DNA of 64,000 bases from Lysobacterales bacterium. GTDB taxonomy: Bacteria; Pseudomonadota; Gammaproteobacteria; Xanthomonadales; SZUA-5. Of the stretch, positions 1 to 64,000 are shown one piece after another. The notes below the pieces were generated by a model. The model saw only the letters and a program-made list of their open reading frames with translations, searched no databases and was not told where the DNA came from. Location: contig JALHMG010000015.1 in the NCBI GenBank assembly GCA_022844135.1, forward strand, positions 1-64,000. Reading direction: 5' to 3'. Both the position numbers and the translations under genes were made by a program. How positions within the stretch are numbered: the first letter of the stretch is position 1; every line of letters begins with the position of its first letter.

Positions 1-59
1 AACAGCGCCAATACCGCCTCAACCCGCTTCGCTGCGGGCAACTCGCTTCGCTTCGGCAT
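1..59 (-). CDS. N-terminus of a probable transposase-type helix-turn-helix protein, cut by the window edge
   Basis: An open frame starts at the ATG at 59 and runs off the left edge, giving MPKRSELPAAKRVEAVLAL. This resembles the start of helix-turn-helix transposase subunits (MPKR..LP...R..AVLALLRRE) that recognise insertion-sequence DNA. An AGGA-type ribosome site lies just upstream. Only 19 residues are visible, so the IS family cannot be named. The position directly after an abruptly ended kinase frame (107-412) supports a mobile-element end here. The assignment is inference from a short N-terminus and the disrupted neighbour. Confidence 0.4.
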   Translation of the reverse strand, partial: MPKRSELPAAKRVEAVLAL

Positions 60-106
60 CTTCCTGTCCTCGATGGTTTACTAACATTCCATCGGGTCCA
101 AGGGAC

Positions 107-412
107 TCAGCGCAAGACACGGTACACGGCGCCCATGCCACCTTCGCGGTGCTTTGCGTCAATCACAAAGCGGCCTACGCGCGTGCCAGGAACTAGATCG
201 CTTAAAATCGTTTCCGACGCGTTGCTGCTCGCTTGCAACGAAGCGGTTGAATTATGTGACTCCAAAAGGCGCTCGAGGTCATCGGCCAGCGCAGCATTTT
301 GAGCACGAAACTTTGCCAACAGCTCCGGCCGCTGGCGGACATCAGCTTCACAAGCCTCTGTGAACCATCGAACCAGCGTTTTTGTTTGCTCGCTCTGCGC
401 AGCGTCTAACAT
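107..412 (-). pseudogene. Truncated Hanks-type Ser/Thr protein kinase, N-terminal 101 residues only
   Basis: The frame opens with MLDAAQSEQTKTLVRWF and a helical, acidic N-terminal part (about residues 1-60) that is common in front of bacterial Ser/Thr kinase domains. It then reaches the glycine-rich ATP loop (REGGMGAVYRVLR) and stops, 32 residues before a VAIK lysine would be expected. The HRD and DFG motifs are absent, so it cannot be an active kinase. The break coincides with the start of a probable insertion sequence to the left (1-59 and its leader 60-106), and I infer that the rest of the gene was displaced by insertion. A complete kinase of the same general kind lies at 57916-60405. 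The kinase identity is firm; the insertion mechanism is inferred. Confidence 0.7.
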
Positions 413-497
413 CAGTTTGCGACCGGGAACAAGGGGCAAGCCCAATGCCGCCCAACACCTTAGAACCGATGGTAACAAACGTCCTGTCGGAATTACG

Positions 498-2840
498 TTA
501 GTTTTCAAAACCGTCGTAAAAGACGCTATCCCCTGCAAGAAGGGAGAAGCCAGCGCCTGTGCTGCTCTCCCCCCATGCACGTGCGCCGGATGTCCCGCCG
601 CTGTACTGCGCATTCAACTGGATGGGACCCGGTTCGAAGAATGTGATGGAGCAACGTGCCAGCGCCGAATTCGTGCCTGGCTCCAGCGTCTCGGTACTGC
701 AGACACCGCGTGGCGATCCGACTACCGACACTGACCCGATTGGCGCACCATCATTGGACTGGACTCGTACAGTGACCTCGACCGGCTGACCCAGCTGGAC
801 GACGGAGGGCGCTACGGAAATGATCTCCACCGTTGTGGCAATTTGCGGACCAAATGCGATCAGGTTGACAGCCCGCCGGCCACCAACGCCCGAAAAAAGG
901 CCTGCCGCGATCAAGCGGCCACTGAACGACTCGAGATCGTTGAAGAAGGCAACGGAGTTTGTAGGGCCACGCGCGAATTCAAATGCCTGGCCGAGGCGTT
1001 CCCAAACGTTGCCGTTGAGTCTTCGAACATCGGCCTCAAGCACTTGCGAAGAAAACTCTTGGCGACCCGCCACGATCAACGAACCATCCCAACTGGTCAG
1101 GGCCAAACCCGTATAGCTCTCCAAATTTCCAACCGGTTGCCAACTCGAGCCTGTCCAACGGAAAACGCCAGCCGTTCCAGCCGCGTAGACCTCACCTTGG
1201 TGGACATGGATGTCGCGGAGTCCGGCGATGAAACCGAGGTGGGTCCAGGTGCCATTGGATTCGTATCTGGCAACAATCTCGCCAATGCAGCCGTACAACA
1301 CGCCCGCGTACACCCTTGCGCAGCGACCAGATCCTAGCGCAACCAGGTTGCGCCAATCATTGCCATCCCAGAACCACCAGCCACCAGCTGTCGCCACGAG
1401 GTCATTGGGAAGCGCTGCGAGGCTGGCAATGTTGAAGAGGCCAGATCCCAGCGATCGCCATGCCGATCCGTTCCAGCGTGCGATGCCGTTGGCATTTCCG
1501 CCGGCCACTGGAAGGATGAAGGATCCTGCGACCACCAGCTCGCCCATAAAAGACGCCGCAGCGACCGTTGGGCCGTTAATGCCGGTACCCAGCGCTGCCC
1601 AGTTCGAACCATCCCAAGTTGCAATGCGGCGACCATTTGGCTGACCAGGTACCGATGTGAAAGAGCCCGTGGGCGCCAAGCGACCGTTGTGCAAAGTCAT
1701 CGAGTTCACATCATCAGCGATGCCGGTTGCGAAGCTGCGCCAGCCACCTGAAGAACTCCATGCGGCAATCGAAGGCGCGCCAAGCTCGCCAGCAACGCTG
1801 AACTCGCCGCCGAGCAGAAGCTCATTACCCTGCGTGATCAGGGCATTGATCATCGCTTCGCTGTTGACTCGTCCACTTACACCGTCATTCGGCGTGCTGC
1901 TGATTCCCGACCAATTGGAGCCATCCCAAACCGCGACATTTCGAACTGGGATGTTTGCCGCGAGCGTGAACGAGCCTGCAGCAATCAAGTTATTGTTCAG
2001 TTGCGCAAACGCGCGTACTTCGCCTCCAGGTCCGAGCCCGCTTGCAAGTCCAACCCATTGCGTCCCGGTCCAACGCGCAACCCGCGACAGTGAGACACCA
2101 GTGCTGAATGATCCCCCAGCAATCAACGAGCCATTGAAAGTGGTGAGCGCAAAAACACCGCCGAGAGGCGGTAGCTGCGCCCATGTTGATCCAGTCCAGC
2201 GAGCGACGCCGCCGAAGATTCCGCCCGCATAGAGCGAGTTATCGAAGACGTGCAACGCCCATACGCCATTGTCGAGTCCGGTCGACATCGGTGCCCAATC
2301 GATACCGTCCCAGACGGCAACTCGGCTCACAAACTGACCGCCTGCATTGAGAAATTCGCCGCCAGCGTACAGACGGTCATTCCACACGGTCATCGTCCTA
2401 CCACGCGCACTCAATCCGGTATTCAGTGGCAACCACTCGGTGCCAGTCCACCTCGCAATGCGATTGACCACGCGCGTCCCAGATCGAATGAAGTCCCCGG
2501 TTGCAATCAACTGCCCACGATAGACCGCGAGGGCGCGCACGCGGTCGTCGAAACCGGCGCCGAGTTGCGTCCAGGCGACACCATCCCATCGTGCAACGCG
2601 AAGCGCAGGCTGCCAGCCGGCGCTGACGAAGGCGCCCGCCGCCACCAGCGCTGGCCCGGAGCCGTCGTCGAACAACACCATGGTATCCACTGGCCCGTCG
2701 AGCGCCTTCGAAGGCAGCGAGGAAACACGGTGCCAACCGTTGTTCTGCGCGTCAGCACTCAGAGAGGCCAAAAACACTGCCAGCACAAACAGCGCCTTCA
2801 ACCCAGGCGTCGACCGCAAGAGTGCTTTGAACTTATTCAT
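498..2840 (-). CDS. Exported W-repeat beta-propeller protein with C-terminal Ig-like domain
   Basis: The 780-residue protein begins MNKFKALLRSTPG with a Sec signal peptide (hydrophobic LFVLAVFLASLSADA, cleavage near residue 31). The start at 2840 is set by an AGAGAGG ribosome site 6 bases upstream. Residues 35-660 hold about a dozen imperfect repeats of about 45 residues with the pattern ARW-G..W..L..G....V.AL......L.AGG.F, which should fold as one or two beta-propellers. Residues about 675-765 look like a bacterial Ig-like repeat domain, and the chain ends DSVFYDGFEN. It is probably exported or surface-attached; no enzyme motif is visible. It lies 189 bp after the CsgG-like export cluster (3030-6485) on the same strand. 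Function unknown; a structural, adhesive or binding role is only a guess. Confidence 0.8.
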   Translation of the reverse strand: MNKFKALLRSTPGLKALFVLAVFLASLSADAQNNGWHRVSSLPSKALDGPVDTMVLFDDGSGPALVAAGAFVSAGWQPALRVARWDGVAWTQLGAGFDDRVRALAVYRGQLIATGDFIRSGTRVVNRIARWTGTEWLPLNTGLSARGRTMTVWNDRLYAGGEFLNAGGQFVSRVAVWDGIDWAPMSTGLDNGVWALHVFDNSLYAGGIFGGVARWTGSTWAQLPPLGGVFALTTFNGSLIAGGSFSTGVSLSRVARWTGTQWVGLASGLGPGGEVRAFAQLNNNLIAAGSFTLAANIPVRNVAVWDGSNWSGISSTPNDGVSGRVNSEAMINALITQGNELLLGGEFSVAGELGAPSIAAWSSSGGWRSFATGIADDVNSMTLHNGRLAPTGSFTSVPGQPNGRRIATWDGSNWAALGTGINGPTVAAASFMGELVVAGSFILPVAGGNANGIARWNGSAWRSLGSGLFNIASLAALPNDLVATAGGWWFWDGNDWRNLVALGSGRCARVYAGVLYGCIGEIVARYESNGTWTHLGFIAGLRDIHVHQGEVYAAGTAGVFRWTGSSWQPVGNLESYTGLALTSWDGSLIVAGRQEFSSQVLEADVRRLNGNVWERLGQAFEFARGPTNSVAFFNDLESFSGRLIAAGLFSGVGGRRAVNLIAFGPQIATTVEIISVAPSVVQLGQPVEVTVRVQSNDGAPIGSVSVVGSPRGVCSTETLEPGTNSALARCSITFFEPGPIQLNAQYSGGTSGARAWGESSTGAGFSLLAGDSVFYDGFEN

Positions 2841-2962
2841 GCGATACCTCTCTGAGATCCGAAACTCGGCTGCAACAAAAACAATCGTCAATGGCACGAA
2901 CTGGTTGTCGCTGGGGCCTACGACACGCAGATCACATAAGCCCAGCGAGCGTCATTGAAATC

Positions 2963-2989
2963 AGGGCGCGGAGAGCACTTCGGCGCCCT
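2963..2989 (-). terminator. Possible hairpin terminator after the 604-residue secreted protein
   Basis: AGGGCGC at 2963-2969 pairs with GCGCCCT at 2983-2989 over a 13-nt loop. It lies about 40 bases past the stop codon at 3030 and before the promoter region of the propeller gene. There is no good U-tract, so this is a weak call. Confidence 0.3.
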
Positions 2990-3029
2990 CGTCGTGAGCA
3001 AGAAATGGCAGGAATGAAAAACCACTGGC

Positions 3030-4844
3030 TTAAGGACATGACAGCCCGGCCGGAAGCGTGAGTCGCTGAAGATTCATGCTGCCCGTGCCGAAGCCTGGCA
3101 TCTGAGAGCTGAATTCGACGCGACCTTGATTGCAGTTGGTGAAGCGCAGCGTCACTGTGCCCCACGGCGGATTGGTGACTTGCGCTGGGTTGAAGTTGGG
3201 AATGAAGCGTCCACCGGCTGTGCGCGCAAATGGGATCGTGGCCGTATTGCCAACGTAGGGACCGACGCCACCAAACCAGGCCTGGTTGCCCTGAGCGTCG
3301 AAGGTAAACCACCAAGCGAGTATTTGGTTGGCTGGCAACACCTCGACAAGCAGGCCGTGCCCAGATTGTTGTGGGTCAAACCAAGTGCCGCTGATCCCCG
3401 GGCTGATCGCGAAGATCGGTGGCGGTGGCGGCGGTGCGGTACCGGGCAAACGAAACAGCGCGATTTGCACAGTGTTGTTGTTCAGACTGACTTGCATTGG
3501 AATTTCACCGCGCTCGTTGAAGCGATCGCCCATCCGCACGCTCTGCACCACCGCACCTTGCACGCTGGTAGTCGCATTCAAGAACTCACGCAATCCGAAT
3601 TGACGATCGTAGTAAAACCAGCCAGTAAATGAACTCGCGCCAACGCGGTACGTCGCTTCGAACCTCACACGACCGCCGGGTCCGACGGTGGCCAGTTCGG
3701 TGGAATTGGGAATGGCGGTGAACGTTGAGTTTGGTGCAATTGCCGGCCGCCCCTCGCGTGCAATCTCGACCACACCCTGGCTATCAACTAAGTAGAGGCC
3801 ACTATCATCGCTCGTACCGCCAACGGTACCCGTGAGCTCCATCGTTGCGACCACGACGTTGTCGCTTGAGACGTCTGCATCTCGGATACTGAAGAACTGA
3901 CCTTGGCCTTGTGGCAAGTTTTGGCCGCGACGGATGAGTTCAATGCCGCTCATGCTGCCACTGCGGTACTGCGTGACCGTGTTTGCGGCAATGATCGTGA
4001 GCGTTTCAGAGGCGCCTGCATAGACATCGGAAGACGTGCTGGGTGCGATGCGCAACACCGCCGTACCACGAATCAGATACCAGAATGAACTACTTGAGCT
4101 AGTGTCTCGCCCCCGAAAGAAAATGCCTCCTTGGCCGTTACCTAGCACTTCGCCCCACAAATCCGTCAAGGTGTGAGCAGTCCCTTGCACTGAGCTGCCC
4201 AAATTGGCGATTGCAGCCACTGCGCCGCTGTTCGTCAGTCGAATGACGGATCGCCGATCGCAATTTGTCGAGCTTACGGCAACGTTTGGAACAAACCAGA
4301 TGTCGCCGTTGCGTTCCACGTGTACCGAAGAGTTACCGATGCCATTGGTCCGGCAAATCGGCGGCTGCGCCGCCGCAAAGCTCTTGCCGTTTCTCAACAC
4401 CTCAGTGAGGCCCTGTGCGTTTGTCGTCCGATAGAGAGCGGAAGACCCAGCCGTAGTGATGTTTTCCAGGAAGACCAGCGGCATTAACGTGCCGTTGTCG
4501 GTCGAATAGACGCGAGTACCAAAAAGCGAAAGATTGCCAACCCGCCCATCATTGTCAGGGGTTGCCTGTCGCTCCGAGATGTGTCGACCCAACGCCGTTT
4601 GCGTCTGCCCACTCAAGCTGAACAGTGAGGTCGTGTTTGTGTCCTGTTGTGTTTCGGCATAGAACCAAATGATCCCGTTGGAGGTGATCCTGGGCGCATC
4701 GGAGTTCAACCTTAGCGACTGCGTAGTGCCGGGTACGGGATCACCGGACTTCGCCTTAAGTTCGATGGTCCCGAAGTCTTGGGCGGACACGTTGGATGCA
4801 AGCACCAAAGCGAGTGCCAGGGTCATGGACGGACTAGTTTTCAT
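3030..4844 (-). CDS. Large exported protein with C-terminal WFDPQQSGHG-type domain
   Basis: This 604-residue protein starts at the ATG at 4844, which overlaps the TGA of the upstream CsgG/PEGA gene as ATGA, so the two are translationally coupled. MKTSPSMTLALALVLASNVSA is a clear signal peptide. The body has beta-rich repeats with KSGDPVPGT- and AREGRPAI-like segments, of a kind seen in secreted repeat proteins of this order. A Pro/Gly linker (APPPPPPIF) at about residue 478 leads to a separate C-terminal domain of about 120 residues starting ISGTWFDPQQSGHGLLVEV and ending with two conserved-looking Cys. I recall that domain as recurrent at the C-terminus of exported Lysobacterales proteins. 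No catalytic signature is seen. The coupling suggests that it is a cargo or partner of the CsgG-like proteins. Confidence 0.75.
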   Translation of the reverse strand: MKTSPSMTLALALVLASNVSAQDFGTIELKAKSGDPVPGTTQSLRLNSDAPRITSNGIIWFYAETQQDTNTTSLFSLSGQTQTALGRHISERQATPDNDGRVGNLSLFGTRVYSTDNGTLMPLVFLENITTAGSSALYRTTNAQGLTEVLRNGKSFAAAQPPICRTNGIGNSSVHVERNGDIWFVPNVAVSSTNCDRRSVIRLTNSGAVAAIANLGSSVQGTAHTLTDLWGEVLGNGQGGIFFRGRDTSSSSSFWYLIRGTAVLRIAPSTSSDVYAGASETLTIIAANTVTQYRSGSMSGIELIRRGQNLPQGQGQFFSIRDADVSSDNVVVATMELTGTVGGTSDDSGLYLVDSQGVVEIAREGRPAIAPNSTFTAIPNSTELATVGPGGRVRFEATYRVGASSFTGWFYYDRQFGLREFLNATTSVQGAVVQSVRMGDRFNERGEIPMQVSLNNNTVQIALFRLPGTAPPPPPPIFAISPGISGTWFDPQQSGHGLLVEVLPANQILAWWFTFDAQGNQAWFGGVGPYVGNTATIPFARTAGGRFIPNFNPAQVTNPPWGTVTLRFTNCNQGRVEFSSQMPGFGTGSMNLQRLTLPAGLSCP

Positions 4845-5650
4845 TTCAACACCGCCTTGATATGAAGGTTGCTGCGCACACTCACCTTTTTCTCCCACGC
4901 GGGAGCACCGACGCGGGAGATTCGAATCAGCCGAATTCCTGATCGAAGTTCGAACTCGCCGTCGGTGTTTCCTACGAAAACGCCATCAACCTCGACGTCA
5001 GCGCCGGGGGGATCGCTGCTGATTGGAACGCGCACTACGCCTGAGTCGGATTGTTCGAGGCCTCGCGTTGCAAACGGGGCTCTTTGTACGCCGGCCACAA
5101 CGGCTACCGCTGCTTCTTCAGCGATTCGGTCGTAAGGTGTCGTTGTTGTCGATTGCGTGATGGTAGTTTCGCGCGCAACCCAACGTGCGCGGGTGCGATC
5201 GGAGTAGACGATGCGTCCGCTCTCGGTCTCGAAGATCCTGACGCTGATTGAAATCGACCAAATCGTGTTGCGCATCGCAGCGGCGTAGGAATTGCCTTGC
5301 ATCGTATGTTGCTCGCGCTCGACAGAAATGACTCTGCCTGTCATCAGGTGAGATGCACCGAGCATTTTTCCGATACGAGCTGCAGTGCCGGCGTCCGCGT
5401 AGCCCGATGCACCTAATTGCTGTTCTTGCATGATGCTGTTGAGCTTCTCTCGCTCAATCACCTCGAACAGGTTTTGATTGACCAGTTCGTCCACCACATA
5501 GTCGGCAAGCTGAGCGCCGGGCAGTTCACCGGCATATTGGTGGGCGTCGAAATCCACGACCGCAATGCGCGGTGTGCGAGCGATCCCGACGTCAACCGAT
5601 CCAATCGCCAGCAGGCAAAAAAACGAAAAACTAGAGCTGAACCTTGACAT
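4841..5650 (-). CDS. CsgG-like protein with C-terminal PEGA domain
   Basis: The 269-residue product starts MSRFSSSFSFFCLLAIGSVDVG (signal peptide) with a GAGGGG ribosome site inside the 3' end of the preceding gene; the two frames overlap by 20 bp. Residues about 30-190 match the CsgG family core: RIAVVDFDAH, ELVNQNLFEVIEREKLNSI, a GASHLMTGRVISVE strand and FETESGRIVYSD. CsgG itself is an outer-membrane lipoprotein pore for curli secretion. No lipobox Cys is visible here, so a periplasmic role like that of other CsgG-fold proteins is possible. Residues about 200-269 (ISSDPPGADVEVDGVFVGNT) form a PEGA domain, a surface or carbohydrate-associated beta module. It is the middle gene of a three-gene coupled unit. 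Confidence 0.75.
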   Translation of the reverse strand: MSRFSSSFSFFCLLAIGSVDVGIARTPRIAVVDFDAHQYAGELPGAQLADYVVDELVNQNLFEVIEREKLNSIMQEQQLGASGYADAGTAARIGKMLGASHLMTGRVISVEREQHTMQGNSYAAAMRNTIWSISISVRIFETESGRIVYSDRTRARWVARETTITQSTTTTPYDRIAEEAAVAVVAGVQRAPFATRGLEQSDSGVVRVPISSDPPGADVEVDGVFVGNTDGEFELRSGIRLIRISRVGAPAWEKKVSVRSNLHIKAVLK

Positions 5651-6485
5651 GTACGGTTGCCCCTCTTTCGATCGAAGCTGCCAGTTGCCCGCCGCCGGAC
5701 CGAACCTTGCAAACACTGAGGTCTGGGCCTTCATCACGGAGCACTTCCAACTCAGCGACAGGCTGTTCGCGCGTTATCGTTTCGCCGTCCACGTCAATCT
5801 CTTTGCGCACGAATGCCTGAAGCCTTGTCTTCTTTGCCACGCCGTCTGCTGGGCCGGCGTTGATTAGCACTTCAAGAACTTCGCCTTTGCGGCCAACGCG
5901 TTCGACGGACACCAGCTTTGCGGTGATGGGGAACGACTGATCGATAAATGCCGCTAGTGGTTTCGCCGTGGAGTTGAGGGCGGCCTTGAGCGCGCCGCCG
6001 AGGGAGGTGGAGTCTCGGAAAACACCGGCGAAAAGGTCCTTCATGCTTCCGGTTGAACTCGAGAACTCGCCCGAATAGACGACCTTTCCGTTGCCCACAT
6101 CAACGATGCGCAGCCCATAGCTTATGGTCACTTTGTAAGCAACGCCGCCGCCGTCCAGAGCGTCTTGATCCACACTACTCTGCGTAACTGAGCCGATGAC
6201 AGTGAAGCGGGCACCCAACTCATCAATGGCTTGACGCTGTTCTTCGGTCATCGCCATCTGAAAGCTGCGTTCGGCCTCCAGAGCGGAAAACTGCGAACGT
6301 TCCAAGACTTCGAATCGCCGTTCAGCGACGAAGGCCTGGACGACAAAATTCTCCACTTGAGTCCGAACGTCATCGCTGACGCCCGAACTGTGCTGGAAAG
6401 GAAAAATCGCAATCTTCTCGCTGGCATGCGCGGGCATTGCCAACGCCCCAACGGCAAGAAGTACCAGAACAATGCACCGCGCCAT
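5631..6485 (-). CDS. CsgG-like / FlgT-like exported protein
   Basis: The product of 284 residues starts MARCIVLVLLAVGALAMPAHA, a typical signal peptide with AHA cleavage. A GTG three codons upstream at 6494 is a possible alternative start. The core (KIAIFPFQHSSG, ERRFEVLERSQFSAL, GARFTVIGSV, VDVGNGKVVYSGEF) is CsgG-like. The C-terminal part from about residue 185 (KLVSVERVGRKGEVLEVLINAG) resembles the C-terminal beta domain of FlgT-type proteins. It lacks a lipobox. It is the first gene of the unit with the PEGA-containing CsgG homologue and the 604-residue secreted protein, so the set may build or feed a cell-envelope structure. That function is inferred from family and neighbours only. Confidence 0.7.
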   Translation of the reverse strand: MARCIVLVLLAVGALAMPAHASEKIAIFPFQHSSGVSDDVRTQVENFVVQAFVAERRFEVLERSQFSALEAERSFQMAMTEEQRQAIDELGARFTVIGSVTQSSVDQDALDGGGVAYKVTISYGLRIVDVGNGKVVYSGEFSSSTGSMKDLFAGVFRDSTSLGGALKAALNSTAKPLAAFIDQSFPITAKLVSVERVGRKGEVLEVLINAGPADGVAKKTRLQAFVRKEIDVDGETITREQPVAELEVLRDEGPDLSVCKVRSGGGQLAASIERGATVHVKVQL

Positions 6486-6814
6486 TGATCTCACAGCTCG
6501 CCCGCCTATCCCGAGTTCACTTACACCGCTGCCTGCGCGTTGAGAAACTGGTCAAGACCAGCTTCTTGCGCAATCCGAGCGCCTGGGGGAGAGGCTAGTG
6601 CCTGGCTAGTAGTCGGTTAAGGCCAATCGGCGTACGTCAGATTTCTGCTCATGAGCAGGCCCTGGTGATCGCGAAGGTCTGAGCTTCGTCGATGAACTGG
6701 CGCACGATGTCGAACGAATTTCGTTGGCTATCGGATGTCCTTGTTCGAATGTTTGGCGTTCGCCCGCGATGGTTTGACCTGCGTTGTCGACTGCGCAGCG
6801 TTCGAGCGCGACGC
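6486..6814. other. Intergenic region between the Cys-rich secreted protein and the CsgG-like operon
   Basis: This 329-bp stretch should hold the promoter of the minus-strand operon starting at 6485. The only structure I see is a small hairpin (CTGGTC, two bases, GACCAG) near 6550-6563. I found no convincing gene, and the short frames here have no ribosome site or family resemblance. Confidence 0.4.
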
Positions 6815-7651
6815 TCACTCGAAACCATTGCGAAACAAGGTGGGGAGCACCACGACCGACTGGTTGGGATCGCCGCACGCAGTGGCTGCGGGCAGATTCC
6901 AGGCGTTGCCGAGGTAGCTCGCGATCCAACGATGGGTTCCGGTAGAACCGGGGATCACCGGAGGCGACAGGGTCGATCCATTTCCGGGGATGGCGATCAC
7001 CGCATTGCGCAGGACGTTGGCGCAATTCGTATCGCCGGGGCCGAACAGTTGGAAACGCACGCTCGCCGGCGCATCGACATTGGCCATCACCGTGGCTTCA
7101 TCGACAATCGCGCCGCCGAGCTCGATATCGCCCGAGGCGAGCGCGGAAAAGTTGATGGCCTCGTTGGCGACGGCGCCAATGACGCCGCCGCAGGTGCGCG
7201 TTTGCGTGTTGCAAGTGCCCTGGCAGTCGCCCGCGCCGTCGCACGGGCAGCCGTTAGGATTGGCGTTGCCGCCGGATCCTGGTATCAGACACGCCGGTTG
7301 TGCGGCCGCCGTGCCACCGCCAGCGCACACGCGCGGATTGGGGCCGAAGGGACACACCCCCGCGCATTCGAGATTGCTGGCGCAGGCGCAGCCATCGGCG
7401 CTCAACTCCAGGGTATTTCCGGGCGCACATACGGGCACCGACGGGCCACCGGCGCAATAGCACGGCGCACCGCCGCTGGAGATCGGACAAACACCAATGC
7501 AATCGAGATTGCCGCTACACAGGCAACCGTTCGATGACAGATTTTTGCCGTTGCCGACGGGATAACACGCCTGCAGAGAGGGCGTGACCACCGTTTGCGC
7601 CATCGCCAGAGGCGCCAACGCCAACCACAATAAGAAAAATCGCCGATACAT
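6815..7651 (-). CDS. Exported Cys-rich repeat protein ending in FRNGFE
   Basis: The 278-residue protein starts [19 protein letters not shown], a signal peptide cut after AMA. Residues about 30-145 contain three Cys-rich repeats of the form NGC.C.....C.G.C ([51 protein letters not shown]), likely disulphide-bonded and resembling small EGF- or Dickkopf-like knots. A beta-rich domain follows (about 150-265), and the chain ends [10 protein letters not shown]. That tail matches the DGFEN end of the propeller protein at 498-2840. No enzymatic motif is evident. It appears monocistronic and divergent from the transglutaminase-like gene. Surface location and sorting by the tail are inferences. Confidence 0.75.
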
Positions 7652-7872
7652 GTGCACGTTCCAGATGACGGATCGGTCTGTGGAAACGTTGTTCGTCTTC
7701 GAATCGCACGCCCCGCGATGGCGGGCAGCGGTTGTTGAGCTGTTGTTGTCGCTGGCCGCCGGGAGATTCCGGATGCAACCAAAGACCGGGCCGCACACTC
7801 GCGCGGCGAAATCCTTTGCCACACCGCGCAAGCGTTGCTTATCCTCAACCCATCACTTTTGCGGTCTGCGCC

Positions 7873-8667
7873 ATGCTCCATATCCGCCACGAAACGGTCT
7901 ACCGCTACGACGCGCCGGTGAAGCACAGCGTTCAGGCGCTGCGGCTGACGCCGCGCGCCGACGGCGGCCAGCTGGTGCTGAATTGGCACCTGGCGACGCC
8001 GGGACGACGCGTCGAACAGTGGGACGCGCATGGCAACCTGACGCATTGGCTCAGTGTCGACGAACCGCACTCGGAGGTGCGAATCGTCGCCACCGGCATG
8101 GTCGATGGCGGCGAGGCGTCGATCCTCGACACCGGCACGATTTCGCCGATGGTGTATCGCGCCGTGACGCAATTGACGCAGCCGTTTGCGGAGATCGCGG
8201 AGATCGTCGATGGCTCGCTGGCGCCGGAGGTGGTAACGCCGGAAGCGCTGCTCGCATTGGCCGAGCGTATCGGCGAGCGAGTGCGCTATCGCACCGGCAG
8301 CACCGATGTGCGTCACAGCGCGCTCGACGCGTGGCGGCAGGGCGAAGGCGTGTGCCAGGACCACTCGCATGTGTTTCTCGTGGCGTGTCGAAGCGCTGGT
8401 CTTCCCGCGCGCTACGTGAGCGGTTATGTGGACACGTCCAGCACCTCCGGCCAGGTCGCTACCCATGCGTGGGCCGACGTTTGGATCGAGCGCGAGCGCC
8501 GCTGGCTAAGCCTGGATGTATCGCACCGCACATTGGCCGGAGAACGGCACTGCCGGCTGGCGGTTGGGCGCGACTATCTGGACGCGGCGCCGGTACGTGG
8601 CGTACGCCGCGGCGGCGGTGCGGAGTCGCTGGAGGTGTTTGTGGCGATTGGCGCGAGTCAGCAGTAG
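7873..8667 (+). CDS. Transglutaminase-like cysteine protease family protein
   Basis: The 264-residue product has the bacterial transglutaminase-like N-terminal domain ([16 protein letters not shown], residues 1-80) and a transglutaminase core at about 130-240. The catalytic triad is visible: Cys in [12 protein letters not shown], His in [10 protein letters not shown] and Asp in WLSLDVSHR. There is no signal peptide. Proteins of this group are cytoplasmic and usually described as transglutaminase-like putative cysteine proteases, often beside alpha-E or circularly permuted ATP-grasp genes. Here no such partner is present; prfA follows 80 bp later. The substrate is unknown. The start is the ATG at 7873, as the longer frame upstream lacks homology. 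Confidence 0.85.
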
Positions 8668-8747
8668 CTTCCGCACGATTTCGAGCCAGGTCCGAATACC
8701 AATCCGGACTTGCGCAACCGCGCGCATCCACGCAGCATCCGCGCGCC

Positions 8748-9836
8748 ATGAATGAACGCATACGCCAGAAGCTCGACGCGATGATCGAGCGCCGCCAGGA
8801 GGTCGAACTCCTGCTTGCCGAGAGCCAGACGCAGTCCGACCCGAATCGCTTTCGCGAACTGTCGCGCGAATATGCGCAGCTCGATACGTTGTCGCAGGAG
8901 TACGCGGCCTATCAGCGGATGGAGCGCGACCTGGCCGACAACGAGGCGCTCATCGAATCGGAAACCGGTGAGCTCAAGGAGCTGGCGCGTGCCGAGGCGA
9001 ACGACTTGCGCGAGCGCATCGCCGCTGCCTCGCAGCAGTTGGCGCTGGGTCTGGTGCCGCCCGACCCGCGCGACGACAAAAACTTGTACCTGGAAGTACG
9101 TGCCGGCACCGGCGGCGATGAAGCGGCGATATTTGCCGGCGATCTGTTTCGCATGTACACACGTTATGCGGAGCGTCGCGGCTGGCGCGTGGAAATCCTG
9201 AGCCAAAATGAGGGCGAGCACGGCGGCTTTCGCGAAGTCATTGCGCGCGTCGAGGGCGCTGGGGCTTACTCGCGCCTGAAATTCGAATCTGGAACGCACC
9301 GCGTGCAGCGCGTCCCCGAAACCGAAGCGCAGGGACGCATTCACACCTCGGCGTGCACGGTGGCGATCTTGCCGGAGCTCGATGAGGTCGATACCGCGCC
9401 GCTGAATCCCGCGGAGCTGAAGGTCGACACTTTCCGCGCCTCCGGTGCTGGCGGCCAGCACGTCAACAAGACCGATTCGGCGATTCGCATTACGCATTTG
9501 CCGAGCGGCATCGTGGTCGAGTGTCAGGACGAGCGCTCGCAGCACAAGAACCGCGCGCGCGCGATGAACCTGCTGCAGGCCAAGCTGATCGACATCGAAC
9601 GCAGCAAACAGGCCGACGCACAATCGCAAGAACGCAAATTGCAGGTAGGTAGCGGCGATCGCAGCCAGCGCATCCGCACTTACAATTTCCCGCAGGGCCG
9701 CCTGACCGATCACCGCATCAATCTGACGCTCTATCAGCTCGACGACATCATCGCTGGCAATCTCGACTCCGTGCTCGATCCTTTGCAGCAGGAAGCGCGC
9801 GCCGAGGCGCTGGAGGCCTTACTCGGGAAGCCGTGA
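8748..9836 (+). CDS. prfA: Peptide chain release factor 1
   Basis: This protein of 362 residues is the usual length for RF1, which releases finished peptides at UAA and UAG codons. The catalytic GGQ lies at residues 235-237 in [19 protein letters not shown], the universal release-factor motif, and the C-terminal [20 protein letters not shown] segment is typical. RF1 rather than RF2 is favoured by continuous reading, with no programmed frameshift, and by overall pattern. The neighbours are not the common hemA-prfA-prmC set: a cytochrome b561 gene follows after 137 bp. Confidence 0.96.
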
Positions 9837-9909
9837 GTGGGACCGGCAGATGTCGAATGGTCACTGGTAAAAGGGCAAGCAACCTCTTGTTGTCGATGCG
9901 TGGTCGCCT

Positions 9910-9944
9910 CCATTGACCATTGACTGTTTACCATTGACTATCTG
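9910..9944 (+). repeat. Heptamer-period intergenic repeat (CCATTGA)
   Basis: Between prfA and the cytochrome gene the sequence runs in strict 7-bp steps: CCATTGA, CCATTGA, CTGTTTA, CCATTGA, CTATCTG. Two other intergenic regions in the window (37389 and 52755) also show a strict 7-bp period. Confidence 0.6.
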
Positions 9945-9973
9945 CGATCGAACCAACTGAACTCGACTCGAAC

Positions 9974-10633
9974 ATGGCAAACCGAATCCGCATCTGGGAC
10001 TGGCCCGTTCGCTTGACGCACTGGGCGTTGGCGCTGTGCATTGCTGGCCTTTACGCCACCGGCGAGTACGGTTGGTTGACGATGGAATGGCATTTCCGCT
10101 TTGGCTACGCGGCGCTGGCGTTGGTCGTGTTCCGCATTCTGTGGGGCTTCGTCGGTAGCGAGCACGCGCGCTTTGTCGATTTTATCCGCGGGCCCAGCGC
10201 CATCGCCGCTTATGTAAAGTCGTTGCTCGCGCCAAGGTCTGCGCCGAGTGTGGGCCACAGCCCGCTGGGCGGGCTGGCAGTTATCGCGCTGTTGGCGCTG
10301 ACACTGTTTCAAGCGGTCACAGGACTCTTCAGCAGCGACCAGATCGAAGCCTTCGGCCCACTGTCAGAGCGTATCAGTGCGAGCCTTTCCGACGATCTGA
10401 CAGATTGGCACGAACTCGGCCAGCAGGTCCTGTTGATCTTGATCGCGATTCACGTGCTTGCCGTGCTCGGGTACCTGTTCTTCAAGCGCGAGAACCTGAT
10501 CGCGCCGATGTTCCACGGGTACAAAATCCTCGACGGCAAAGACGCACGCTGGGGCTCGAGCTGGCTGGCGCTGGTGCTGTTTGCGCTTTGCGCGGGGGCG
10601 GTTTGGGCGATCACGATCTTTGGTCCTCCGTGA
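9974..10633 (+). CDS. Cytochrome b561-type diheme membrane electron carrier
   Basis: The 219-residue protein is a four-to-five helix membrane cytochrome of the Ni,Fe-hydrogenase/b561 type. Candidate heme ligands are His in RLTHWALALC, MEWHFRFGYAAL, TDWHELGQQV and LIAIHVLAVLG, placed in or at the ends of hydrophobic segments. It would sit in the inner membrane and pass electrons between quinone and a partner. No partner dehydrogenase or cytochrome c is encoded nearby. Its TGA overlaps the GTG start of the downstream methyltransferase. Confidence 0.88.
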   Translation: MANRIRIWDWPVRLTHWALALCIAGLYATGEYGWLTMEWHFRFGYAALALVVFRILWGFVGSEHARFVDFIRGPSAIAAYVKSLLAPRSAPSVGHSPLGGLAVIALLALTLFQAVTGLFSSDQIEAFGPLSERISASLSDDLTDWHELGQQVLLILIAIHVLAVLGYLFFKRENLIAPMFHGYKILDGKDARWGSSWLALVLFALCAGAVWAITIFGPP

Positions 10634-11547
10634 GATTGATTCCTTATCGTTTCGTCGGCGAATCGCTGCCCTGCAATCTATGCGGCGAGCGCGCTCGGCA
10701 TGTGGTTGGCCGCGTGGATCGCTCTTGGCTGCCGTTGCGCAACGTGCTGTGCGACGTGTGTGGCCTCGTGTTCCTGGATCCCATGCCGACGAGCGAGGAG
10801 ATCGCCCGTTACTACCGTAACGAATATCGAGAGCGCTATCACGGCAGTGGCGCGCCGCGGCCGAAAGCCATTCTGCGCGACGAGCGCGGCGCCGTCGAGC
10901 GCATGCGCCTGCTGGCGCCCTGGTTAACGCCGGGCTCTCGCGTACTGGATGTGGGTGCCGGCACCGGCGCCTTCGTCGCTGCCGCTGCGCGCGCCGGTTT
11001 AAATGCAGTCGGCGTCGAGCCGCATCAGGGATTCGCCGCTCACGCGCAGCGCCATTACGGTGCGGCGATTCATGCCACGCTGCTGGAAGATGCGCCACTG
11101 GAAGACGCCAGCTTCGATCTCGTCACCAGCTCGCATGTTTTCGAGCACTTGCGCGATCCACTTGCAGCGTTTGCGCGCGTGCATCGGTTGCTCGTTGCCG
11201 GCGGCATCTTTCACGTTGCTGTGCCCGACATCAGTAACCCGGATCGCACACCGATCGCGCGCTGGCATTTCGGGCACGTCCATGGGTTCACGCGCCGGTC
11301 GCTGATGATGATGGCGCTCAAAGCGGGATTCGCGCCGGAAGCCTTCGATGATGGAACGCCGACGCTGGTGCTAAGAAAACTGGATCAAGCGCTGCCGTGG
11401 TTCGTGTTCCCACATCACGCGCGCGATATGCGCCAGTTTTTTGACCGCCACACGATGTGGCGCCACCTGCTCTCCGCCACGCCGTATCGCAAGTTCGTGC
11501 GCCGCATGGCGCGTTTTCGCCGCGAACGGGCGGCGCTCAAACACTAA
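10630..11547 (+). CDS. Class I SAM-dependent methyltransferase with Cys-rich N-terminus
   Basis: The protein of 305 residues starts at the GTG at 10630 (MRLIPYRFVGE), sharing GTGA with the end of the cytochrome gene. Residues about 13-43 carry two CxxC pairs (CNLCG, CDVCG) followed by LVFLDPMPTSEEIARYY, a combination usual in methyltransferases acting on sugars or lipid intermediates. The SAM motif I is RVLDVGAGTGAF at about residue 105, and FDLVTSSHVFEHLRDP is the post-motif II region. The substrate is unknown. Its stop codon TAA overlaps the TAG of the convergent gene at 11544-12236, so the two genes end on the same bases. Confidence 0.85.
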   Translation: MRLIPYRFVGESLPCNLCGERARHVVGRVDRSWLPLRNVLCDVCGLVFLDPMPTSEEIARYYRNEYRERYHGSGAPRPKAILRDERGAVERMRLLAPWLTPGSRVLDVGAGTGAFVAAAARAGLNAVGVEPHQGFAAHAQRHYGAAIHATLLEDAPLEDASFDLVTSSHVFEHLRDPLAAFARVHRLLVAGGIFHVAVPDISNPDRTPIARWHFGHVHGFTRRSLMMMALKAGFAPEAFDDGTPTLVLRKLDQALPWFVFPHHARDMRQFFDRHTMWRHLLSATPYRKFVRRMARFRRERAALKH

Positions 11548-12236
11548 CCCGCCCTCGCCCGCTGCTCGCCCATGAAGACGCGCTCGCGTTGCAGGATGGT
11601 GTCCAGGAATGGCCCGGCGCCATGCAGTTTGCCGAAGGCATCGAAGCCACGCTCCAGGAAGCTCTGCAAGGCGCCCAGCCCCGCCAGTTTTGCCGGCCAC
11701 CGGCATAGCGAGAGCAGATCCTTCAGCATCGGCTTGCGCACCAGCCGGTCCAATTCGCGTCCGAGCACCAATAGCAATGCCAGTTGGTGTCGCCGCTGCC
11801 TGTCGGTCGCCGATTGCGAATACGCAACAGCGTAGTCGTCGGCGCTGATCTGATCCGCCGAGGTGCAGCGCAGCGGCAGAGCGGCGGCCATTGCGTAGTC
11901 CAGTTCCTGACTCACCGCATTGAGTTCGATGGCTCGCGCCAGACTGTACAACACACCTGCCGGCAACAGCTTGAGCATGATCGGCACGACGCGTTCCACC
12001 TGACGATCGCGATCGTCGAACTCGCCCTCGCCATACAAATCGCTCAGGAAAAACGTGCAAGCGGCAGAGAAGCGTTTGGAGGTCTGCAAGTCCGTGTAGG
12101 TTGCCGCGAGGCGCCGTGCTTGCCAGGCGCGCAATGCCTTCAAGCGCGGGGCGACCGCACGATCCTCAAGGGCGCGCTGATGCGCCTGCTGCACGCGCAA
12201 GAGCAGCGCGCGCAACCGCTCCGCCACTTCGCTCAT
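11544..12236 (-). CDS. FFLEELY-motif family protein of unknown function
   Basis: The 230-residue, mainly helical protein has [20 protein letters not shown] near residue 60, which fits the FFLEELY motif that defines a proteobacterial family of unknown function. No signal peptide or membrane segment is seen. It starts at 12236, overlapping by 4 bp the end of the peroxiredoxin gene, so the two form an operon. A role next to the oxidative-stress enzyme is possible but unproven. Confidence 0.75.
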
Positions 12237-12676
12237 AACCCGCGAATTGCCGCGATCAGTTCGTCATGGCGTCGGCGGAATATCGCGACCGACTCGACAT
12301 GCACGTAGCGCAGCACGCCCTTTTCGTCGACCAGGAACACCGAGCGCTTCATGCCAAGAATGCCGGCCGAATCGTATTGTTTAGCCACTTTGAGATCGAC
12401 ATCGCTGAGCAGCGAGAACGGCAGGTCGCGCCGCTCCTTGAAGCGTCGATGGCTCTCGGCGTCGTCCTTGCTGATGCCGATCACCGTCACACCCAGCTCG
12501 CGGTAATCTTCAAAGCCGTCGCGGTACTCGCACAGCTGCGCGGTGCACACCGGCGTCTCGTCGCCCGGATAGAACACCAGCAGCACTTTTTTGCCGCGCA
12601 TCGATTTCAGCGAAAACGTGCTGCCATCGTCCGCCGGCAACGAAAAATCCGGCGCAGCGTCGCCGACCTTGAGCAT
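12233..12676 (-). CDS. bcp: Thiol peroxidase of the Bcp/PrxQ type
   Basis: The 147-residue protein has the peroxiredoxin fold landmarks: [14 protein letters not shown] at the N-terminus, [25 protein letters not shown] with the peroxidatic Cys in PVCT, and a second Cys five residues later as in PrxQ. It reduces peroxides with thioredoxin as electron donor in the cytoplasm. [16 protein letters not shown] is the conserved resolving-side strand. The common PrxQ sequence is TPGCTKEAC, so P-V in place of P-G is a mild variation. It is first in a two-gene operon. Confidence 0.92.
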
Positions 12677-12892
12677 AGGATTGGCTCCTTTGGAGAACGT
12701 TCAATGCTGGGGGCGCACGGGCATGTGATCAAGGGGTACGGCGAATGCCGGTTTCGGGGACAACATTTCTAGACGCGCCGACTTCGGCACCCTTAGAGCC
12801 TGCATCTGCCACCCGCAGCGCGTTCGCAGCTCGCAACCGTTCGCGCGCAGATGTAGCCTTCGCGGTCCAAGCCAGTGCGGAGCTTACCTGCC

Positions 12893-14050
12893 ATGACGCC
12901 ACTTTCCCTCGGCGACGATATCGACCTGTTGCGCGATACCGTGCGCCGTTTCGTCGATAGCGAACTGGCGCCGCGGGCGGACGAAATCGACCGCAGCAAC
13001 AGCTTCCCGCGCGATCTTTGGCCCAAGCTCGGCGATCTCGGATTGCTCGGCATCACGGTCGATCCCGAGTACGGCGGCAGCGGGATGGGATATCTCGCGC
13101 ATCTGGTGGCGCTGGAGGAAATCTCGCGCGGTTCCGGCGCCGTTGGATTGTCCTATGGCGCGCACTCGAATCTGTGCGTGCAGAATCTCTACAACAACGG
13201 CAACCGTGCGCAGCGCGAAAAGTACCTGCCGAAGCTCTGCACCGGCGAGCACGTTGGTGCGCTGGCGATGAGCGAACCCGGCGCCGGCTCCGATGTCGTC
13301 GGCTCGATGAGCGCGCGCGCTGAGAAGCGCGGCGATCGCTGGATCGCCAATGGCTCGAAAATGTGGATCACCAACGGACCGGATGCCGAGGTTCTGGTGG
13401 TGTATTTGCGTACCGCGCCGAAGTCGCAGGGCTCACGCTGCATGACGGCGTTCATCGTCGAAAAAGGCATGCCCGGATTTCGCACCGCCCAGAAGCTCGA
13501 TAAGCTCGGCATGCGTGGCTCCAACACCTGCGAGCTGGTCTTCGAGGATTGCGAGATCCCAGACGAAAACGTGCTGGGAGAGGTCGACCATGGCGTCAAG
13601 GTGCTGATGAGCGGCCTGAACACCGAACGGCTGGTGCTGAGCGGCGGACCGCTCGGCCTGATGCAAGCCGCCCTCGAACTCACGCTCGGCTACGTACGCG
13701 AACGCAAACAGTTCGATCAAGCGATCGGCACCTTCGGCATCATGCAAGCCAAACTCGCCGATATGTATACCGCGTGGCAATCGGCCAGCGCCTACGCCTA
13801 TCGCGTCGCGCAGGATTACGACAGCGGCAAGTATTCGCGCGTCGATCCGGCGAGCTGTTTGCTTTACGCATCGAAAGCGGCGGTCGACGTGAGCCTGGAG
13901 GCCATCCAGGCCCTCGGCGGCAACGGTTACATCAACGACTATCCGGCCGGTCGTTTCCTGCGCGACGCCAAGCTCTATGAGATCGGCGCCGGCACCCAGG
14001 AAATCCGCCGCATGCTCATCGGCCGCGAGCTGTTTTCCGGCAAACAATGA
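12893..14050 (+). CDS. ivd: Isovaleryl-CoA dehydrogenase (acyl-CoA dehydrogenase family)
   Basis: A 385-residue FAD enzyme with all acyl-CoA dehydrogenase signatures: [16 protein letters not shown], the [15 protein letters not shown] signature and [16 protein letters not shown] near the end. The segment [18 protein letters not shown] matches the isovaleryl-CoA dehydrogenase active site, where the Glu of NTERLVL is the catalytic base. It oxidises isovaleryl-CoA in leucine breakdown. Other leu/liu genes are not adjacent. The ATG at 12893 is preferred over the GTG at 12875. Confidence 0.9.
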
Positions 14051-14146
14051 CTCATAGGCACCGCGCAACTCACAGTCGCCTGAACAATCGTTGCGATGCG
14101 GTTGCACGTCCAAGCGCTTCGCACTAGCATCCGCGCCTCCTCAAGT

Positions 14147-14222
<76 letters not shown>

Positions 14223-14249
14223 ATAAGAACAAAGACTTAGAACAAACTG

Positions 14250-14277
14250 ACGGCCGCTAATGCGGCCGTTGGCTTTT
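14250..14277 (+). terminator. Intrinsic terminator after tRNA-Thr
   Basis: ACGGCCGC at 14250-14257 and GCGGCCGT at 14262-14269 pair over a TAAT loop. The stem is followed by TGGCTTTT, giving a compact GC-rich stem with a short U-run 28 bases after the tRNA. Confidence 0.8.
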
Positions 14278-14393
14278 GGCGGGTCACCAGTCGGCGCCAA
14301 GTTCACGGGAATCATTGCCCCTCGCGCTGTGGTGAAAGCCATGACCTGGTCGACCTCTGAATGCTCCCCGGTAGCTGCACGCCACTCTGGAGC

Positions 14394-15116
14394 TCAGGTC
14401 CTGGCCTGTCGCTTCGACTGGTGCTCCCAGTCAATCTCCACGCCGCACTTCGCCAGCCAGGCTTTGCGTACCTCATAGTCCGGCAGCGCTCGCTCCACGC
14501 GCCTCCAGAACTCGGGTGTATGGTGGGGTTCATGCAGGTGCGCCAACTCATGTACAACCACATACTCGGCAATGTGAGCAGGCAGCAGGACGACTTTCCA
14601 GTGGAAGTACAGCCGAGCGCCCTTGCCGCAAGAACCCCAGCGGTATCCGAGGTCTTGCACCCTGACACCAGCAGGGTCGACTTCCATACGCGCTTGATAC
14701 TGCGCCACCCGAAGCTTCAACCAGCGCCGGGCGTGCTCGGAGTACCAGCGCAACATATGCGTGTGACCTTCGCGCGCGAGGGCGGTCGGCATGATGAAGC
14801 GCCCTGCATGCAGCTTCACCGCAGCATCAGACTCTGGCACAAGTTTCAAACGGTAGCTGCGGCCGAGGTATGCGAACTCCTCACCGTCGACGTACTCCTT
14901 GCTTCGCTTGAGCCGTCCCAGAGTGTCTTTCTTGGCCAGCTGCTTGTAGACCCACATGCGCTTGCGATGCACGAAGTCGCGCAGTATGGCGATGGGCACT
15001 TCGGGGGGCGCCGACAGAATCAGTTCGCCGCCGCGATCGACAGTGATCTCCAGAGCGCGCCTTACGGCGCTGCGTCGCAACTCGAACTTCAGATCATTGA
15101 CAATCAGCGTGCTCAC
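14394..15116 (-). CDS. YgjP/SprT-like M48-type zinc metallopeptidase
   Basis: The 240-residue protein carries the DUF45/YgjP domain: RWGSCGKGARLYFHWKVVLL followed by VVVHELAHLHEPHHTPEFW, with the HExxH zinc motif and a third His at H-T-P. There is no signal peptide. Its start overlaps the hsdR stop by 4 bp (15113-15116), so it is co-translated with the restriction subunit. YgjP-like peptidases are recurrent companions of type I restriction genes; a role in turnover of HsdR is a reasonable inference but not shown. It is the last gene of the island on this strand. Confidence 0.85.
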   Translation of the reverse strand: MSTLIVNDLKFELRRSAVRRALEITVDRGGELILSAPPEVPIAILRDFVHRKRMWVYKQLAKKDTLGRLKRSKEYVDGEEFAYLGRSYRLKLVPESDAAVKLHAGRFIMPTALAREGHTHMLRWYSEHARRWLKLRVAQYQARMEVDPAGVRVQDLGYRWGSCGKGARLYFHWKVVLLPAHIAEYVVVHELAHLHEPHHTPEFWRRVERALPDYEVRKAWLAKCGVEIDWEHQSKRQART

Positions 15117-18100
15117 AGCTTCATGAGCCGGTCGTGGTTTGCACGCGCCAATTCCATCAGCTTGTCGACCAGCGCTTCGATCTGCGGCGTCGGCAGCACC
15201 CGTGACGTCATCAGAATCTCAAAGACGCGCGATCCCAGCGCGTCCTGCGCTGGCAATCGGTTGTGGCGCCAGAAGTTCGGCACCAGTTCTGCGACGATGG
15301 TATCGACCACCTCGACGCAAAGATCGACCATTCGCTTGCGCTCGGCATTGCTGAGCGCTCGATCGCCGACAGCCGCATCGACGATCAGGCGCAGAAACGG
15401 CCCATAGTGCGCGGGCAAGTCCGGCATGTCAGGGTCAGGCGCCACCTGCCCGCCGCGGATCTCCTCGACCAGCCCCTGAAGCGCTTTGCTGAGCTCGTCC
15501 CACTGCTCGCCCAACTTGGTCAACAACTCGCGCAAACGCTCGCTGAGTTTGCGGTACGCCACCGGGTCTTCATCGATGTGCTCGCGGATATGCGCGCGGA
15601 TGGCGTGCTCCATCTCGGAGGCCTTGGCGCGGTCGTTCGGCTCGCGGGCGAGCTTGCTGCCGAAGTCGGCATCGGTCAGCGATACCGGCGGTATTCTAGG
15701 GTCCACGCCCATCGACACCACATGGTCGTCGATGAGCTTTCGAACTTTGGCGCCAATGTCTTTGCCGAGCACTGGCGTGTCGCGGTAGCGGTTGCGAGCG
15801 CGCGCGTAGATGAAAGCCAGTTGTTTCGCATCTCGCGCGAAGGGTAGCCCCTCCGGTCGCGGCAACACCACGTCCAGCATGTCGAGAAACTGCTTGAGTT
15901 TCACAGAGAATTCGGCGCGCAACCGCTCGTTGGCGAGCAAAGCCACGCAGGGCTCGTGATCGCGGAGATCATCGATGCCACGGGTTCGGAAAACATCGAT
16001 CACGCGAATGTGTCGATCACGCAGAACCGGCACCTCGTCTTTGAGGCTCTCCAGTGCGCCCTCAATATCTTCCTCGGCATACACTTTGAGCGCGTCTTTG
16101 AGGTGGTGCGCCAGACCGAAATAATCGACGATGATGCCGAACGCCTTGCCGTGGCCGGTGCGATTCACGCGTGCGACCGTTTGCAGCAGTTCGGCTTCGC
16201 GAATGGGTCGGTCGAGATACATCACGCCTTCAATCGGAGCATCGAAACCGGTTAGCAGCATCGACTTGACGATCAAGAACGCCAGCGGATCGGACTTCGA
16301 AGGGTCGGGGTGGATCAGCGATTTCTTAAAGCGTTCGATGCGCACGTCTTGAGCGGCGCTGTCGGTCCATTGCTTCCATGCCGGGTCGTCGTTGTTGCTT
16401 GCGGAGATGATCGCCGTGAACTCGATCCGGCCCAACAAATCGCGAAACCGCCAGGCCTGCACCCGTGCCTGCAACGCGGGCGAACAGCGACACAAAGCTT
16501 CATCGTCCATCGCCTTGTCGTCGTCGCTGAGCGCTATCGCCTCTTCCAGCAGCTCACGTCGCGCTGCGATGAGGGCGTCGAGATATCGCGCAACGGCGAG
16601 ACGGCTGTACGCCACCACCTGGGCCTTGAGGCCGTTCGGCAGGATGTGCGTAACGTAGTGACGCAACATATCGCGCGCCTTGTCGCGGATCAGATCTGGC
16701 GCTTCGAAAATCTGTCCTTTGGTAGCGTACTTCTTCTTGATCGCCTCCAGCTCAAGCGGCGTGCGCTCGCGAAACAAATCCTCGAACAGCTGGTCCATGC
16801 TCGCGCCATCTTTCACCGCGCCGTGCGCGGTCCGTCCTTCATAGAGAATCGGCACAATTGCGCCGTCTGCTTCGGCTTCGCGGATGGTGTAGCGGTCGAT
16901 GAACTCGCCGAAGATTTCGTGCGTCCGTTTCTTGTCGCCCATCAAAATGGGCGTGCCGGTAAAGCCGATACGGGCGCAGTTGGGCAGGCCCGCCTGGAGC
17001 GCAGCCTGAAGGTCGCCCGCCTGGCCACGGTGTGCTTCGTCGACTAGCACTAGGATACTGTCGTCGTCGTTGATCACGTCACTGCCGTAGCTCGGCGGCT
17101 TCAGTTCGGCGACCGCCGCCGGCAGATCGCTCCGGCGCAGCCCCGGCTCGTCCCAGGCGTCGCCGCGTTGTTTCTGGATCATGCCGAACACCAGGCCCGG
17201 ACCTTTGCGACGCAGCAGCGCGCGCAGCGCGTGTGTAGACGTTGCGACTTCAACGGTTTCGCCGGACAGTGCCGCCGTCCCGGAAAGTTGATCCTCAAGC
17301 GCAGTTCGGTCGGTGACGACGACCACCTTGAATCGACGCAACAACGGGTCGGTGCGCAGTTTGCGGATCAGAAACACCATGGTCAGGCTTTTTCCCGAGC
17401 CCTGCGTGTGCCACACGATGCCGCCGCGGCGATCGTGTTCGCCGTCCTGCTGCCTCGTTTTGCCAGTGCGCAAGCGATCGATCGCGCGACAGACCGCGCG
17501 GTACTGCTGATAGCGGCAGACCGCCTTTACTGTCTGCCCTTCGACGGTCATGAACAGCATAAAATGTCGAATCACATCGAGCAGATGGGCCGGCGTCAGC
17601 AGGCCCGCGACGAGGCGCTCCTGCTCGGACAACTGATCCTTGCCGAGTGCCGCCGCCACCTCGGCCTCCGTTCCCCGACCATCAGGCCCGATCACGGTTT
17701 TCCAGGCACCAAAATGTCGGAATTCGGCGCCAATGGTGCCAACGCGCGCCTCATCGAAGCTGCTGACGATCAGAAGCTGGTTGCTGTGAAACAGCGGCTC
17801 ATTGCCCTCATTGTCGTCGACTTCGCCGTTCGCGCGCCGCTGGTTGCTGTAGCGGCGTAATTGATCGACCGCCTCGACCAGCGGTTCTGGCATCTGCGGG
17901 CTTTTGCACTCGATCACCACCAGCGCAATGCCATTCACCAGCAACACCAGGTCCGGCACGATGAACGCCTTGCCGCGGTTGTAACCGGGCGGGCAGTCGA
18001 CGCGGTACTGATCGACCACCGTGAATTCGTTGCGTTCCGGGTGCGCCCAGTCGATGTAATGGATCGTCTGCCCGCGACCGCCATTCCAACCCGGCAGACC

Positions 18101-18412
18101 CTCAACGGGCAGACCGGCAAGCAACAATTCCGTGGCGGCCCGGTTGGCTTCGATCAGTCGATGTGCCGGAATGCGGGTCAGCGCGCCGATCGCTTGCGAC
18201 TCCCGCTCCTCGTCCAGCCACGGCTGATCGTCGCGCAGATTGAGTGCCCGCAATTGCCGTCTCAGCGTGCGCTCCTGGATGACTTCGTTGAAGCTGGTGC
18301 GGCCACTCTGGGTGGGATCGTCGAGGTCGCCTTCGCAATGGCGCCAGCCCATCGAGATCAACTGATCGATGAAGGGCTGTTCGACCAACACTCGCTCAGG
18401 ACCTGCGATCAT
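15113..18412 (-). CDS. hsdR: Type I restriction endonuclease, R subunit
   Basis: The 1099-residue HsdR cuts DNA after ATP-driven translocation, in complex with HsdM and HsdS. The N-terminal nuclease domain shows the PD-(D/E)xK pattern with Asp in FIVPDLVLLV and VVIECKSP at about residue 168. The SF2 motor follows with Walker A in VWHTQGSGKSLTMVF at about residue 339, DEAH in ILVLVDEAHRGQAGDL and motif III FTGTPI. Residues 600-760 hold the second RecA lobe (LLTGFDAPIEGVMYLDRP, VARVNRTGHGK). The C-terminal 250 residues are helical and should bind HsdM. All key motifs are intact. It lies 28 bp after the macro-domain gene and overlaps the metallopeptidase gene. Confidence 0.96.
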   Translation of the reverse strand: MIAGPERVLVEQPFIDQLISMGWRHCEGDLDDPTQSGRTSFNEVIQERTLRRQLRALNLRDDQPWLDEERESQAIGALTRIPAHRLIEANRAATELLLAGLPVEGLPGWNGGRGQTIHYIDWAHPERNEFTVVDQYRVDCPPGYNRGKAFIVPDLVLLVNGIALVVIECKSPQMPEPLVEAVDQLRRYSNQRRANGEVDDNEGNEPLFHSNQLLIVSSFDEARVGTIGAEFRHFGAWKTVIGPDGRGTEAEVAAALGKDQLSEQERLVAGLLTPAHLLDVIRHFMLFMTVEGQTVKAVCRYQQYRAVCRAIDRLRTGKTRQQDGEHDRRGGIVWHTQGSGKSLTMVFLIRKLRTDPLLRRFKVVVVTDRTALEDQLSGTAALSGETVEVATSTHALRALLRRKGPGLVFGMIQKQRGDAWDEPGLRRSDLPAAVAELKPPSYGSDVINDDDSILVLVDEAHRGQAGDLQAALQAGLPNCARIGFTGTPILMGDKKRTHEIFGEFIDRYTIREAEADGAIVPILYEGRTAHGAVKDGASMDQLFEDLFRERTPLELEAIKKKYATKGQIFEAPDLIRDKARDMLRHYVTHILPNGLKAQVVAYSRLAVARYLDALIAARRELLEEAIALSDDDKAMDDEALCRCSPALQARVQAWRFRDLLGRIEFTAIISASNNDDPAWKQWTDSAAQDVRIERFKKSLIHPDPSKSDPLAFLIVKSMLLTGFDAPIEGVMYLDRPIREAELLQTVARVNRTGHGKAFGIIVDYFGLAHHLKDALKVYAEEDIEGALESLKDEVPVLRDRHIRVIDVFRTRGIDDLRDHEPCVALLANERLRAEFSVKLKQFLDMLDVVLPRPEGLPFARDAKQLAFIYARARNRYRDTPVLGKDIGAKVRKLIDDHVVSMGVDPRIPPVSLTDADFGSKLAREPNDRAKASEMEHAIRAHIREHIDEDPVAYRKLSERLRELLTKLGEQWDELSKALQGLVEEIRGGQVAPDPDMPDLPAHYGPFLRLIVDAAVGDRALSNAERKRMVDLCVEVVDTIVAELVPNFWRHNRLPAQDALGSRVFEILMTSRVLPTPQIEALVDKLMELARANHDRLMKL

Positions 18413-18439
18413 CTCAGCCCTTTGGTTTCGGTTCGGCGA

Positions 18440-18910
18440 TCACGCCGCCGCAGCGGAATCGACAGGTTCAAACAGTTGCACAGCGACACCCGGAATCGCC
18501 GCGAACGACTGCTCGATCATGGGCCGAACGACAGACCAATCGAGGCCGCCCAGACCGCAACCCAGCGGCGGCACGGCGATCCATCGGATACCCAGTTCGC
18601 GAACGGTATCGACCAGCGCCGTCAGGCCGCTGGCGATGTCCTCGATACGCGATTTGTCGCGGTAGTGGCGCTTGGTGGGGAAATTGATGATCCAGCGCGG
18701 ATTCACCAAGCCACTGTTGTCATGCACCAACATCCGACCCGGCACGACCTCGCCGGCTGCGCAGGCGGCTTCGTATGCCTTGAAGTTGACCGGAAACGCC
18801 TTCTTGAACTGCAGCGCGATGCCCTTGCCCATATAGCCGACACAGTTGACCGTGTTGACCAGTGCGTCAACGTCGGCCATCAACAAGTTGCCGTGGGTGC
18901 GGGTGATCAT
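18440..18910 (-). CDS. Macro-domain protein (DarG-like ADP-ribose binding/hydrolase)
   Basis: The 156-residue product is a single macro domain. MITRTHGNLLMADVDALVNTVN is followed by CVGYMGKGIALQFKKAFP, the ADP-ribose-binding and catalytic-Lys loop characteristic of the DarG antitoxin group. PPLGCGLGGLDWSVVRPMIEQ is the second binding loop. Family members remove ADP-ribose from DNA bases or proteins. No DarT toxin gene is adjacent: upstream is a 330-bp region without a gene, downstream is hsdR. The start is the ATG at 18910; a TTG six codons earlier would add SGFVP. It is probably transcribed with hsdR. Its function in a restriction island is open: an antitoxin remnant, or protection from phage or host ADP-ribosylation. 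Confidence 0.85.
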   Translation of the reverse strand: MITRTHGNLLMADVDALVNTVNCVGYMGKGIALQFKKAFPVNFKAYEAACAAGEVVPGRMLVHDNSGLVNPRWIINFPTKRHYRDKSRIEDIASGLTALVDTVRELGIRWIAVPPLGCGLGGLDWSVVRPMIEQSFAAIPGVAVQLFEPVDSAAAA

Positions 18911-19240
18911 CGGGACGAAGCCGCTCAATAGTAGAGATCAGGCACTACCTTGACGGGCGTATGCATTGGGAGGTGCCGTCGACAGTATGCCTTCGACTCG
19001 CCTCTTCGCACGAGGATCGATCACCAAAAAAGCCGTGAATCAAGGCCCCAATCCAGTGGATGCCTGCCCAGAACTCCACTTACAGGGTTTCCAGTCGTTG
19101 TCTTCGTCAGTGTCTGCCGAGTAACGCTCTCGAAGCCGAACTTGATCAAATGACTTCGCAAATACTCATGCGCCGCATCATTGCCGCCAGCGATTGGTTT
19201 CGTGAGCGCGGCGGCTTTTCATCATGCGCAGCGTGTCCAC
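18911..19240. other. Gene-poor spacer between the macro gene and the repeat array
   Basis: This 330-bp stretch should carry the promoter for the macro-hsdR-peptidase unit if that is transcribed separately. A minus-strand frame of about 60 codons without a start codon (containing HEYLRSHLIKFGFES) ends near 18998-19013. I do not recognise it, and it may be a gene remnant. No RNA gene or clear promoter was found. Confidence 0.4.
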
Positions 19241-19340
19241 CAATGGCTCATAACGGCTCTTAACGGCTTATAACGGCTTATAACGGCTTATAACGGCTCA
19301 TAACGGCTCATAACGGCTCATAACGGCTCATAACAGCCCA
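19241..19340. repeat. 10-bp tandem repeat array (taacggctYa)
   Basis: Eight consecutive units of exactly 10 bp fill 19251-19330 with the consensus TAACGGCTYA. One unit has CT at its end, three have TTA and four have CA. Degenerate units flank them at 19241-19250 and 19331-19340. On the minus strand the unit reads TGAGCCGTTA. The array starts 3 bp past the stop codon of the AlbA-type gene (19344). A period close to one helical turn would place every unit on the same face of the DNA. Confidence 0.9.
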
Positions 19341-19343
19341 TAA

Positions 19344-21026
19344 CTACGCTGTAGCCTTGTAGAAAGCACCCCGCTTTTCACCATGTTGTATCAAAGTGCC
19401 CGACTTTTTCAGTTTATTCAGCAGCTTGGCGGCCTGGTCCGGCGTGAGGCGACACAACTCAACTACATCGGCACGCTTGATCTGCCCATGCTGCCGCACA
19501 TAGCTCAGCACCATCTGCTCGTGCTGCAGGCTCGTAAAGCCCATCTGGCGGGTGTAGGCGGCTTTGTCGCCGTCGGCGCGGTAGACGCCAGGGGCCAGGG
19601 TGTAGGTGCGGCCACGGGTGCTGCCGTGGGCTTGCACCAGGCCGGCTTCAACTAGTTCCTCCAGCGTGCGCTTGGCGCGCGCCGGGTCGCGCTGGATGTG
19701 CGCGGCGAGTTGCTCGATGTTGAGGCGCTTCAGTTCGCGCAGTGCAGTCAGCGCGATCAGGCTGTCGATGGGCAGCGGATTGCCGCGTCGACCTTCCTCC
19801 TCGATCACCAGACGCAGAAAGGTCTCATCGGCGTCGACCGTCGCCAGGCGCAGCACGACGTTGGTGGCGTCGGTGCCGCGGTAATCCGGCTCCGGGCGAC
19901 CGAAGCGCAGCATGCCGCGATAGATGGTGTCGACGCCGCGGCCCGAGCGCTCGACGATGCCGATGCGCTTCATCGCATCGGCCAGCGCGCGATTGCGCGG
20001 GCGCGGCTCGGTGCTCAGCAGATTGGCCAGGGTCACGCCTTCGACCAGTCCGCCGGGGTTGCTGATCGTCAGCCCCTCATCGTTCAGCCGCACGTAGACG
20101 GCGCCCATGCGGTGGTAGTCGCGATGGATCAGCGCATTGGCGACGCCCTCGCGAAATGCGGCGAGGTCGACCTTGGGCACGGGCACGCGAAACAGTCCCA
20201 TCAGCAGTTCGCGCTCGGGGTTGTTCGGGCGAAAGTTGGTCTCCAGCCAGTCCAGCGCCTTCAGCAGCGGGAAGCGGCGGAACTCGTTGAAGCGCACGGC
20301 TTCGCGGGCGAGGACCTGGAACGCGAATTCGTGGGTGGGCACCAGTGTGCGCAGGGATTGTTCGCGGCCGATCAGCAACAGGCCCGTGAGGGTGGGGACG
20401 CGCGCGCCGTCGGGCTGGCGCGCGGTGAGGCCGAGGGCGCCGTCGAGGGCTTCGTCTTCGAGTTCCAGCAGCACGCGATCGCCGCCGTATTGCTGCACGC
20501 TCTGGCGCAGGCGTTCGCGTTCGAGCGGGTCGAAGTCGGCCAGGGTGGCGCCGGCCACCGGTTGCGCCGAGGCATCCATCAGGCCGAAGCTGGTTGCGCG
20601 GCTGGCGCGGTCGTGCGGCAGCATGGCGACGCATTCGGGGGTGCCGTCGGATTTGAGGCGGCGGCGCAGGTAGACGCCGGCGGTGGTGGCGACTTCGCTG
20701 GTGGCTTTGGGGACGCTGATGCGGGCGACGGTGACACCGTTCACGGCGATGGCATCGACGCTGACCGCCAGCGACGGTGAGGTGCGCGCGGCGATCAAGG
20801 CGGCGAGGCCGGTGAGGGATTGGTGATCGGGATGCAGGCCGCTGGCGGTGCCGTCGTCTTCGACGCCGAGCCAGAGTTCGCCGCCGTCGGTGTTGGCCAG
20901 GCACACCAGGGCTTCGACCAACTCGCTGTCCGGAAGGCGATGCCAGTCGCGCTTGAACTCGATGGTCAGCGTTTCCTTAGCTGGCAGCGAGTCGATGGAC
21001 ATGGCGGTTGGCGCTTGGGTGGTCAT
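19344..21026 (-). CDS. AlbA_2/Schlafen-type ATP-binding protein linked to type I restriction
   Basis: The 560-residue protein begins with an AlbA_2 (Schlafen AAA_4) domain: TIEFKRDWHRLPDSELVEAL then CLANTDGGELWLGVEDDG at about residues 23-60. A GHKL-like ATPase region follows at about 300-350 (EGVANALIHRDYH, LNDEGLTISNPGGL). The C-terminal 150 residues contain one or two winged helix-turn-helix segments (LNIEQLAAHIQRDPARAKRT, GQIKRADVVELCRLTPDQ). Such proteins are annotated as RecG-like or divergent AAA-4 transcriptional regulators and are often found inside hsd operons. Here the gene overlaps hsdS by 4 bp and ends just before the 10-bp repeat array, an obvious candidate DNA ligand. Its role (regulator or defence effector) is unknown. 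Confidence 0.85.
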   Translation of the reverse strand: MTTQAPTAMSIDSLPAKETLTIEFKRDWHRLPDSELVEALVCLANTDGGELWLGVEDDGTASGLHPDHQSLTGLAALIAARTSPSLAVSVDAIAVNGVTVARISVPKATSEVATTAGVYLRRRLKSDGTPECVAMLPHDRASRATSFGLMDASAQPVAGATLADFDPLERERLRQSVQQYGGDRVLLELEDEALDGALGLTARQPDGARVPTLTGLLLIGREQSLRTLVPTHEFAFQVLAREAVRFNEFRRFPLLKALDWLETNFRPNNPERELLMGLFRVPVPKVDLAAFREGVANALIHRDYHRMGAVYVRLNDEGLTISNPGGLVEGVTLANLLSTEPRPRNRALADAMKRIGIVERSGRGVDTIYRGMLRFGRPEPDYRGTDATNVVLRLATVDADETFLRLVIEEEGRRGNPLPIDSLIALTALRELKRLNIEQLAAHIQRDPARAKRTLEELVEAGLVQAHGSTRGRTYTLAPGVYRADGDKAAYTRQMGFTSLQHEQMVLSYVRQHGQIKRADVVELCRLTPDQAAKLLNKLKKSGTLIQHGEKRGAFYKATA

Positions 21027-22343
21027 AGGACGGGTGGGGCTGCCTGAAGCAGTGGCGTGACGCGGACGCGGCCGGTTAGGAGATCATCCATGAGACCGGC
21101 CTTTTGAAGTGAGAGCTTGCGCAACTCAGTAGCCTCTTGCTCGATGCAGTGCTGTGCAGATGCAATGGAAGCGATGATCGCGGCTTGCTCAGTCAGATCG
21201 GGTAGCGCGATGAGGAAATGCAGAATGTCATCGCTCGAAACTCCCGATACGGCCACCTGACGTATCAGGGTCCGACGATGCGTCGAACTCAGCGCGCCCC
21301 GCAGAAACAGGGCCGCAAACTCCGGTTCGACACGGCTACGGTCCACGCGCGCCCTCACGATGGAGGACTCATACGTCGATGCCTCGGGCAAATCACGAAC
21401 AATTGCGCACTGGCCGGCGCCCTCAAAAGTCAGAGAGCGGCGAGCAAATAACAAGTCGCCGACCTCCAGGCCAAAGGCGTTCAACTCGGGCCGCGTCACT
21501 CTGACTCGGGTGGCTGATCGGAAATCAACGGCCTCGCCGCGGAACATCCCACCCATCTGCACCATAAGGGGACCGGTGCCGTGAAACGAACTCGGCTTGT
21601 AGAGGCCGTTACGCGTTCCGCCAATCAGCACCTGACCCAAAACATGCGGTGCCCATGCCTTCGGAATCCACCCCAGCGGCGAGTCTTTGTAGAGCTGGGG
21701 CGCTTGGGATTGGGGTGGGCGCAGTTCGCCGTTGGCGTCGATGCCGCGGGTGAGCAAGTCGTGCAGCAGCCCCTGCTTGACCAGCTTGAGCTTCTCGATG
21801 ATCGCCTCGGTCTGGCGGATTGTGGTGTCAATCGTGTCGAGAATCGCTGAGAGGATTGGTTGCTCATTAAGCGGCGGAAGTGGCACTGTGAACCGGCGCA
21901 CGATTGACGAACTCAGGCCCGCCATGATGCTGCCATGACTCATCGACGCAACCTGTCCTCCAACCACGTTTTCAGCCTGGAGGACGGTCGCCAAGAACTC
22001 ACGCGTTACCAACTTCGGGTTGGGCTGAATCCGGAGCAGATGCGAGTCCATAAGGCCAGGCTCTGCGTCAGGCGGAAAGACGGCGCACTTGCCAACGGTC
22101 CCCATCATTGACACGACCACGTCGCCCGGATGCAGCTCACATGACCGCAGGGCATTGAACTTCGCGCCAGAGACGCGCCGATCACCGAGCGACCAATCGT
22201 TGGCGATCACATTCTCTTGGCCGTAGACCTTGTGGCCATGCTCGACCATTTCCTCCCGCTTCAGCTGGCTGCCGAACGGCCCAATCTTGATCGAGCCCTT
22301 CCATTCGCCAGCCAAAGACTCGACAGTCGCTTGAGGAAAAGAC

Positions 22344-22351
<8 letters not shown>
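21023..22351 (-). CDS. hsdS: Type I restriction-modification specificity subunit
   Basis: The 442-residue HsdS has two target-recognition domains (about residues 10-165 and 225-380), each followed by a conserved helical spacer. [15 protein letters not shown] near 205 and [15 protein letters not shown] near 420 are the matching repeats. It sets the bipartite DNA target of the enzyme, which cannot be predicted from the sequence by eye. [18 protein letters not shown] is a typical central segment. It overlaps hsdM by 8 bp and the AlbA-type gene by 4 bp. Both recognition domains look complete. Confidence 0.94.
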
Positions 22352-24797
<2,446 letters not shown>

Positions 24798-25059
24798 GGC
24801 GGAGGAGCGGGCCGAGATCGGGTTGCCTGAGCATAGCTTCGGCGCTGAATCGGAGCGCGGGTTGACCCTGATTGACGCTATCCAGTCTGCAGACTGCGGC
24901 AGTTTCAGACCTGCGCAAGGTCAGCATGTACGCGATCCATGAGGCGGCGAATCGCATTGAGTCGCGGACGGTGAGGCGCCCGCCGCCGCCGATCGCGAAA
25001 GGGGGAAAGCCTTAAGCGTCAGACATGGTCTCAAACTCGGATTTGGCGCGACGGCTGCT

Positions 25060-25308
25060 ATGACCACAAGGCACGGTTTTGTGCGCGACTGTTCGGAAGG
25101 GCAGCCTCACCCGCGAGCTGGCCTTCTGAGCTTCCTGATCGAGACCAACGTGGGGCGCCTCGTCGCCGCCGCTGGCCGGCCTCTACCCGCCATCGACAGC
25201 CTGCTGACAGCGACTGCGCTAGTCCACGGTCTGACACTGGTGACCCGCAACACGCAAGACTTCGCCGGGCTACCGGTGCCGATGGTGGATCCATGGGCGG
25301 CGGTCTGA
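25060..25308 (+). pseudogene. Remnant of a VapC/PIN-domain toxin
   Basis: From about residue 30 the frame reads GRLVAAAGRPLPAIDSLL and then TATALVHGLTLVTRNTQDFAG, which is the C-terminal half of a VapC ribonuclease with the conserved acidic D of AIDSLL and TRNTQDF. The N-terminal part with the DTN motif is missing or reduced to LIETN directly before the GRL segment, as if an internal piece had been deleted. No VapB antitoxin is seen upstream. At 82 residues it is far shorter than the usual 130-140. I consider it decayed; it marks the outer side of the defence island. Confidence 0.6.
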
Positions 25309-25367
25309 GCGGGTATTGCGATAGTTCCTGGACTTGGCTGTACCGAGCGCCGCGTGGGCCGAAGCTA

Positions 25368-25658
25368 TCAATCGACAATACGGATCAAGCCATTCTTGAT
25401 CTCCACATTTTCGCCGCCGTGTAACACGACTTCTTCCGAGCCCTGTTGGATGACGCACGGCGCCGAACCCTGCAATGTGGCTGAGCCGGTGGTGTTGCGG
25501 TTGAAGGAAATCGATGCCCGCGATCCGCTGCAGATGGCGGCGAATTGATGTTCGACGCTATCGAAATTGCGATAGTCGACATTGACCGCAGCGAGACTCG
25601 ACTGGGCGGCCAGTAAAGCTGCGATGGCGCACATGGATCGTAAGTACGTCGGTGTCAT
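25368..25658 (-). CDS. Small exported protein of unknown function
   Basis: This 96-residue protein has a signal peptide (MTPTYLRSMCAIAALLAAQ, cleavage after SLA). The mature part of about 72 residues has two Cys (AAICSGS and APCVIQ) that could form one disulphide, and looks all-beta. An AGGAG ribosome site 8 bases before the ATG supports the start. I do not recognise a family. It stands alone between the VapC remnant and the next exported protein gene. Confidence 0.6.
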   Translation of the reverse strand: MTPTYLRSMCAIAALLAAQSSLAAVNVDYRNFDSVEHQFAAICSGSRASISFNRNTTGSATLQGSAPCVIQQGSEEVVLHGGENVEIKNGLIRIVD

Positions 25659-25889
25659 GCATCACTCCTGTTTGTGTTCGGACCCGTAGCTGATCGCAAT
25701 CTGGACGGGGGCACATCACAGGAGTCGGTGATGCGGCGCAGTATCGGGTCGGCGCTTTGGCTGACTTCATAAAACGTTACGGGTGCGCATGGGATTTGCT
25801 GGCGATTTCTGCTCTAGTGCTCAACACCGGAAATGTCCGGTGCCGCTCGCGAATTCCGCGACGTGTGCCTTCGGAAAAAGGGGTTCCCC

Positions 25890-26396
25890 ATGTTCGTTAA
25901 ACGATTGTCGATAGCCGCGCTGCTCGCGGCTGGATTGCTCGCTGCACCCTTTATCAGTGCCGAGACGCTGGCCTACCCGTCGACCGACGACGCAAGTTTC
26001 TTGATCGACTATCCACCGACCTGGGAAATGACGCCGGGCGAGACTACAGGCGACTACACCACGCTGCTGGGAACCGCCGGCACCACATTGATGTTCCGCA
26101 CCGTGCCTGGAGAAGATGCCAAGGAGGCAGTTGAGAGTTCGATCGAATACGTATTCGAGAACTACACCGAGGTCAATTTATCGGAGCCGAAGGAAAGCAA
26201 CCACCGCGGGCTGACGGGTCTCATGCTCGGGGGGACGGCCAACGACAAAGAGATGGGCAAGATGAAGATCGGCATGGCCTTCTACAAGCTCGACGAAAGC
26301 ACGATGGGCGAAATCTGGTTTGCCGCTCCGCAGGACGATCAGGAAGGTATTGCCGAAGCCGTTGAGGTTCTCAATTCCTTTCGCCCACCCGAATAA
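25890..26396 (+). CDS. Exported protein with a possible PsbP/DcrB-like fold
   Basis: The 168-residue product starts MFVKRLSIAALLAAGLLAAP with cleavage after ISA. The mature part begins LAYPSTDDASFLIDYPPTWEMTPG, which resembles the first strands of PsbP/DcrB/Mog1-like periplasmic domains (F.I.YP..W...PG). It continues as an alternating strand-helix protein ending VEVLNSFRPPE. No catalytic residues are evident. It is monocistronic; upstream 25309-25889 holds only the divergent 96-residue gene. The fold suggestion is a pattern match by eye, not a firm assignment. Confidence 0.65.
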   Translation: MFVKRLSIAALLAAGLLAAPFISAETLAYPSTDDASFLIDYPPTWEMTPGETTGDYTTLLGTAGTTLMFRTVPGEDAKEAVESSIEYVFENYTEVNLSEPKESNHRGLTGLMLGGTANDKEMGKMKIGMAFYKLDESTMGEIWFAAPQDDQEGIAEAVEVLNSFRPPE

Positions 26397-26436
26397 CGCA
26401 CGGCGCTCATGCGGCGATGGCAACGCGGCATGAGCG

Positions 26437-28005
26437 CTATCGGCAGACGCCGGGCAGTTCGAGTGCCAGAATGTCCTCGTTGTCGGCACGAAAAATCGAA
26501 TCGCCTAACACGGGCGAGAACTCGCTCGTGTTGCCGAGCGCGTCGACGGCGACGGCGACCATAGGCAATGCGTTGTTCGGCGCAGACACGCTCAGAGTCT
26601 TGAACAAGCCGGCCTCCGTTGCCAGATAGCTGTCGCTGGCCAACAGCACTCCGTCGCCGCCGCCACCGCACGCGGCGCGGTAAAACTCGATTCTCAATGG
26701 GTAGCTGGCATTTGCCAAGGCGCTATCGACGCGATAGCTCAACGTCACGCTGGCGCCACCGATCGGCGCAAATCCACCGGGCAGAACAACCTCCGGGAAG
26801 TTCTGCAGACGATTGCCGCCGGCGTCGGCATCGCCAGGATCATTCGGCGTAGGCCCGCGCGCGCCGCCGCCGTTGGTGTTGTCGATTGCAGCAATGTTGT
26901 TGGCGATGAAGCGATTGCGCTGCACCGGCGCGTTCGAACACTGATCGACTACAACGCCGCCATCGCCGCCGTAGCCGATGAGATTGGCCTCGCCGGCCTG
27001 CCCGCCGCCGAGCTGCACCGGGCAGGCCACGCCGCTCAACTGCACGTTCGCCACGCGCTGACTTGGGCTCAAAGGGTTCAAACCGTTGCCGATCGCTTTT
27101 GTGCCCGTCCAGTCGGTGCCGATGTAATTGCCCAGAACCTTGGCCGTGGTGGCGTTGCCCTGATTCATCAGCAATCCCCAGAAGCCGTTGCCGCTGATCA
27201 GATTTCGAGCGTTCGGGTCGCTGCCGCCGATGACCAGGTCTGGAAAAAAGCCGCTGCTGATACCGATGGCGCGCGGACTGAGTGCGGCCGTTCCCGCGGC
27301 GTTGGTCCCAATCAGATTGCCTTCGATACGCGCGCCATCGGTCACGGTGAAAAACGAAATCGCATCGGATTGACCGGAAATCACGTTGCGCGCATCGGGC
27401 GTTAGTCCACCGATGCGATACGCGCCTGAACCTTGAACGCGGATGCCGATGCGATTGCCGTTGGCGTTGTTGGCCGATTGTGCGCCATCGATCGTGGTGC
27501 CGATAAAGCAGCCCTCGACGCGCTGCGCTGAACCACCGCCGAGTTGAATTTGAGCGGCGAAACTGTGGATCGCCAATCCGCGCACGACCAGCGGCGTTTG
27601 AAAGTTATTGCTGACACCGTCGATACCATTGATGGCCAGACCAGTGGCATTGCGCAACTCGATCTTCAACACGGCGTTGCTGCCGCCCAAGCTCGGCGGA
27701 TTGGTGTTGGGAAGCGCACCCGGCTGGCTGTAGCCATCGATGGTCAGCGCGTCGGAAATGGCTGGCAATGCCGTGGTTGTTACATCGATGCGCCAATGCC
27801 CGGTGGCCGGCTGAAAGCCCGGATCGCCGCTGGGCAAATTGAAGTTGACGACGTCGCTGCCGACGTTGGCATTGGCATCCAATATGGCTTGCCGCAAACT
27901 GCCAGGGCCCGAGTCGGCGCTATTGGTAACAACCAGGGTGGCCGCTTCGGCGCGCACCCAGCTCGCCACTGTGAGGAACGACAATGCAACGGTGGACAGT
28001 TTCAT
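26437..28005 (-). CDS. Exported right-handed beta-helix repeat protein
   Basis: The 522-residue protein begins MKLSTVALSFLTVASWVRAEA (signal peptide) followed by LVVTNSADSGPGSLRQAILDAN, the CSLREA-like opening of exported parallel beta-helix proteins. Repeats such as DARNVISG, NARNLISGNGFWG, IEGNLIGTNAAGT and LGNYIGTDWTGT are classical beta-helix rungs. A beta-sandwich follows (about 390-490), and the end DSIFRADNEDILALELPGVCR is reminiscent of the FADGFE-like tails of other exported proteins here. No lyase or hydrolase residues can be assigned. The ATG at 28005 was chosen because it directly opens the signal peptide. Confidence 0.8.
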   Translation of the reverse strand: MKLSTVALSFLTVASWVRAEAATLVVTNSADSGPGSLRQAILDANANVGSDVVNFNLPSGDPGFQPATGHWRIDVTTTALPAISDALTIDGYSQPGALPNTNPPSLGGSNAVLKIELRNATGLAINGIDGVSNNFQTPLVVRGLAIHSFAAQIQLGGGSAQRVEGCFIGTTIDGAQSANNANGNRIGIRVQGSGAYRIGGLTPDARNVISGQSDAISFFTVTDGARIEGNLIGTNAAGTAALSPRAIGISSGFFPDLVIGGSDPNARNLISGNGFWGLLMNQGNATTAKVLGNYIGTDWTGTKAIGNGLNPLSPSQRVANVQLSGVACPVQLGGGQAGEANLIGYGGDGGVVVDQCSNAPVQRNRFIANNIAAIDNTNGGGARGPTPNDPGDADAGGNRLQNFPEVVLPGGFAPIGGASVTLSYRVDSALANASYPLRIEFYRAACGGGGDGVLLASDSYLATEAGLFKTLSVSAPNNALPMVAVAVDALGNTSEFSPVLGDSIFRADNEDILALELPGVCR

Positions 28006-28087
28006 GGAGCAAATGACCTGATAGCCAGTGACTCCTTGCGCATACGCTGTTCGGCTGCGCCACCTGACACGCTTGCGATTCCGACCC

Positions 28088-29083
28088 ATGGCACCCAACA
28101 AAAACGTATTCGCGGCAACTCGACCTTCCAAGATGTTCGGCGTGCTGACCAGGCTCGCGCGCCTGTCGCTGATCGCAGCCATGGCCTCTGTGCTTGGGTT
28201 CGCCGGCCACTGGCATTGGCTGCTCGATCTTTGTGCGCATTTTCGCTGGCAGTACCAGTTGGCGATGCTGCTGGGGCTGGTTGCGGCGGTCGTAACGCGC
28301 AAGCGCGGAACGGCGGCGATTCTCATCGTCGCTGCGCTCGCAAACGCCTTCTCGCTCGCGACGGCGAATGGTCCGGCGCAGAACGAATCCACCTCCACCG
28401 CTGGCGCACAGCGATTGACGCTGCTGCTTGCCAACATCCATCTCGGCAACAAAAACCTTGCGCCGCTGCTGGCACTGATTGAGCGCGAATCCCCGGATGT
28501 GGTGGGAATTTTAGAATTGTCGCCGCAAGCGGCGGAAACGCTCGCAGTGCTCGAACCGCGTTACGCGGACAGCGCAATCGATCCGCGCGACGACCCGTTT
28601 GGCATCGGCCTTTATTCGCGCTTGCCCGCGCGCATCATTCAATCCACCATGCCGCCGCTCGATCTTCCGGTCATGCAGTTGCAGTGGACCGATCCGCAAC
28701 CCGGCAACCTTTGGCTCGTGCACCCCTTTCCCCCGATCGGCGGGGAGGCAACGCAGTGGCGCAATGCACAACTGGCGCACATCGCCACGCTGATTCGCGG
28801 CGACGAGAGCGCCGTGCTTGCGGGCGATCTCAACACCACGCCCTGGTCGGCCGCGTACCGCCAATTGCGAAGCGACGCGGCACTTCTCGACAGCAGCGCC
28901 GCCCACTGGGCCTGGCCAACATGGTTCGGGCCGCATGGGTGGACCGGCGTGATGGCCGTGCCCATCGACCATGTGCTGCACGCCTCCGGCTGGCGGGTGA
29001 TCCGTCACCAAATCGGTCCCGATATCGGCTCAGACCATCGACCAATCATCGTCACGTTGGAGCGTGTTGGATCGAGGGACTGA
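28088..29083 (+). CDS. Membrane-anchored endonuclease/exonuclease/phosphatase family protein
   Basis: The 331-residue protein has two or three N-terminal membrane helices (about 20-40, 55-70, 76-95) and a periplasmic-facing EEP domain from about residue 110. Active-site motifs of the family are present: Asn in LLLANIHLGN, Glu in VVGILELSP, GDLNTTPWS, and the closing SDHRPIIVTL. This domain with this membrane layout is common in proteins annotated as endonuclease/exonuclease/phosphatase or YafD-like. The substrate (nucleic acid or phospho-lipid) is not known. It is divergent from the beta-helix gene. Confidence 0.85.
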   Translation: MAPNKNVFAATRPSKMFGVLTRLARLSLIAAMASVLGFAGHWHWLLDLCAHFRWQYQLAMLLGLVAAVVTRKRGTAAILIVAALANAFSLATANGPAQNESTSTAGAQRLTLLLANIHLGNKNLAPLLALIERESPDVVGILELSPQAAETLAVLEPRYADSAIDPRDDPFGIGLYSRLPARIIQSTMPPLDLPVMQLQWTDPQPGNLWLVHPFPPIGGEATQWRNAQLAHIATLIRGDESAVLAGDLNTTPWSAAYRQLRSDAALLDSSAAHWAWPTWFGPHGWTGVMAVPIDHVLHASGWRVIRHQIGPDIGSDHRPIIVTLERVGSRD

Positions 29084-29205
29084 CGCGGCCTGTCGGCGAA
29101 TCAATAGCGAGCTGGAACATATGCGCACCGGTGCCGCCATCGGCGCAAGGCATTCCCCGCGAACCGCGCCCACGATAGCGGCCGCCTGGGCTAGAATCGG
29201 CGCGT

Positions 29206-31231
<2,026 letters not shown>

Positions 31232-31302
31232 GGGCGGTGCGGTGGTTCCTGGCGAGTGCACAGGGCCGGATTGCGATCTGAACCCGTCATAAGGCTTAGT
31301 TG

Positions 31303-31346
31303 ACGACCAACCGGGTTGAGTGACATCCGCTCAACCCGGCGGTCGT
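31303..31346 (+). terminator. Hairpin between convergent thiC and tetR genes
   Basis: CCGGGTTGAG (31311-31320) pairs with CTCAACCCGG (31330-31339). An outer ACGACC/GGTCGT helix (31303-31308, 31341-31346) extends the stem across small bulges. It is symmetrical and has no U-tract, so it may serve both genes or act as a processing hairpin. Confidence 0.55.
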
Positions 31347-31372
31347 GCAGTCCATCCGGACGACGGATCTCG

Positions 31373-31978
31373 TCAATTCGGTACCAGCGTATCGATCACG
31401 TGCCCGACATAGTCGTCGAACGCGTCGGAGCTTAAGCGCGACGCGCGGAACTGCAGCGCGAGTTGCAGGAAGCCGACGTATGTGGAGTACGTCAATCGTG
31501 CGCGGTGGTCGGCGTCGATGGGCGTCATTCCGGCTTGCGCAAACACGCGAGCGAGGTACGCGATGCGTTCGTTCGAGACGCGTTCCATGACCGGCGCGAC
31601 AACCGGATGGTCGGCGGCTTTGAGGAGCGCGGCATAGATCTTGTGCGAGCGCATCTCGCGGCTGGTTTGCCGGAACAACTCGCGCAGACGTTTGGTGGGG
31701 TTTTCGATTTGTTCGGCGCGCGCAATCGTGTTGTGGTTGTCGGTGTCTTCCCAGCGCTTGAGCGCCGCTTCGATCAACGCATCGCGGGTACTGAAGTGCC
31801 AGTAAAAACTGCCCTTGGTGACGCCCAAACGGCGCGCCAGCGACTCCACTGCCACAGCGGCTACGCCTTCTTCGGCCATCAACTCGAGCGCGGCGATTTC
31901 CCAATCCTGCGCCGACAAGCGCTGGCGCTCGGGCTTGTCGGTCGCGGTGTCGATTTCTGCTGATTCGATGTTTGTCAT
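31373..31978 (-). CDS. TetR/AcrR family transcriptional regulator
   Basis: The 201-residue protein has an N-terminal TetR DNA-binding domain with the HTH VAVESLARRLGVTKGSFYWHF at about residues 39-59, and a helical ligand-binding domain. It is divergent from an alpha/beta hydrolase gene 79 bp away, and two matching inverted repeats lie in that space (32008 and 32045), so it very likely represses both genes. The ligand is unknown; the adjacent hydrolase and fadE suggest an acyl compound, which is inference. Confidence 0.9.
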   Translation of the reverse strand: MTNIESAEIDTATDKPERQRLSAQDWEIAALELMAEEGVAAVAVESLARRLGVTKGSFYWHFSTRDALIEAALKRWEDTDNHNTIARAEQIENPTKRLRELFRQTSREMRSHKIYAALLKAADHPVVAPVMERVSNERIAYLARVFAQAGMTPIDADHRARLTYSTYVGFLQLALQFRASRLSSDAFDDYVGHVIDTLVPN

Positions 31979-32007
31979 AGCCGCGTAGAAGACCCGTGAA
32001 CACCTTC

Positions 32008-32060
32008 CATACGCAAGCGTATTGACAGCACTTCCGGCAGTCAACATACTCGACCGTATG
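32008..32060. promoter_or_regulatory. Two matched operator palindromes for the divergent TetR regulator
   Basis: CATACGCAAGCGTAT at 32008-32022 and CATACTCGACCGTATG at 32045-32060 share the form CATAC-N6-GTAT with identical spacing. The first contains a perfect ATACGC/GCGTAT palindrome. Their starts are 37 bp apart. The second covers the -10 element and the start codon of the hydrolase gene, and the first borders its -35, a layout expected for repression and autoregulation. Confidence 0.75.
32022..32050 (+). promoter_or_regulatory. Sigma70-type promoter of the hydrolase gene, probably leaderless
   Basis: TTGACA at 32022-32027 and CATACT at 32045-32050 are separated by 17 bp. Transcription would begin at about 32057-32058, the A of the ATG start, so the mRNA would have no 5' leader. 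No ribosome-binding site precedes the ATG, in agreement with this. Confidence 0.65.
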
Positions 32061-32903
32061 GAATCGATTGCATCGACGGCGCTGCTGAAGCGGCCCACGG
32101 CCGACGGGCTGATGTTGGCTGTCGAAGCCTTCGGCGATGCGCGCCAGCCGCCACTGATTTTCGCGCACGGATTTGGGCAGAACCGACAGGCGTGGCGCAG
32201 CAGCGCCAGTACGTTGGCCGATCAGGGTTGGTTCGGGCTCGCACTCGATGGACGTGGTCACGGCGATTCGGACTGGTTGCCGGGCGGCGACTATCGGCTG
32301 GACCAGTTTGCCCAGGACCTAAACGATTTAGCGGGCGATCACCCTGGCGCCATTCTGGTCGGCGCATCGATGGGCGGACTGCTGGGCTTGCTGGTTCAGG
32401 GCGAGGACTCGGAGAAACCGTTTCGCGCAATGGTGCTTGTCGATGTTACGCCGCGCTGGGAAACCGCTGGCGTCGATCGCATCTTGAGCTTTATGGCGGC
32501 GCATCCGGAGGGTTTCGATAGCCTGCAGCATGCGGCGGATGAAGTCGCGCGCTATCTGCCGCACCGCGAGCGCAAGGATCCGGAGCGCCTGCGCACGCAG
32601 TTGCGGTTCGTGGATGGTCGCTGGCGCTGGCATTGGGATCCGCGGCTGATGGATCGCGTGGCGCAGGAAGCCGCCAGCTACATACCGCGATTGCAGGCGG
32701 CAGCAGCGAAGGTGGATGTGCCGCTGTTGCTGCTCAGCGGCGGTCGCTCCGATGTCGTCAGTCGCCACACCATCGATGAATTCCTGCGCCTCGTTCCGCA
32801 GGCCGAACACGTTCAGATCGAGGACGCCACGCATATGGTTGTGGGCGATCGGAACGACGTTTTCACCCGCGAGATTGCGCGGTTTTTGGAGCGGTTCCGG
32901 TGA
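32058..32903 (+). CDS. Alpha/beta-fold hydrolase
   Basis: A 281-residue protein of the alpha/beta hydrolase fold. PPLIFAHGFGQNRQAW holds the oxyanion HG, ILVGASMGGLLGLL is the nucleophile elbow with Ser in GASMGG, LLLLSGGRSDVVS carries the acid and EDATHMVVGDRND the catalytic His. No signal peptide. Substrate class (ester or acyl-thioester) unknown. It is controlled by the divergent TetR gene, and fadE lies 116 bp downstream on the same strand. Confidence 0.88.
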   Translation: MESIASTALLKRPTADGLMLAVEAFGDARQPPLIFAHGFGQNRQAWRSSASTLADQGWFGLALDGRGHGDSDWLPGGDYRLDQFAQDLNDLAGDHPGAILVGASMGGLLGLLVQGEDSEKPFRAMVLVDVTPRWETAGVDRILSFMAAHPEGFDSLQHAADEVARYLPHRERKDPERLRTQLRFVDGRWRWHWDPRLMDRVAQEAASYIPRLQAAAAKVDVPLLLLSGGRSDVVSRHTIDEFLRLVPQAEHVQIEDATHMVVGDRNDVFTREIARFLERFR

Positions 32904-33019
32904 ACGATTCGGCTTTCGGAGTTTTGTCCAGGCTGATTGGTCCGCAACAGCGCTTTCTCCCGTGCATCCACAACCCGCACTTTGCAACCCGTCATTCACC
33001 GCTTTAGTCGGAGATCTGC

Positions 33020-35497
33020 ATGTCATCCCTCATTCCCTTACTGTCATTGGTTTTGGTCGGCATCGGTTGCGCGTACGCCCGACTCGGGCTGAAACCGTGG
33101 ACGGCGCTTTCGGCCGGTGCGCTGCTGCTCGCCACGCTTTACAGCGGTGCAGACTGGGTCACGCTCGGTTTGTGCTGGATTGTCTTCGCCGGGATTGCGG
33201 TGGTGCTGAACTACGCGCCGCTGCGGATGAAACTGATCTCTGGTCCGGCGCTCGATATGTACGTCAAGATCGCGCCGCAATTGTCGGATACCGAGCGCGT
33301 GGCGCTGGAAGCGGGCACCGTGGGCTTCGAAGGCGAGCTGTTCAGCGGCCGCCCGCGCTGGTCGAAGTTGTTGAAGGCCCCTGCCCCACAATTGTCGCGC
33401 GATGAGCAGAACTTCCTGGCCGGCCCAGTCGAAGAGCTGTGCGCGATGATCAACGATTGGGAGATCACCCATGAGCGCAACGACTTGCCGCCGCGCGTGT
33501 GGGATTTCCTGAAGAGCCATAAGTTTTTCGGGATGATCATCCCCAAGCGCTACGGTGGACTCGAATTCTCCGCGCATGCGCACTCGGCCGTGCTGCAGAA
33601 ACTTGCCAGCGTCAGCCCTACCCTATCCTCCACTGTCGCCGTACCCAACTCGCTCGGGCCGGCCGAATTGCTGCTGCACTACGGCACCGATGAGCAGAAG
33701 AATCACTATTTGCCGCGGCTTGCCGATGGCCGGGACATTCCGTGTTTTGGCCTGACCAACCCGTGGGCCGGCTCGGATGCAACCTCGATTCCCGACTATG
33801 GCGTTGTCGTGCGCGAGATCGTCGATGGCGTGGAAACCCTTGGCGTGCGCTTGAACTTCGACAAGCGCTACATCACGCTGGCGCCGGTGGCCACAGTGAT
33901 TGGTCTGGCGTTCCGTTTGCACGACCCGCAGCGCCTGCTCGGCGACAAAGAAGATATCGGCATTACGCTCGCACTGATTCCGCGCGAAACGCCGGGCATG
34001 GAAATCGGCAAACGCCACTTGCCGCTCAACATCCCGTTCCAGAATGGCCCAATTCGCGGCGTCAATGTTTTCGTTCCGATCGAGCGTCTGATTGGCGGCG
34101 CGGCGTATGCCGGGCAAGGCTGGCGTATGTTGGTCGAATGCTTGAGCGTCGGGCGGGCGATTTCGTTGCCATCGGGTTCGACCGGCGCGATGCGCGCAGC
34201 TGCGATCGTCACCGGCGCATATGCCCGCATCCGCAAGCAGTTCGGCATGTCGATCGGCCGCTTCGAAGGTATCGAAGAGGCGCTGGCGCGCATTGGTGGT
34301 TTGACCTACGCGATGAGCGCGTTGTCGCGAGCCACAGCGGCTGCAGTCGATCAGGGCGAGAAGCCGGCCGTGCCCTCCGCCATCGCCAAGTACCATGCGA
34401 CCGAGGTTGGTCGGAATGTGGTCCAGGATGCGATGGACATCCATGGCGGCAAGACCATCATCATGGGGCCGAAGAACTACCTGGGCCGCTCCTGGCAGGG
34501 TGCTCCCATCAGCGTTACCGTGGAAGGCGCCAACATCCTTACGCGCAATATGATCATCTTTGGTCAGGGCGCGATTCGCTGCCATCCGTATGTGCTCAAG
34601 CTCATGCAGTCTGCAGCGATCGCCAATCCCGAAGAACGGATCCGCGCCTTCGATCGCACCCTGTTTTCGCATGTAGGTTTTGCGATCTCGAACGCCGCGC
34701 GTGCGCTGCTGTTCGGGCTCACGCATAGTCGTATCGGCACGGCGCCGAAGGCCGATCGTTACACACGCCGCTTTTATCGCAAGCTTTCGCGCTACAGCGC
34801 TGCACTTGCGCTGGTGGCCGACACCTCGATGCTGATTCTGGGCGGCAAGCTCAAGCAGAAGGAACGTATCTCTGCGCGCCTCGGCGACGTGCTCAGTCAG
34901 TTGTACATCGCCTCCAGCATGCTCAAGCGCTTTGAAGACCAGGGCCGGCCGGAACTCGACCGCCCGCTTCTGGCGTGGGCGTTCCATGATTGTGTGGCGA
35001 AGATGCAAACCGCCCTGGATGGCGTGTTGCGCAATTTCCCAGTGCGCCCCGTCGCGTGGGTGCTGCGCGCATTGGTGTTTCCGCTCGGTCGCCGGGAACA
35101 CGCGCCGAGCGATCGACTGGGGCGCCGTGTGGCTACCTTGTTGATGTATCCGAATGAGGCGCGCGATCGGCTTGCGGAGTTCTGCTACCTGACGCCGAGC
35201 GCGTTCAACGAGATCGGCAAGATCGACGCTGCGCTCAAGGTCATCATGGATGCTGAACCGATCGAACGTAAAGTGATCAAGGCGCTGAAGTCCGGAACCA
35301 TCCAGGCACTCGAGCCAGTGCAGCAGTTGCTGGAGGCCGTACAGTACGGCGTGATCGCGCCCGACGAGCGCGCTCAGCTCGAACGCGCCCGGCAGCTCAC
35401 AGCTGAGATCATCGCGGTCGATGAGTTCGAGACTGCAGATCTCGTGGCCGGGCGCGCGCGCGATCCGCAGCGTCCGCATCTGAAGAGCGCCGCATGA
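33020..35497 (+). CDS. fadE: Long-form acyl-CoA dehydrogenase
   Basis: The 825-residue protein matches the long FadE type of gammaproteobacteria, which does the first step of fatty-acid beta-oxidation with FAD. Two N-terminal membrane helices (SLIPLLSLVLVGIGCAYARL and about residues 35-65) are followed by the dehydrogenase core: FFGMIIPKRYGGLEFSAHAH, CFGLTNPWAGSDATSIPD and AMDIHGGKTIIMGPKNYLGR. The C-terminal 250 residues form the domain specific to this long family. A GGAG site precedes the ATG. It shares ATGA with the following DUF4442-like gene. Confidence 0.93.
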   Translation: MSSLIPLLSLVLVGIGCAYARLGLKPWTALSAGALLLATLYSGADWVTLGLCWIVFAGIAVVLNYAPLRMKLISGPALDMYVKIAPQLSDTERVALEAGTVGFEGELFSGRPRWSKLLKAPAPQLSRDEQNFLAGPVEELCAMINDWEITHERNDLPPRVWDFLKSHKFFGMIIPKRYGGLEFSAHAHSAVLQKLASVSPTLSSTVAVPNSLGPAELLLHYGTDEQKNHYLPRLADGRDIPCFGLTNPWAGSDATSIPDYGVVVREIVDGVETLGVRLNFDKRYITLAPVATVIGLAFRLHDPQRLLGDKEDIGITLALIPRETPGMEIGKRHLPLNIPFQNGPIRGVNVFVPIERLIGGAAYAGQGWRMLVECLSVGRAISLPSGSTGAMRAAAIVTGAYARIRKQFGMSIGRFEGIEEALARIGGLTYAMSALSRATAAAVDQGEKPAVPSAIAKYHATEVGRNVVQDAMDIHGGKTIIMGPKNYLGRSWQGAPISVTVEGANILTRNMIIFGQGAIRCHPYVLKLMQSAAIANPEERIRAFDRTLFSHVGFAISNAARALLFGLTHSRIGTAPKADRYTRRFYRKLSRYSAALALVADTSMLILGGKLKQKERISARLGDVLSQLYIASSMLKRFEDQGRPELDRPLLAWAFHDCVAKMQTALDGVLRNFPVRPVAWVLRALVFPLGRREHAPSDRLGRRVATLLMYPNEARDRLAEFCYLTPSAFNEIGKIDAALKVIMDAEPIERKVIKALKSGTIQALEPVQQLLEAVQYGVIAPDERAQLERARQLTAEIIAVDEFETADLVAGRARDPQRPHLKSAA

Positions 35498-35958
35498 GCG
35501 CGGCGCTCAAGCTATGGCGCAAACTGGGCGCCAACGGACCCGGACGTTGGCTGGCCTCCCGACTCATTTGCTTTCGCGCGCCGTACTTTCGCAGCATCGC
35601 GCCGCTGCTCGTGCGCCTGGAACCAGGAACGTGCGAGGCAACGATTCGCCATCGTTGGAGCGTGCAGAACCATATCGCCACGGTGCACGCGATCGCGCTG
35701 TGTAATCTTGCCGAGTTCTGTGCGGGCCTCGCCACCGATGCCGCGATGACGCCGGGCATTCGCTGGATACCCAAAGGCATGACGGTGCGCTACCTGAAGA
35801 AGGCCAGCGGCCGGATGCGTGCCATCGGAACACTCGCAGCGATTGGCGATGTGGGCGCCGGTGCAGATCGCGATTGCACTGTCGAGGTTCGCGATCCGCA
35901 GGGCAACATCGTCTTCGACGCAAAAATTACGATGTATATCAGTCCCTCCAAGGGCTGA
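35494..35958 (+). CDS. DUF4442-type hotdog-fold protein
   Basis: The 154-residue protein resembles DUF4442/YiiD-type hotdog thioesterase relatives: PYFRSIAPLLVRLEPG, TVHAIALCNLAEFCAGLATD, KGMTVRYLKKASGRMRA and ITMYISPSKG follow the hotdog order. TVHAIALCNLAE is the central helix position. It starts 4 bp before the end of fadE, so the two are co-translated. That suggests acyl-CoA binding or hydrolysis during fatty-acid breakdown, an inference from fold and coupling. Confidence 0.75.
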   Translation: MSAALKLWRKLGANGPGRWLASRLICFRAPYFRSIAPLLVRLEPGTCEATIRHRWSVQNHIATVHAIALCNLAEFCAGLATDAAMTPGIRWIPKGMTVRYLKKASGRMRAIGTLAAIGDVGAGADRDCTVEVRDPQGNIVFDAKITMYISPSKG

Positions 35959-36310
35959 ATTGCTGCAGTGCACTCGATGGATCGTTGATCCCGAAGCGAC
36001 GGCCGGGGGCTCATGTCCCCGGCTGCCGGAAAAGGCAGGTTTGGCCCAAATTGGGCGCTTAGTTCCTGGCTCTGTCACCGGACCGCCGTCCGAAAATGGT
36101 GCATCGCAGTTCGAGTGCGTGCCGCCTATTTTGGTGCGCTGCACCAATTCACAGCACCGTCATCAATACGCCAACGTACGTTCCGGTTGTTGACGAAGTC
36201 AGGACTGCAAGCGTAGCGTGCGCGCCGGCCGTGGGGGGAAAGCCTTGCAATGAGGCGCCACGCCAAAGCGAAGACCAACCGGTCTTCGCCATCGTTCATT
36301 CGGGAGGAGT
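35959..36310 (+). other. Leader region of the SGNH hydrolase gene with hairpins
   Basis: No gene is seen in these 352 bp. GCCGGGG and CCCCGGC form a stem near 36002-36024, which could end the fadE operon although no U-run follows. A perfect 9-bp hairpin GCGAAGACC/GGTCTTCGC with an AACC loop lies at 36268-36289, just before the GGGAGGAG ribosome site of the next gene. Confidence 0.5.
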
Positions 36311-37384
36311 ATGAACACTGCATCTAAAGGCGGCGCGCTGGCGCTGTTGCTGACTTTTGGTGGCCACGCGATGGCCAACACGTTGAACCAAAACGTTTCC
36401 TGGACTGTGGACCGCTCCGGCACCACGGCAAAGTACCGGGTTGTTGCCTATGGCGACTCGATTTTTGCCGGCTACAACGGATCGGTAAGCAATGCGGCGC
36501 GCTATGCAGCACCCACCGTCGATGCCGAGTACCTGTCGGCCAAGTGGAATGCCGACATCGAAAGCATTCGCCGCGCAAAGTCGGGCGCAATCGCCTCGGA
36601 TGTCTATCAGAACAAGATCGTCGCCGAGCGCTCCTTCATGCAGGCTGCTTCCACGCGCGTGGTGAGCTTCGAGATGTGCGGCAACGACGGGTTGCAGGCG
36701 CGTTCGGCGTTCAAGGGCCAGTCGGGCACCTGCAATTACAGCGGTCTGACGACCGCCGTGAATAACTGCAAGACCAATGTCGCCCTGGCGATGGATTACA
36801 TCAACGCCAACGCGCATCCAAATACGCGTCTGAAGATCATCTCCAACCTCTACTACCCCGGCTACAACGCCGACAACGTGCAGAGCACGTGTCGAGATTC
36901 GGTCACCGGCGCGACCGTTAACCTGCGCGATCGCTTCTTGCCGGCCATTGCGACGATGAACTACTGGATGTGCGAATACGCGAGACAGAAGGGTTTCGCG
37001 TGCGCCGACAGTTTCGCGCAGTACATGGGTGCGGATTTCGACAGCAACGGCGACGGTCGAATCGATTCTGACGCGCTGCGCTATGTGGCCGGCGAGAGCG
37101 AATCGAGTTACGTCAATCGCATAGCGACCACACTGCGTGCGACCTTGCGCGATGCGAACACCAAGTTCGTTTCCTCCAGCAGCAGCTTCGACTACATCCA
37201 ATCCGACGATACCCATCCGACGTTCACCGGTGGCACGGTGTCGGCCGGCCTTTGGGGTGGCAGCACCGGAACTGGGGCGCCGCGCTACACCAGCTTTGCC
37301 GGTGGCAAGAGCCCGATCTGGAACCAGTTCGGACACGAGCGCATGGGCTGGGCTTTGTCGGTGTACGATCCAGCCAGCCCTTAA
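36311..37384 (+). CDS. Exported SGNH/GDSL-type hydrolase
   Basis: The 357-residue protein starts MNTASKGGALALLLTFGGHAMA (signal peptide) after a strong GGGAGGAG site. The SGNH blocks are present: Ser in VVAYGDSIFAGYNG, Asn in FEMCGNDGLQ and the Asp-His pair in SDDTHPTFTGG near the C-terminus. DSNGDGRID at about residue 237 looks like a calcium-binding EF-hand-type loop. Six or more Cys suggest disulphides in an exported enzyme. It would hydrolyse an ester or acyl group on lipid or polysaccharide; the substrate is unknown. Followed by a heptamer repeat and a terminator. Confidence 0.85.
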   Translation: MNTASKGGALALLLTFGGHAMANTLNQNVSWTVDRSGTTAKYRVVAYGDSIFAGYNGSVSNAARYAAPTVDAEYLSAKWNADIESIRRAKSGAIASDVYQNKIVAERSFMQAASTRVVSFEMCGNDGLQARSAFKGQSGTCNYSGLTTAVNNCKTNVALAMDYINANAHPNTRLKIISNLYYPGYNADNVQSTCRDSVTGATVNLRDRFLPAIATMNYWMCEYARQKGFACADSFAQYMGADFDSNGDGRIDSDALRYVAGESESSYVNRIATTLRATLRDANTKFVSSSSSFDYIQSDDTHPTFTGGTVSAGLWGGSTGTGAPRYTSFAGGKSPIWNQFGHERMGWALSVYDPASP

Positions 37385-37388
37385 CTTC

Positions 37389-37420
37389 GGTTGTTGGTTG
37401 TTGGTTTTTGGTTGTCGGCT
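37389..37420 (+). repeat. Heptamer-period repeat GGTTNNN
   Basis: GGTT recurs at 37389, 37396, 37403 and 37410, with GGCT at 37417, so every step is 7 bp. The same word on the other strand (AACCNNN) forms the array at 52755. It lies between a stop codon and a terminator. Confidence 0.65.
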
Positions 37421-37427
37421 TGCTTAG

Positions 37428-37456
37428 GCAGGCGCCGCAGATGCGGCGCCTGCTTT
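37428..37456 (+). terminator. Intrinsic terminator after the SGNH hydrolase gene
   Basis: GCAGGCGCCGCA (37428-37439) and TGCGGCGCCTGC (37442-37453) form a perfect 12-bp arm pair, effectively an 11-bp stem with a 4-base loop, followed by TTT. The stem is very stable although the U-tract is short. Confidence 0.75.
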
Positions 37457-37494
37457 CGCCAGAACGGTTTGGCCCGCAATAATCGACGAAAGCT

Positions 37495-38181
37495 ATGACT
37501 GCTGAATCGCCCGATGGTGTGCGAGTTGTTCGCGAGTCCAGCGGCAGCAGCCTGATGGTTGGCGCCATCGTGGCCGTGTTCGTGTTGGCCATCATTTCGG
37601 TCACGTTGCTGATGCAACAGCAGAGACCATCCGCAAAACAGCTACCCATGGAGCCAGCAGCGCGGGGCTCTGAGCTGGCTGATATGGATCCTGCGGCCCC
37701 GTCACTCTCACTCACAACGACGCCAGCGCCGACGCTTGATTCACCGAACCCAGCGCTGCAATCGCGATTGTCGAGCGCATCGAGCGAGGCGCCAGCGGAA
37801 TGGCGCACCGGCGATGCCAATGATCTTGCGACCTATTTTTCCCCCGGTGATCCAGTGCCGACGGGACGGGAACTCATCCAAGCGCTGCGTGCGAGCGGCG
37901 AAACTGAAGGACTTGCTGCGTTCAATCCGCCAGGAACGGTGCCATTGATGGCCGGCATTGCCGTGCCGCCCGATTACGTATTGCCGCCTGGCTACGTGCG
38001 CCATCATCAGGTCACCGATGAGGGTGAGCCGCTGGAAGCGATCCTGATGTTCGCGCCTGACGTGGAATTGCGCGACGCTTCGGGTAACCTCGTTTCGATT
38101 CCCGAAGACCGCATTGTCCCGCCCGAAATGGTGCCACCGGGACTTCCGATTCGGCAGATATCGCTGCCGCCCTCCGGTTGA
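37495..38181 (+). CDS. Single-pass membrane protein of unknown function, coupled to lnt
   Basis: The 228-residue product has a short cytoplasmic N-terminus, one membrane helix (LMVGAIVAVFVLAIISVTLL, about residues 20-39), a Pro/Ser-rich linker (about 50-100) and a Pro-rich periplasmic domain (IAVPPDYVLPPGYVRHH, ISIPEDR-like strand, PPEMVPPGLPIRQISLPPSG). No known domain is recognised. Its TGA overlaps the TTG start of the lnt-like gene (TTGA), so the products are made together and may interact in the inner membrane or affect lipoprotein maturation. That is inference from coupling. Confidence 0.65.
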   Translation: MTAESPDGVRVVRESSGSSLMVGAIVAVFVLAIISVTLLMQQQRPSAKQLPMEPAARGSELADMDPAAPSLSLTTTPAPTLDSPNPALQSRLSSASSEAPAEWRTGDANDLATYFSPGDPVPTGRELIQALRASGETEGLAAFNPPGTVPLMAGIAVPPDYVLPPGYVRHHQVTDEGEPLEAILMFAPDVELRDASGNLVSIPEDRIVPPEMVPPGLPIRQISLPPSG

Positions 38182-40577
38182 GCCTACCGCTTCGAATCGC
38201 AGGTTCGCAACTGGCGGGAATCCTCGCCAGCGCCTTGTTGCTCGGCCTTTACGCGCGCGGCTTCTGGCCATTGGGCTTTGTGGCCTTGGTTCCCTGGCTA
38301 CTGACGCTGCCGAGCTTACGCTGGCGCGGCGCGATGGCATCCGGTGCGGCGATGAGCATGGCGTTCAGCGCGGCTGTTTTCGGCTGGTTCGGCGTTGCCG
38401 TTGGCGAGTTCACTGGAATCGGCAATGCGGCCGGCACCGTTCTGTTGATCGCCTTAGCGCCACTGCTGCAACCGCAGTTCATCGCTTACGCTGTCGCCAT
38501 GCCAGCTCTCGATCGGCGCTTCAACGCGCCGCTCGCTTGCCTGGGCGCAGCGTGCGTATGGATCGCGTGCGAATGGTGGTGGCCAAAACTGCTCGGCGAT
38601 AGTTTGGGTCATGGCATGGCGCCCGCCATGTATCTGCGTCAAACCGCCGACTTGGGCGGTGTGGCTGCCGTCACCTGGCTCCTGCTGATTGCGAATGCGG
38701 CGTCGGCGTACGCGCTGCGCGCCGTCCGCTCGTGGCGCAGCGCGGCCCGATGGATCGGCCTCGCCGTGGCGATCCCGTGTTTGATGTGGGGTTACGGCCA
38801 TTGGCGGCTGACGCAATTGAAGGCAGTGTTCGCCGATGAGGTGCCATGGATACGCATCGGCATGGTGCAGGCCAACCTCGTCGACTACGAAGGCCGCCGC
38901 CAAAGCTTCGGTACCTACGGCGTGGTGCGCCGTGTGCTGGATACGCATTTTCAGCTCTCGCTCGACGCAATCGCGCAGCATGGCGCCGAAGCCTTGCTGT
39001 GGTCGGAAACCGTCTATCCGACCACGTTCGGCCAACCGCGCAGCAGCGATGGCGAAGCCTTCGACACCGAAATCCGCGACTTCGTGGCGAGCACCGGTGT
39101 GCCGCTGCTGTTCGGCACTTATGAGCGCGATGCCTCGGGCGAATACAACGCTGCGGTCTTGCTTGAACCTGGCGCCACCGTTGGCGCTTACCGGAAAACG
39201 CACCCATTTCCGCTCACCGAACATGTGCCCGCCTGGCTCGATTATCCGTGGCTACGCGCCGCGCTACCGTGGGCCGGGACGTGGCAACGCGGCGACGGCG
39301 CGCGCCTATTGCCACTGCGCGCGCCGGGACGCGAGCTGCAAATCGCGCCGCTCATCTGCCTCGACGATGTGCGCCCGCAACTCGCGATCGATGGCGCGCG
39401 CCTCGGCGCGCAGGCGCTGGTCAGCTTGTCGAACGATGCGTGGTTCAGCAGCGATGGCAACGGCGCACGTTTGCATTTGTGGGTGGCCAGCTTTCGCAGC
39501 ATCGAAACGCGGTTGCCGCAACTGCGGGTGACGACCAACGGCTTGACGGCCTTTGTCGATCCCAGCGGCGAGGTGCTGGCCAGCGCGGCCCAAGGCGATC
39601 AAGCCGTGCTCGGCGGCGCGGTGCCGATCCGCAATCCGCCGCTAACCCTCATGGTGCGCTGGGGCGATTGGGCCGGCGGCGCGGCAACCCTGGTGTTGCT
39701 GATGTTGGGCGCTGCGATGTGGTGGCCGAAACGTCGGCCCTACACACCCCAGATGCATGGCGCGCTGGTGCCCACGGCGTGGCGCTGGGCCATCGCGTCG
39801 CTTCGTGCTTTGGCTGCCGCGGGTTTGCTGTGGCTGTTGCTGGCCATGTTGCGCGACGGTTTTTCGGTGTACTCGATCAAGCAACTTCAGTTCTATGCCG
39901 GTGCCGTGGTCTTGCCTTTGATGGCCGCCTGGGCGGTTCGCCGCTGGTGTGCGTTCGCTGCGCGCATCGATGGCGGGCTGTTGGTCCTTCAGCAGCGCAC
40001 ACAGCGCATCGAGATTCCTTTGCAATCGCTGGCAATGCTGCGCCCCTGGCGTTGGCCCATGCCGATGCCTGGGCTCGATTTAGTGCTGTCGTCGGGACGA
40101 CGATTTTCGCTGGCTACACCAGATCCGCTGGCTATTACCGAAGCGATATCGACGGTCGCGCCCAAGGCTGCTGTCGATGCGAGCAGCGTTGCGAGTTTTG
40201 CGCGGCACCGCGCCGCCGCTGGCCATCGTTGGCTCGACAGCGCGTTGGTGAAATTCGCGCTGTTTCCGTTGCTCCCTGCACTGATCGCATTTCGCTTGCA
40301 TCAGATCATCGCTTTCGGCGGCACCTTCGGCGAGTACTACACGTTCGGATTGGCAGCGTATTTGTCAGGCCTTTCCATCTGGTGGGCGTCATGGTCGCTT
40401 GGCCTGATGGTGTATGCGGCTACGTTGCGGGTTGTCGGCGAAGCGCTGATGCCGATCGTGCAGGCCGCCGGCCCACGCCAAGCCGCTCCAGCTCGGAATG
40501 CGATCGAGTGGTTGCTGCGGCTTGGCTTTTACCTCGGCGTCCCCGCGTGGCTGCTGGCGCGCCTATTGTTCAACTGA
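38178..40577 (+). CDS. lnt: Apolipoprotein N-acyltransferase with C-terminal membrane extension
   Basis: The 799-residue protein starts at a TTG. Residues 1-505 follow Lnt, which adds the third acyl chain to lipoproteins in the inner membrane: several N-terminal helices, then a nitrilase-type domain with Glu in LLWSETVYP, Lys in YRKTHPFPLTEHVPAW and Cys in PLICLDDVRP, the three catalytic positions. Lnt normally has about 510 residues. Here about 290 more follow, with further membrane helices and a PH-like beta segment (RIEIPLQSLAMLRPWRW, LDLVLSSGRRFSL) unlike Lnt. The extension is unusual. Whether this is the main Lnt or a paralogue with a changed acceptor cannot be decided here. Confidence 0.85.
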   Translation: MSLPLRIAGSQLAGILASALLLGLYARGFWPLGFVALVPWLLTLPSLRWRGAMASGAAMSMAFSAAVFGWFGVAVGEFTGIGNAAGTVLLIALAPLLQPQFIAYAVAMPALDRRFNAPLACLGAACVWIACEWWWPKLLGDSLGHGMAPAMYLRQTADLGGVAAVTWLLLIANAASAYALRAVRSWRSAARWIGLAVAIPCLMWGYGHWRLTQLKAVFADEVPWIRIGMVQANLVDYEGRRQSFGTYGVVRRVLDTHFQLSLDAIAQHGAEALLWSETVYPTTFGQPRSSDGEAFDTEIRDFVASTGVPLLFGTYERDASGEYNAAVLLEPGATVGAYRKTHPFPLTEHVPAWLDYPWLRAALPWAGTWQRGDGARLLPLRAPGRELQIAPLICLDDVRPQLAIDGARLGAQALVSLSNDAWFSSDGNGARLHLWVASFRSIETRLPQLRVTTNGLTAFVDPSGEVLASAAQGDQAVLGGAVPIRNPPLTLMVRWGDWAGGAATLVLLMLGAAMWWPKRRPYTPQMHGALVPTAWRWAIASLRALAAAGLLWLLLAMLRDGFSVYSIKQLQFYAGAVVLPLMAAWAVRRWCAFAARIDGGLLVLQQRTQRIEIPLQSLAMLRPWRWPMPMPGLDLVLSSGRRFSLATPDPLAITEAISTVAPKAAVDASSVASFARHRAAAGHRWLDSALVKFALFPLLPALIAFRLHQIIAFGGTFGEYYTFGLAAYLSGLSIWWASWSLGLMVYAATLRVVGEALMPIVQAAGPRQAAPARNAIEWLLRLGFYLGVPAWLLARLLFN

Positions 40578-40705
40578 GGGAGAAGTTTGACTCGCCCTGT
40601 CTCCTCAGCCAATCCGGTGTTTCTTCGGCGCAGACCGCCTGGCTTTGTGGGGATACGACGAAAACTCGCATCCCCGGCCATTTGGCGAGCGAGGCCAGAC
40701 CTTGC

Positions 40706-41050
40706 TCAAGGCGTCGCAGCTGGCTTGCTCTCCGCAGGTTTTGGCGCCGCCGTTTCAGCAGGTTTGCTGTCCACTTTGTTTTCCGCTGACTTGCTCTCAG
40801 CAGGCTTGCTATCCCCGCCGCTGTCGGCCGCCGACCCACTCTCGACAAGATTGCGTTTTTTGTCTTTGTCGCCCTTGAAATCGGTCTCGTACCAACCTCC
40901 CCCCTTCAAGCGAAACGACGCTGCAGTGACCGCCCGGCGCACGCCAGGCGCACCGCACTTCTCGCAAACATCGGGGTCGGGATCCGAAAGTCTTTGCAAA
41001 CGGTCAAAACTATGACCGCACGCATCGCACTCAAAGGCATAAATAGGCAT
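40706..41050 (-). CDS. FmdB-family zinc ribbon protein
   Basis: The 114-residue protein begins MPIYAFECDACGHSFDRLQR with two CxxC pairs (CDAC and CEKC) that bind zinc, the FmdB family N-terminus. Residues 40-55 (ASFRLKGGGWYETDFK) are also typical. The last 60 residues are low-complexity Ser/Ala/Lys/Pro (SKPAESKSAENK, KPAETAAPKPAESKPAA), probably disordered. FmdB-like proteins are regulatory or structural and poorly characterised. The ATG at 41050 is used. It lies 59 bp after ribE in the same direction and may be the last gene of the glyA-nrdR-rib cluster. Confidence 0.88.
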   Translation of the reverse strand: MPIYAFECDACGHSFDRLQRLSDPDPDVCEKCGAPGVRRAVTAASFRLKGGGWYETDFKGDKDKKRNLVESGSAADSGGDSKPAESKSAENKVDSKPAETAAPKPAESKPAATP

Positions 41051-41109
41051 CGACAAACTCCAGTAGCAACATCGCGACGCCGCGCGACGAGCCGGGCAAA
41101 TAGGGCGTA

Positions 41110-41691
41110 TCAGTCGCGATTCAAGAGCCTCGCCACGTAACGCGCGACGAGATCGATCTCGAGATTGATTGCGGCGCCGGCGCGCAACTCGCCGAAGGTC
41201 GTGTGCGCCAGTGTATGCGGAATCAAGGTCACGCCAAAACGATCGTCGCCGACCGAGTTAACGGTCAGGCTGACGCCGTTCACGGCAATCGAGCCCTTTA
41301 TCGCGACGAAGCGCGCCAGTTCAATTGGCAGCGAAAACGTCCACCGTTCATCATCAATGCTCAACACGCTGCCGGTGGCGTCGACATGTCCGGTCACCAG
41401 GTGTCCGCCGAGCAGGCTCGACGGTGTCAACGATGGTTCCAGGTTGACGCCGGCCCCAATGGACAGCGAGCCCAAGGCCGTTCTCGCCAGCGTCTCGCGC
41501 GATACATCGGCGGTAAAGCTGCCCGAAGCAGGATCGAGGGCGGTCAAGCAAACCCCGGATACGGCGATGCTGTCGCCCAGGGCGATGGGACCTAGTGCAC
41601 CAGCCGCGTAGCGAATGCCGATCCGCTGACCCATTTCCGTTGCCGCTAGCGAGTGCACGCGCCCGACGGCGCGGATCAAGCCTGTAAACAT
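41110..41691 (-). CDS. ribE: Riboflavin synthase, alpha subunit
   Basis: The 193-residue protein opens MFTGLIRAVGRVHSL, the invariant start of riboflavin synthase. It has the two lumazine-binding repeats: GDSIAVSGVCLTAL with GGHLVTGHVD, then GSIAVNGVSLTVN with PHTLAHTTF. It joins two dimethyl-ribityllumazine molecules to give riboflavin. It lies 7 bp after ribD. The usual next genes (ribBA, ribH) are not present, fmdB following instead. Confidence 0.96.
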   Translation of the reverse strand: MFTGLIRAVGRVHSLAATEMGQRIGIRYAAGALGPIALGDSIAVSGVCLTALDPASGSFTADVSRETLARTALGSLSIGAGVNLEPSLTPSSLLGGHLVTGHVDATGSVLSIDDERWTFSLPIELARFVAIKGSIAVNGVSLTVNSVGDDRFGVTLIPHTLAHTTFGELRAGAAINLEIDLVARYVARLLNRD

Positions 41692-41698
41692 CGATCTC

Positions 41699-42775
41699 TC
41701 ACGGTTGTCTTCGCAGAATAGCGCGCAAATCCGCGCCTACGGGCTCAATCGAATGCCACTGCCATTCGCAAACAGACAGGGATTCGGGCGCCGAAATCAC
41801 AAACGCCGGCAGCGAGCGATGGCCCAGAATACGTGGCGCGAAGTAGAGCACGATCTCATCGACCAGTCCGCTTTCGAGCAAAGCGCCGGAGAATGTGGCG
41901 CCCGCCTCGACCCAGATCTCGTTCATTCCGCGCTGGCCGAGCGCAAACATCAAGCGCGCCAACTGCTCGGAACTGTGCGCGTCGGCCAGCGCCATGTGCT
42001 CGACACGCTGATCGAACTCCGGATGGGTCGAATGCGCCAACGTCGCGTGAATCACGGGCCCGGGTTCGCTGAGCAGCGCTGAGCCCGCCGGCAGTCGTCC
42101 ATGACGGTCGACGATCACGCGCGCGACGGCGCGCATCGGCGGCGACTCTGGCAAGCGCACCGTGAGTTTGGGATCGTCGGTAAGCACAGTACCAATGCCC
42201 GTAACGATCGCACTCGATCGCGCGCGCCAGCGGTGCACGTCCAGTCGCGCGGGCGTGCTGGTGATCCATTGGCTGCGTCCATCTGGCAGCGCGATTCGAC
42301 CGTCGGCCGATTGCGCCAGCTTGACCCGAACGTATGGTCGGTGACGCAGGATTCTGGAGAAGAACCCCAGGTTCAACTCGCGTGCTTCATCGCTGCAGAC
42401 GCCTGTTTCGACCTCGATCCCCGCGCTGCGCAGTCCCGCGATACCACGTCCGTCTACGGCGGGAAACGGGTCTTCGTTGGCGATCACCACACGTTTGATT
42501 CCCGCGGCAACCAGCGCATCCGCGCACGGGGGCGTGCGCCCATGGTGCGCACAAGGTTCCAAAGTGACATACGCTGTGGCGCCGCGCGCACGCTCGGCGG
42601 CGGCACGTAGCGCAAATACTTCCGCATGCGGCCCGCCGGTCCACTGATGCCAACCTTCGCCGACGTTGTCGCCATCGTTCACGATGACGCAACCGACGCG
42701 CGGATTCGGATCGGTCGTGTACATGCCGCGCTCGGCGAGCGCAATCGCAGTCCGCATCCAATCCTGATCGTTCAT
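41699..42775 (-). CDS. ribD: Bifunctional deaminase/reductase of riboflavin synthesis
   Basis: This protein of 358 residues has an N-terminal deaminase domain (GGPHAEVFALRAA and LEPCAHHGRTPPCADAL, the zinc His-Ala-Glu and two Cys) and a C-terminal reductase domain (RPYVRVKLAQSADGRIAL, VTGIGTVLTDDP, EAGATFSGALL). It catalyses the second and third steps of riboflavin formation. The gene overlaps the GNAT gene by 4 bp and is followed by ribE. Confidence 0.96.
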   Translation of the reverse strand: MNDQDWMRTAIALAERGMYTTDPNPRVGCVIVNDGDNVGEGWHQWTGGPHAEVFALRAAAERARGATAYVTLEPCAHHGRTPPCADALVAAGIKRVVIANEDPFPAVDGRGIAGLRSAGIEVETGVCSDEARELNLGFFSRILRHRPYVRVKLAQSADGRIALPDGRSQWITSTPARLDVHRWRARSSAIVTGIGTVLTDDPKLTVRLPESPPMRAVARVIVDRHGRLPAGSALLSEPGPVIHATLAHSTHPEFDQRVEHMALADAHSSEQLARLMFALGQRGMNEIWVEAGATFSGALLESGLVDEIVLYFAPRILGHRSLPAFVISAPESLSVCEWQWHSIEPVGADLRAILRRQP

Positions 42776-43236
42776 AGCGGCTTGACCATGATGGTGACAG
42801 CGGCATGCGGCAAGGCTCGGCGCTCAAGCTGTTGCCAGCCGAGGCTTTCGTACAGCCTGCCGCTGCCGTCGGTGAAGAGATACAGCTTTTCGAAACGGCA
42901 CAGCCGGGCATGTTCGATAACGGCTTCAACCAGGCGTCGGCCCAGCCCACGCCCACGCCACGCCGGTTGCACGATCACGCTCGCGAGCCACGGGCCGTAC
43001 TCGATGAGCTCTGGCGCATCCTCGGCAATCAGGCTTGCGGATCCCAGCAACTCGTTGTTATCGGAGAGCGCTACGAATGTGGCGGGAAACCCGCCATCCA
43101 GATGTGTTTGCAGCTCGCGACGCGCATCGTCCAGGGACCACGGCGCCATCAGGTCGCCCCATTCGCTGTGATGCCAACGCGCCAACCGCTCGACGTGTTC
43201 AGGCACGTTATTGAGCGTATCGATGCGCACGCTCAC
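42772..43236 (-). CDS. GNAT family N-acetyltransferase
   Basis: The 154-residue product starts at the GTG at 43236, sharing GTGA with the nrdR stop. WLASVIVQPAWRGRGLGRRLVEAV is GNAT motif A with the RGRGLG acetyl-CoA loop, and FTDGSGRLYESLGWQ is the closing part. The substrate is unknown. Its tight place between nrdR and ribD, with 4-bp overlaps on both sides, is unusual, since these two are normally adjacent. Confidence 0.88.
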   Translation of the reverse strand: MSVRIDTLNNVPEHVERLARWHHSEWGDLMAPWSLDDARRELQTHLDGGFPATFVALSDNNELLGSASLIAEDAPELIEYGPWLASVIVQPAWRGRGLGRRLVEAVIEHARLCRFEKLYLFTDGSGRLYESLGWQQLERRALPHAAVTIMVKPL

Positions 43237-43742
43237 TTTTTGACCGGCGCATCGCTCAGAAGAGGGAGTTGTTGCGTGCTCAATCCCGGCAGCTCTTTTT
43301 CCAGCTTCTCGACTTCCTCGCGAAATGCCTGCACGTCTTCGAAACGGCGATACACCGAAGCGAAGCGAACGTAGGCAACCTGATCGATGCGCTTGAGTTC
43401 TTCCATGACCCATTCGCCCATTTTCCCCGCGGGCACTTCGCGCTCGCCGCAGGTGCGCAGATTGCGCATGACGACATCAATGACGTGATCGATGTCGACG
43501 ATAGACACCGGGCGCTTTTCAAATGCACGCGCCAGACCGCCGCGCAGTTTCTGCTCGCTGAAAGCTTCGCGGCGACCATCGCGCTTGACGATCGACGGCA
43601 TCTTGATTTCCGCCGTCTCGTAAGTGGAAAAGCGCCCATTGCAACTCGGGCATTCGCGTCGCCGGCGAATTTGCATGCCGTCCTCAGTGACGCGCGAATC
43701 AACGACGCGGGTGTCGTCGTGGCTGCAGAAAGGGCATCTCAT
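43233..43742 (-). CDS. nrdR: Transcriptional repressor of ribonucleotide reductase genes
   Basis: The 169-residue NrdR has a zinc ribbon (MRCPFCSHDDTRVVDSR and RRRECPSCNGRFSTYE) and an ATP-cone domain from about residue 49 (PSIVKRDGRREAFSEQKL). It senses ATP/dATP and binds NrdR boxes ahead of nrd genes, none of which is in this window. The C-terminus extends about 15 residues past the common length (EKELPGLSTQQLPLL). It lies downstream of glyA, a common gammaproteobacterial order. Confidence 0.96.
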   Translation of the reverse strand: MRCPFCSHDDTRVVDSRVTEDGMQIRRRRECPSCNGRFSTYETAEIKMPSIVKRDGRREAFSEQKLRGGLARAFEKRPVSIVDIDHVIDVVMRNLRTCGEREVPAGKMGEWVMEELKRIDQVAYVRFASVYRRFEDVQAFREEVEKLEKELPGLSTQQLPLLSDAPVKK

Positions 43743-43907
43743 GGGCGCACGGGGACTTGAGCGCGCCCCCGTAGGCGCTGCCTGAAGAAAAAGCGGGGGC
43801 ACGGGGTGCGGGATATGCGACAGCACGACATGGCGCCGCAGGCGCAGCGGCCGTCTAGCGCCCCGTGCTCAGTCCTCCGTACCCCGCTTCGCATTTTCAT
43901 CGGTCGC

Positions 43908-45164
43908 CTACCCGCGCGCGTATACCGGTAAACGGCGACACTGTGCCGTCACCGCCTCGCGCACGCGGGCGATGACGCTGGCGTCGGTCGGTGCTGCGAG
44001 CACGTCCGCAATCCAGCCCGCCAGATCGCGCGCGTCGCTTTCGAGGTATCCACGGGTGGTAATCGCTGGGGTGCCGATGCGCAGACCGCTGGTCACGAAC
44101 GGCGAGCGCGGATCGCCCGGCACGGCGTTCTTGTTGACGGTGATGTGCGCCGCACCGAGTGCCGCTTCGGCGTCCTTACCGGTCAGCTCCTGGCCGATCA
44201 GGCTCAACAAGAACAGGTGGTTTTGCGTGCCGCCAGAGACGATCTTGTAGCCCCGGGCAACCAAGGTATCGGCCATCGCCTGGGCGTTCTTGATCACTTG
44301 CGCTTGATAGGCCTTGAATTCCGGCTGCAAGGCTTCCAAAAAGGCCACTGCCTTGGCCGCGATGACGTGCATCAACGGCCCGCCCTGGGTGCCGGGAAAG
44401 ACCATCGACTGCAGCTTTTTTTCGATCTCGGGATTGGCCTTCGCCAGGATGATGCCGCCGCGCGGTCCGCGCAGTGTTTTGTGTGTGGTACTGGTAACCA
44501 CATCGGCGAACGGCATCGGGCTTGGATACACGCCAGCGGCGACGAGACCCGCAACGTGCGCCATGTCGACGACGAAGTACGCGCCCACGTCTTTGGCGAT
44601 CTGCGCCATGCGCGCCCAATCCATAACTTGAGAGTAAGCGGAGAACCCGCCGATCAGCATCTTCGGTTTGTGCTCATGCGCGAGGCGCTCCATATCGGCG
44701 TAATCGATCAGTTCAGTCGCCGGATCGAGGCCGTATTGCACGGCGTTGAACAACTTGCCGGAGAAATTTACCTTTGCGCCGTGCGTCAGATGGCCGCCAT
44801 GCGCCAGGCTCATGCCGAGTATCGTATCGCCCGGTTGCAGCAGCGCCAGGAACACGGCGGCATTGGCTTGCGAACCGGAGTGCGGTTGCACGTTGGCATA
44901 GTCGGCGCCGAACAGCGCCTTGGCGCGATCGATGGCGAGCTGCTCAGCAACATCCACATGTTCGCACCCGCCGTAATAGCGCTTGCCCGGATAGCCTTCT
45001 GCGTATTTGTTGGTCAGCAACGAACCTTGCGCGGCCATCACGCGTTCGCTTGCGTAGTTCTCTGAGGCGATCAATTCGACATGATCCTCCTGTCGAACAG
45101 CTTCAGCGGCTATGGCGGCAGCCAGTTCGGGGTCGAATTCGGCAAGGGTCGATTGAGTGGTCAT
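43908..45164 (-). CDS. glyA: Serine hydroxymethyltransferase
   Basis: The 418-residue PLP enzyme interconverts serine and glycine with tetrahydrofolate. The PLP lysine is in [35 protein letters not shown] and [12 protein letters not shown] are family hallmarks. Length and motif order are normal. The start is the ATG at 45164. A REP-like double hairpin (45214-45281) separates it from the divergent exported-protein/ABC operon. Confidence 0.97.
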
Positions 45165-45213
45165 GGGATCAAGGTCGCGCCAACGAAGAATCGGGAGCAT
45201 AGGGCTTTTTCTG

Positions 45214-45281
45214 CTACGCGGACCCATGGTCCGCATGTTGGGTCTTGCAGACCGCCGGACGCGGACCGCAGGTCCGCGTAG
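45214..45281. repeat. REP/BIME-like pair of hairpins
   Basis: Two near-identical hairpins, GCGGACC-CAT-GGTCCGC (45218-45234) and GCGGACC-GCA-GGTCCGC (45261-45277), sit 26 bp apart. The outer ends CTAC (45214) and GTAG (45278) extend an inverted repeat CTACGCGGACC/GGTCCGCGTAG across the element. This arrangement is typical of mosaic REP elements mobilised by REP-associated transposases. Confidence 0.75.
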
Positions 45282-45364
45282 CTAAGTGCGCTTCTGGATT
45301 CAGACCGTAGTCGGTACTGCGCAAATGACCCAACCATGACTTCCTGCCTGTAGCGCTCCGCGCA

Positions 45365-45392
45365 TTGGTGTTTTAGTCTACTAACACACCAA
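45365..45392. promoter_or_regulatory. 28-bp operator palindrome of the YtrA/GntR operon
   Basis: Left arm TTGGTGTTTTAGT and right arm ACTAACACACCAA flank a central CT; 12 of 13 positions are symmetric. It lies 22 bp before the ATG of the first gene and just upstream of its GGAGGA ribosome site. A long, near-perfect palindrome there fits autoregulation by the GntR-type repressor encoded second in the operon. Confidence 0.75.
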
Positions 45393-45414
45393 CGCATCAA
45401 CGTCGGAGGACGAC

Positions 45415-45729
45415 ATGAGCAAGCGAGTCCACATCTACCTGATCCTGACCGCAATGATCGGTTTGTGCTTTGCCAGCGCGGCGCGTCAAGCGCAGGAGAG
45501 CAACGGGCCGACATCGCTGACGGGCGTACCCGAGCGTATTGCTTCGATCCTGTTCGATACGCGGTCATCAGCGATTCCTGCCGATTTGCCGGTCTTCGAG
45601 TTACCGGCCGTGGTTGCCAGGCCAACACGCGAGGAGCGCATCGCCGCCTTTGCGGTGAAGAATCCCGGCGGCGACAACGAGCTGGATATGCCGTTTTTTT
45701 CGTTTGGTGGCACCGCGAGCGCGGAGTGA
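45415..45729 (+). CDS. Small exported or membrane-anchored protein leading a GntR/ABC operon
   Basis: The 104-residue product starts MSKRVHIYLILTAMIGLCFA, a signal peptide or anchor, after a GGAGGA site. The mature part is short and without recognised domain; it contains FELPAVVARPTREERIAAF and ends DMPFFSFGGTASAE. It lies 7 bp before the GntR gene and directly after the operator palindrome, so it is co-expressed with the transporter. It could be a sensor, a substrate-binding accessory or a secreted peptide precursor; nothing in the sequence decides. Confidence 0.65.
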   Translation: MSKRVHIYLILTAMIGLCFASAARQAQESNGPTSLTGVPERIASILFDTRSSAIPADLPVFELPAVVARPTREERIAAFAVKNPGGDNELDMPFFSFGGTASAE

Positions 45730-45736
45730 TACGGGC

Positions 45737-46093
45737 ATGAGCGTCGCCTGGAACGAAACCACACCGATTTATCGCCAGCTGCGGGATCGGATCGTGGCAA
45801 TGATTTTGGATGGAGAACTCAAAGAGGGGGACGCTGTGCCATCGGTGCGGCAGGTCGCTGTGGACTATCAAATCAATCCATTGACGGTATCTAAGGCTTA
45901 TCAGGATCTTGCCGACGAGGCGCTGCTCGACAAACGACGCGGCCTCGGACTTTTCGTCGGATCCGGAGCGAGAGAAAAGCTGCTGGAGCTCGAACGCGAG
46001 CGCTTTCTCAAGGAGGAATGGCCAACCCTGCGCGCGCGTTTGACACGCCTGGGTTTCGATCTCAACACGCTGCTGGCGGAGACACGTCAATGA
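45737..46093 (+). CDS. GntR family regulator, YtrA subfamily
   Basis: The 118-residue protein has a winged HTH (PIYRQLRDRIVAMILDGELK, VPSVRQVAVDYQINPLTVSK) and only a short C-terminal extension of about 45 residues. That is the YtrA subfamily, usually encoded with ABC transporters. It should bind the 28-bp palindrome at 45365. The stop TGA overlaps the ATG of the ATPase gene (ATGA). The start at 45737 opens directly with the conserved domain. Confidence 0.93.
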   Translation: MSVAWNETTPIYRQLRDRIVAMILDGELKEGDAVPSVRQVAVDYQINPLTVSKAYQDLADEALLDKRRGLGLFVGSGAREKLLELERERFLKEEWPTLRARLTRLGFDLNTLLAETRQ

Positions 46094-46944
46094 GCGCCGT
46101 GATCACCGCGCGGAATCTAAGCAAACGCTTCAAACAAAAAGCGGCCCTGGACAACTGCAGTTTCAGTGTCGAGCAGGGCCGCATTGTGGGATTGATCGGA
46201 CCGAACGGCGCCGGCAAGACCACGGCGCTGAAAGCCATTCTTGGCTTGACACCCTACGAGGGCGAGCTGACTGTGCTTGGCCATCATCCGTTCAAGGACC
46301 GCTCGGCGCTGATGCAGGATGTGTCGTTCATCGCCGATGTGGCGATCCTGCCGCGCTGGATTCGCGTGTCCGAGGCCATCAAGTACGTCGAAGGAGTGCA
46401 TCCGCGTTTCGTGCGTGCCAAGTGCGAGCGTTTCTTGAGCGCTACCGAAGTCAAGCCAGGAATGCGTGTTCGCGAGTTGTCGAAAGGCATGATCGCGCAA
46501 TTGCATCTGGCGCTGGTGATGGCCATCGATGCGCGCCTGCTCATTCTGGATGAGCCCACGCTGGGCCTGGACATTCTTTATCGACGCCGCTTTTACGAGC
46601 AGTTGCTGAACGACTACTTCGATGAGTCGAGAACCATACTGGTCACCACTCACCAGGTCGAAGAGATCGAGCACATTCTGACCGATCTGCTGTTCATCAA
46701 GAGCGGCAAGATCGCGCTGGCCGCTTCGATGGAGGAAGTGGCAGAGCGTTACTGCCAGGTGCTGGTTGGCAACGATCGACTGGAAGCGGCCCGAGAACTG
46801 CGGCCGATCTCCGAGCGCAAGTTGCTCGGCAAGACTGCGCTTTTGTTCGATGGTGTCACGCCCTCACAGGCGCGCGAGTACGGCGAAGTGCATCAAGTAG
46901 GTGTTGCGGATTTGTTCGTTGCGGTGATGGGAGGTACAGCGTGA
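46090..46944 (+). CDS. ABC transporter ATP-binding protein
   Basis: The 284-residue ATPase has Walker A LIGPNGAGKTTALKAI, a signature region RELSKGMIAQLHLALVM in which the canonical LSGGQ is replaced by LSKGM, Walker B RLLILDEPTLGLD and the switch His in LVTTHQVEE. LSKGM is common in YtrB-like export ATPases. It works with the permease encoded next, sharing GTGA. The substrate may be a peptide antibiotic or lipid, as for YtrA-linked systems; this is family knowledge, not shown here. Confidence 0.92.
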   Translation: MSAVITARNLSKRFKQKAALDNCSFSVEQGRIVGLIGPNGAGKTTALKAILGLTPYEGELTVLGHHPFKDRSALMQDVSFIADVAILPRWIRVSEAIKYVEGVHPRFVRAKCERFLSATEVKPGMRVRELSKGMIAQLHLALVMAIDARLLILDEPTLGLDILYRRRFYEQLLNDYFDESRTILVTTHQVEEIEHILTDLLFIKSGKIALAASMEEVAERYCQVLVGNDRLEAARELRPISERKLLGKTALLFDGVTPSQAREYGEVHQVGVADLFVAVMGGTA

Positions 46945-47903
46945 GCGCGCGTTTTCTAACCTTGGTGCAACGCGAGATTTGGGAACACCGCGGCGGCTTG
47001 ATCTATACGCCATTCATCGTTGGCGCAGTGATGATCGGCTTGTTTTTGCTCACTGGCGGCAGCACGTTCTATTGGAAATCGACCATCGACGGCTCGGGCA
47101 ATATGGCCGAAGGCGCGCTCAAGATGGCCGAGACTCAGTTGAACCCTGCGCAGATGCAACTGATTGCACAGGCGGCGCTATGGAGCACTGCGCTGGTGTG
47201 GCAGATGGTGATGTTCATCGTGGTGTTCTTTTATTGCCTGGGCTCCCTCTACGACGATCGCCGCGATCGCTCCGTATTGTTCTGGAAGTCGATGCCGGTT
47301 TCGGACCTGGAAACGGTACTCAGCAAGGTGGCGACAGCTGTCGTTGTCGCGCCGCTGGCGATGCTCGCCGGCGTAATTGTGGGGCAGATCGTGCTGATTC
47401 TGCTGGGCGGAATTCTCGTTGCGATGCATGGTGGCAACCCCTGGAAGCTGGTCTGGTCGCACCTCAACCCCTTCGTTATCTGGGCTCAGTTCGCGATTGT
47501 GCAGGGCGTGCAGGCGCTGTATCTGCTGCCATTGTTTGGCTGGTTGATGCTGGCCAGCGCCTTTGCTCGTGGTCGGCCGTTCCTTTGGGCTGTGTTGCCG
47601 CCTGTCATGCTGTCCATTGCGGAAAGTTGGTTGCGCTTTACAACCGATTTCGCCTTCAGCAAGGTGATTTGGGAGTTCATTGTGCGGCGCTTCGCGGCAG
47701 GCTTCGCGCCGGTATCGATCAACGCCGACTTTGGCGATACCAACGTCAATGCGGGTCTCTCAGGCACGAAGTACGCCGCGAATTTCGACGATGTGCTGGC
47801 ACGCGTGGCGAGCCTGGATTTATGGGTGGGCGTGGCGATCGGTATTGCGTTCCTGGCAGGCGCCATCTACCTGCGGCGCTATCGGGACGACTCGACGAGT
47901 TGA
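46941..47903 (+). CDS. ABC transporter permease
   Basis: The 320-residue membrane protein starts at a GTG (MSARFLTLVQREIWEHRGGL) and has about six helices: around residues 22-40, 75-95, 125-155, 185-205, 210-230 and 290-310. A periplasmic loop lies between the first two, and FYWKSMPVSDLETVLSK-like sequence (VLFWKSMPVSDLE) is the cytoplasmic coupling region usual in ABC-2 type permeases. It is the last gene of the GntR operon. A hairpin at 48018 ends the unit. Confidence 0.88.
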   Translation: MSARFLTLVQREIWEHRGGLIYTPFIVGAVMIGLFLLTGGSTFYWKSTIDGSGNMAEGALKMAETQLNPAQMQLIAQAALWSTALVWQMVMFIVVFFYCLGSLYDDRRDRSVLFWKSMPVSDLETVLSKVATAVVVAPLAMLAGVIVGQIVLILLGGILVAMHGGNPWKLVWSHLNPFVIWAQFAIVQGVQALYLLPLFGWLMLASAFARGRPFLWAVLPPVMLSIAESWLRFTTDFAFSKVIWEFIVRRFAAGFAPVSINADFGDTNVNAGLSGTKYAANFDDVLARVASLDLWVGVAIGIAFLAGAIYLRRYRDDSTS

Positions 47904-48017
47904 GCTCAGATCCGATGCCGATCGTCTTTCCCGTGAACCGGAGTAAAGTCGCTTTGCATCTTCAAGTTTGAAGACTCGCAGGCTGTTGATAAACCGGACT
48001 TGCGCCTGACTCGCTAC

Positions 48018-48048
48018 TTGAGAAACGCACAGGAAGTGCGTTTCTCAA
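48018..48048. terminator. Hairpin between convergent permease and rsmE genes
   Basis: TTGAGAAACGCAC (48018-48030) and GTGCGTTTCTCAA (48036-48048) form a perfect 13-bp stem with an AGGAA loop. Each strand ends the stem with a few T or A, so it can act for both converging genes. Confidence 0.65.
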
Positions 48049-48124
48049 CATCGTGCAAGAAGCGCTGGATCTCCGTGCGGGAATGACGCGAAAGGCATCG
48101 GCAGGGCTTGCCGGCGAGGCGAAG

Positions 48125-48838
48125 TCATAGATCCCCAAACTTCGATTGCAACGCTGCAATCGCAGCCAGCCCGGCGGTCTCCGTGCGCAGGATGCGCGGG
48201 CCCAGTCGCAGTGCAGTTGCGCCGCGGCCAACGGCCAGATCGACCTCGCGCTCTGTCAATCCACCCTCCGGTCCCACGATCAAGCTGACGCGCGTCATGG
48301 CGGACAGGGACTGCACACGACCTGTCGCTGCCGGGTCGAGCACCAATGCCTCGTCAGAAGCGAATTCCGCTATGGACACTGGCGCCGCAACCACAGGCAC
48401 CACACCGCGTCCCGACTGCTCGGCGGCGCTGATCGCCACTTGCTGCCAGTGTTCGATTCGCCGCGCCAGGCGTTCGCCGTCGAGCCGCACTTCTACGCGC
48501 TCAGTGTCGAGCGGAACGATGCGCGCAACGCCGAGTTCAGTCGCTTTCTGAATCACCAGGTCCATTTTTTCGCCGCGACAAATCCCCTGCCCCAAGGTAA
48601 TCGCCAACGGACTTTCGAGCGCGGCGTCGATGCGCTCGCCGATAACCGCCGTAGCGCCGGATTTCGTCAGTTTCGTCAATTGCGCCAGATGCTCATTACC
48701 GGCGCCGTCGAACAGCCTAATCGACTCGCCCACGCGCACACGCAGCACGGTCTGCAAGCGATGCGCGAGCGCGTCAGGCAACGCCGTTTCAGTACCGGCG
48801 GTTAATCGACTGGGCAAATAGCAGCGCCATAGTCGCAT
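48125..48838 (-). CDS. rsmE: 16S rRNA (uracil-1498 N3) methyltransferase
   Basis: The 237-residue SPOUT-family enzyme methylates U1498 of 16S rRNA. Visible are the N-terminal PUA-like part (HRLQTVLRVRVGESIRLFDG), KMDLVIQKATELGVARIVPL and the SAM knot SLIVGPEGGLTEREVDLA with LGPRILRTETAGLAAIAAL. Length and motifs are standard. Confidence 0.95.
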   Translation of the reverse strand: MRLWRCYLPSRLTAGTETALPDALAHRLQTVLRVRVGESIRLFDGAGNEHLAQLTKLTKSGATAVIGERIDAALESPLAITLGQGICRGEKMDLVIQKATELGVARIVPLDTERVEVRLDGERLARRIEHWQQVAISAAEQSGRGVVPVVAAPVSIAEFASDEALVLDPAATGRVQSLSAMTRVSLIVGPEGGLTEREVDLAVGRGATALRLGPRILRTETAGLAAIAALQSKFGDL

Positions 48839-48993
48839 AGCGCACTACTGGCCCGCGCACCGTTCAAGCGCAAATCGTTGGCGTAACCAGGACGCGCGCT
48901 CCTGCCCTTGCGTTCGATCCATCTCCAGGGCGCATGAAGCTTTGGATCGGATAGCGGATCTGCGGTTAATCACGCCCATGCCTCCAGCTCACC

Positions 48994-50808
48994 TCAACTC
49001 CCCACCGGCGTCGTCAGCCGATGCGCGAGAAAACGTCGCAGTAACCAACGCCCAATGGCAAATCGCTCGGCCAGCTTGCGCGCGAGATGCGCCGTGGTGG
49101 GCGGTCGATTCAGCGCATGCGAGCTGCGCGCGGCTTGCATGATCAAGCCGGGCGACAAACGTGCTTGCATTGAGAGCTGTCGTGCACAAGCGTCGCGATA
49201 GGCTTCGTCCAACAGATCCTGACGCTTTGCGGCCGTATCGTTGCAGGATGGAACACGGTAAATCGAGGTGGTCTTGTCGACGATCTCGAAGCGGTCCTCC
49301 AAGGTGTAACGCGTCCACAGATTCCAGTCCTCCAACTGATCCATGTCTTCGGCGAAGCCGCCATGCCGCTCGTACAGGCGACGATGGAATAGCACCGTCT
49401 GGATCGGCATGAAGTTCTCGATCCACAGAGTCACGTGATTGAAGGGCATCTGAAAGCGCAACAACCAGTCGGTTTCGCGATAACGCAGAGGCTGTTGCGA
49501 CTGGATATCCGTGGGAACTTCCCACGCAATACCATAGACGCCCGGCACGCCCAATTGCAGCGCGCTCGAAACCAGTGCCTCTAAGTGATCGACGTAGAAC
49601 GCATCATCGTCGTCGAGGAAATTCAGCCACTCGCCACTGGCGAGCGAGAGCGCCAGGTTGCCTGCCTTGGCGCGGCCCACGGGCGTGCCCGTCGAGCGAT
49701 ACACCAGGCGCTCGCCCAGATGCTTAAATTCGGTTTCCAGCATCGGTTGCGATAGCGGCTCGCCGTCTTCGACGACGACGATTTCCACATTGGGGTAGGT
49801 TTGGCGTTCGACCGACAGGATCGCCTCGCGCAGCCATTGCGGGCGCTTATGCGTACGAATGAGCACCGACACTTTCGGCGTGGATTCGCGCGGCGGAGCG
49901 ACGAAGAAAACACCCTTGCGGCGGCGCTCGAAATCCCATCCCGCGAAGATCGGTTGGAAGTGTTCGTTCGCCGCGACCCGCGTACGGCGCCAGTAAGGCA
50001 ACTGCCCGAATGCCTTGAAGATATTGTCGCGCAGTGCCTTGCGTCGTCCTGGGAAGGCTTCAGGTACGCGCATTTCGCGCAGCAACATGGAAAAGCCGAC
50101 ACGCACGTCGCGCCAGGTGCCATAACGCGCGCGCAAACATACGTTCGCCAGTGTCGAGCCCATCACCTGCGCGGGCTTGATTTCGCCGGGCTCGCTGTAG
50201 CTCTCGTGCAGTACAGCGGCGTTGGCGACGTATTTCAACTTGAACCCACGCGCACGCAGGCGCCAGGACAGATCGACATCCTCGCCGTACAAAAACAACT
50301 TCGGTTCGAAGCCACCGACCGCATCGAAGGCGTTCTTGCGAAAGAGCACCGCAGCGCCGCTGCACCAGTCGGTGTCGAGCGAAATCGGGTGGTAGTTCTT
50401 GGGATGCTCGAAAGGGGTTTGCCGGAACTCGAATGCGGCGGACGCCTCGTCGCTGGCTGCGGCATGGCTGAGCAGGGTCGACAGCGCCCCAGGCAGCAAT
50501 GCGGTGTCGGGATTCATCAGAAGCAACCACGGCGTTTGCGCGCCCGCCGCCAACGCGTTGTTGGCTTTGCCAAAACCCAGGTTGGCATCGCTGAAACTCA
50601 ACCGCAACGACGCAAAACGGCTGTCGAACGTCGCGGCGGTCGCGCGTACCGATTCGCGCGGCGCAGCATCCAGCGAATTGTCCATGATGGCCACGTGCAG
50701 GGCGGTCGCGCCCGCATGTTCGACCAGGCTCTGCAACAAGCGCGTCAGAATCTCGGCGCGCGTTTTGTAGGTGACAATCAATACATCAATGGCGGCAATG
50801 CCAGTCAT
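48994..50808 (-). CDS. Glycosyltransferase with two family-2 domains
   Basis: The 604-residue protein holds two GT-A domains in a row. The first (residues 1-270) opens IDVLIVTYKTRAEILTRLL, with a DxD-like segment in WLLLMNPDTALLPG and the acceptor region KLFLYGEDVDLSWRLRARG, typical of rhamnosyltransferase-like GT2 enzymes. The second (about 305-540) has KVSVLIRTHKRPQWLREAIL and DDDDAFYVDH. Its start overlaps the end of the upstream GT4 gene by 4 bp. Together they may build a surface glycan; acceptor and sugars are unknown. Confidence 0.88.
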   Translation of the reverse strand: MTGIAAIDVLIVTYKTRAEILTRLLQSLVEHAGATALHVAIMDNSLDAAPRESVRATAATFDSRFASLRLSFSDANLGFGKANNALAAGAQTPWLLLMNPDTALLPGALSTLLSHAAASDEASAAFEFRQTPFEHPKNYHPISLDTDWCSGAAVLFRKNAFDAVGGFEPKLFLYGEDVDLSWRLRARGFKLKYVANAAVLHESYSEPGEIKPAQVMGSTLANVCLRARYGTWRDVRVGFSMLLREMRVPEAFPGRRKALRDNIFKAFGQLPYWRRTRVAANEHFQPIFAGWDFERRRKGVFFVAPPRESTPKVSVLIRTHKRPQWLREAILSVERQTYPNVEIVVVEDGEPLSQPMLETEFKHLGERLVYRSTGTPVGRAKAGNLALSLASGEWLNFLDDDDAFYVDHLEALVSSALQLGVPGVYGIAWEVPTDIQSQQPLRYRETDWLLRFQMPFNHVTLWIENFMPIQTVLFHRRLYERHGGFAEDMDQLEDWNLWTRYTLEDRFEIVDKTTSIYRVPSCNDTAAKRQDLLDEAYRDACARQLSMQARLSPGLIMQAARSSHALNRPPTTAHLARKLAERFAIGRWLLRRFLAHRLTTPVGS

Positions 50809-52634
50809 GAGGACCTCGACGCCAGACGACGCAGCAACCGGCGAAGTGGCCCTGGCACCAGACCAAGCACCCGATCGTATCGCGCACCTTTGATTCTCAG
50901 CGACTCAATCTCGTCCTGCAGACGCTGTAGAGCCGACAACTGCTGCTGCACCGTCAACGTCAGATGCGCGTTATTGATACGTAAGGCATCGTGTTCGGTC
51001 GTGATTCGCTGGCGTGCCTGTTCGACTTGCTCGAACTTCTGTTCCATCGAGGCCCGCCATTGCTCCATCCGCGCCAGCTCCCCACCGACGCGTTCGAGTT
51101 CCGAGTGCAGCGCTGCACGCTGCGTTTCGAGCTCGATACGCACTGCGGCCAGCGCGTGCACTTCGGCGGTCAACGACTCGGCGCGCGCCAGTTGCGTATG
51201 CAGATCGCGCTCGATGGCCTGGGCCGATGCCTCGATGAAGTCGTTGCGCGCACGAAGCGCAACCACATCGCTATCGAGCTGCGCGATGCGGTCCAACGCC
51301 AACTGCAACTGGGTGGTTTGCTGAGCAGCGAAAGCATCTACTTCGACACGCGCCTCTGACAGGGCACGCAACTCATCTTGCTGCCTGGACACATCCGCCT
51401 CGAGCTTCTCCGCCCATTCCCGTACCTGGCCGTAGTCGCGCGCCAGCCGGATGTTCTCGCTTCGAAACACGACGCCGTCGAGCTGCGAACGCAGGAACGG
51501 CTGCAGTGCCGCCAGATCTTCTGTTAAGGCTTCGCTGGTATCCATCGCCAATCGATAAACGGGCGCGATAGCTTTGGCCATCGACGCATGGTCGGGAACG
51601 GGAGCAGCATCGCGCAGAGCCCGATGCCAGGACAGCCGATCACTATCGGCCAAGGTGCCAAGAATAGCGATAGCCGCTGTCGGTTCGCAGCCCGCCGGAA
51701 CGACCGCGCCAGCGCCAACAGTGCGCATCCGTTCACCGAGCGCGCCTATGTCGGGCACGACTGCCGGAACCCCGGCGGCCCACACATCCGAAAGCGCGTA
51801 CGAAAAGCTCTCGGCGATCTGGTTGGGGAAGTACACGATATCCACCGCATAGTGACTCAGCCAACGGGCGGTGTCTGCATGATCGAAAGGCCCGTGTACC
51901 CATAAACGCCCGTCGAATAACGCGCCCGGCTGCAACTGATCCTCGGTGTAGCCGATCAATACCCAGCGAAAACGCTCCGCGCCTGGCAATTGCACTAGCT
52001 CGAGCAAATGGTCCTTTCCTTTGTGCGGACCGACGGCCCCGACAATGCCAACGGTTGTCAGCGGACGCATCGGCGCGTCAGGAAGTATCGGCGTAGCAAC
52101 GCCGGGTTCGAGCACCTGCGCGGCCACGTCTGGAACTGTCTGCTCCCAGATTTCCAGGATGAATCGACTCGGCACCAGCACCTTCGCTGAGCGCAACGCA
52201 ATCTCGCGCCACCGGGCGATCCACTTCGGGTCCTTTGTTGGTATCGCGCGCCCTTGCGCAAAGGCATCTGGGTGCAAGAAACCCACATCATGTAACGACA
52301 GGATCAGCGGCCGCGGTGGCGCCGCTTCCATAAGTTGCAGAGCAAGTGCAGATACGAAATGTGCATGGATCACGTCCGGGTTAAGCGCATCCCAGAGTCG
52401 TTCGGGTTGGTGGCTGGCGGTCGGGTTTGGCGGCGCTGCGGTTGGATCGGAACCCAGGCCAAATGGCAACATCAACGGATAGAACACACCGTTGGTTTCC
52501 AGCACGGCGCAATCGTCACTGATGTGCAATAGCGCATGATCGTAATCGGGCGTCAGCGCAATCAGATCGCGCGCGTAGCGCTCCATACCGCCGCCGCGCG
52601 CGCTGATCAGGTGCAGGATGCGGCGCTTGGTCAT
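50805..52634 (-). CDS. GT4-type glycosyltransferase fused to a coiled coil
   Basis: Residues 1-370 form a GT-B glycosyltransferase: RILHLISARGGGMERYARDL, VIHAHFVSALALQLM, VGIVGAVGPHKGKDHLLELV and the nucleotide-sugar site PNQIAESFSYALSDVWAAGVP. Residues about 400-590 are a long coiled coil rich in Glu, Gln, Arg and Leu (VSRQQDELRALSEARVEVDA, TQRAALHSELERVGGELARM), ending in a basic tail RRLLRRLASRSS. Coiled coils of this kind can serve as scaffolds or length rulers in glycan assembly; that is inference. It is co-translated with the double GT2 gene. Confidence 0.85.
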   Translation of the reverse strand: MTKRRILHLISARGGGMERYARDLIALTPDYDHALLHISDDCAVLETNGVFYPLMLPFGLGSDPTAAPPNPTASHQPERLWDALNPDVIHAHFVSALALQLMEAAPPRPLILSLHDVGFLHPDAFAQGRAIPTKDPKWIARWREIALRSAKVLVPSRFILEIWEQTVPDVAAQVLEPGVATPILPDAPMRPLTTVGIVGAVGPHKGKDHLLELVQLPGAERFRWVLIGYTEDQLQPGALFDGRLWVHGPFDHADTARWLSHYAVDIVYFPNQIAESFSYALSDVWAAGVPAVVPDIGALGERMRTVGAGAVVPAGCEPTAAIAILGTLADSDRLSWHRALRDAAPVPDHASMAKAIAPVYRLAMDTSEALTEDLAALQPFLRSQLDGVVFRSENIRLARDYGQVREWAEKLEADVSRQQDELRALSEARVEVDAFAAQQTTQLQLALDRIAQLDSDVVALRARNDFIEASAQAIERDLHTQLARAESLTAEVHALAAVRIELETQRAALHSELERVGGELARMEQWRASMEQKFEQVEQARQRITTEHDALRINNAHLTLTVQQQLSALQRLQDEIESLRIKGARYDRVLGLVPGPLRRLLRRLASRSS

Positions 52635-52754
52635 GCGCCAATGCGCTCTTTCGTCGTCACTGCGGAAATCGAGCGATTTCGCTTGGGCCGCGGTAACGAC
52701 ATTCCGAGATCGAAGCGCCGGATCCCCGCTGTTGCGAGCAAGCTGGTCGACCCA

Positions 52755-52793
52755 AACCGAGAACCGTGAACCAACAACCGGGAACCCAAAACG
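52755..52793 (+). repeat. Heptamer-period repeat AACCNNN
   Basis: AACC recurs at 52755, 52762, 52769, 52776 and 52783, with AACG at 52790, all 7 bp apart. On the minus strand this reads GGTTNNN, the same word and period as the array at 37389. It lies between the mtgA stop and the GT4 gene. Confidence 0.7.
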
Positions 52794-53549
52794 CTATTCG
52801 CCGCGCATGCGCTGCAACCACGCCGGCCCGCCCAACTGTTCGCTCTGCTTGACGATCCAACTGGCGCGTTGATGCAAATACGCGGTGGGTTTGTCGGCGC
52901 GCCGCTGGCGGGGATTGGGCAGTGTGGCGACCAGCAATGCCAGCTGGTACGGCGAGAGCCGCTCGCAATCCTTTCCAAAACGCACCTCGCACGCGCGACA
53001 GAAACCAAATAGTCCATCGCCCGTTTCGGCGACATTGAGATAGACCTCCAGAATGCGCTCCTTGTTCCACAGGAGCTCAATCAGTACCGTGAACCACGCC
53101 TCAAGGCCTTTGCGCAGATAGCTGCGGCCACTCCACAGGAACACATTCTTGGCGACCTGCTGGCTGACGGTGCTGGCGCCGCGCAACCGTGCCCCGTCTT
53201 CGCGCGCGGCGAGCGCTTTCTCGATCTCAACGGTGTCGAAACCCGAATGCTCGAGAAAGCGCTGATCCTCAGCGGCTACAATCGCCACCGGCAAATACGG
53301 CCCAACGCTATCGAGAGCGCACCATTGCTGATCGATGCGAAATACCGAATTGCCTGCACGCCGCGCCTCGATGATGCGTTCGGCCATCACGCCGGATAAG
53401 GGCGGATCGATCCAGCGATACATCAGTACCCAAAGAAAACTGAAGATCATGGGCGCCAGCGCCAGCCATAACAGCCAGCGCCGCAGGCGCCGCTTGCGCG
53501 GCGCAGGCGACGCGGGCCGCGCTGGCTTTACGCGCGCGCGCTCAGCCAT
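52794..53549 (-). CDS. mtgA: Monofunctional peptidoglycan glycosyltransferase
   Basis: The 251-residue protein has a basic N-terminus (PAPRKRRLRRW), a membrane helix (about 26-45) and a GT51 domain. VAAEDQRFLEHSGFD carries the catalytic Glu, RLRGASTVSQQVAKNVFLW the second motif, and WNKERILEVYLNVAETGDG the fifth. It polymerises lipid II in the periplasm without a transpeptidase domain. The gene begins 22 bp inside the end of phaC, an unexpected coupling of wall and storage-polymer genes. Confidence 0.94.
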   Translation of the reverse strand: MAERARVKPARPASPAPRKRRLRRWLLWLALAPMIFSFLWVLMYRWIDPPLSGVMAERIIEARRAGNSVFRIDQQWCALDSVGPYLPVAIVAAEDQRFLEHSGFDTVEIEKALAAREDGARLRGASTVSQQVAKNVFLWSGRSYLRKGLEAWFTVLIELLWNKERILEVYLNVAETGDGLFGFCRACEVRFGKDCERLSPYQLALLVATLPNPRQRRADKPTAYLHQRASWIVKQSEQLGGPAWLQRMRGE

Positions 53550-54592
53550 TGATGAATTGTGGGTGCGACTTCGCGTTGCGCGCGGCCCGACACATAGATG
53601 CCGATGTGACCACCCTTGAACGCGAGTACCGTGTAATCCTTGGTTCCCACGATGTTCTTCAACGGAATCGACGCTGTCGGCGGCACAAGGTGATCCTGCT
53701 CAGCGTAGATGTTGAGCACCGGCATGGTGATCCTCTTCGGATTCACCGCCTTGTCGCCGATCGACAAGCCCCCTTCGATCAGCTTGTTCCCCTGATAGAA
53801 ATCCTTGATGAATTCGCGGAACGCCTGACCCGCTTGATTCGGCGAGTCGAAGATCCATTTTTCCATGCGCAGGAAGTTTTCCAGTTCGGCCTTGTCATCG
53901 AGTATGTCGACGAGGCCAACGTACTTCTGATGGTTCAGACGGAACGGCTTTAGCGTCAGGTAGCACCAATTCATCAGATCGCCGGGAACATTGCCGAGCG
54001 TATCGACGAACAAGTCGATGTCCATGGCCTGGGTCCAGTGCGACAACATGTTGTCCGGCGTGTGGAAGTCCACAGGTGTGACCATCGTGATCAGGTTTTT
54101 GACCTTCTCCGGATAAATCGACGCAAAGCAGATTGAGAACGCTCCTCCCTGACAAATGCCGAGGATGTTGATGGCCTTGAGGCCATGGCGCCCGGCGACG
54201 ACATCGACGCAGCGGCGAATGTAGCCGTTGATGTAATCGTCGAGCGACAGGTAGCGATCGGCAGCGTCCGGGTAACCCCAGTCGATGAGGTAAACGTCCT
54301 CACCCTGCGCGAGAAGGTTGCGCACCAGCGAGCGATCGGCCTGCAAATCAGTCATGAACGGCCGATTGACCAGCGCGTAAACGATCAGGATGGGTGTCTT
54401 GTTGCGCGGCGCCTGGTCGCCTTTGAAGCGATACAGCACCAACTTGTCTTCGCGATAAACGGCTTCTTTGTCGGTAGCGCCGTAATGCACATCGTCGAGG
54501 TGGCGCAGCACTTGCGAGCCCTGGGTGAGTTTCTGCGAATAGCGCGCGGCCTCATCGAGCACGGTCTTGGGATCGAGTTTGAGCGGACCCAT
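53528..54592 (-). CDS. phaC: Class III polyhydroxyalkanoate synthase, catalytic subunit
   Basis: The 354-residue PhaC is of class III size and works with PhaE on hydroxyacyl-CoA to make PHA granules. The nucleophile Cys is in NILGICQGGAFS (lipase-box variant GxCxGG), the Asp in LNIYAEQDHLVPP and the His in FKGGHIGIYVSG. DVYLIDWGYPDAADR is a further hallmark. It lies 2 bp after phaE. Confidence 0.96.
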   Translation of the reverse strand: MGPLKLDPKTVLDEAARYSQKLTQGSQVLRHLDDVHYGATDKEAVYREDKLVLYRFKGDQAPRNKTPILIVYALVNRPFMTDLQADRSLVRNLLAQGEDVYLIDWGYPDAADRYLSLDDYINGYIRRCVDVVAGRHGLKAINILGICQGGAFSICFASIYPEKVKNLITMVTPVDFHTPDNMLSHWTQAMDIDLFVDTLGNVPGDLMNWCYLTLKPFRLNHQKYVGLVDILDDKAELENFLRMEKWIFDSPNQAGQAFREFIKDFYQGNKLIEGGLSIGDKAVNPKRITMPVLNIYAEQDHLVPPTASIPLKNIVGTKDYTVLAFKGGHIGIYVSGRAQREVAPTIHQWLSARA

Positions 54593-54594
54593 GA

Positions 54595-55608
54595 TTACTT
54601 GCTCCGTTTGACTGATTGGGCGGCAGCTTTGGCTGCAGGCTTGGCTTGGGCCTTGGCTTTGGCAGGCCCTTTGCTCGCTGGCGATGTCGCTGCGGACTTG
54701 TCCGGTGTCGAGGTCTTGGCCGACGAAGCGCGCTCCGCTGTAGCGCTGCGGGGTGCGCCCTCTTCCAATGCCGCCACGCGCCGGCGCAACTCGTGCAGGC
54801 GCTGATGTACGGTATCCAGTTCGCTGCGTCCTGGCATGCCGAAGGCGGCCGCCTGACGCTCGACATCGGCCTGCACCAACTGGCGCACGCGCATCTGCGC
54901 GTTGACCATCGCGCCGTAGATTTCGCGGAACTCGTCCGACAACGCCACTTCCGCATACCCTTCTTCGGCAGCATCGATGTAGACGTCGTACAACGCCCGC
55001 AGACTGCCGATTTCGCGGCCCGGCTCACTGCGTTCTGCCAATTTCGACTCGAAGCGATCCAGGCCCAACCGCGAAGCCTTCAGCATCAGCGCGTTGTACC
55101 GGTTGTTCTGCTCTTGGTAGTTCGCCACCGCGAGCACCAAGGCTTGAGCACGCTCTTGCGATTCGCGCGCATAACCGAAGGCTGGCAGCGAAAACAGTGT
55201 CTGGAATTCATGTTTTGCCGGCGTCACTTGCTTCTGCCACTCGGCGAACAAAGATTCAAAACCTTTGGCGCCCTCGTGATTGAGCGACCGCAGCGCATCG
55301 AGCACCGGATTCCCGGCAGGTGCGAGCGTCGCAAAGCCTTGCTCGACCGCTTTGCGGATCGCTGCGGGCGAAAAGTTGTCCGATGCGCTGCCCCCCATTT
55401 GTCCAAGCACACCCTGCATGAACTCGGCAAACTGCTTAGCCCCGCCGACCAGCTTCTCCACAGCATCATTGCCCGCATTGTTGCCCGCGATCAGGCGCTG
55501 CCAGGCTTCCATGCTGTCGCCAACGCCAGCGCCGCGCGCTGCCTCCATCCATCCCTTCATGAGCTGCTGCTGCATCTCTTGCCAATCCGGCAAAGCGTTC
55601 TGCGCCAC
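54595..55608 (-). CDS. phaE: Class III PHA synthase subunit PhaE with a basic Ala/Lys/Pro tail
   Basis: The 337-residue PhaE has the helical family core (LPDWQEMQQQLMKGWMEAA, LSLPAFGYARE-like region, EMNRYNALM-like QNNRYNALMLKASRLGLDRF) and is needed for PhaC activity. A coiled-coil segment at about 262-278 (LDTVHQRLHELRRRVAALEE) is followed by a 55-residue low-complexity tail rich in Ala, Lys, Ser and Pro (PAKAKAQAKPAAKAAAQ, ending KRSK). This resembles histone-H1-like tails of PHA granule-nucleoid linkers such as PhaF. The tail is unusual for PhaE and may bind DNA; that is inference. Confidence 0.92.
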   Translation of the reverse strand: MAQNALPDWQEMQQQLMKGWMEAARGAGVGDSMEAWQRLIAGNNAGNDAVEKLVGGAKQFAEFMQGVLGQMGGSASDNFSPAAIRKAVEQGFATLAPAGNPVLDALRSLNHEGAKGFESLFAEWQKQVTPAKHEFQTLFSLPAFGYARESQERAQALVLAVANYQEQNNRYNALMLKASRLGLDRFESKLAERSEPGREIGSLRALYDVYIDAAEEGYAEVALSDEFREIYGAMVNAQMRVRQLVQADVERQAAAFGMPGRSELDTVHQRLHELRRRVAALEEGAPRSATAERASSAKTSTPDKSAATSPASKGPAKAKAQAKPAAKAAAQSVKRSK

Positions 55609-55728
55609 GATATGCGTCCGGTAGTTAGGTTGGCGAGGATGCTACGCTATTGAAGCGGCACGATTTATTCAGTAACAGTTGCAAGGGTACGAGCTCTCCA
55701 TTGATCAAACGCTGTGCTTGATCAAAGT

Positions 55729-55778
55729 GCGAACCATCCAAGGTTCGCGCCAGCAGGCTGTTTCTCGATAGCCTGCTG
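55729..55778 (-). terminator. Tandem hairpins after dapE
   Basis: CAGCAGGCT (55751-55759) pairs with AGCCTGCTG (55770-55778), and GCGAACC (55729-55735) pairs with GGTTCGC (55742-55748). Both hairpins follow the dapE stop by 13-40 bases on the minus strand and separate it from phaE. No long U-run is seen. Confidence 0.55.
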
Positions 55779-55790
55779 ACACGGTGGGAC

Positions 55791-56921
55791 TCAACGGTTC
55801 GCCAGCAATTGCTCAATGACACGACCGTAGGTCCGCGCCAGCGGCTCCAAATCGGCCACGGCGACATGCTCATCGATTTTGTGAATGCTGGCGTTCACCG
55901 GCCCCAGCTCGACAACTTCCGCGCCGGTCGGCGCGATAAAGCGACCGTCGGAGGTACCGCCGCCGGTATCGAGTACTGTGGTGACGCCAAGTTCCTCGGC
56001 GATTGCCGTTTGCACAGCTCCGATCAGGCGCGTGCGTTCGGTCAAAAACGGTGCGCTGGAGACGCGAAAACGCAACTCGTACTCCAAACCGTGGGCGTTC
56101 AAAACCGCTTCTACCTGCGCACGCAAACTGCCCTCAGTGCTCGCTGTGCCGTAGCGAAAATTGAAGCTCACAAAAAGCTCGCCGGGAATCACGTTGTTGG
56201 CGCCAGTACCGGCCTTAACTTCGTAGATCTGGAACGAAGTTGGCGGGAAATGCAAATTGCCTGCGTCGAAGCGCGTGGCCGCCAGCGCGGCCAAGGCCGG
56301 TGCGGCCTGATGGATGGGGTTTCGCGCCAGCTCCGGATACGCAACGTGACCCTGAATGCCCTTCACCGTCAAATAGCCATGCATCGAACCTCGTCGGCCG
56401 ATGCGCACGCGATCGCCCAAACGCGTCGACGACGATGGCTCGCCGATGAGCGCGTAATCGATGGCGATGCCGCGCTCCTTGAGCCACGGCATGACCGCTT
56501 GAATCCCGTCGCGCGCCGGACCTTCTTCATCGCTCGTGAGCAGTAGCGCCAGTGTCCCCGGGTGCGCCGGGTGTGCCGCTACAAAAGCTTCGACTGCACA
56601 GACCATCGCCGCAATCGAGGCCTTCATGTCTGCGGCACCGCGGCCGTACAACAGGCCATCGCGTACCGTTGGTTCGAACGGTGGCTGCGACCATTGATCG
56701 AGCGGTCCAGGTGGCACCACATCGGTGTGGCCGACGAGCGCCAGCACCGGGGCACCGCTGCCGCGCGCGATCCAAAGATTGTCCGTGTCGCCGAAGCGCA
56801 AGTGATCGGCACGGAAACCGCACGCCGCCAGGCGCTCGGCAACGAGCGCCTGGCAGCCGGCATCGTCCGGTGTGACCGAGACGCGCGCTATCAGCGCTTC
56901 GGTGAGTGCCTGCACTGTCAT
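55791..56921 (-). CDS. dapE: Succinyl-diaminopimelate desuccinylase
   Basis: The 376-residue zinc hydrolase removes succinate from N-succinyl-LL-diaminopimelate in lysine and peptidoglycan synthesis. Metal and catalytic sites are visible in [41 protein letters not shown] and [12 protein letters not shown]. The usual desuccinylase segment [12 protein letters not shown] is present. The gene lies 3 bp after dapD. Confidence 0.96.
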
Positions 56922-56924
56922 CGG

Positions 56925-57743
56925 TCAGCTCCTCAACAACTCGTTGATGCTGGTCTTGGAGCGCGTCTTGGCATCGACCTTCTTGACGATGATTGCCGCG
57001 TACAAGCTGTGCGAGCCGTCCGCGGCTGGCAAGCTGCCAGACACGACCACGGAGCCGGCCGGCACCCGACCATAGCTGACCTGGCCGGTTGCGCGATCGT
57101 AGATGCGCGTACTCTGGCCGAGGTAGACGCCCATGCCGACGACACTGCCCTGCTCAACGATCACGCCTTCGACTACCTCCGAGCGCGCACCGATAAAGCA
57201 GTCGTCTTCGATGATCGTCGGCGCTGCCTGCAGCGGCTCCAACACCCCGCCAATTCCCACGCCGCCCGAGATATGCACGTTGCGTCCGATCTGCGCGCAG
57301 GAACCTACCGTCGCCCAGGTGTCGACCATGGTCCCCGCCCCTACATGGGCACCGATATTGACAAAACTCGGCATCAGCACCACGTCCTTGCCGATGTGCG
57401 CACCTTCGCGCACCACAGCGCCGGGCACCACTCTTGCACCCACGGCTTCGAACGCTGCTGTATCGGCATCGGCAAACCGCAGCGCCACCTTGTCGAAATA
57501 GGCTGCGGGCTGAGCTGCGATTGGGGCGCTGGCGGTGATCTTGAAGTGCAACAGCACCGCCTTCTTGATCCATTCATTGACCTGCCAACCCTGCGCGGCG
57601 GGCTCTGCAACGCGACGCTCGCCTGATTCCACGCAACGGAGTACGTCATTGATCGCCGCACGCAGTTCCGCTGGCGCATTTTGTGGCGATAGCTCGTTGC
57701 GGCGCTCGAAGGCGGTTTCGATCAGAGATTGCAATGACGACAT
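56925..57743 (-). CDS. dapD: Tetrahydrodipicolinate N-succinyltransferase
   Basis: The 272-residue enzyme provides the substrate line for DapE. The left-handed beta-helix repeats are visible ([52 protein letters not shown]). The start is the ATG at 57743, matching the usual MSSLQ-like N-terminus. dapD and dapE form a two-gene operon. Confidence 0.96.
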
Positions 57744-57915
57744 GCGGGTTTGATTCTGAGCTTTCCTGGATGAGCGACTATAGCGAGCTTGCCTCATCGC
57801 GTTTTTGCTTATCGGTTCTTGGAACTCGGACCTCGTGCGTGTCGCCCATCTGCTTTACTCCCATCTTCACCAATCGACAGCCTATAGTTCAAGCAACTCG
57901 CCTGCTCAGCGCGCA

Positions 57916-60405
57916 ATGCCCGTTAACGTCGATCAGACCAGCGCCTACCCCAAGCCGCAAACTCTTCTGGAGGACTGGCCGCAGATCGCCAGCAGCGCTG
58001 ACTGGGAGCCGGGGCAGCAGCTAGGGCCGTATGTGCTCAAGCAGCGCCTCGGTAAGGGCGGCATGGGCGTGGTTTGGCTGGCCGAACAACTGTCGCCGCT
58101 GAAGCGTTATGTCGCCATCAAATTGATGCCGCACGAGCAGCGTTCGGCGATTGCCGAGGCCTATTTCGAAATCGAACGCCAGGCACTCGCGCAGTTATCC
58201 CATCGCGCCATCGCGCAGATCTACGATGCCGGCCGCCTGCCCGATGGTGCGCTGTTTTTTGCTATGGAGTATGTGCCGGGCACGCCGCTCGATCAGTACC
58301 AGCGCGAGCATCCGCTCAGGTACTCGCAACTTGCCAAACTATTCGTGCAGATCGCCTCAGGTGTGCAGCATGCGCACCAGCGGGGCTTGATCCACCGCGA
58401 TTTGAAGCCGCTGAACGTGCTGGTGCACGAGGCAGACGGCGAGGCGTTGCCGAAGATCATCGATTTCGGTATCGCCATGGGCTCGACGCCCGGCGCGGCG
58501 ATGAAGATCGACCAGACGCGTTCGGTAGGCACGCCCGCATATATGTCCCCCGAGCAAAAGCGCCCTAACGATCTTGGCATCGACGCGCGCACCGACATTT
58601 ACGCGCTCGGCATGATGCTCGCCGAAAGCCTGGCACGCTGCGGTGGGCTCAACACCGAAACCGGCGCCATCGACAGCACGGTCTTCGCCAACGCTGTGCA
58701 CAAACGCCTGGGGCGCGCCACCGAGCGCGGCATCGACTCGGGCTTCGTCGACAAGTCGCTGATGGCGGCGCCCAGAGAGTTGCTCGCCATTGCAGCCAAG
58801 GCGCTCGCGCCGGATCGCGATGCGCGATACGACAGCGCCTCTGGCTTCGCCGACGACCTCACCCGGTGGCTGCAGCGTCGACCCGTCGCGGCTTACAGCC
58901 AGTCGCACGGCTATGTCTTCGCCTGCCTGGTGCGTCGCAACCGTATCGCGACAGTTGCCATCACTTTGATCGCGTCCGCCATCCTTGGCGGCACATTGCT
59001 TGCGCTGCACGGCATGCGCCAGGCTCAAGTTGCGCAGGCGCTGGCCGAGCAACGCCGCAATGATGCGGAACGCTTGATTCAGTACATGCTTGGCGATTTT
59101 GCGGACAAGTTGCGGCCGATTGGTCGCTTGGAATTGCTGGATGGCGTGAGTAGTGAAGCGCTCAGCTACTTGAGCAACAACGCGCCGAGCGACGAACCCA
59201 GCGCGCTGATTCGCGCCCGCGCGCTGCGCACTCTGGGCGAAGTGCAAGCCACTCGACAGCAATTCGACGAAGCGGAGAAGACGCTTCAGCAGGCGGCGCT
59301 TTTGCTAGATCCCTGGAGGCTTACTCCGACCGATCCGGAAGTGCATTTCGAAGCCGGGAACATTTCTTTCTGGCTCGGCAATATCAGTTTCCGCCGCGCA
59401 GAGTTGGCGTCGACCGAGAGACACTGGAGGTCGTACCTCGACCAAGCACGTCAGTTCGCAATGCGCCACAGCGACGTGTCGCGCGGACAACTGGAAATTT
59501 CCTACGCGCTAAGCAATCTAGGCACACTGGCGGATCGCAGTGACGATCTTGGAAAGGCTATCGATTACTTCAGGCAATCACTGGACATTAAGCGCGGACT
59601 GGTGACCAATTCTGGCGATGCGAGGGTGCTGGATGTTGCCAGCTCGCTGGCCTGGATCGGGTCGATCAAACTTGAACTAGTCGACGTCTCTGGCGCGTGG
59701 GACGACACGGTCGAAGCGTTGGGACTCTTGGCTGGATTCGGCGACAAGGACCACGCTCTTCGGCGTCAGAAGGAGATCAACTTCCGGGTACTCCTGGCGA
59801 CACAAGCAATCGACCTCGGCATGTACCAAGTTGCATCGCAAGAACTCAAGAGAGCGCTGGTCTTGGCCGAGGCAGACGTTGCAGTGGATGCGACTCAGCC
59901 CAGGCGCAGAGCGATTCTTTTTCGCATCTCTCTTGAACAGGTTCGCAGCCTGCCGCCGGGCTCAAGGCAGGCTCGTTTGGAGTATCAGCGTGCAAAGGGA
60001 CGAATTTCTGACTATGGCACCCAAGGATTCAGCGAGACAGATCTCCAAGACCTTGATGCTCTAGACCTGGTAGCACAGTGGCACGCCCATGCGTCGTTGG
60101 GCGGCAACCCAATCGAATTGTTGAAGGCGTTCGCGGCAGCGCCGGAAATCAATTCGAGTCAGGTCGCTCGCGCGCTAGCGATAGCTTCGATCGCAATCCA
60201 ATCATCATCCGATGCCAAAGCTGTTGAGGTGCTCGTCGATGCGTTGGTCGCCAAGTTACCCGAGACACGACGCAAAAGCCTGCGATTTCAGATCGCAACA
60301 GCGGCATACTTGAACTCGATTCGATCGGAAGCCGCTTCGAAAGCTCTGATCGACATCGAAACGATCCGAACATCCTTTAAGCCTAAAACGGGGGCACAAT
60401 CGTGA
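57916..60405 (+). CDS. Membrane-anchored Hanks-type Ser/Thr kinase with TPR sensor domain
   Basis: The 829-residue protein has a kinase domain at about residues 35-315 with all key motifs: RLGKGGMGVVWLAEQ, YVAIKLMPHE, HRDLKPLNVLV, IIDFGIAMG and SVGTPAYMSPEQ. A membrane helix (ATVAITLIASAILGGTLLAL) lies at about 345-365. The remaining 460 residues are helical with TPR-like pairs (ALRTLGEVQATRQQFDEAEK, YALSNLGTLADRSDDLGKAI). The kinase would face the cytoplasm and the TPR part the periplasm. It overlaps by 4 bp a small protein gene. Substrate unknown. It is divergent from dapD. Confidence 0.92.
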   Translation: MPVNVDQTSAYPKPQTLLEDWPQIASSADWEPGQQLGPYVLKQRLGKGGMGVVWLAEQLSPLKRYVAIKLMPHEQRSAIAEAYFEIERQALAQLSHRAIAQIYDAGRLPDGALFFAMEYVPGTPLDQYQREHPLRYSQLAKLFVQIASGVQHAHQRGLIHRDLKPLNVLVHEADGEALPKIIDFGIAMGSTPGAAMKIDQTRSVGTPAYMSPEQKRPNDLGIDARTDIYALGMMLAESLARCGGLNTETGAIDSTVFANAVHKRLGRATERGIDSGFVDKSLMAAPRELLAIAAKALAPDRDARYDSASGFADDLTRWLQRRPVAAYSQSHGYVFACLVRRNRIATVAITLIASAILGGTLLALHGMRQAQVAQALAEQRRNDAERLIQYMLGDFADKLRPIGRLELLDGVSSEALSYLSNNAPSDEPSALIRARALRTLGEVQATRQQFDEAEKTLQQAALLLDPWRLTPTDPEVHFEAGNISFWLGNISFRRAELASTERHWRSYLDQARQFAMRHSDVSRGQLEISYALSNLGTLADRSDDLGKAIDYFRQSLDIKRGLVTNSGDARVLDVASSLAWIGSIKLELVDVSGAWDDTVEALGLLAGFGDKDHALRRQKEINFRVLLATQAIDLGMYQVASQELKRALVLAEADVAVDATQPRRRAILFRISLEQVRSLPPGSRQARLEYQRAKGRISDYGTQGFSETDLQDLDALDLVAQWHAHASLGGNPIELLKAFAAAPEINSSQVARALAIASIAIQSSSDAKAVEVLVDALVAKLPETRRKSLRFQIATAAYLNSIRSEAASKALIDIETIRTSFKPKTGAQS

Positions 60406-60749
60406 CGGTCAATGTATCTGTAACTATCACCGGTAGCTATCCCAACTACGTCGTTGCCTTTAGCGATGGCGGAACTGAGGTGGTTCCATACGGGCAGACT
60501 CAAATTATCAACTACACTTTTGCACCAGGAACCACTGGGTTTACATTCGATGGTGTTGACGATCTGACCAAGGATCCGTCGAAAAGCGAGGACTTTCTTA
60601 CTTATGGCCAGACGCCGTCACAGTTAACGGTCGAAGTCGTCAACTGCGATCCGCAGGAGACGCATTTCGACTATCGCGTAGGATTTCTGGATTCCCAAGG
60701 CCGAAAGTTCGACAGCGCCGATCCGGAAGTCATTTGCGAGCCAGAATAA
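60402..60749 (+). CDS. Small beta-rich acidic protein coupled to the kinase
   Basis: The 115-residue product starts at a GTG sharing GTGA with the kinase stop. It has no signal peptide or membrane helix and looks all-beta (VNVSVTITGSYPNYVVAFSD, TFAPGTTGFTFDGVDD, LTVEVVNCDPQE, HFDYRVGFLDSQGRKF) with an acidic end DPEVICEPE. I do not recognise the family. Tight coupling suggests a substrate, regulator or ligand of the kinase. The protein at 60930-61190 ends in a matching DPAVEFEPE. Confidence 0.7.
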   Translation: MTVNVSVTITGSYPNYVVAFSDGGTEVVPYGQTQIINYTFAPGTTGFTFDGVDDLTKDPSKSEDFLTYGQTPSQLTVEVVNCDPQETHFDYRVGFLDSQGRKFDSADPEVICEPE

Positions 60750-60800
60750 ATTCTGCGCCCGCTTGCTTAGCCAACCAGGTTGACGAATCTTGCGTATCGT

Positions 60801-60826
60801 CGATGGCGGTTCCTGGACCGCCATCG
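60801..60826 (+). terminator. Hairpin between the two small kinase-linked genes
   Basis: CGATGGCGGT (60801-60810) and ACCGCCATCG (60817-60826) form a perfect 10-bp stem with a TCCTGG loop. There is no U-run, so it may attenuate or process the transcript rather than end it. Confidence 0.45.
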
Positions 60827-60929
60827 GCGTTGTGGACGGTCCAGACGCTGTCGAATCGGTACGACAGCTGACCGTATTCCCGCCCGCAGTTGACCGCCGC
60901 CCGCCCTCGGTCCCCGATGCGGCTTATGT

Positions 60930-61190
60930 GTGCGGGTACGATCAGGCTCGTTACTCCCCATGAAGGCTGCCGGGACTTTTGAGGTTGATTCTCGATTTGT
61001 CATGCGACATCTCGAAATCATGGACGACGAACCGGGGCAAATCCTCAACGAATCAGTTCAGTCCACCAAAGCCGCCTTCACTGTGGCGAACTCGCAACCA
61101 TATGAGTTCTACTTCACGGTGGTTGTTGAGGATACGATCAGAGGAAAAATGATCGAATGCGACCCGGCGGTTGAGTTCGAGCCTGAGTAA
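60930..61190 (+). CDS. Second small acidic protein related to the kinase-linked protein
   Basis: The frame gives 86 residues from the GTG at 60930 or 76 from the ATG at 60960; neither has a good ribosome site, so the start is uncertain. The C-terminal 35 residues (YFTVVVEDTIRGKMIECDPAVEFEPE in pieces) line up with the end of the 115-residue protein: same spacing of aromatic-rich strand, D..G.K/RK, C or D, then DP.V..EPE. It is likely a shortened duplicate. No recognised domain; expression is uncertain. Confidence 0.5.
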   Translation: MRVRSGSLLPMKAAGTFEVDSRFVMRHLEIMDDEPGQILNESVQSTKAAFTVANSQPYEFYFTVVVEDTIRGKMIECDPAVEFEPE

Positions 61191-61234
61191 GTCCGACAGC
61201 AATCCCGCCGCCTGTTATCTTTCGGGGCGGCCCT

Positions 61235-62443
61235 TCAAGCGAGTTTAGCTCTCACCAGAGCAAGCGCTGCCAAAAGCTGATCGACTTCGTCGATGGTGTT
61301 GTAAAACGCCATCGACGCTCTTAGCGTCGCATTGACCCCAAAGCGCTGCATGAGCGGATGAGCGCAGTGCTGCCCGGAGCGCACGGCTACGCCCTCCAGA
61401 TCGAGCAACATCGCCACATCGGTGGCATGCGCGTCTTCCAGTGTGAAACTCACCACGGGAACCCGGTCTTTGGCGCTGCCGATCAAACGCACACCGCCGA
61501 GTCCTTTAAGGCCTTCGAGCAGACGCTGCAATAGCGCTTGTTCGTGCGTATGCAGCGCGTAGCAATCCTGCGCGGCCAGATAGTCGATGGCGGCCGCCAA
61601 CCCGATGAATCCGGCGATGTTGGGCGTTCCAGCTTCGAAACGCCGCGGCGGCGGTGCGTAGATCGTCCGCTCGAAACTGACGGCATCGATCATCTCGCCG
61701 CCGCCGATCCACGGACTCATCGCATCGAGCGTCTCGTACCGCGCCCACAGCACTCCGGTACCGGTGGGCGCAAACAGCTTATGGCCGGTGAAGCAATAGA
61801 AGTCGCAGCCCAGCGCCCGAACATCGACCTTGAAATGCGGCAGTGCTTGCGAGCCATCGACCAACAACGGCACGCCGCGCGCTTTAGTTGCGGAGGCAAT
61901 TTCAGCGATCGGATTGATGGTGCCGAGCACGTTCGACACGTGCGTCACCCCGACGAGCTTCGTGTGCGGCGAGATCAGGCTCACCAGCGCTTGAACATCG
62001 AGCGTGCCGTCGTCGAAGATCGGCGCCACGACCAGCCTCGCGCCTGTCGCAGCGCACAGCAATTGCCACGGCACGATGTTGGCGTGGTGCTCCATCGCCG
62101 TGATCAAAACTTCATCGTTCTCGCGCAGACGCGGCCGTAAATAGCTTTGCGCGACGAGATTGATCGCCATCGTGGTGCCGGAGGTCATCACGATCTCGCG
62201 CGGTGCCGCGGCGCCGATCCACGCCGCAATGCGCTCGCGCGCCCGCTCGTACATAGCCGTGGCTTCTTCGCTCAACAAATGCACAGCGCGGGCGACGTTG
62301 GCGTTGTGCTGGCAATAAAAATGGTCTACCGCATCGATCACTGCCTGCGGCTTCTGCGCCGTGTTGGCGTTATCGAAGTAGATCAGCGGCTTGCCGTTGA
62401 CGGTGCGCTTGAGGATCGGAAAATCGCCACGCCAGGGGTTCAT
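61235..62443 (-). CDS. sufS: Cysteine desulfurase of the SUF system
   Basis: The 402-residue PLP enzyme takes sulphur from cysteine for iron-sulphur cluster assembly. The PLP Lys is in CFTGHKLFAPTGTG and the active Cys in AVRSGQHCAHPLMQ, a group II desulfurase pattern. MNPWRGDFPILKRTVNGKPL is the typical SufS start. It lies 19 bp after sufD and is the last suf gene in this window. Confidence 0.96.
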   Translation of the reverse strand: MNPWRGDFPILKRTVNGKPLIYFDNANTAQKPQAVIDAVDHFYCQHNANVARAVHLLSEEATAMYERARERIAAWIGAAAPREIVMTSGTTMAINLVAQSYLRPRLRENDEVLITAMEHHANIVPWQLLCAATGARLVVAPIFDDGTLDVQALVSLISPHTKLVGVTHVSNVLGTINPIAEIASATKARGVPLLVDGSQALPHFKVDVRALGCDFYCFTGHKLFAPTGTGVLWARYETLDAMSPWIGGGEMIDAVSFERTIYAPPPRRFEAGTPNIAGFIGLAAAIDYLAAQDCYALHTHEQALLQRLLEGLKGLGGVRLIGSAKDRVPVVSFTLEDAHATDVAMLLDLEGVAVRSGQHCAHPLMQRFGVNATLRASMAFYNTIDEVDQLLAALALVRAKLA

Positions 62444-62462
62444 ACATCGCCTCCGTGTGTCG

Positions 62463-63608
62463 TCATTGACCCACCTTGTCGGCTACCACCGCAGCCATCG
62501 CTTCGCGCACCATTGGATCGGTGACCGCCGAGAGCACATCGCCGCCGAAGGCCACTGTGAGCATGCGCCGCGCGTCGTCCAATGGCACGCCGCGGGATTG
62601 CAGATAGAACAGCGCTCGGTCGTCGAGCTGGCCAACGGTGGCGCCGTGCGAGCAGACCACTTCGTCGGCTTCGATGATGAGTTCCGGCTTGGTGTCGACT
62701 TCGGCATGCGCCGATAGCAGAAGGTTCGCGGTCTTGAGATGCGCCTCGGACTGATCGGCGCCCGGGCTGACGTGGATCAAGCCGTTGAATACGCTGCGCG
62801 CGCGGCCGCTGGCGATCATGCGCCAACGCGTGTGGCTGTTGGCGCCGGCCGCGAGATGGCGCACGGACAATTGTGTGTCCTGGTGTTGTCGGCCATTGAC
62901 CACCGCAAGTCCATTGATCGATGCACTGGCGCCCTGCCCTTCGAGTCGCACATCGAGATCGTGGCGGGCGAAGCGCGCCTCGCATTCCATCGCGCAATAA
63001 GTCAAACGCGCCTCGCTCGCCAGCGCGATGTCGGTGCGCTGCACGCTGCGTGCAGCGTGGCGCTGCCAGCGTAGCCACTGCACGCTGGCACGGGCGCCGA
63101 TGCGCACATCGACCCACCGGTTGACGAAGCCCGCCGGATCGCCGCCGTGCAGGTCCTCGATAAGTTGTACCTCAGCCCCAGGCGCAATGGTGACAACCAC
63201 GCGTAAGGCCTGATAGCCGCTCAATGGAGCCAGCAACGACAAACGCAGCGGCGCAACAGTTCGCGCGATATCGATGTGCACGCAGGGCGAACCATCCGCC
63301 AGCATCAGTCGTGCAAAGAAATACGCTTCGCCCGCAGCCAGCTCAGCCGGGCTCGCAGCGAGGGACACCTGCACGCCGTCAACGGATCGCCCATCGATCT
63401 GCGGGTCCACCACAAGAACATCATGCGCCGAACCTGGCCATGTGAGCGCTTCGCTGCCGTAGCGCGGCGCTGCGAAATCGAACTCACCCAACGCACGCAG
63501 GCTATAGCGCCAGGCTTCGGTTCTCGCGGTCGGCAAGCCAGCGGCCAGAACGAGCTCGGCCTGCTCGCGATCGGCTGGCGTCGCCAGATGCGCGCGAACG
63601 GCACTCAC
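62463..63608 (-). CDS. sufD: Fe-S cluster assembly scaffold protein SufD
   Basis: The 381-residue protein is a SufB/SufD beta-helix member that forms the SufBC2D scaffold. [20 protein letters not shown] with the conserved [24 protein letters not shown] and [17 protein letters not shown] are the family signatures. It overlaps sufC by 4 bp. Confidence 0.94.
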
Positions 63609-64000
63609 GCCGCAGCTCCGAGCTTACGCTCTTTGATCCATGCGTAGCCGTGTTCTTCCAGCGTCAGCGCCAGCGACTTGTCGCCGCTCTCGACGATGCG
63701 ACCATCGGCCAACACGTGCACGACGTCAGGGACGATGTAGTCGAGCAGACGCTGATAGTGCGTGATGACCAGGAATCCGCGCTCGGCCGAGCGCAAGCGG
63801 TTGACACCCTCTGCGACGGTCTTCAATGCATCGATATCGAGACCCGAATCGGTCTCATCGAGGATCGCCAGGCGCGGTTCCAGCACCGCCATCTGAAAAA
63901 TCTCGTTGCGCTTCTTTTCTCCGCCCGAGAATCCTTCGTTGACCGCGCGGTGCAGAAGGTCGTCGGAGATCGACAGCACCTTGAGTTTTTCGCGCGTCAG
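63605..64000 (-). CDS. sufC: Fe-S cluster assembly ATPase SufC, C-terminal part
   Basis: The frame is open to the right window edge, so only the last 131 residues are seen. The ABC signature appears in [17 protein letters not shown], Walker B in [18 protein letters not shown] and the switch His in [14 protein letters not shown]. This is the specific SufC pattern with SGGEKKRNE. Walker A lies outside the window. The order sufC-sufD-sufS suggests that sufB is further upstream on this strand. Confidence 0.95.

Follow-up and report, generated by a model that had tools for sequence, protein, structure and literature searches.

A small predicted beta-sandwich protein related to SO1698 accompanies TPR modules with kinase, wHTH-nSTAND1 or TIR outputs

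Analysis of a 64,000-nucleotide stretch of a Lysobacterales genome (contig JALHMG010000015.1; hereafter the window) together with related genomes indicated that a small protein, ORF1, encoded directly behind a TPR-containing Ser/Thr kinase, belongs to a group of proteins whose constant companion is the TPR module and not the kinase. On balance, we favor the reading that ORF1 partners, from the same operon, a TPR sensor anchored in the membrane, the output of which is interchangeable; it would be a ligand or cofactor, probably self-cleaving, that gates a kinase at this locus and a wHTH-nSTAND1 or TIR module elsewhere. The DP-EP family (PF08985, formerly DUF1888), of which ORF1 is a divergent relative, was already known, as was the member with a solved structure, SO1698 of Shewanella oneidensis (PDB 3n55 and 3njf-3njn); what appears to be new is the partnership with TPR sensors of interchangeable output, of which no description was found in a literature search of a limited open-access set. 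Nothing on the DP-EP family, SO1698 or MakD with PixA was returned from the same set, and DUF1888 appeared only in an unrelated paper.

Table 1. Features of the kinase-ORF1-ORF2 locus, in positions of the window
Feature	Position	Strand	Basis
Hanks-type Ser/Thr kinase, one TM helix and TPR superhelix (829 aa)	57916..60405	+	Pfam matches and motifs
Single predicted TM helix, after RRNR	58945..59001	+	Hydropathy scan, 2.15 over 19 residues
TPR sensor module, common to wHTH-nSTAND1 and TIR proteins	59011..60402	+	Module search and AlphaFold2 model
ORF1, 115-aa beta-sandwich partner, divergent DP-EP/SO1698 relative	60402..60749	+	Pfam, profiles, predicted fold
D107-P108 codons of ORF1, aligned with D116-P117 bond of SO1698	60720..60725	+	Sequence and structure alignments
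ORF2, C-terminal half of second family member, end ECDPAVEFEPE	60960..61190	+	Profile match; likely 5'-truncated
DP codons of ORF2	61161..61166	+	Reading frame

Inspection of the open reading frames confirmed the arrangement given in the original prediction, i.e., a TPR kinase of 829 residues overlapping a beta protein of 115 residues. Thus, the kinase gene starts with ATG at 57916 and stops at 60403-60405 while ORF1, which ends in DPEVICEPE, starts with GTG at 60402, and since this start and the kinase stop share 4 nt (GTGA), translation of ORF1 is probably coupled to that of the kinase. Pfam searches matched the longer protein to PF00069 (4.8e-36) and TPR_2 (3.9e-9), and the kinase active-site motifs HRDLKPLN and DFG were intact. 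The RR-rich flank preceding the TM helix suggests, by the positive-inside rule, that the kinase side is cytoplasmic and that the TPR side lies outside the cytoplasm, in the periplasm. The AlphaFold2 model of the TPR module was all helical (pLDDT 93.2), with peptide-binding TPR superhelices as its structural neighbours (LGN, Z 25.7; Rap/NprR pheromone receptors, Z 19-24), a likeness that must be read in light of the wide resemblance of TPR folds to one another. The locus is flanked by dapD/dapE-like and suf genes, and the order dapD-kinase-ORF1 is preserved in a congener (G001).

The association of small proteins with the TPR module was evident from a search for this module over 151 related genomes, which gave matches in 62 and 60 retrieved loci, 58 of them with enough sequence. 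The next ORF was small and carried DP-x-[IVLMA] near its end at 41 of these 58 TPR loci as opposed to 15 of 472 control stops (other ORFs of the same loci), in keeping with the predicted signalling module and its small, conserved partner; no such partner was present at 17 of the 58. The module N-terminal to TPR was a kinase or TIR domain or combined a Trans_reg_C wHTH with nSTAND1, and a partner was noted at 12 of 16 kinase, 17 of 18 wHTH-nSTAND1 and 13 of 24 TIR loci. Homologues therefore occur without kinases, a result that the original prediction had itself named as one that would refute it. The same counts bear on the suggestion of a kinase-substrate pair, in which the kinase would phosphorylate ORF1 as its output. 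The gene overlap, the richness of ORF1 in Ser/Thr and the intact active-site motifs agree with such a pair, but the same partners stand behind kinase-less STAND and TIR versions, so that its general form is refuted, and the closest relative of SO1698 sits behind a STAND protein. With TPR rather than the kinase as constant companion, a kinase-substrate pair is quite improbable for the present locus as well.

Pfam DP-EP searches across the order returned nothing above cut-off because the partners are too divergent, and it was the kinase- and TPR-guided neighbourhoods that revealed them. In a class-wide scan of 369 genomes, the sole DP-EP match above the Pfam cut-off lay 33 bp behind a wHTH-nSTAND1-TPR gene. 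Similarly, all eight of eight SO1698-like loci in a scan of named genomes (Shewanella, Rheinheimera, Alteromonas and one gammaproteobacterium) were behind a wHTH-nSTAND1-TPR gene, with approximately 0.9 kb of extra sequence between the two genes at L139. The closest SO1698 relative examined, that of S. oncorhynchi (91% identity), occupied the same position. Profile matches in two phylum-level genomes (G612 and G670; E 0.003-0.006) were near flagellar or other genes and, having no TPR partner, were taken as chance.

Other neighbours of these genes were also noted. At L131, L132, L134 and L139 (Shewanella/Rheinheimera), a gene for a PAS-/GGDEF-like protein lay 3' of, and in the same orientation as, the SO1698-type gene, which suggests a third conserved neighbour. 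TIR-TPR genes lacking a DP partner at L098, L099, L112 and L117 were directly followed by a gene for a large protein (approximately 580-667 aa) that begins G-V-T-G/S-H-R-[DN] and may be an alternative partner. At L118, where there is no DP partner, the TPR kinase gene overlapped an ECF sigma factor-like gene. A gene for a cysteine-rich CGEGKCGGD-repeat protein and the two genes after it (L120, 2462-4577), which adjoin a STAND-TPR gene, resembled a metal-linked peptide (bufferin-like) cluster.

The relationship of ORF1 to SO1698 was indicated by both profiles and predicted structure. PF08985 matched nearly all of ORF1 (E 0.011, 16.6 bits) and, again over almost the entire length, two orthologues within the genus and family (6e-4; 20.5 and 20.7 bits). 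These scores are below the Pfam cut-off of 25 bits, and ORF1 is therefore termed a divergent DP-EP relative rather than a Pfam member; the SO1698 relative, by comparison, scored 135 bits. The family, which the original prediction did not recognise, is thus not wholly unknown. No meaningful NCBIfam match was noted for ORF1 or ORF2, and phmmer with ORF1 alone against PDB gave only weak matches to unrelated proteins. A seven-member profile of the ORF1 family matched SO1698 chains in PDB (E 0.0022) with DP aligned on DP, and hhalign comparison of the kinase-linked subfamily with SO1698-like sequences (E 7.7e-7, probability 91.7) placed S105-A-D-P on S114-P-D-P. The AlphaFold2 model of ORF1, for which 25 relatives were supplied, was all-beta (pLDDT 92.6), and its top structural matches were the SO1698 entries (Z 12.1, rmsd 2.7 over 106 residues), the two sharing a beta-sandwich over the whole length. 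Profile and predicted fold thus place ORF1, a small beta-sandwich, in the DP-EP/SO1698 superfamily. ORF1 also shares the C-terminal S-x-D-P-x-[IV] tail of SO1698 and, like the closest relatives of that protein, is encoded directly behind a TPR signalling gene, but the upstream gene encodes a kinase here as opposed to wHTH-nSTAND1-TPR there. The next matches of the model were MakD of Vibrio cholerae (Z 9.1) and then PixA (Z 8.4) of the PixA/AidA inclusion body proteins (PF12306), which have the same beta-sandwich but only 4-10% sequence identity to ORF1 and a different gene context. To our knowledge, the function of both MakD and PixA/AidA is unsettled.

Whether SO1698 was cut or uncut was read from chain ends in the PDB entries. 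Chains of the wild type and of K98A, Y26F, P115A and Q118A aligned only to residue 116 whereas those of S114A, D116A, P117A and D37A extended to 123-124, a pattern that fits a cut after Asp116. The crystal paper reportedly describes self-cleavage, a Lys98-Asp116 link and retention of the C-terminal fragment. ORF1, at approximately 17% identity to SO1698, has an Asp-Pro near its C-terminus at the position of this cut site, with D107 and P108 as counterparts of D116 and P117 and with S105 opposite S114, a position that varies in the wider family. K98 is replaced by H88 and D37, in the sequence register, by T25, the latter at a position occupied by Asn in several close SO1698 relatives. When the ORF1 model was superimposed on SO1698, alignment stopped at residue 107, which lay opposite residue 116, the end of the wild-type chain. 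Most, although not all, cleavage-relevant residues are thus present, and ORF1 is, by analogy with SO1698, probably self-cleaving at D107-P108. Asp-Pro has been lost from some kinase partners (L081 and L086, PTEVRN). Together with L114, these partner-like small ORFs with a replaced Asp-Pro (PTEVRN, TPTIKNN) constitute natural variants that are predicted not to cut.

The tail may instead serve the fold, in which case ORF1 would be a structural or chaperone-like subunit and lend the TPR protein stability, with the DP tail as a closing strand and cleavage irrelevant. Tail residues 109-112 do form a strand in the predicted model, some members lack DP, and the fold is common to MakD and PixA; however, conservation is higher in the tail after DP than in the core, and crystals of SO1698 show its bond cut, so we consider this explanation a somewhat unlikely one. 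Among the best conserved columns were N112 and P114; conservation of DP and P+2 is partly selection bias, because members were picked by that motif, while that of N and P further along the tail is unbiased.

Partners varied with the output module. The residue after DP was E/D in 7 of 12 kinase, Q in 23 of 25 STAND and R in 8 of 12 TIR partners (Fisher p 1e-8 to 1e-5). As proof of recognition this signature was rejected since partner phylogeny also follows class: in 31 of 34 nearest-neighbour tests, a partner body was closest to another of its own output class. The signature may thus reflect ancestry alone. Identity of partners to ORF1 ranged from 10 to 57%. Such fast divergence, and the frequent presence of TIR, STAND and kinase domains in conflict systems (PMC8195603), would suit an immunity-type module in which these domains are anti-phage or conflict outputs, with the small protein acting as sensor or effector of the response. 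This interpretation is unlikely given that no PADLOC family matched ORF1, that the PADLOC matches of the kinase were generic kinase-domain ones, and that the locus lies between dapD/dapE-like and suf genes rather than in a defence island, with the dapD-kinase arrangement kept in the congener. Five TIR-type partners of one family, f8 (L090, L097, L107, L108 and L115), carried Sec-like signal peptides and should thus reach the side of the membrane predicted for TPR; most partners had no signal peptide although TPR is predicted to be outside.

Under the preferred reading of ORF1 as partner of a TPR sensor, the small protein would be made coupled to the sensor and fold, would then cut its own Asp107-Pro108 bond in the manner of SO1698, and the TPR superhelix would recognise the protein or its C-terminal strand or peptide, a recognition that would switch the kinase. 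Homology, fold, operon coupling and output interchange are observed parts of this scheme; self-cleavage is carried over from SO1698, and TPR binding and gating are putative steps. The scheme supplies a context for an orphan self-cleaving protein of solved structure, the relatives of which partner membrane TPR sensors with interchangeable outputs, and makes the purpose of SO1698-type cleavage directly testable. It also predicts that DP partners should be sought behind genes annotated as TPR kinases or TIR-TPR proteins.

The pairing recalls RRNPP receptors (Rap-Phr, NprR-NprX), in which a TPR superhelix protein of the kind matched by the TPR model is likewise encoded beside a small gene. In contrast with RRNPP receptors, the TPR protein here is membrane-bound with a kinase, STAND or TIR output, the product of the small gene is a predicted folded domain rather than a short exported pro-peptide, and the best matches of the TPR model (i.e., LGN) are eukaryotic. 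A bolder version, to which we give only a slim chance, would make the small protein a self-processing pro-signal, the Asp-Pro cut freeing or exposing a Pro-initiated peptide (PEVICEPE) for which the membrane TPR is the receptor with an exchangeable kinase, STAND-DNA-binding or TIR output. If true, Gram-negative bacteria would have a counterpart to RRNPP signalling in which the precursor is folded and autocatalytic.

The shorter relative, ORF2, said in the original prediction to follow ORF1 and to end in DPAVEFEPE, proved to be a real family member. A profile of 25 partners from which ORF2 had been left out scored it at 34.2 bits (E 1.4e-9 among 928 window frames) compared with 2.1 bits for the next unrelated window frame, and the similarity of ORF1 to ORF2 is therefore not due to chance. 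ORF2 has a gene-like codon-position GC (0.58/0.34/0.61), and candidate starts are an ATG at 60960 without an evident ribosome site and an in-frame GTG upstream at 60930. Its match was limited to profile positions 53-120, i.e., the C-terminal half; its body was closest to STAND-type partners, while its end was similar to DPAVVFEPE, the congener's kinase-type tail. No ORF2 was present in that congener, either downstream of the partner gene, where the sequence differs, or beside sufS. The term duplicated is thus imprecise: a second family member is present, but the missing N-terminal half, the STAND-like body and its absence from the congener argue against a recent copy of ORF1, and ORF2 is likely a truncated remnant that marks the junction of a rearrangement.
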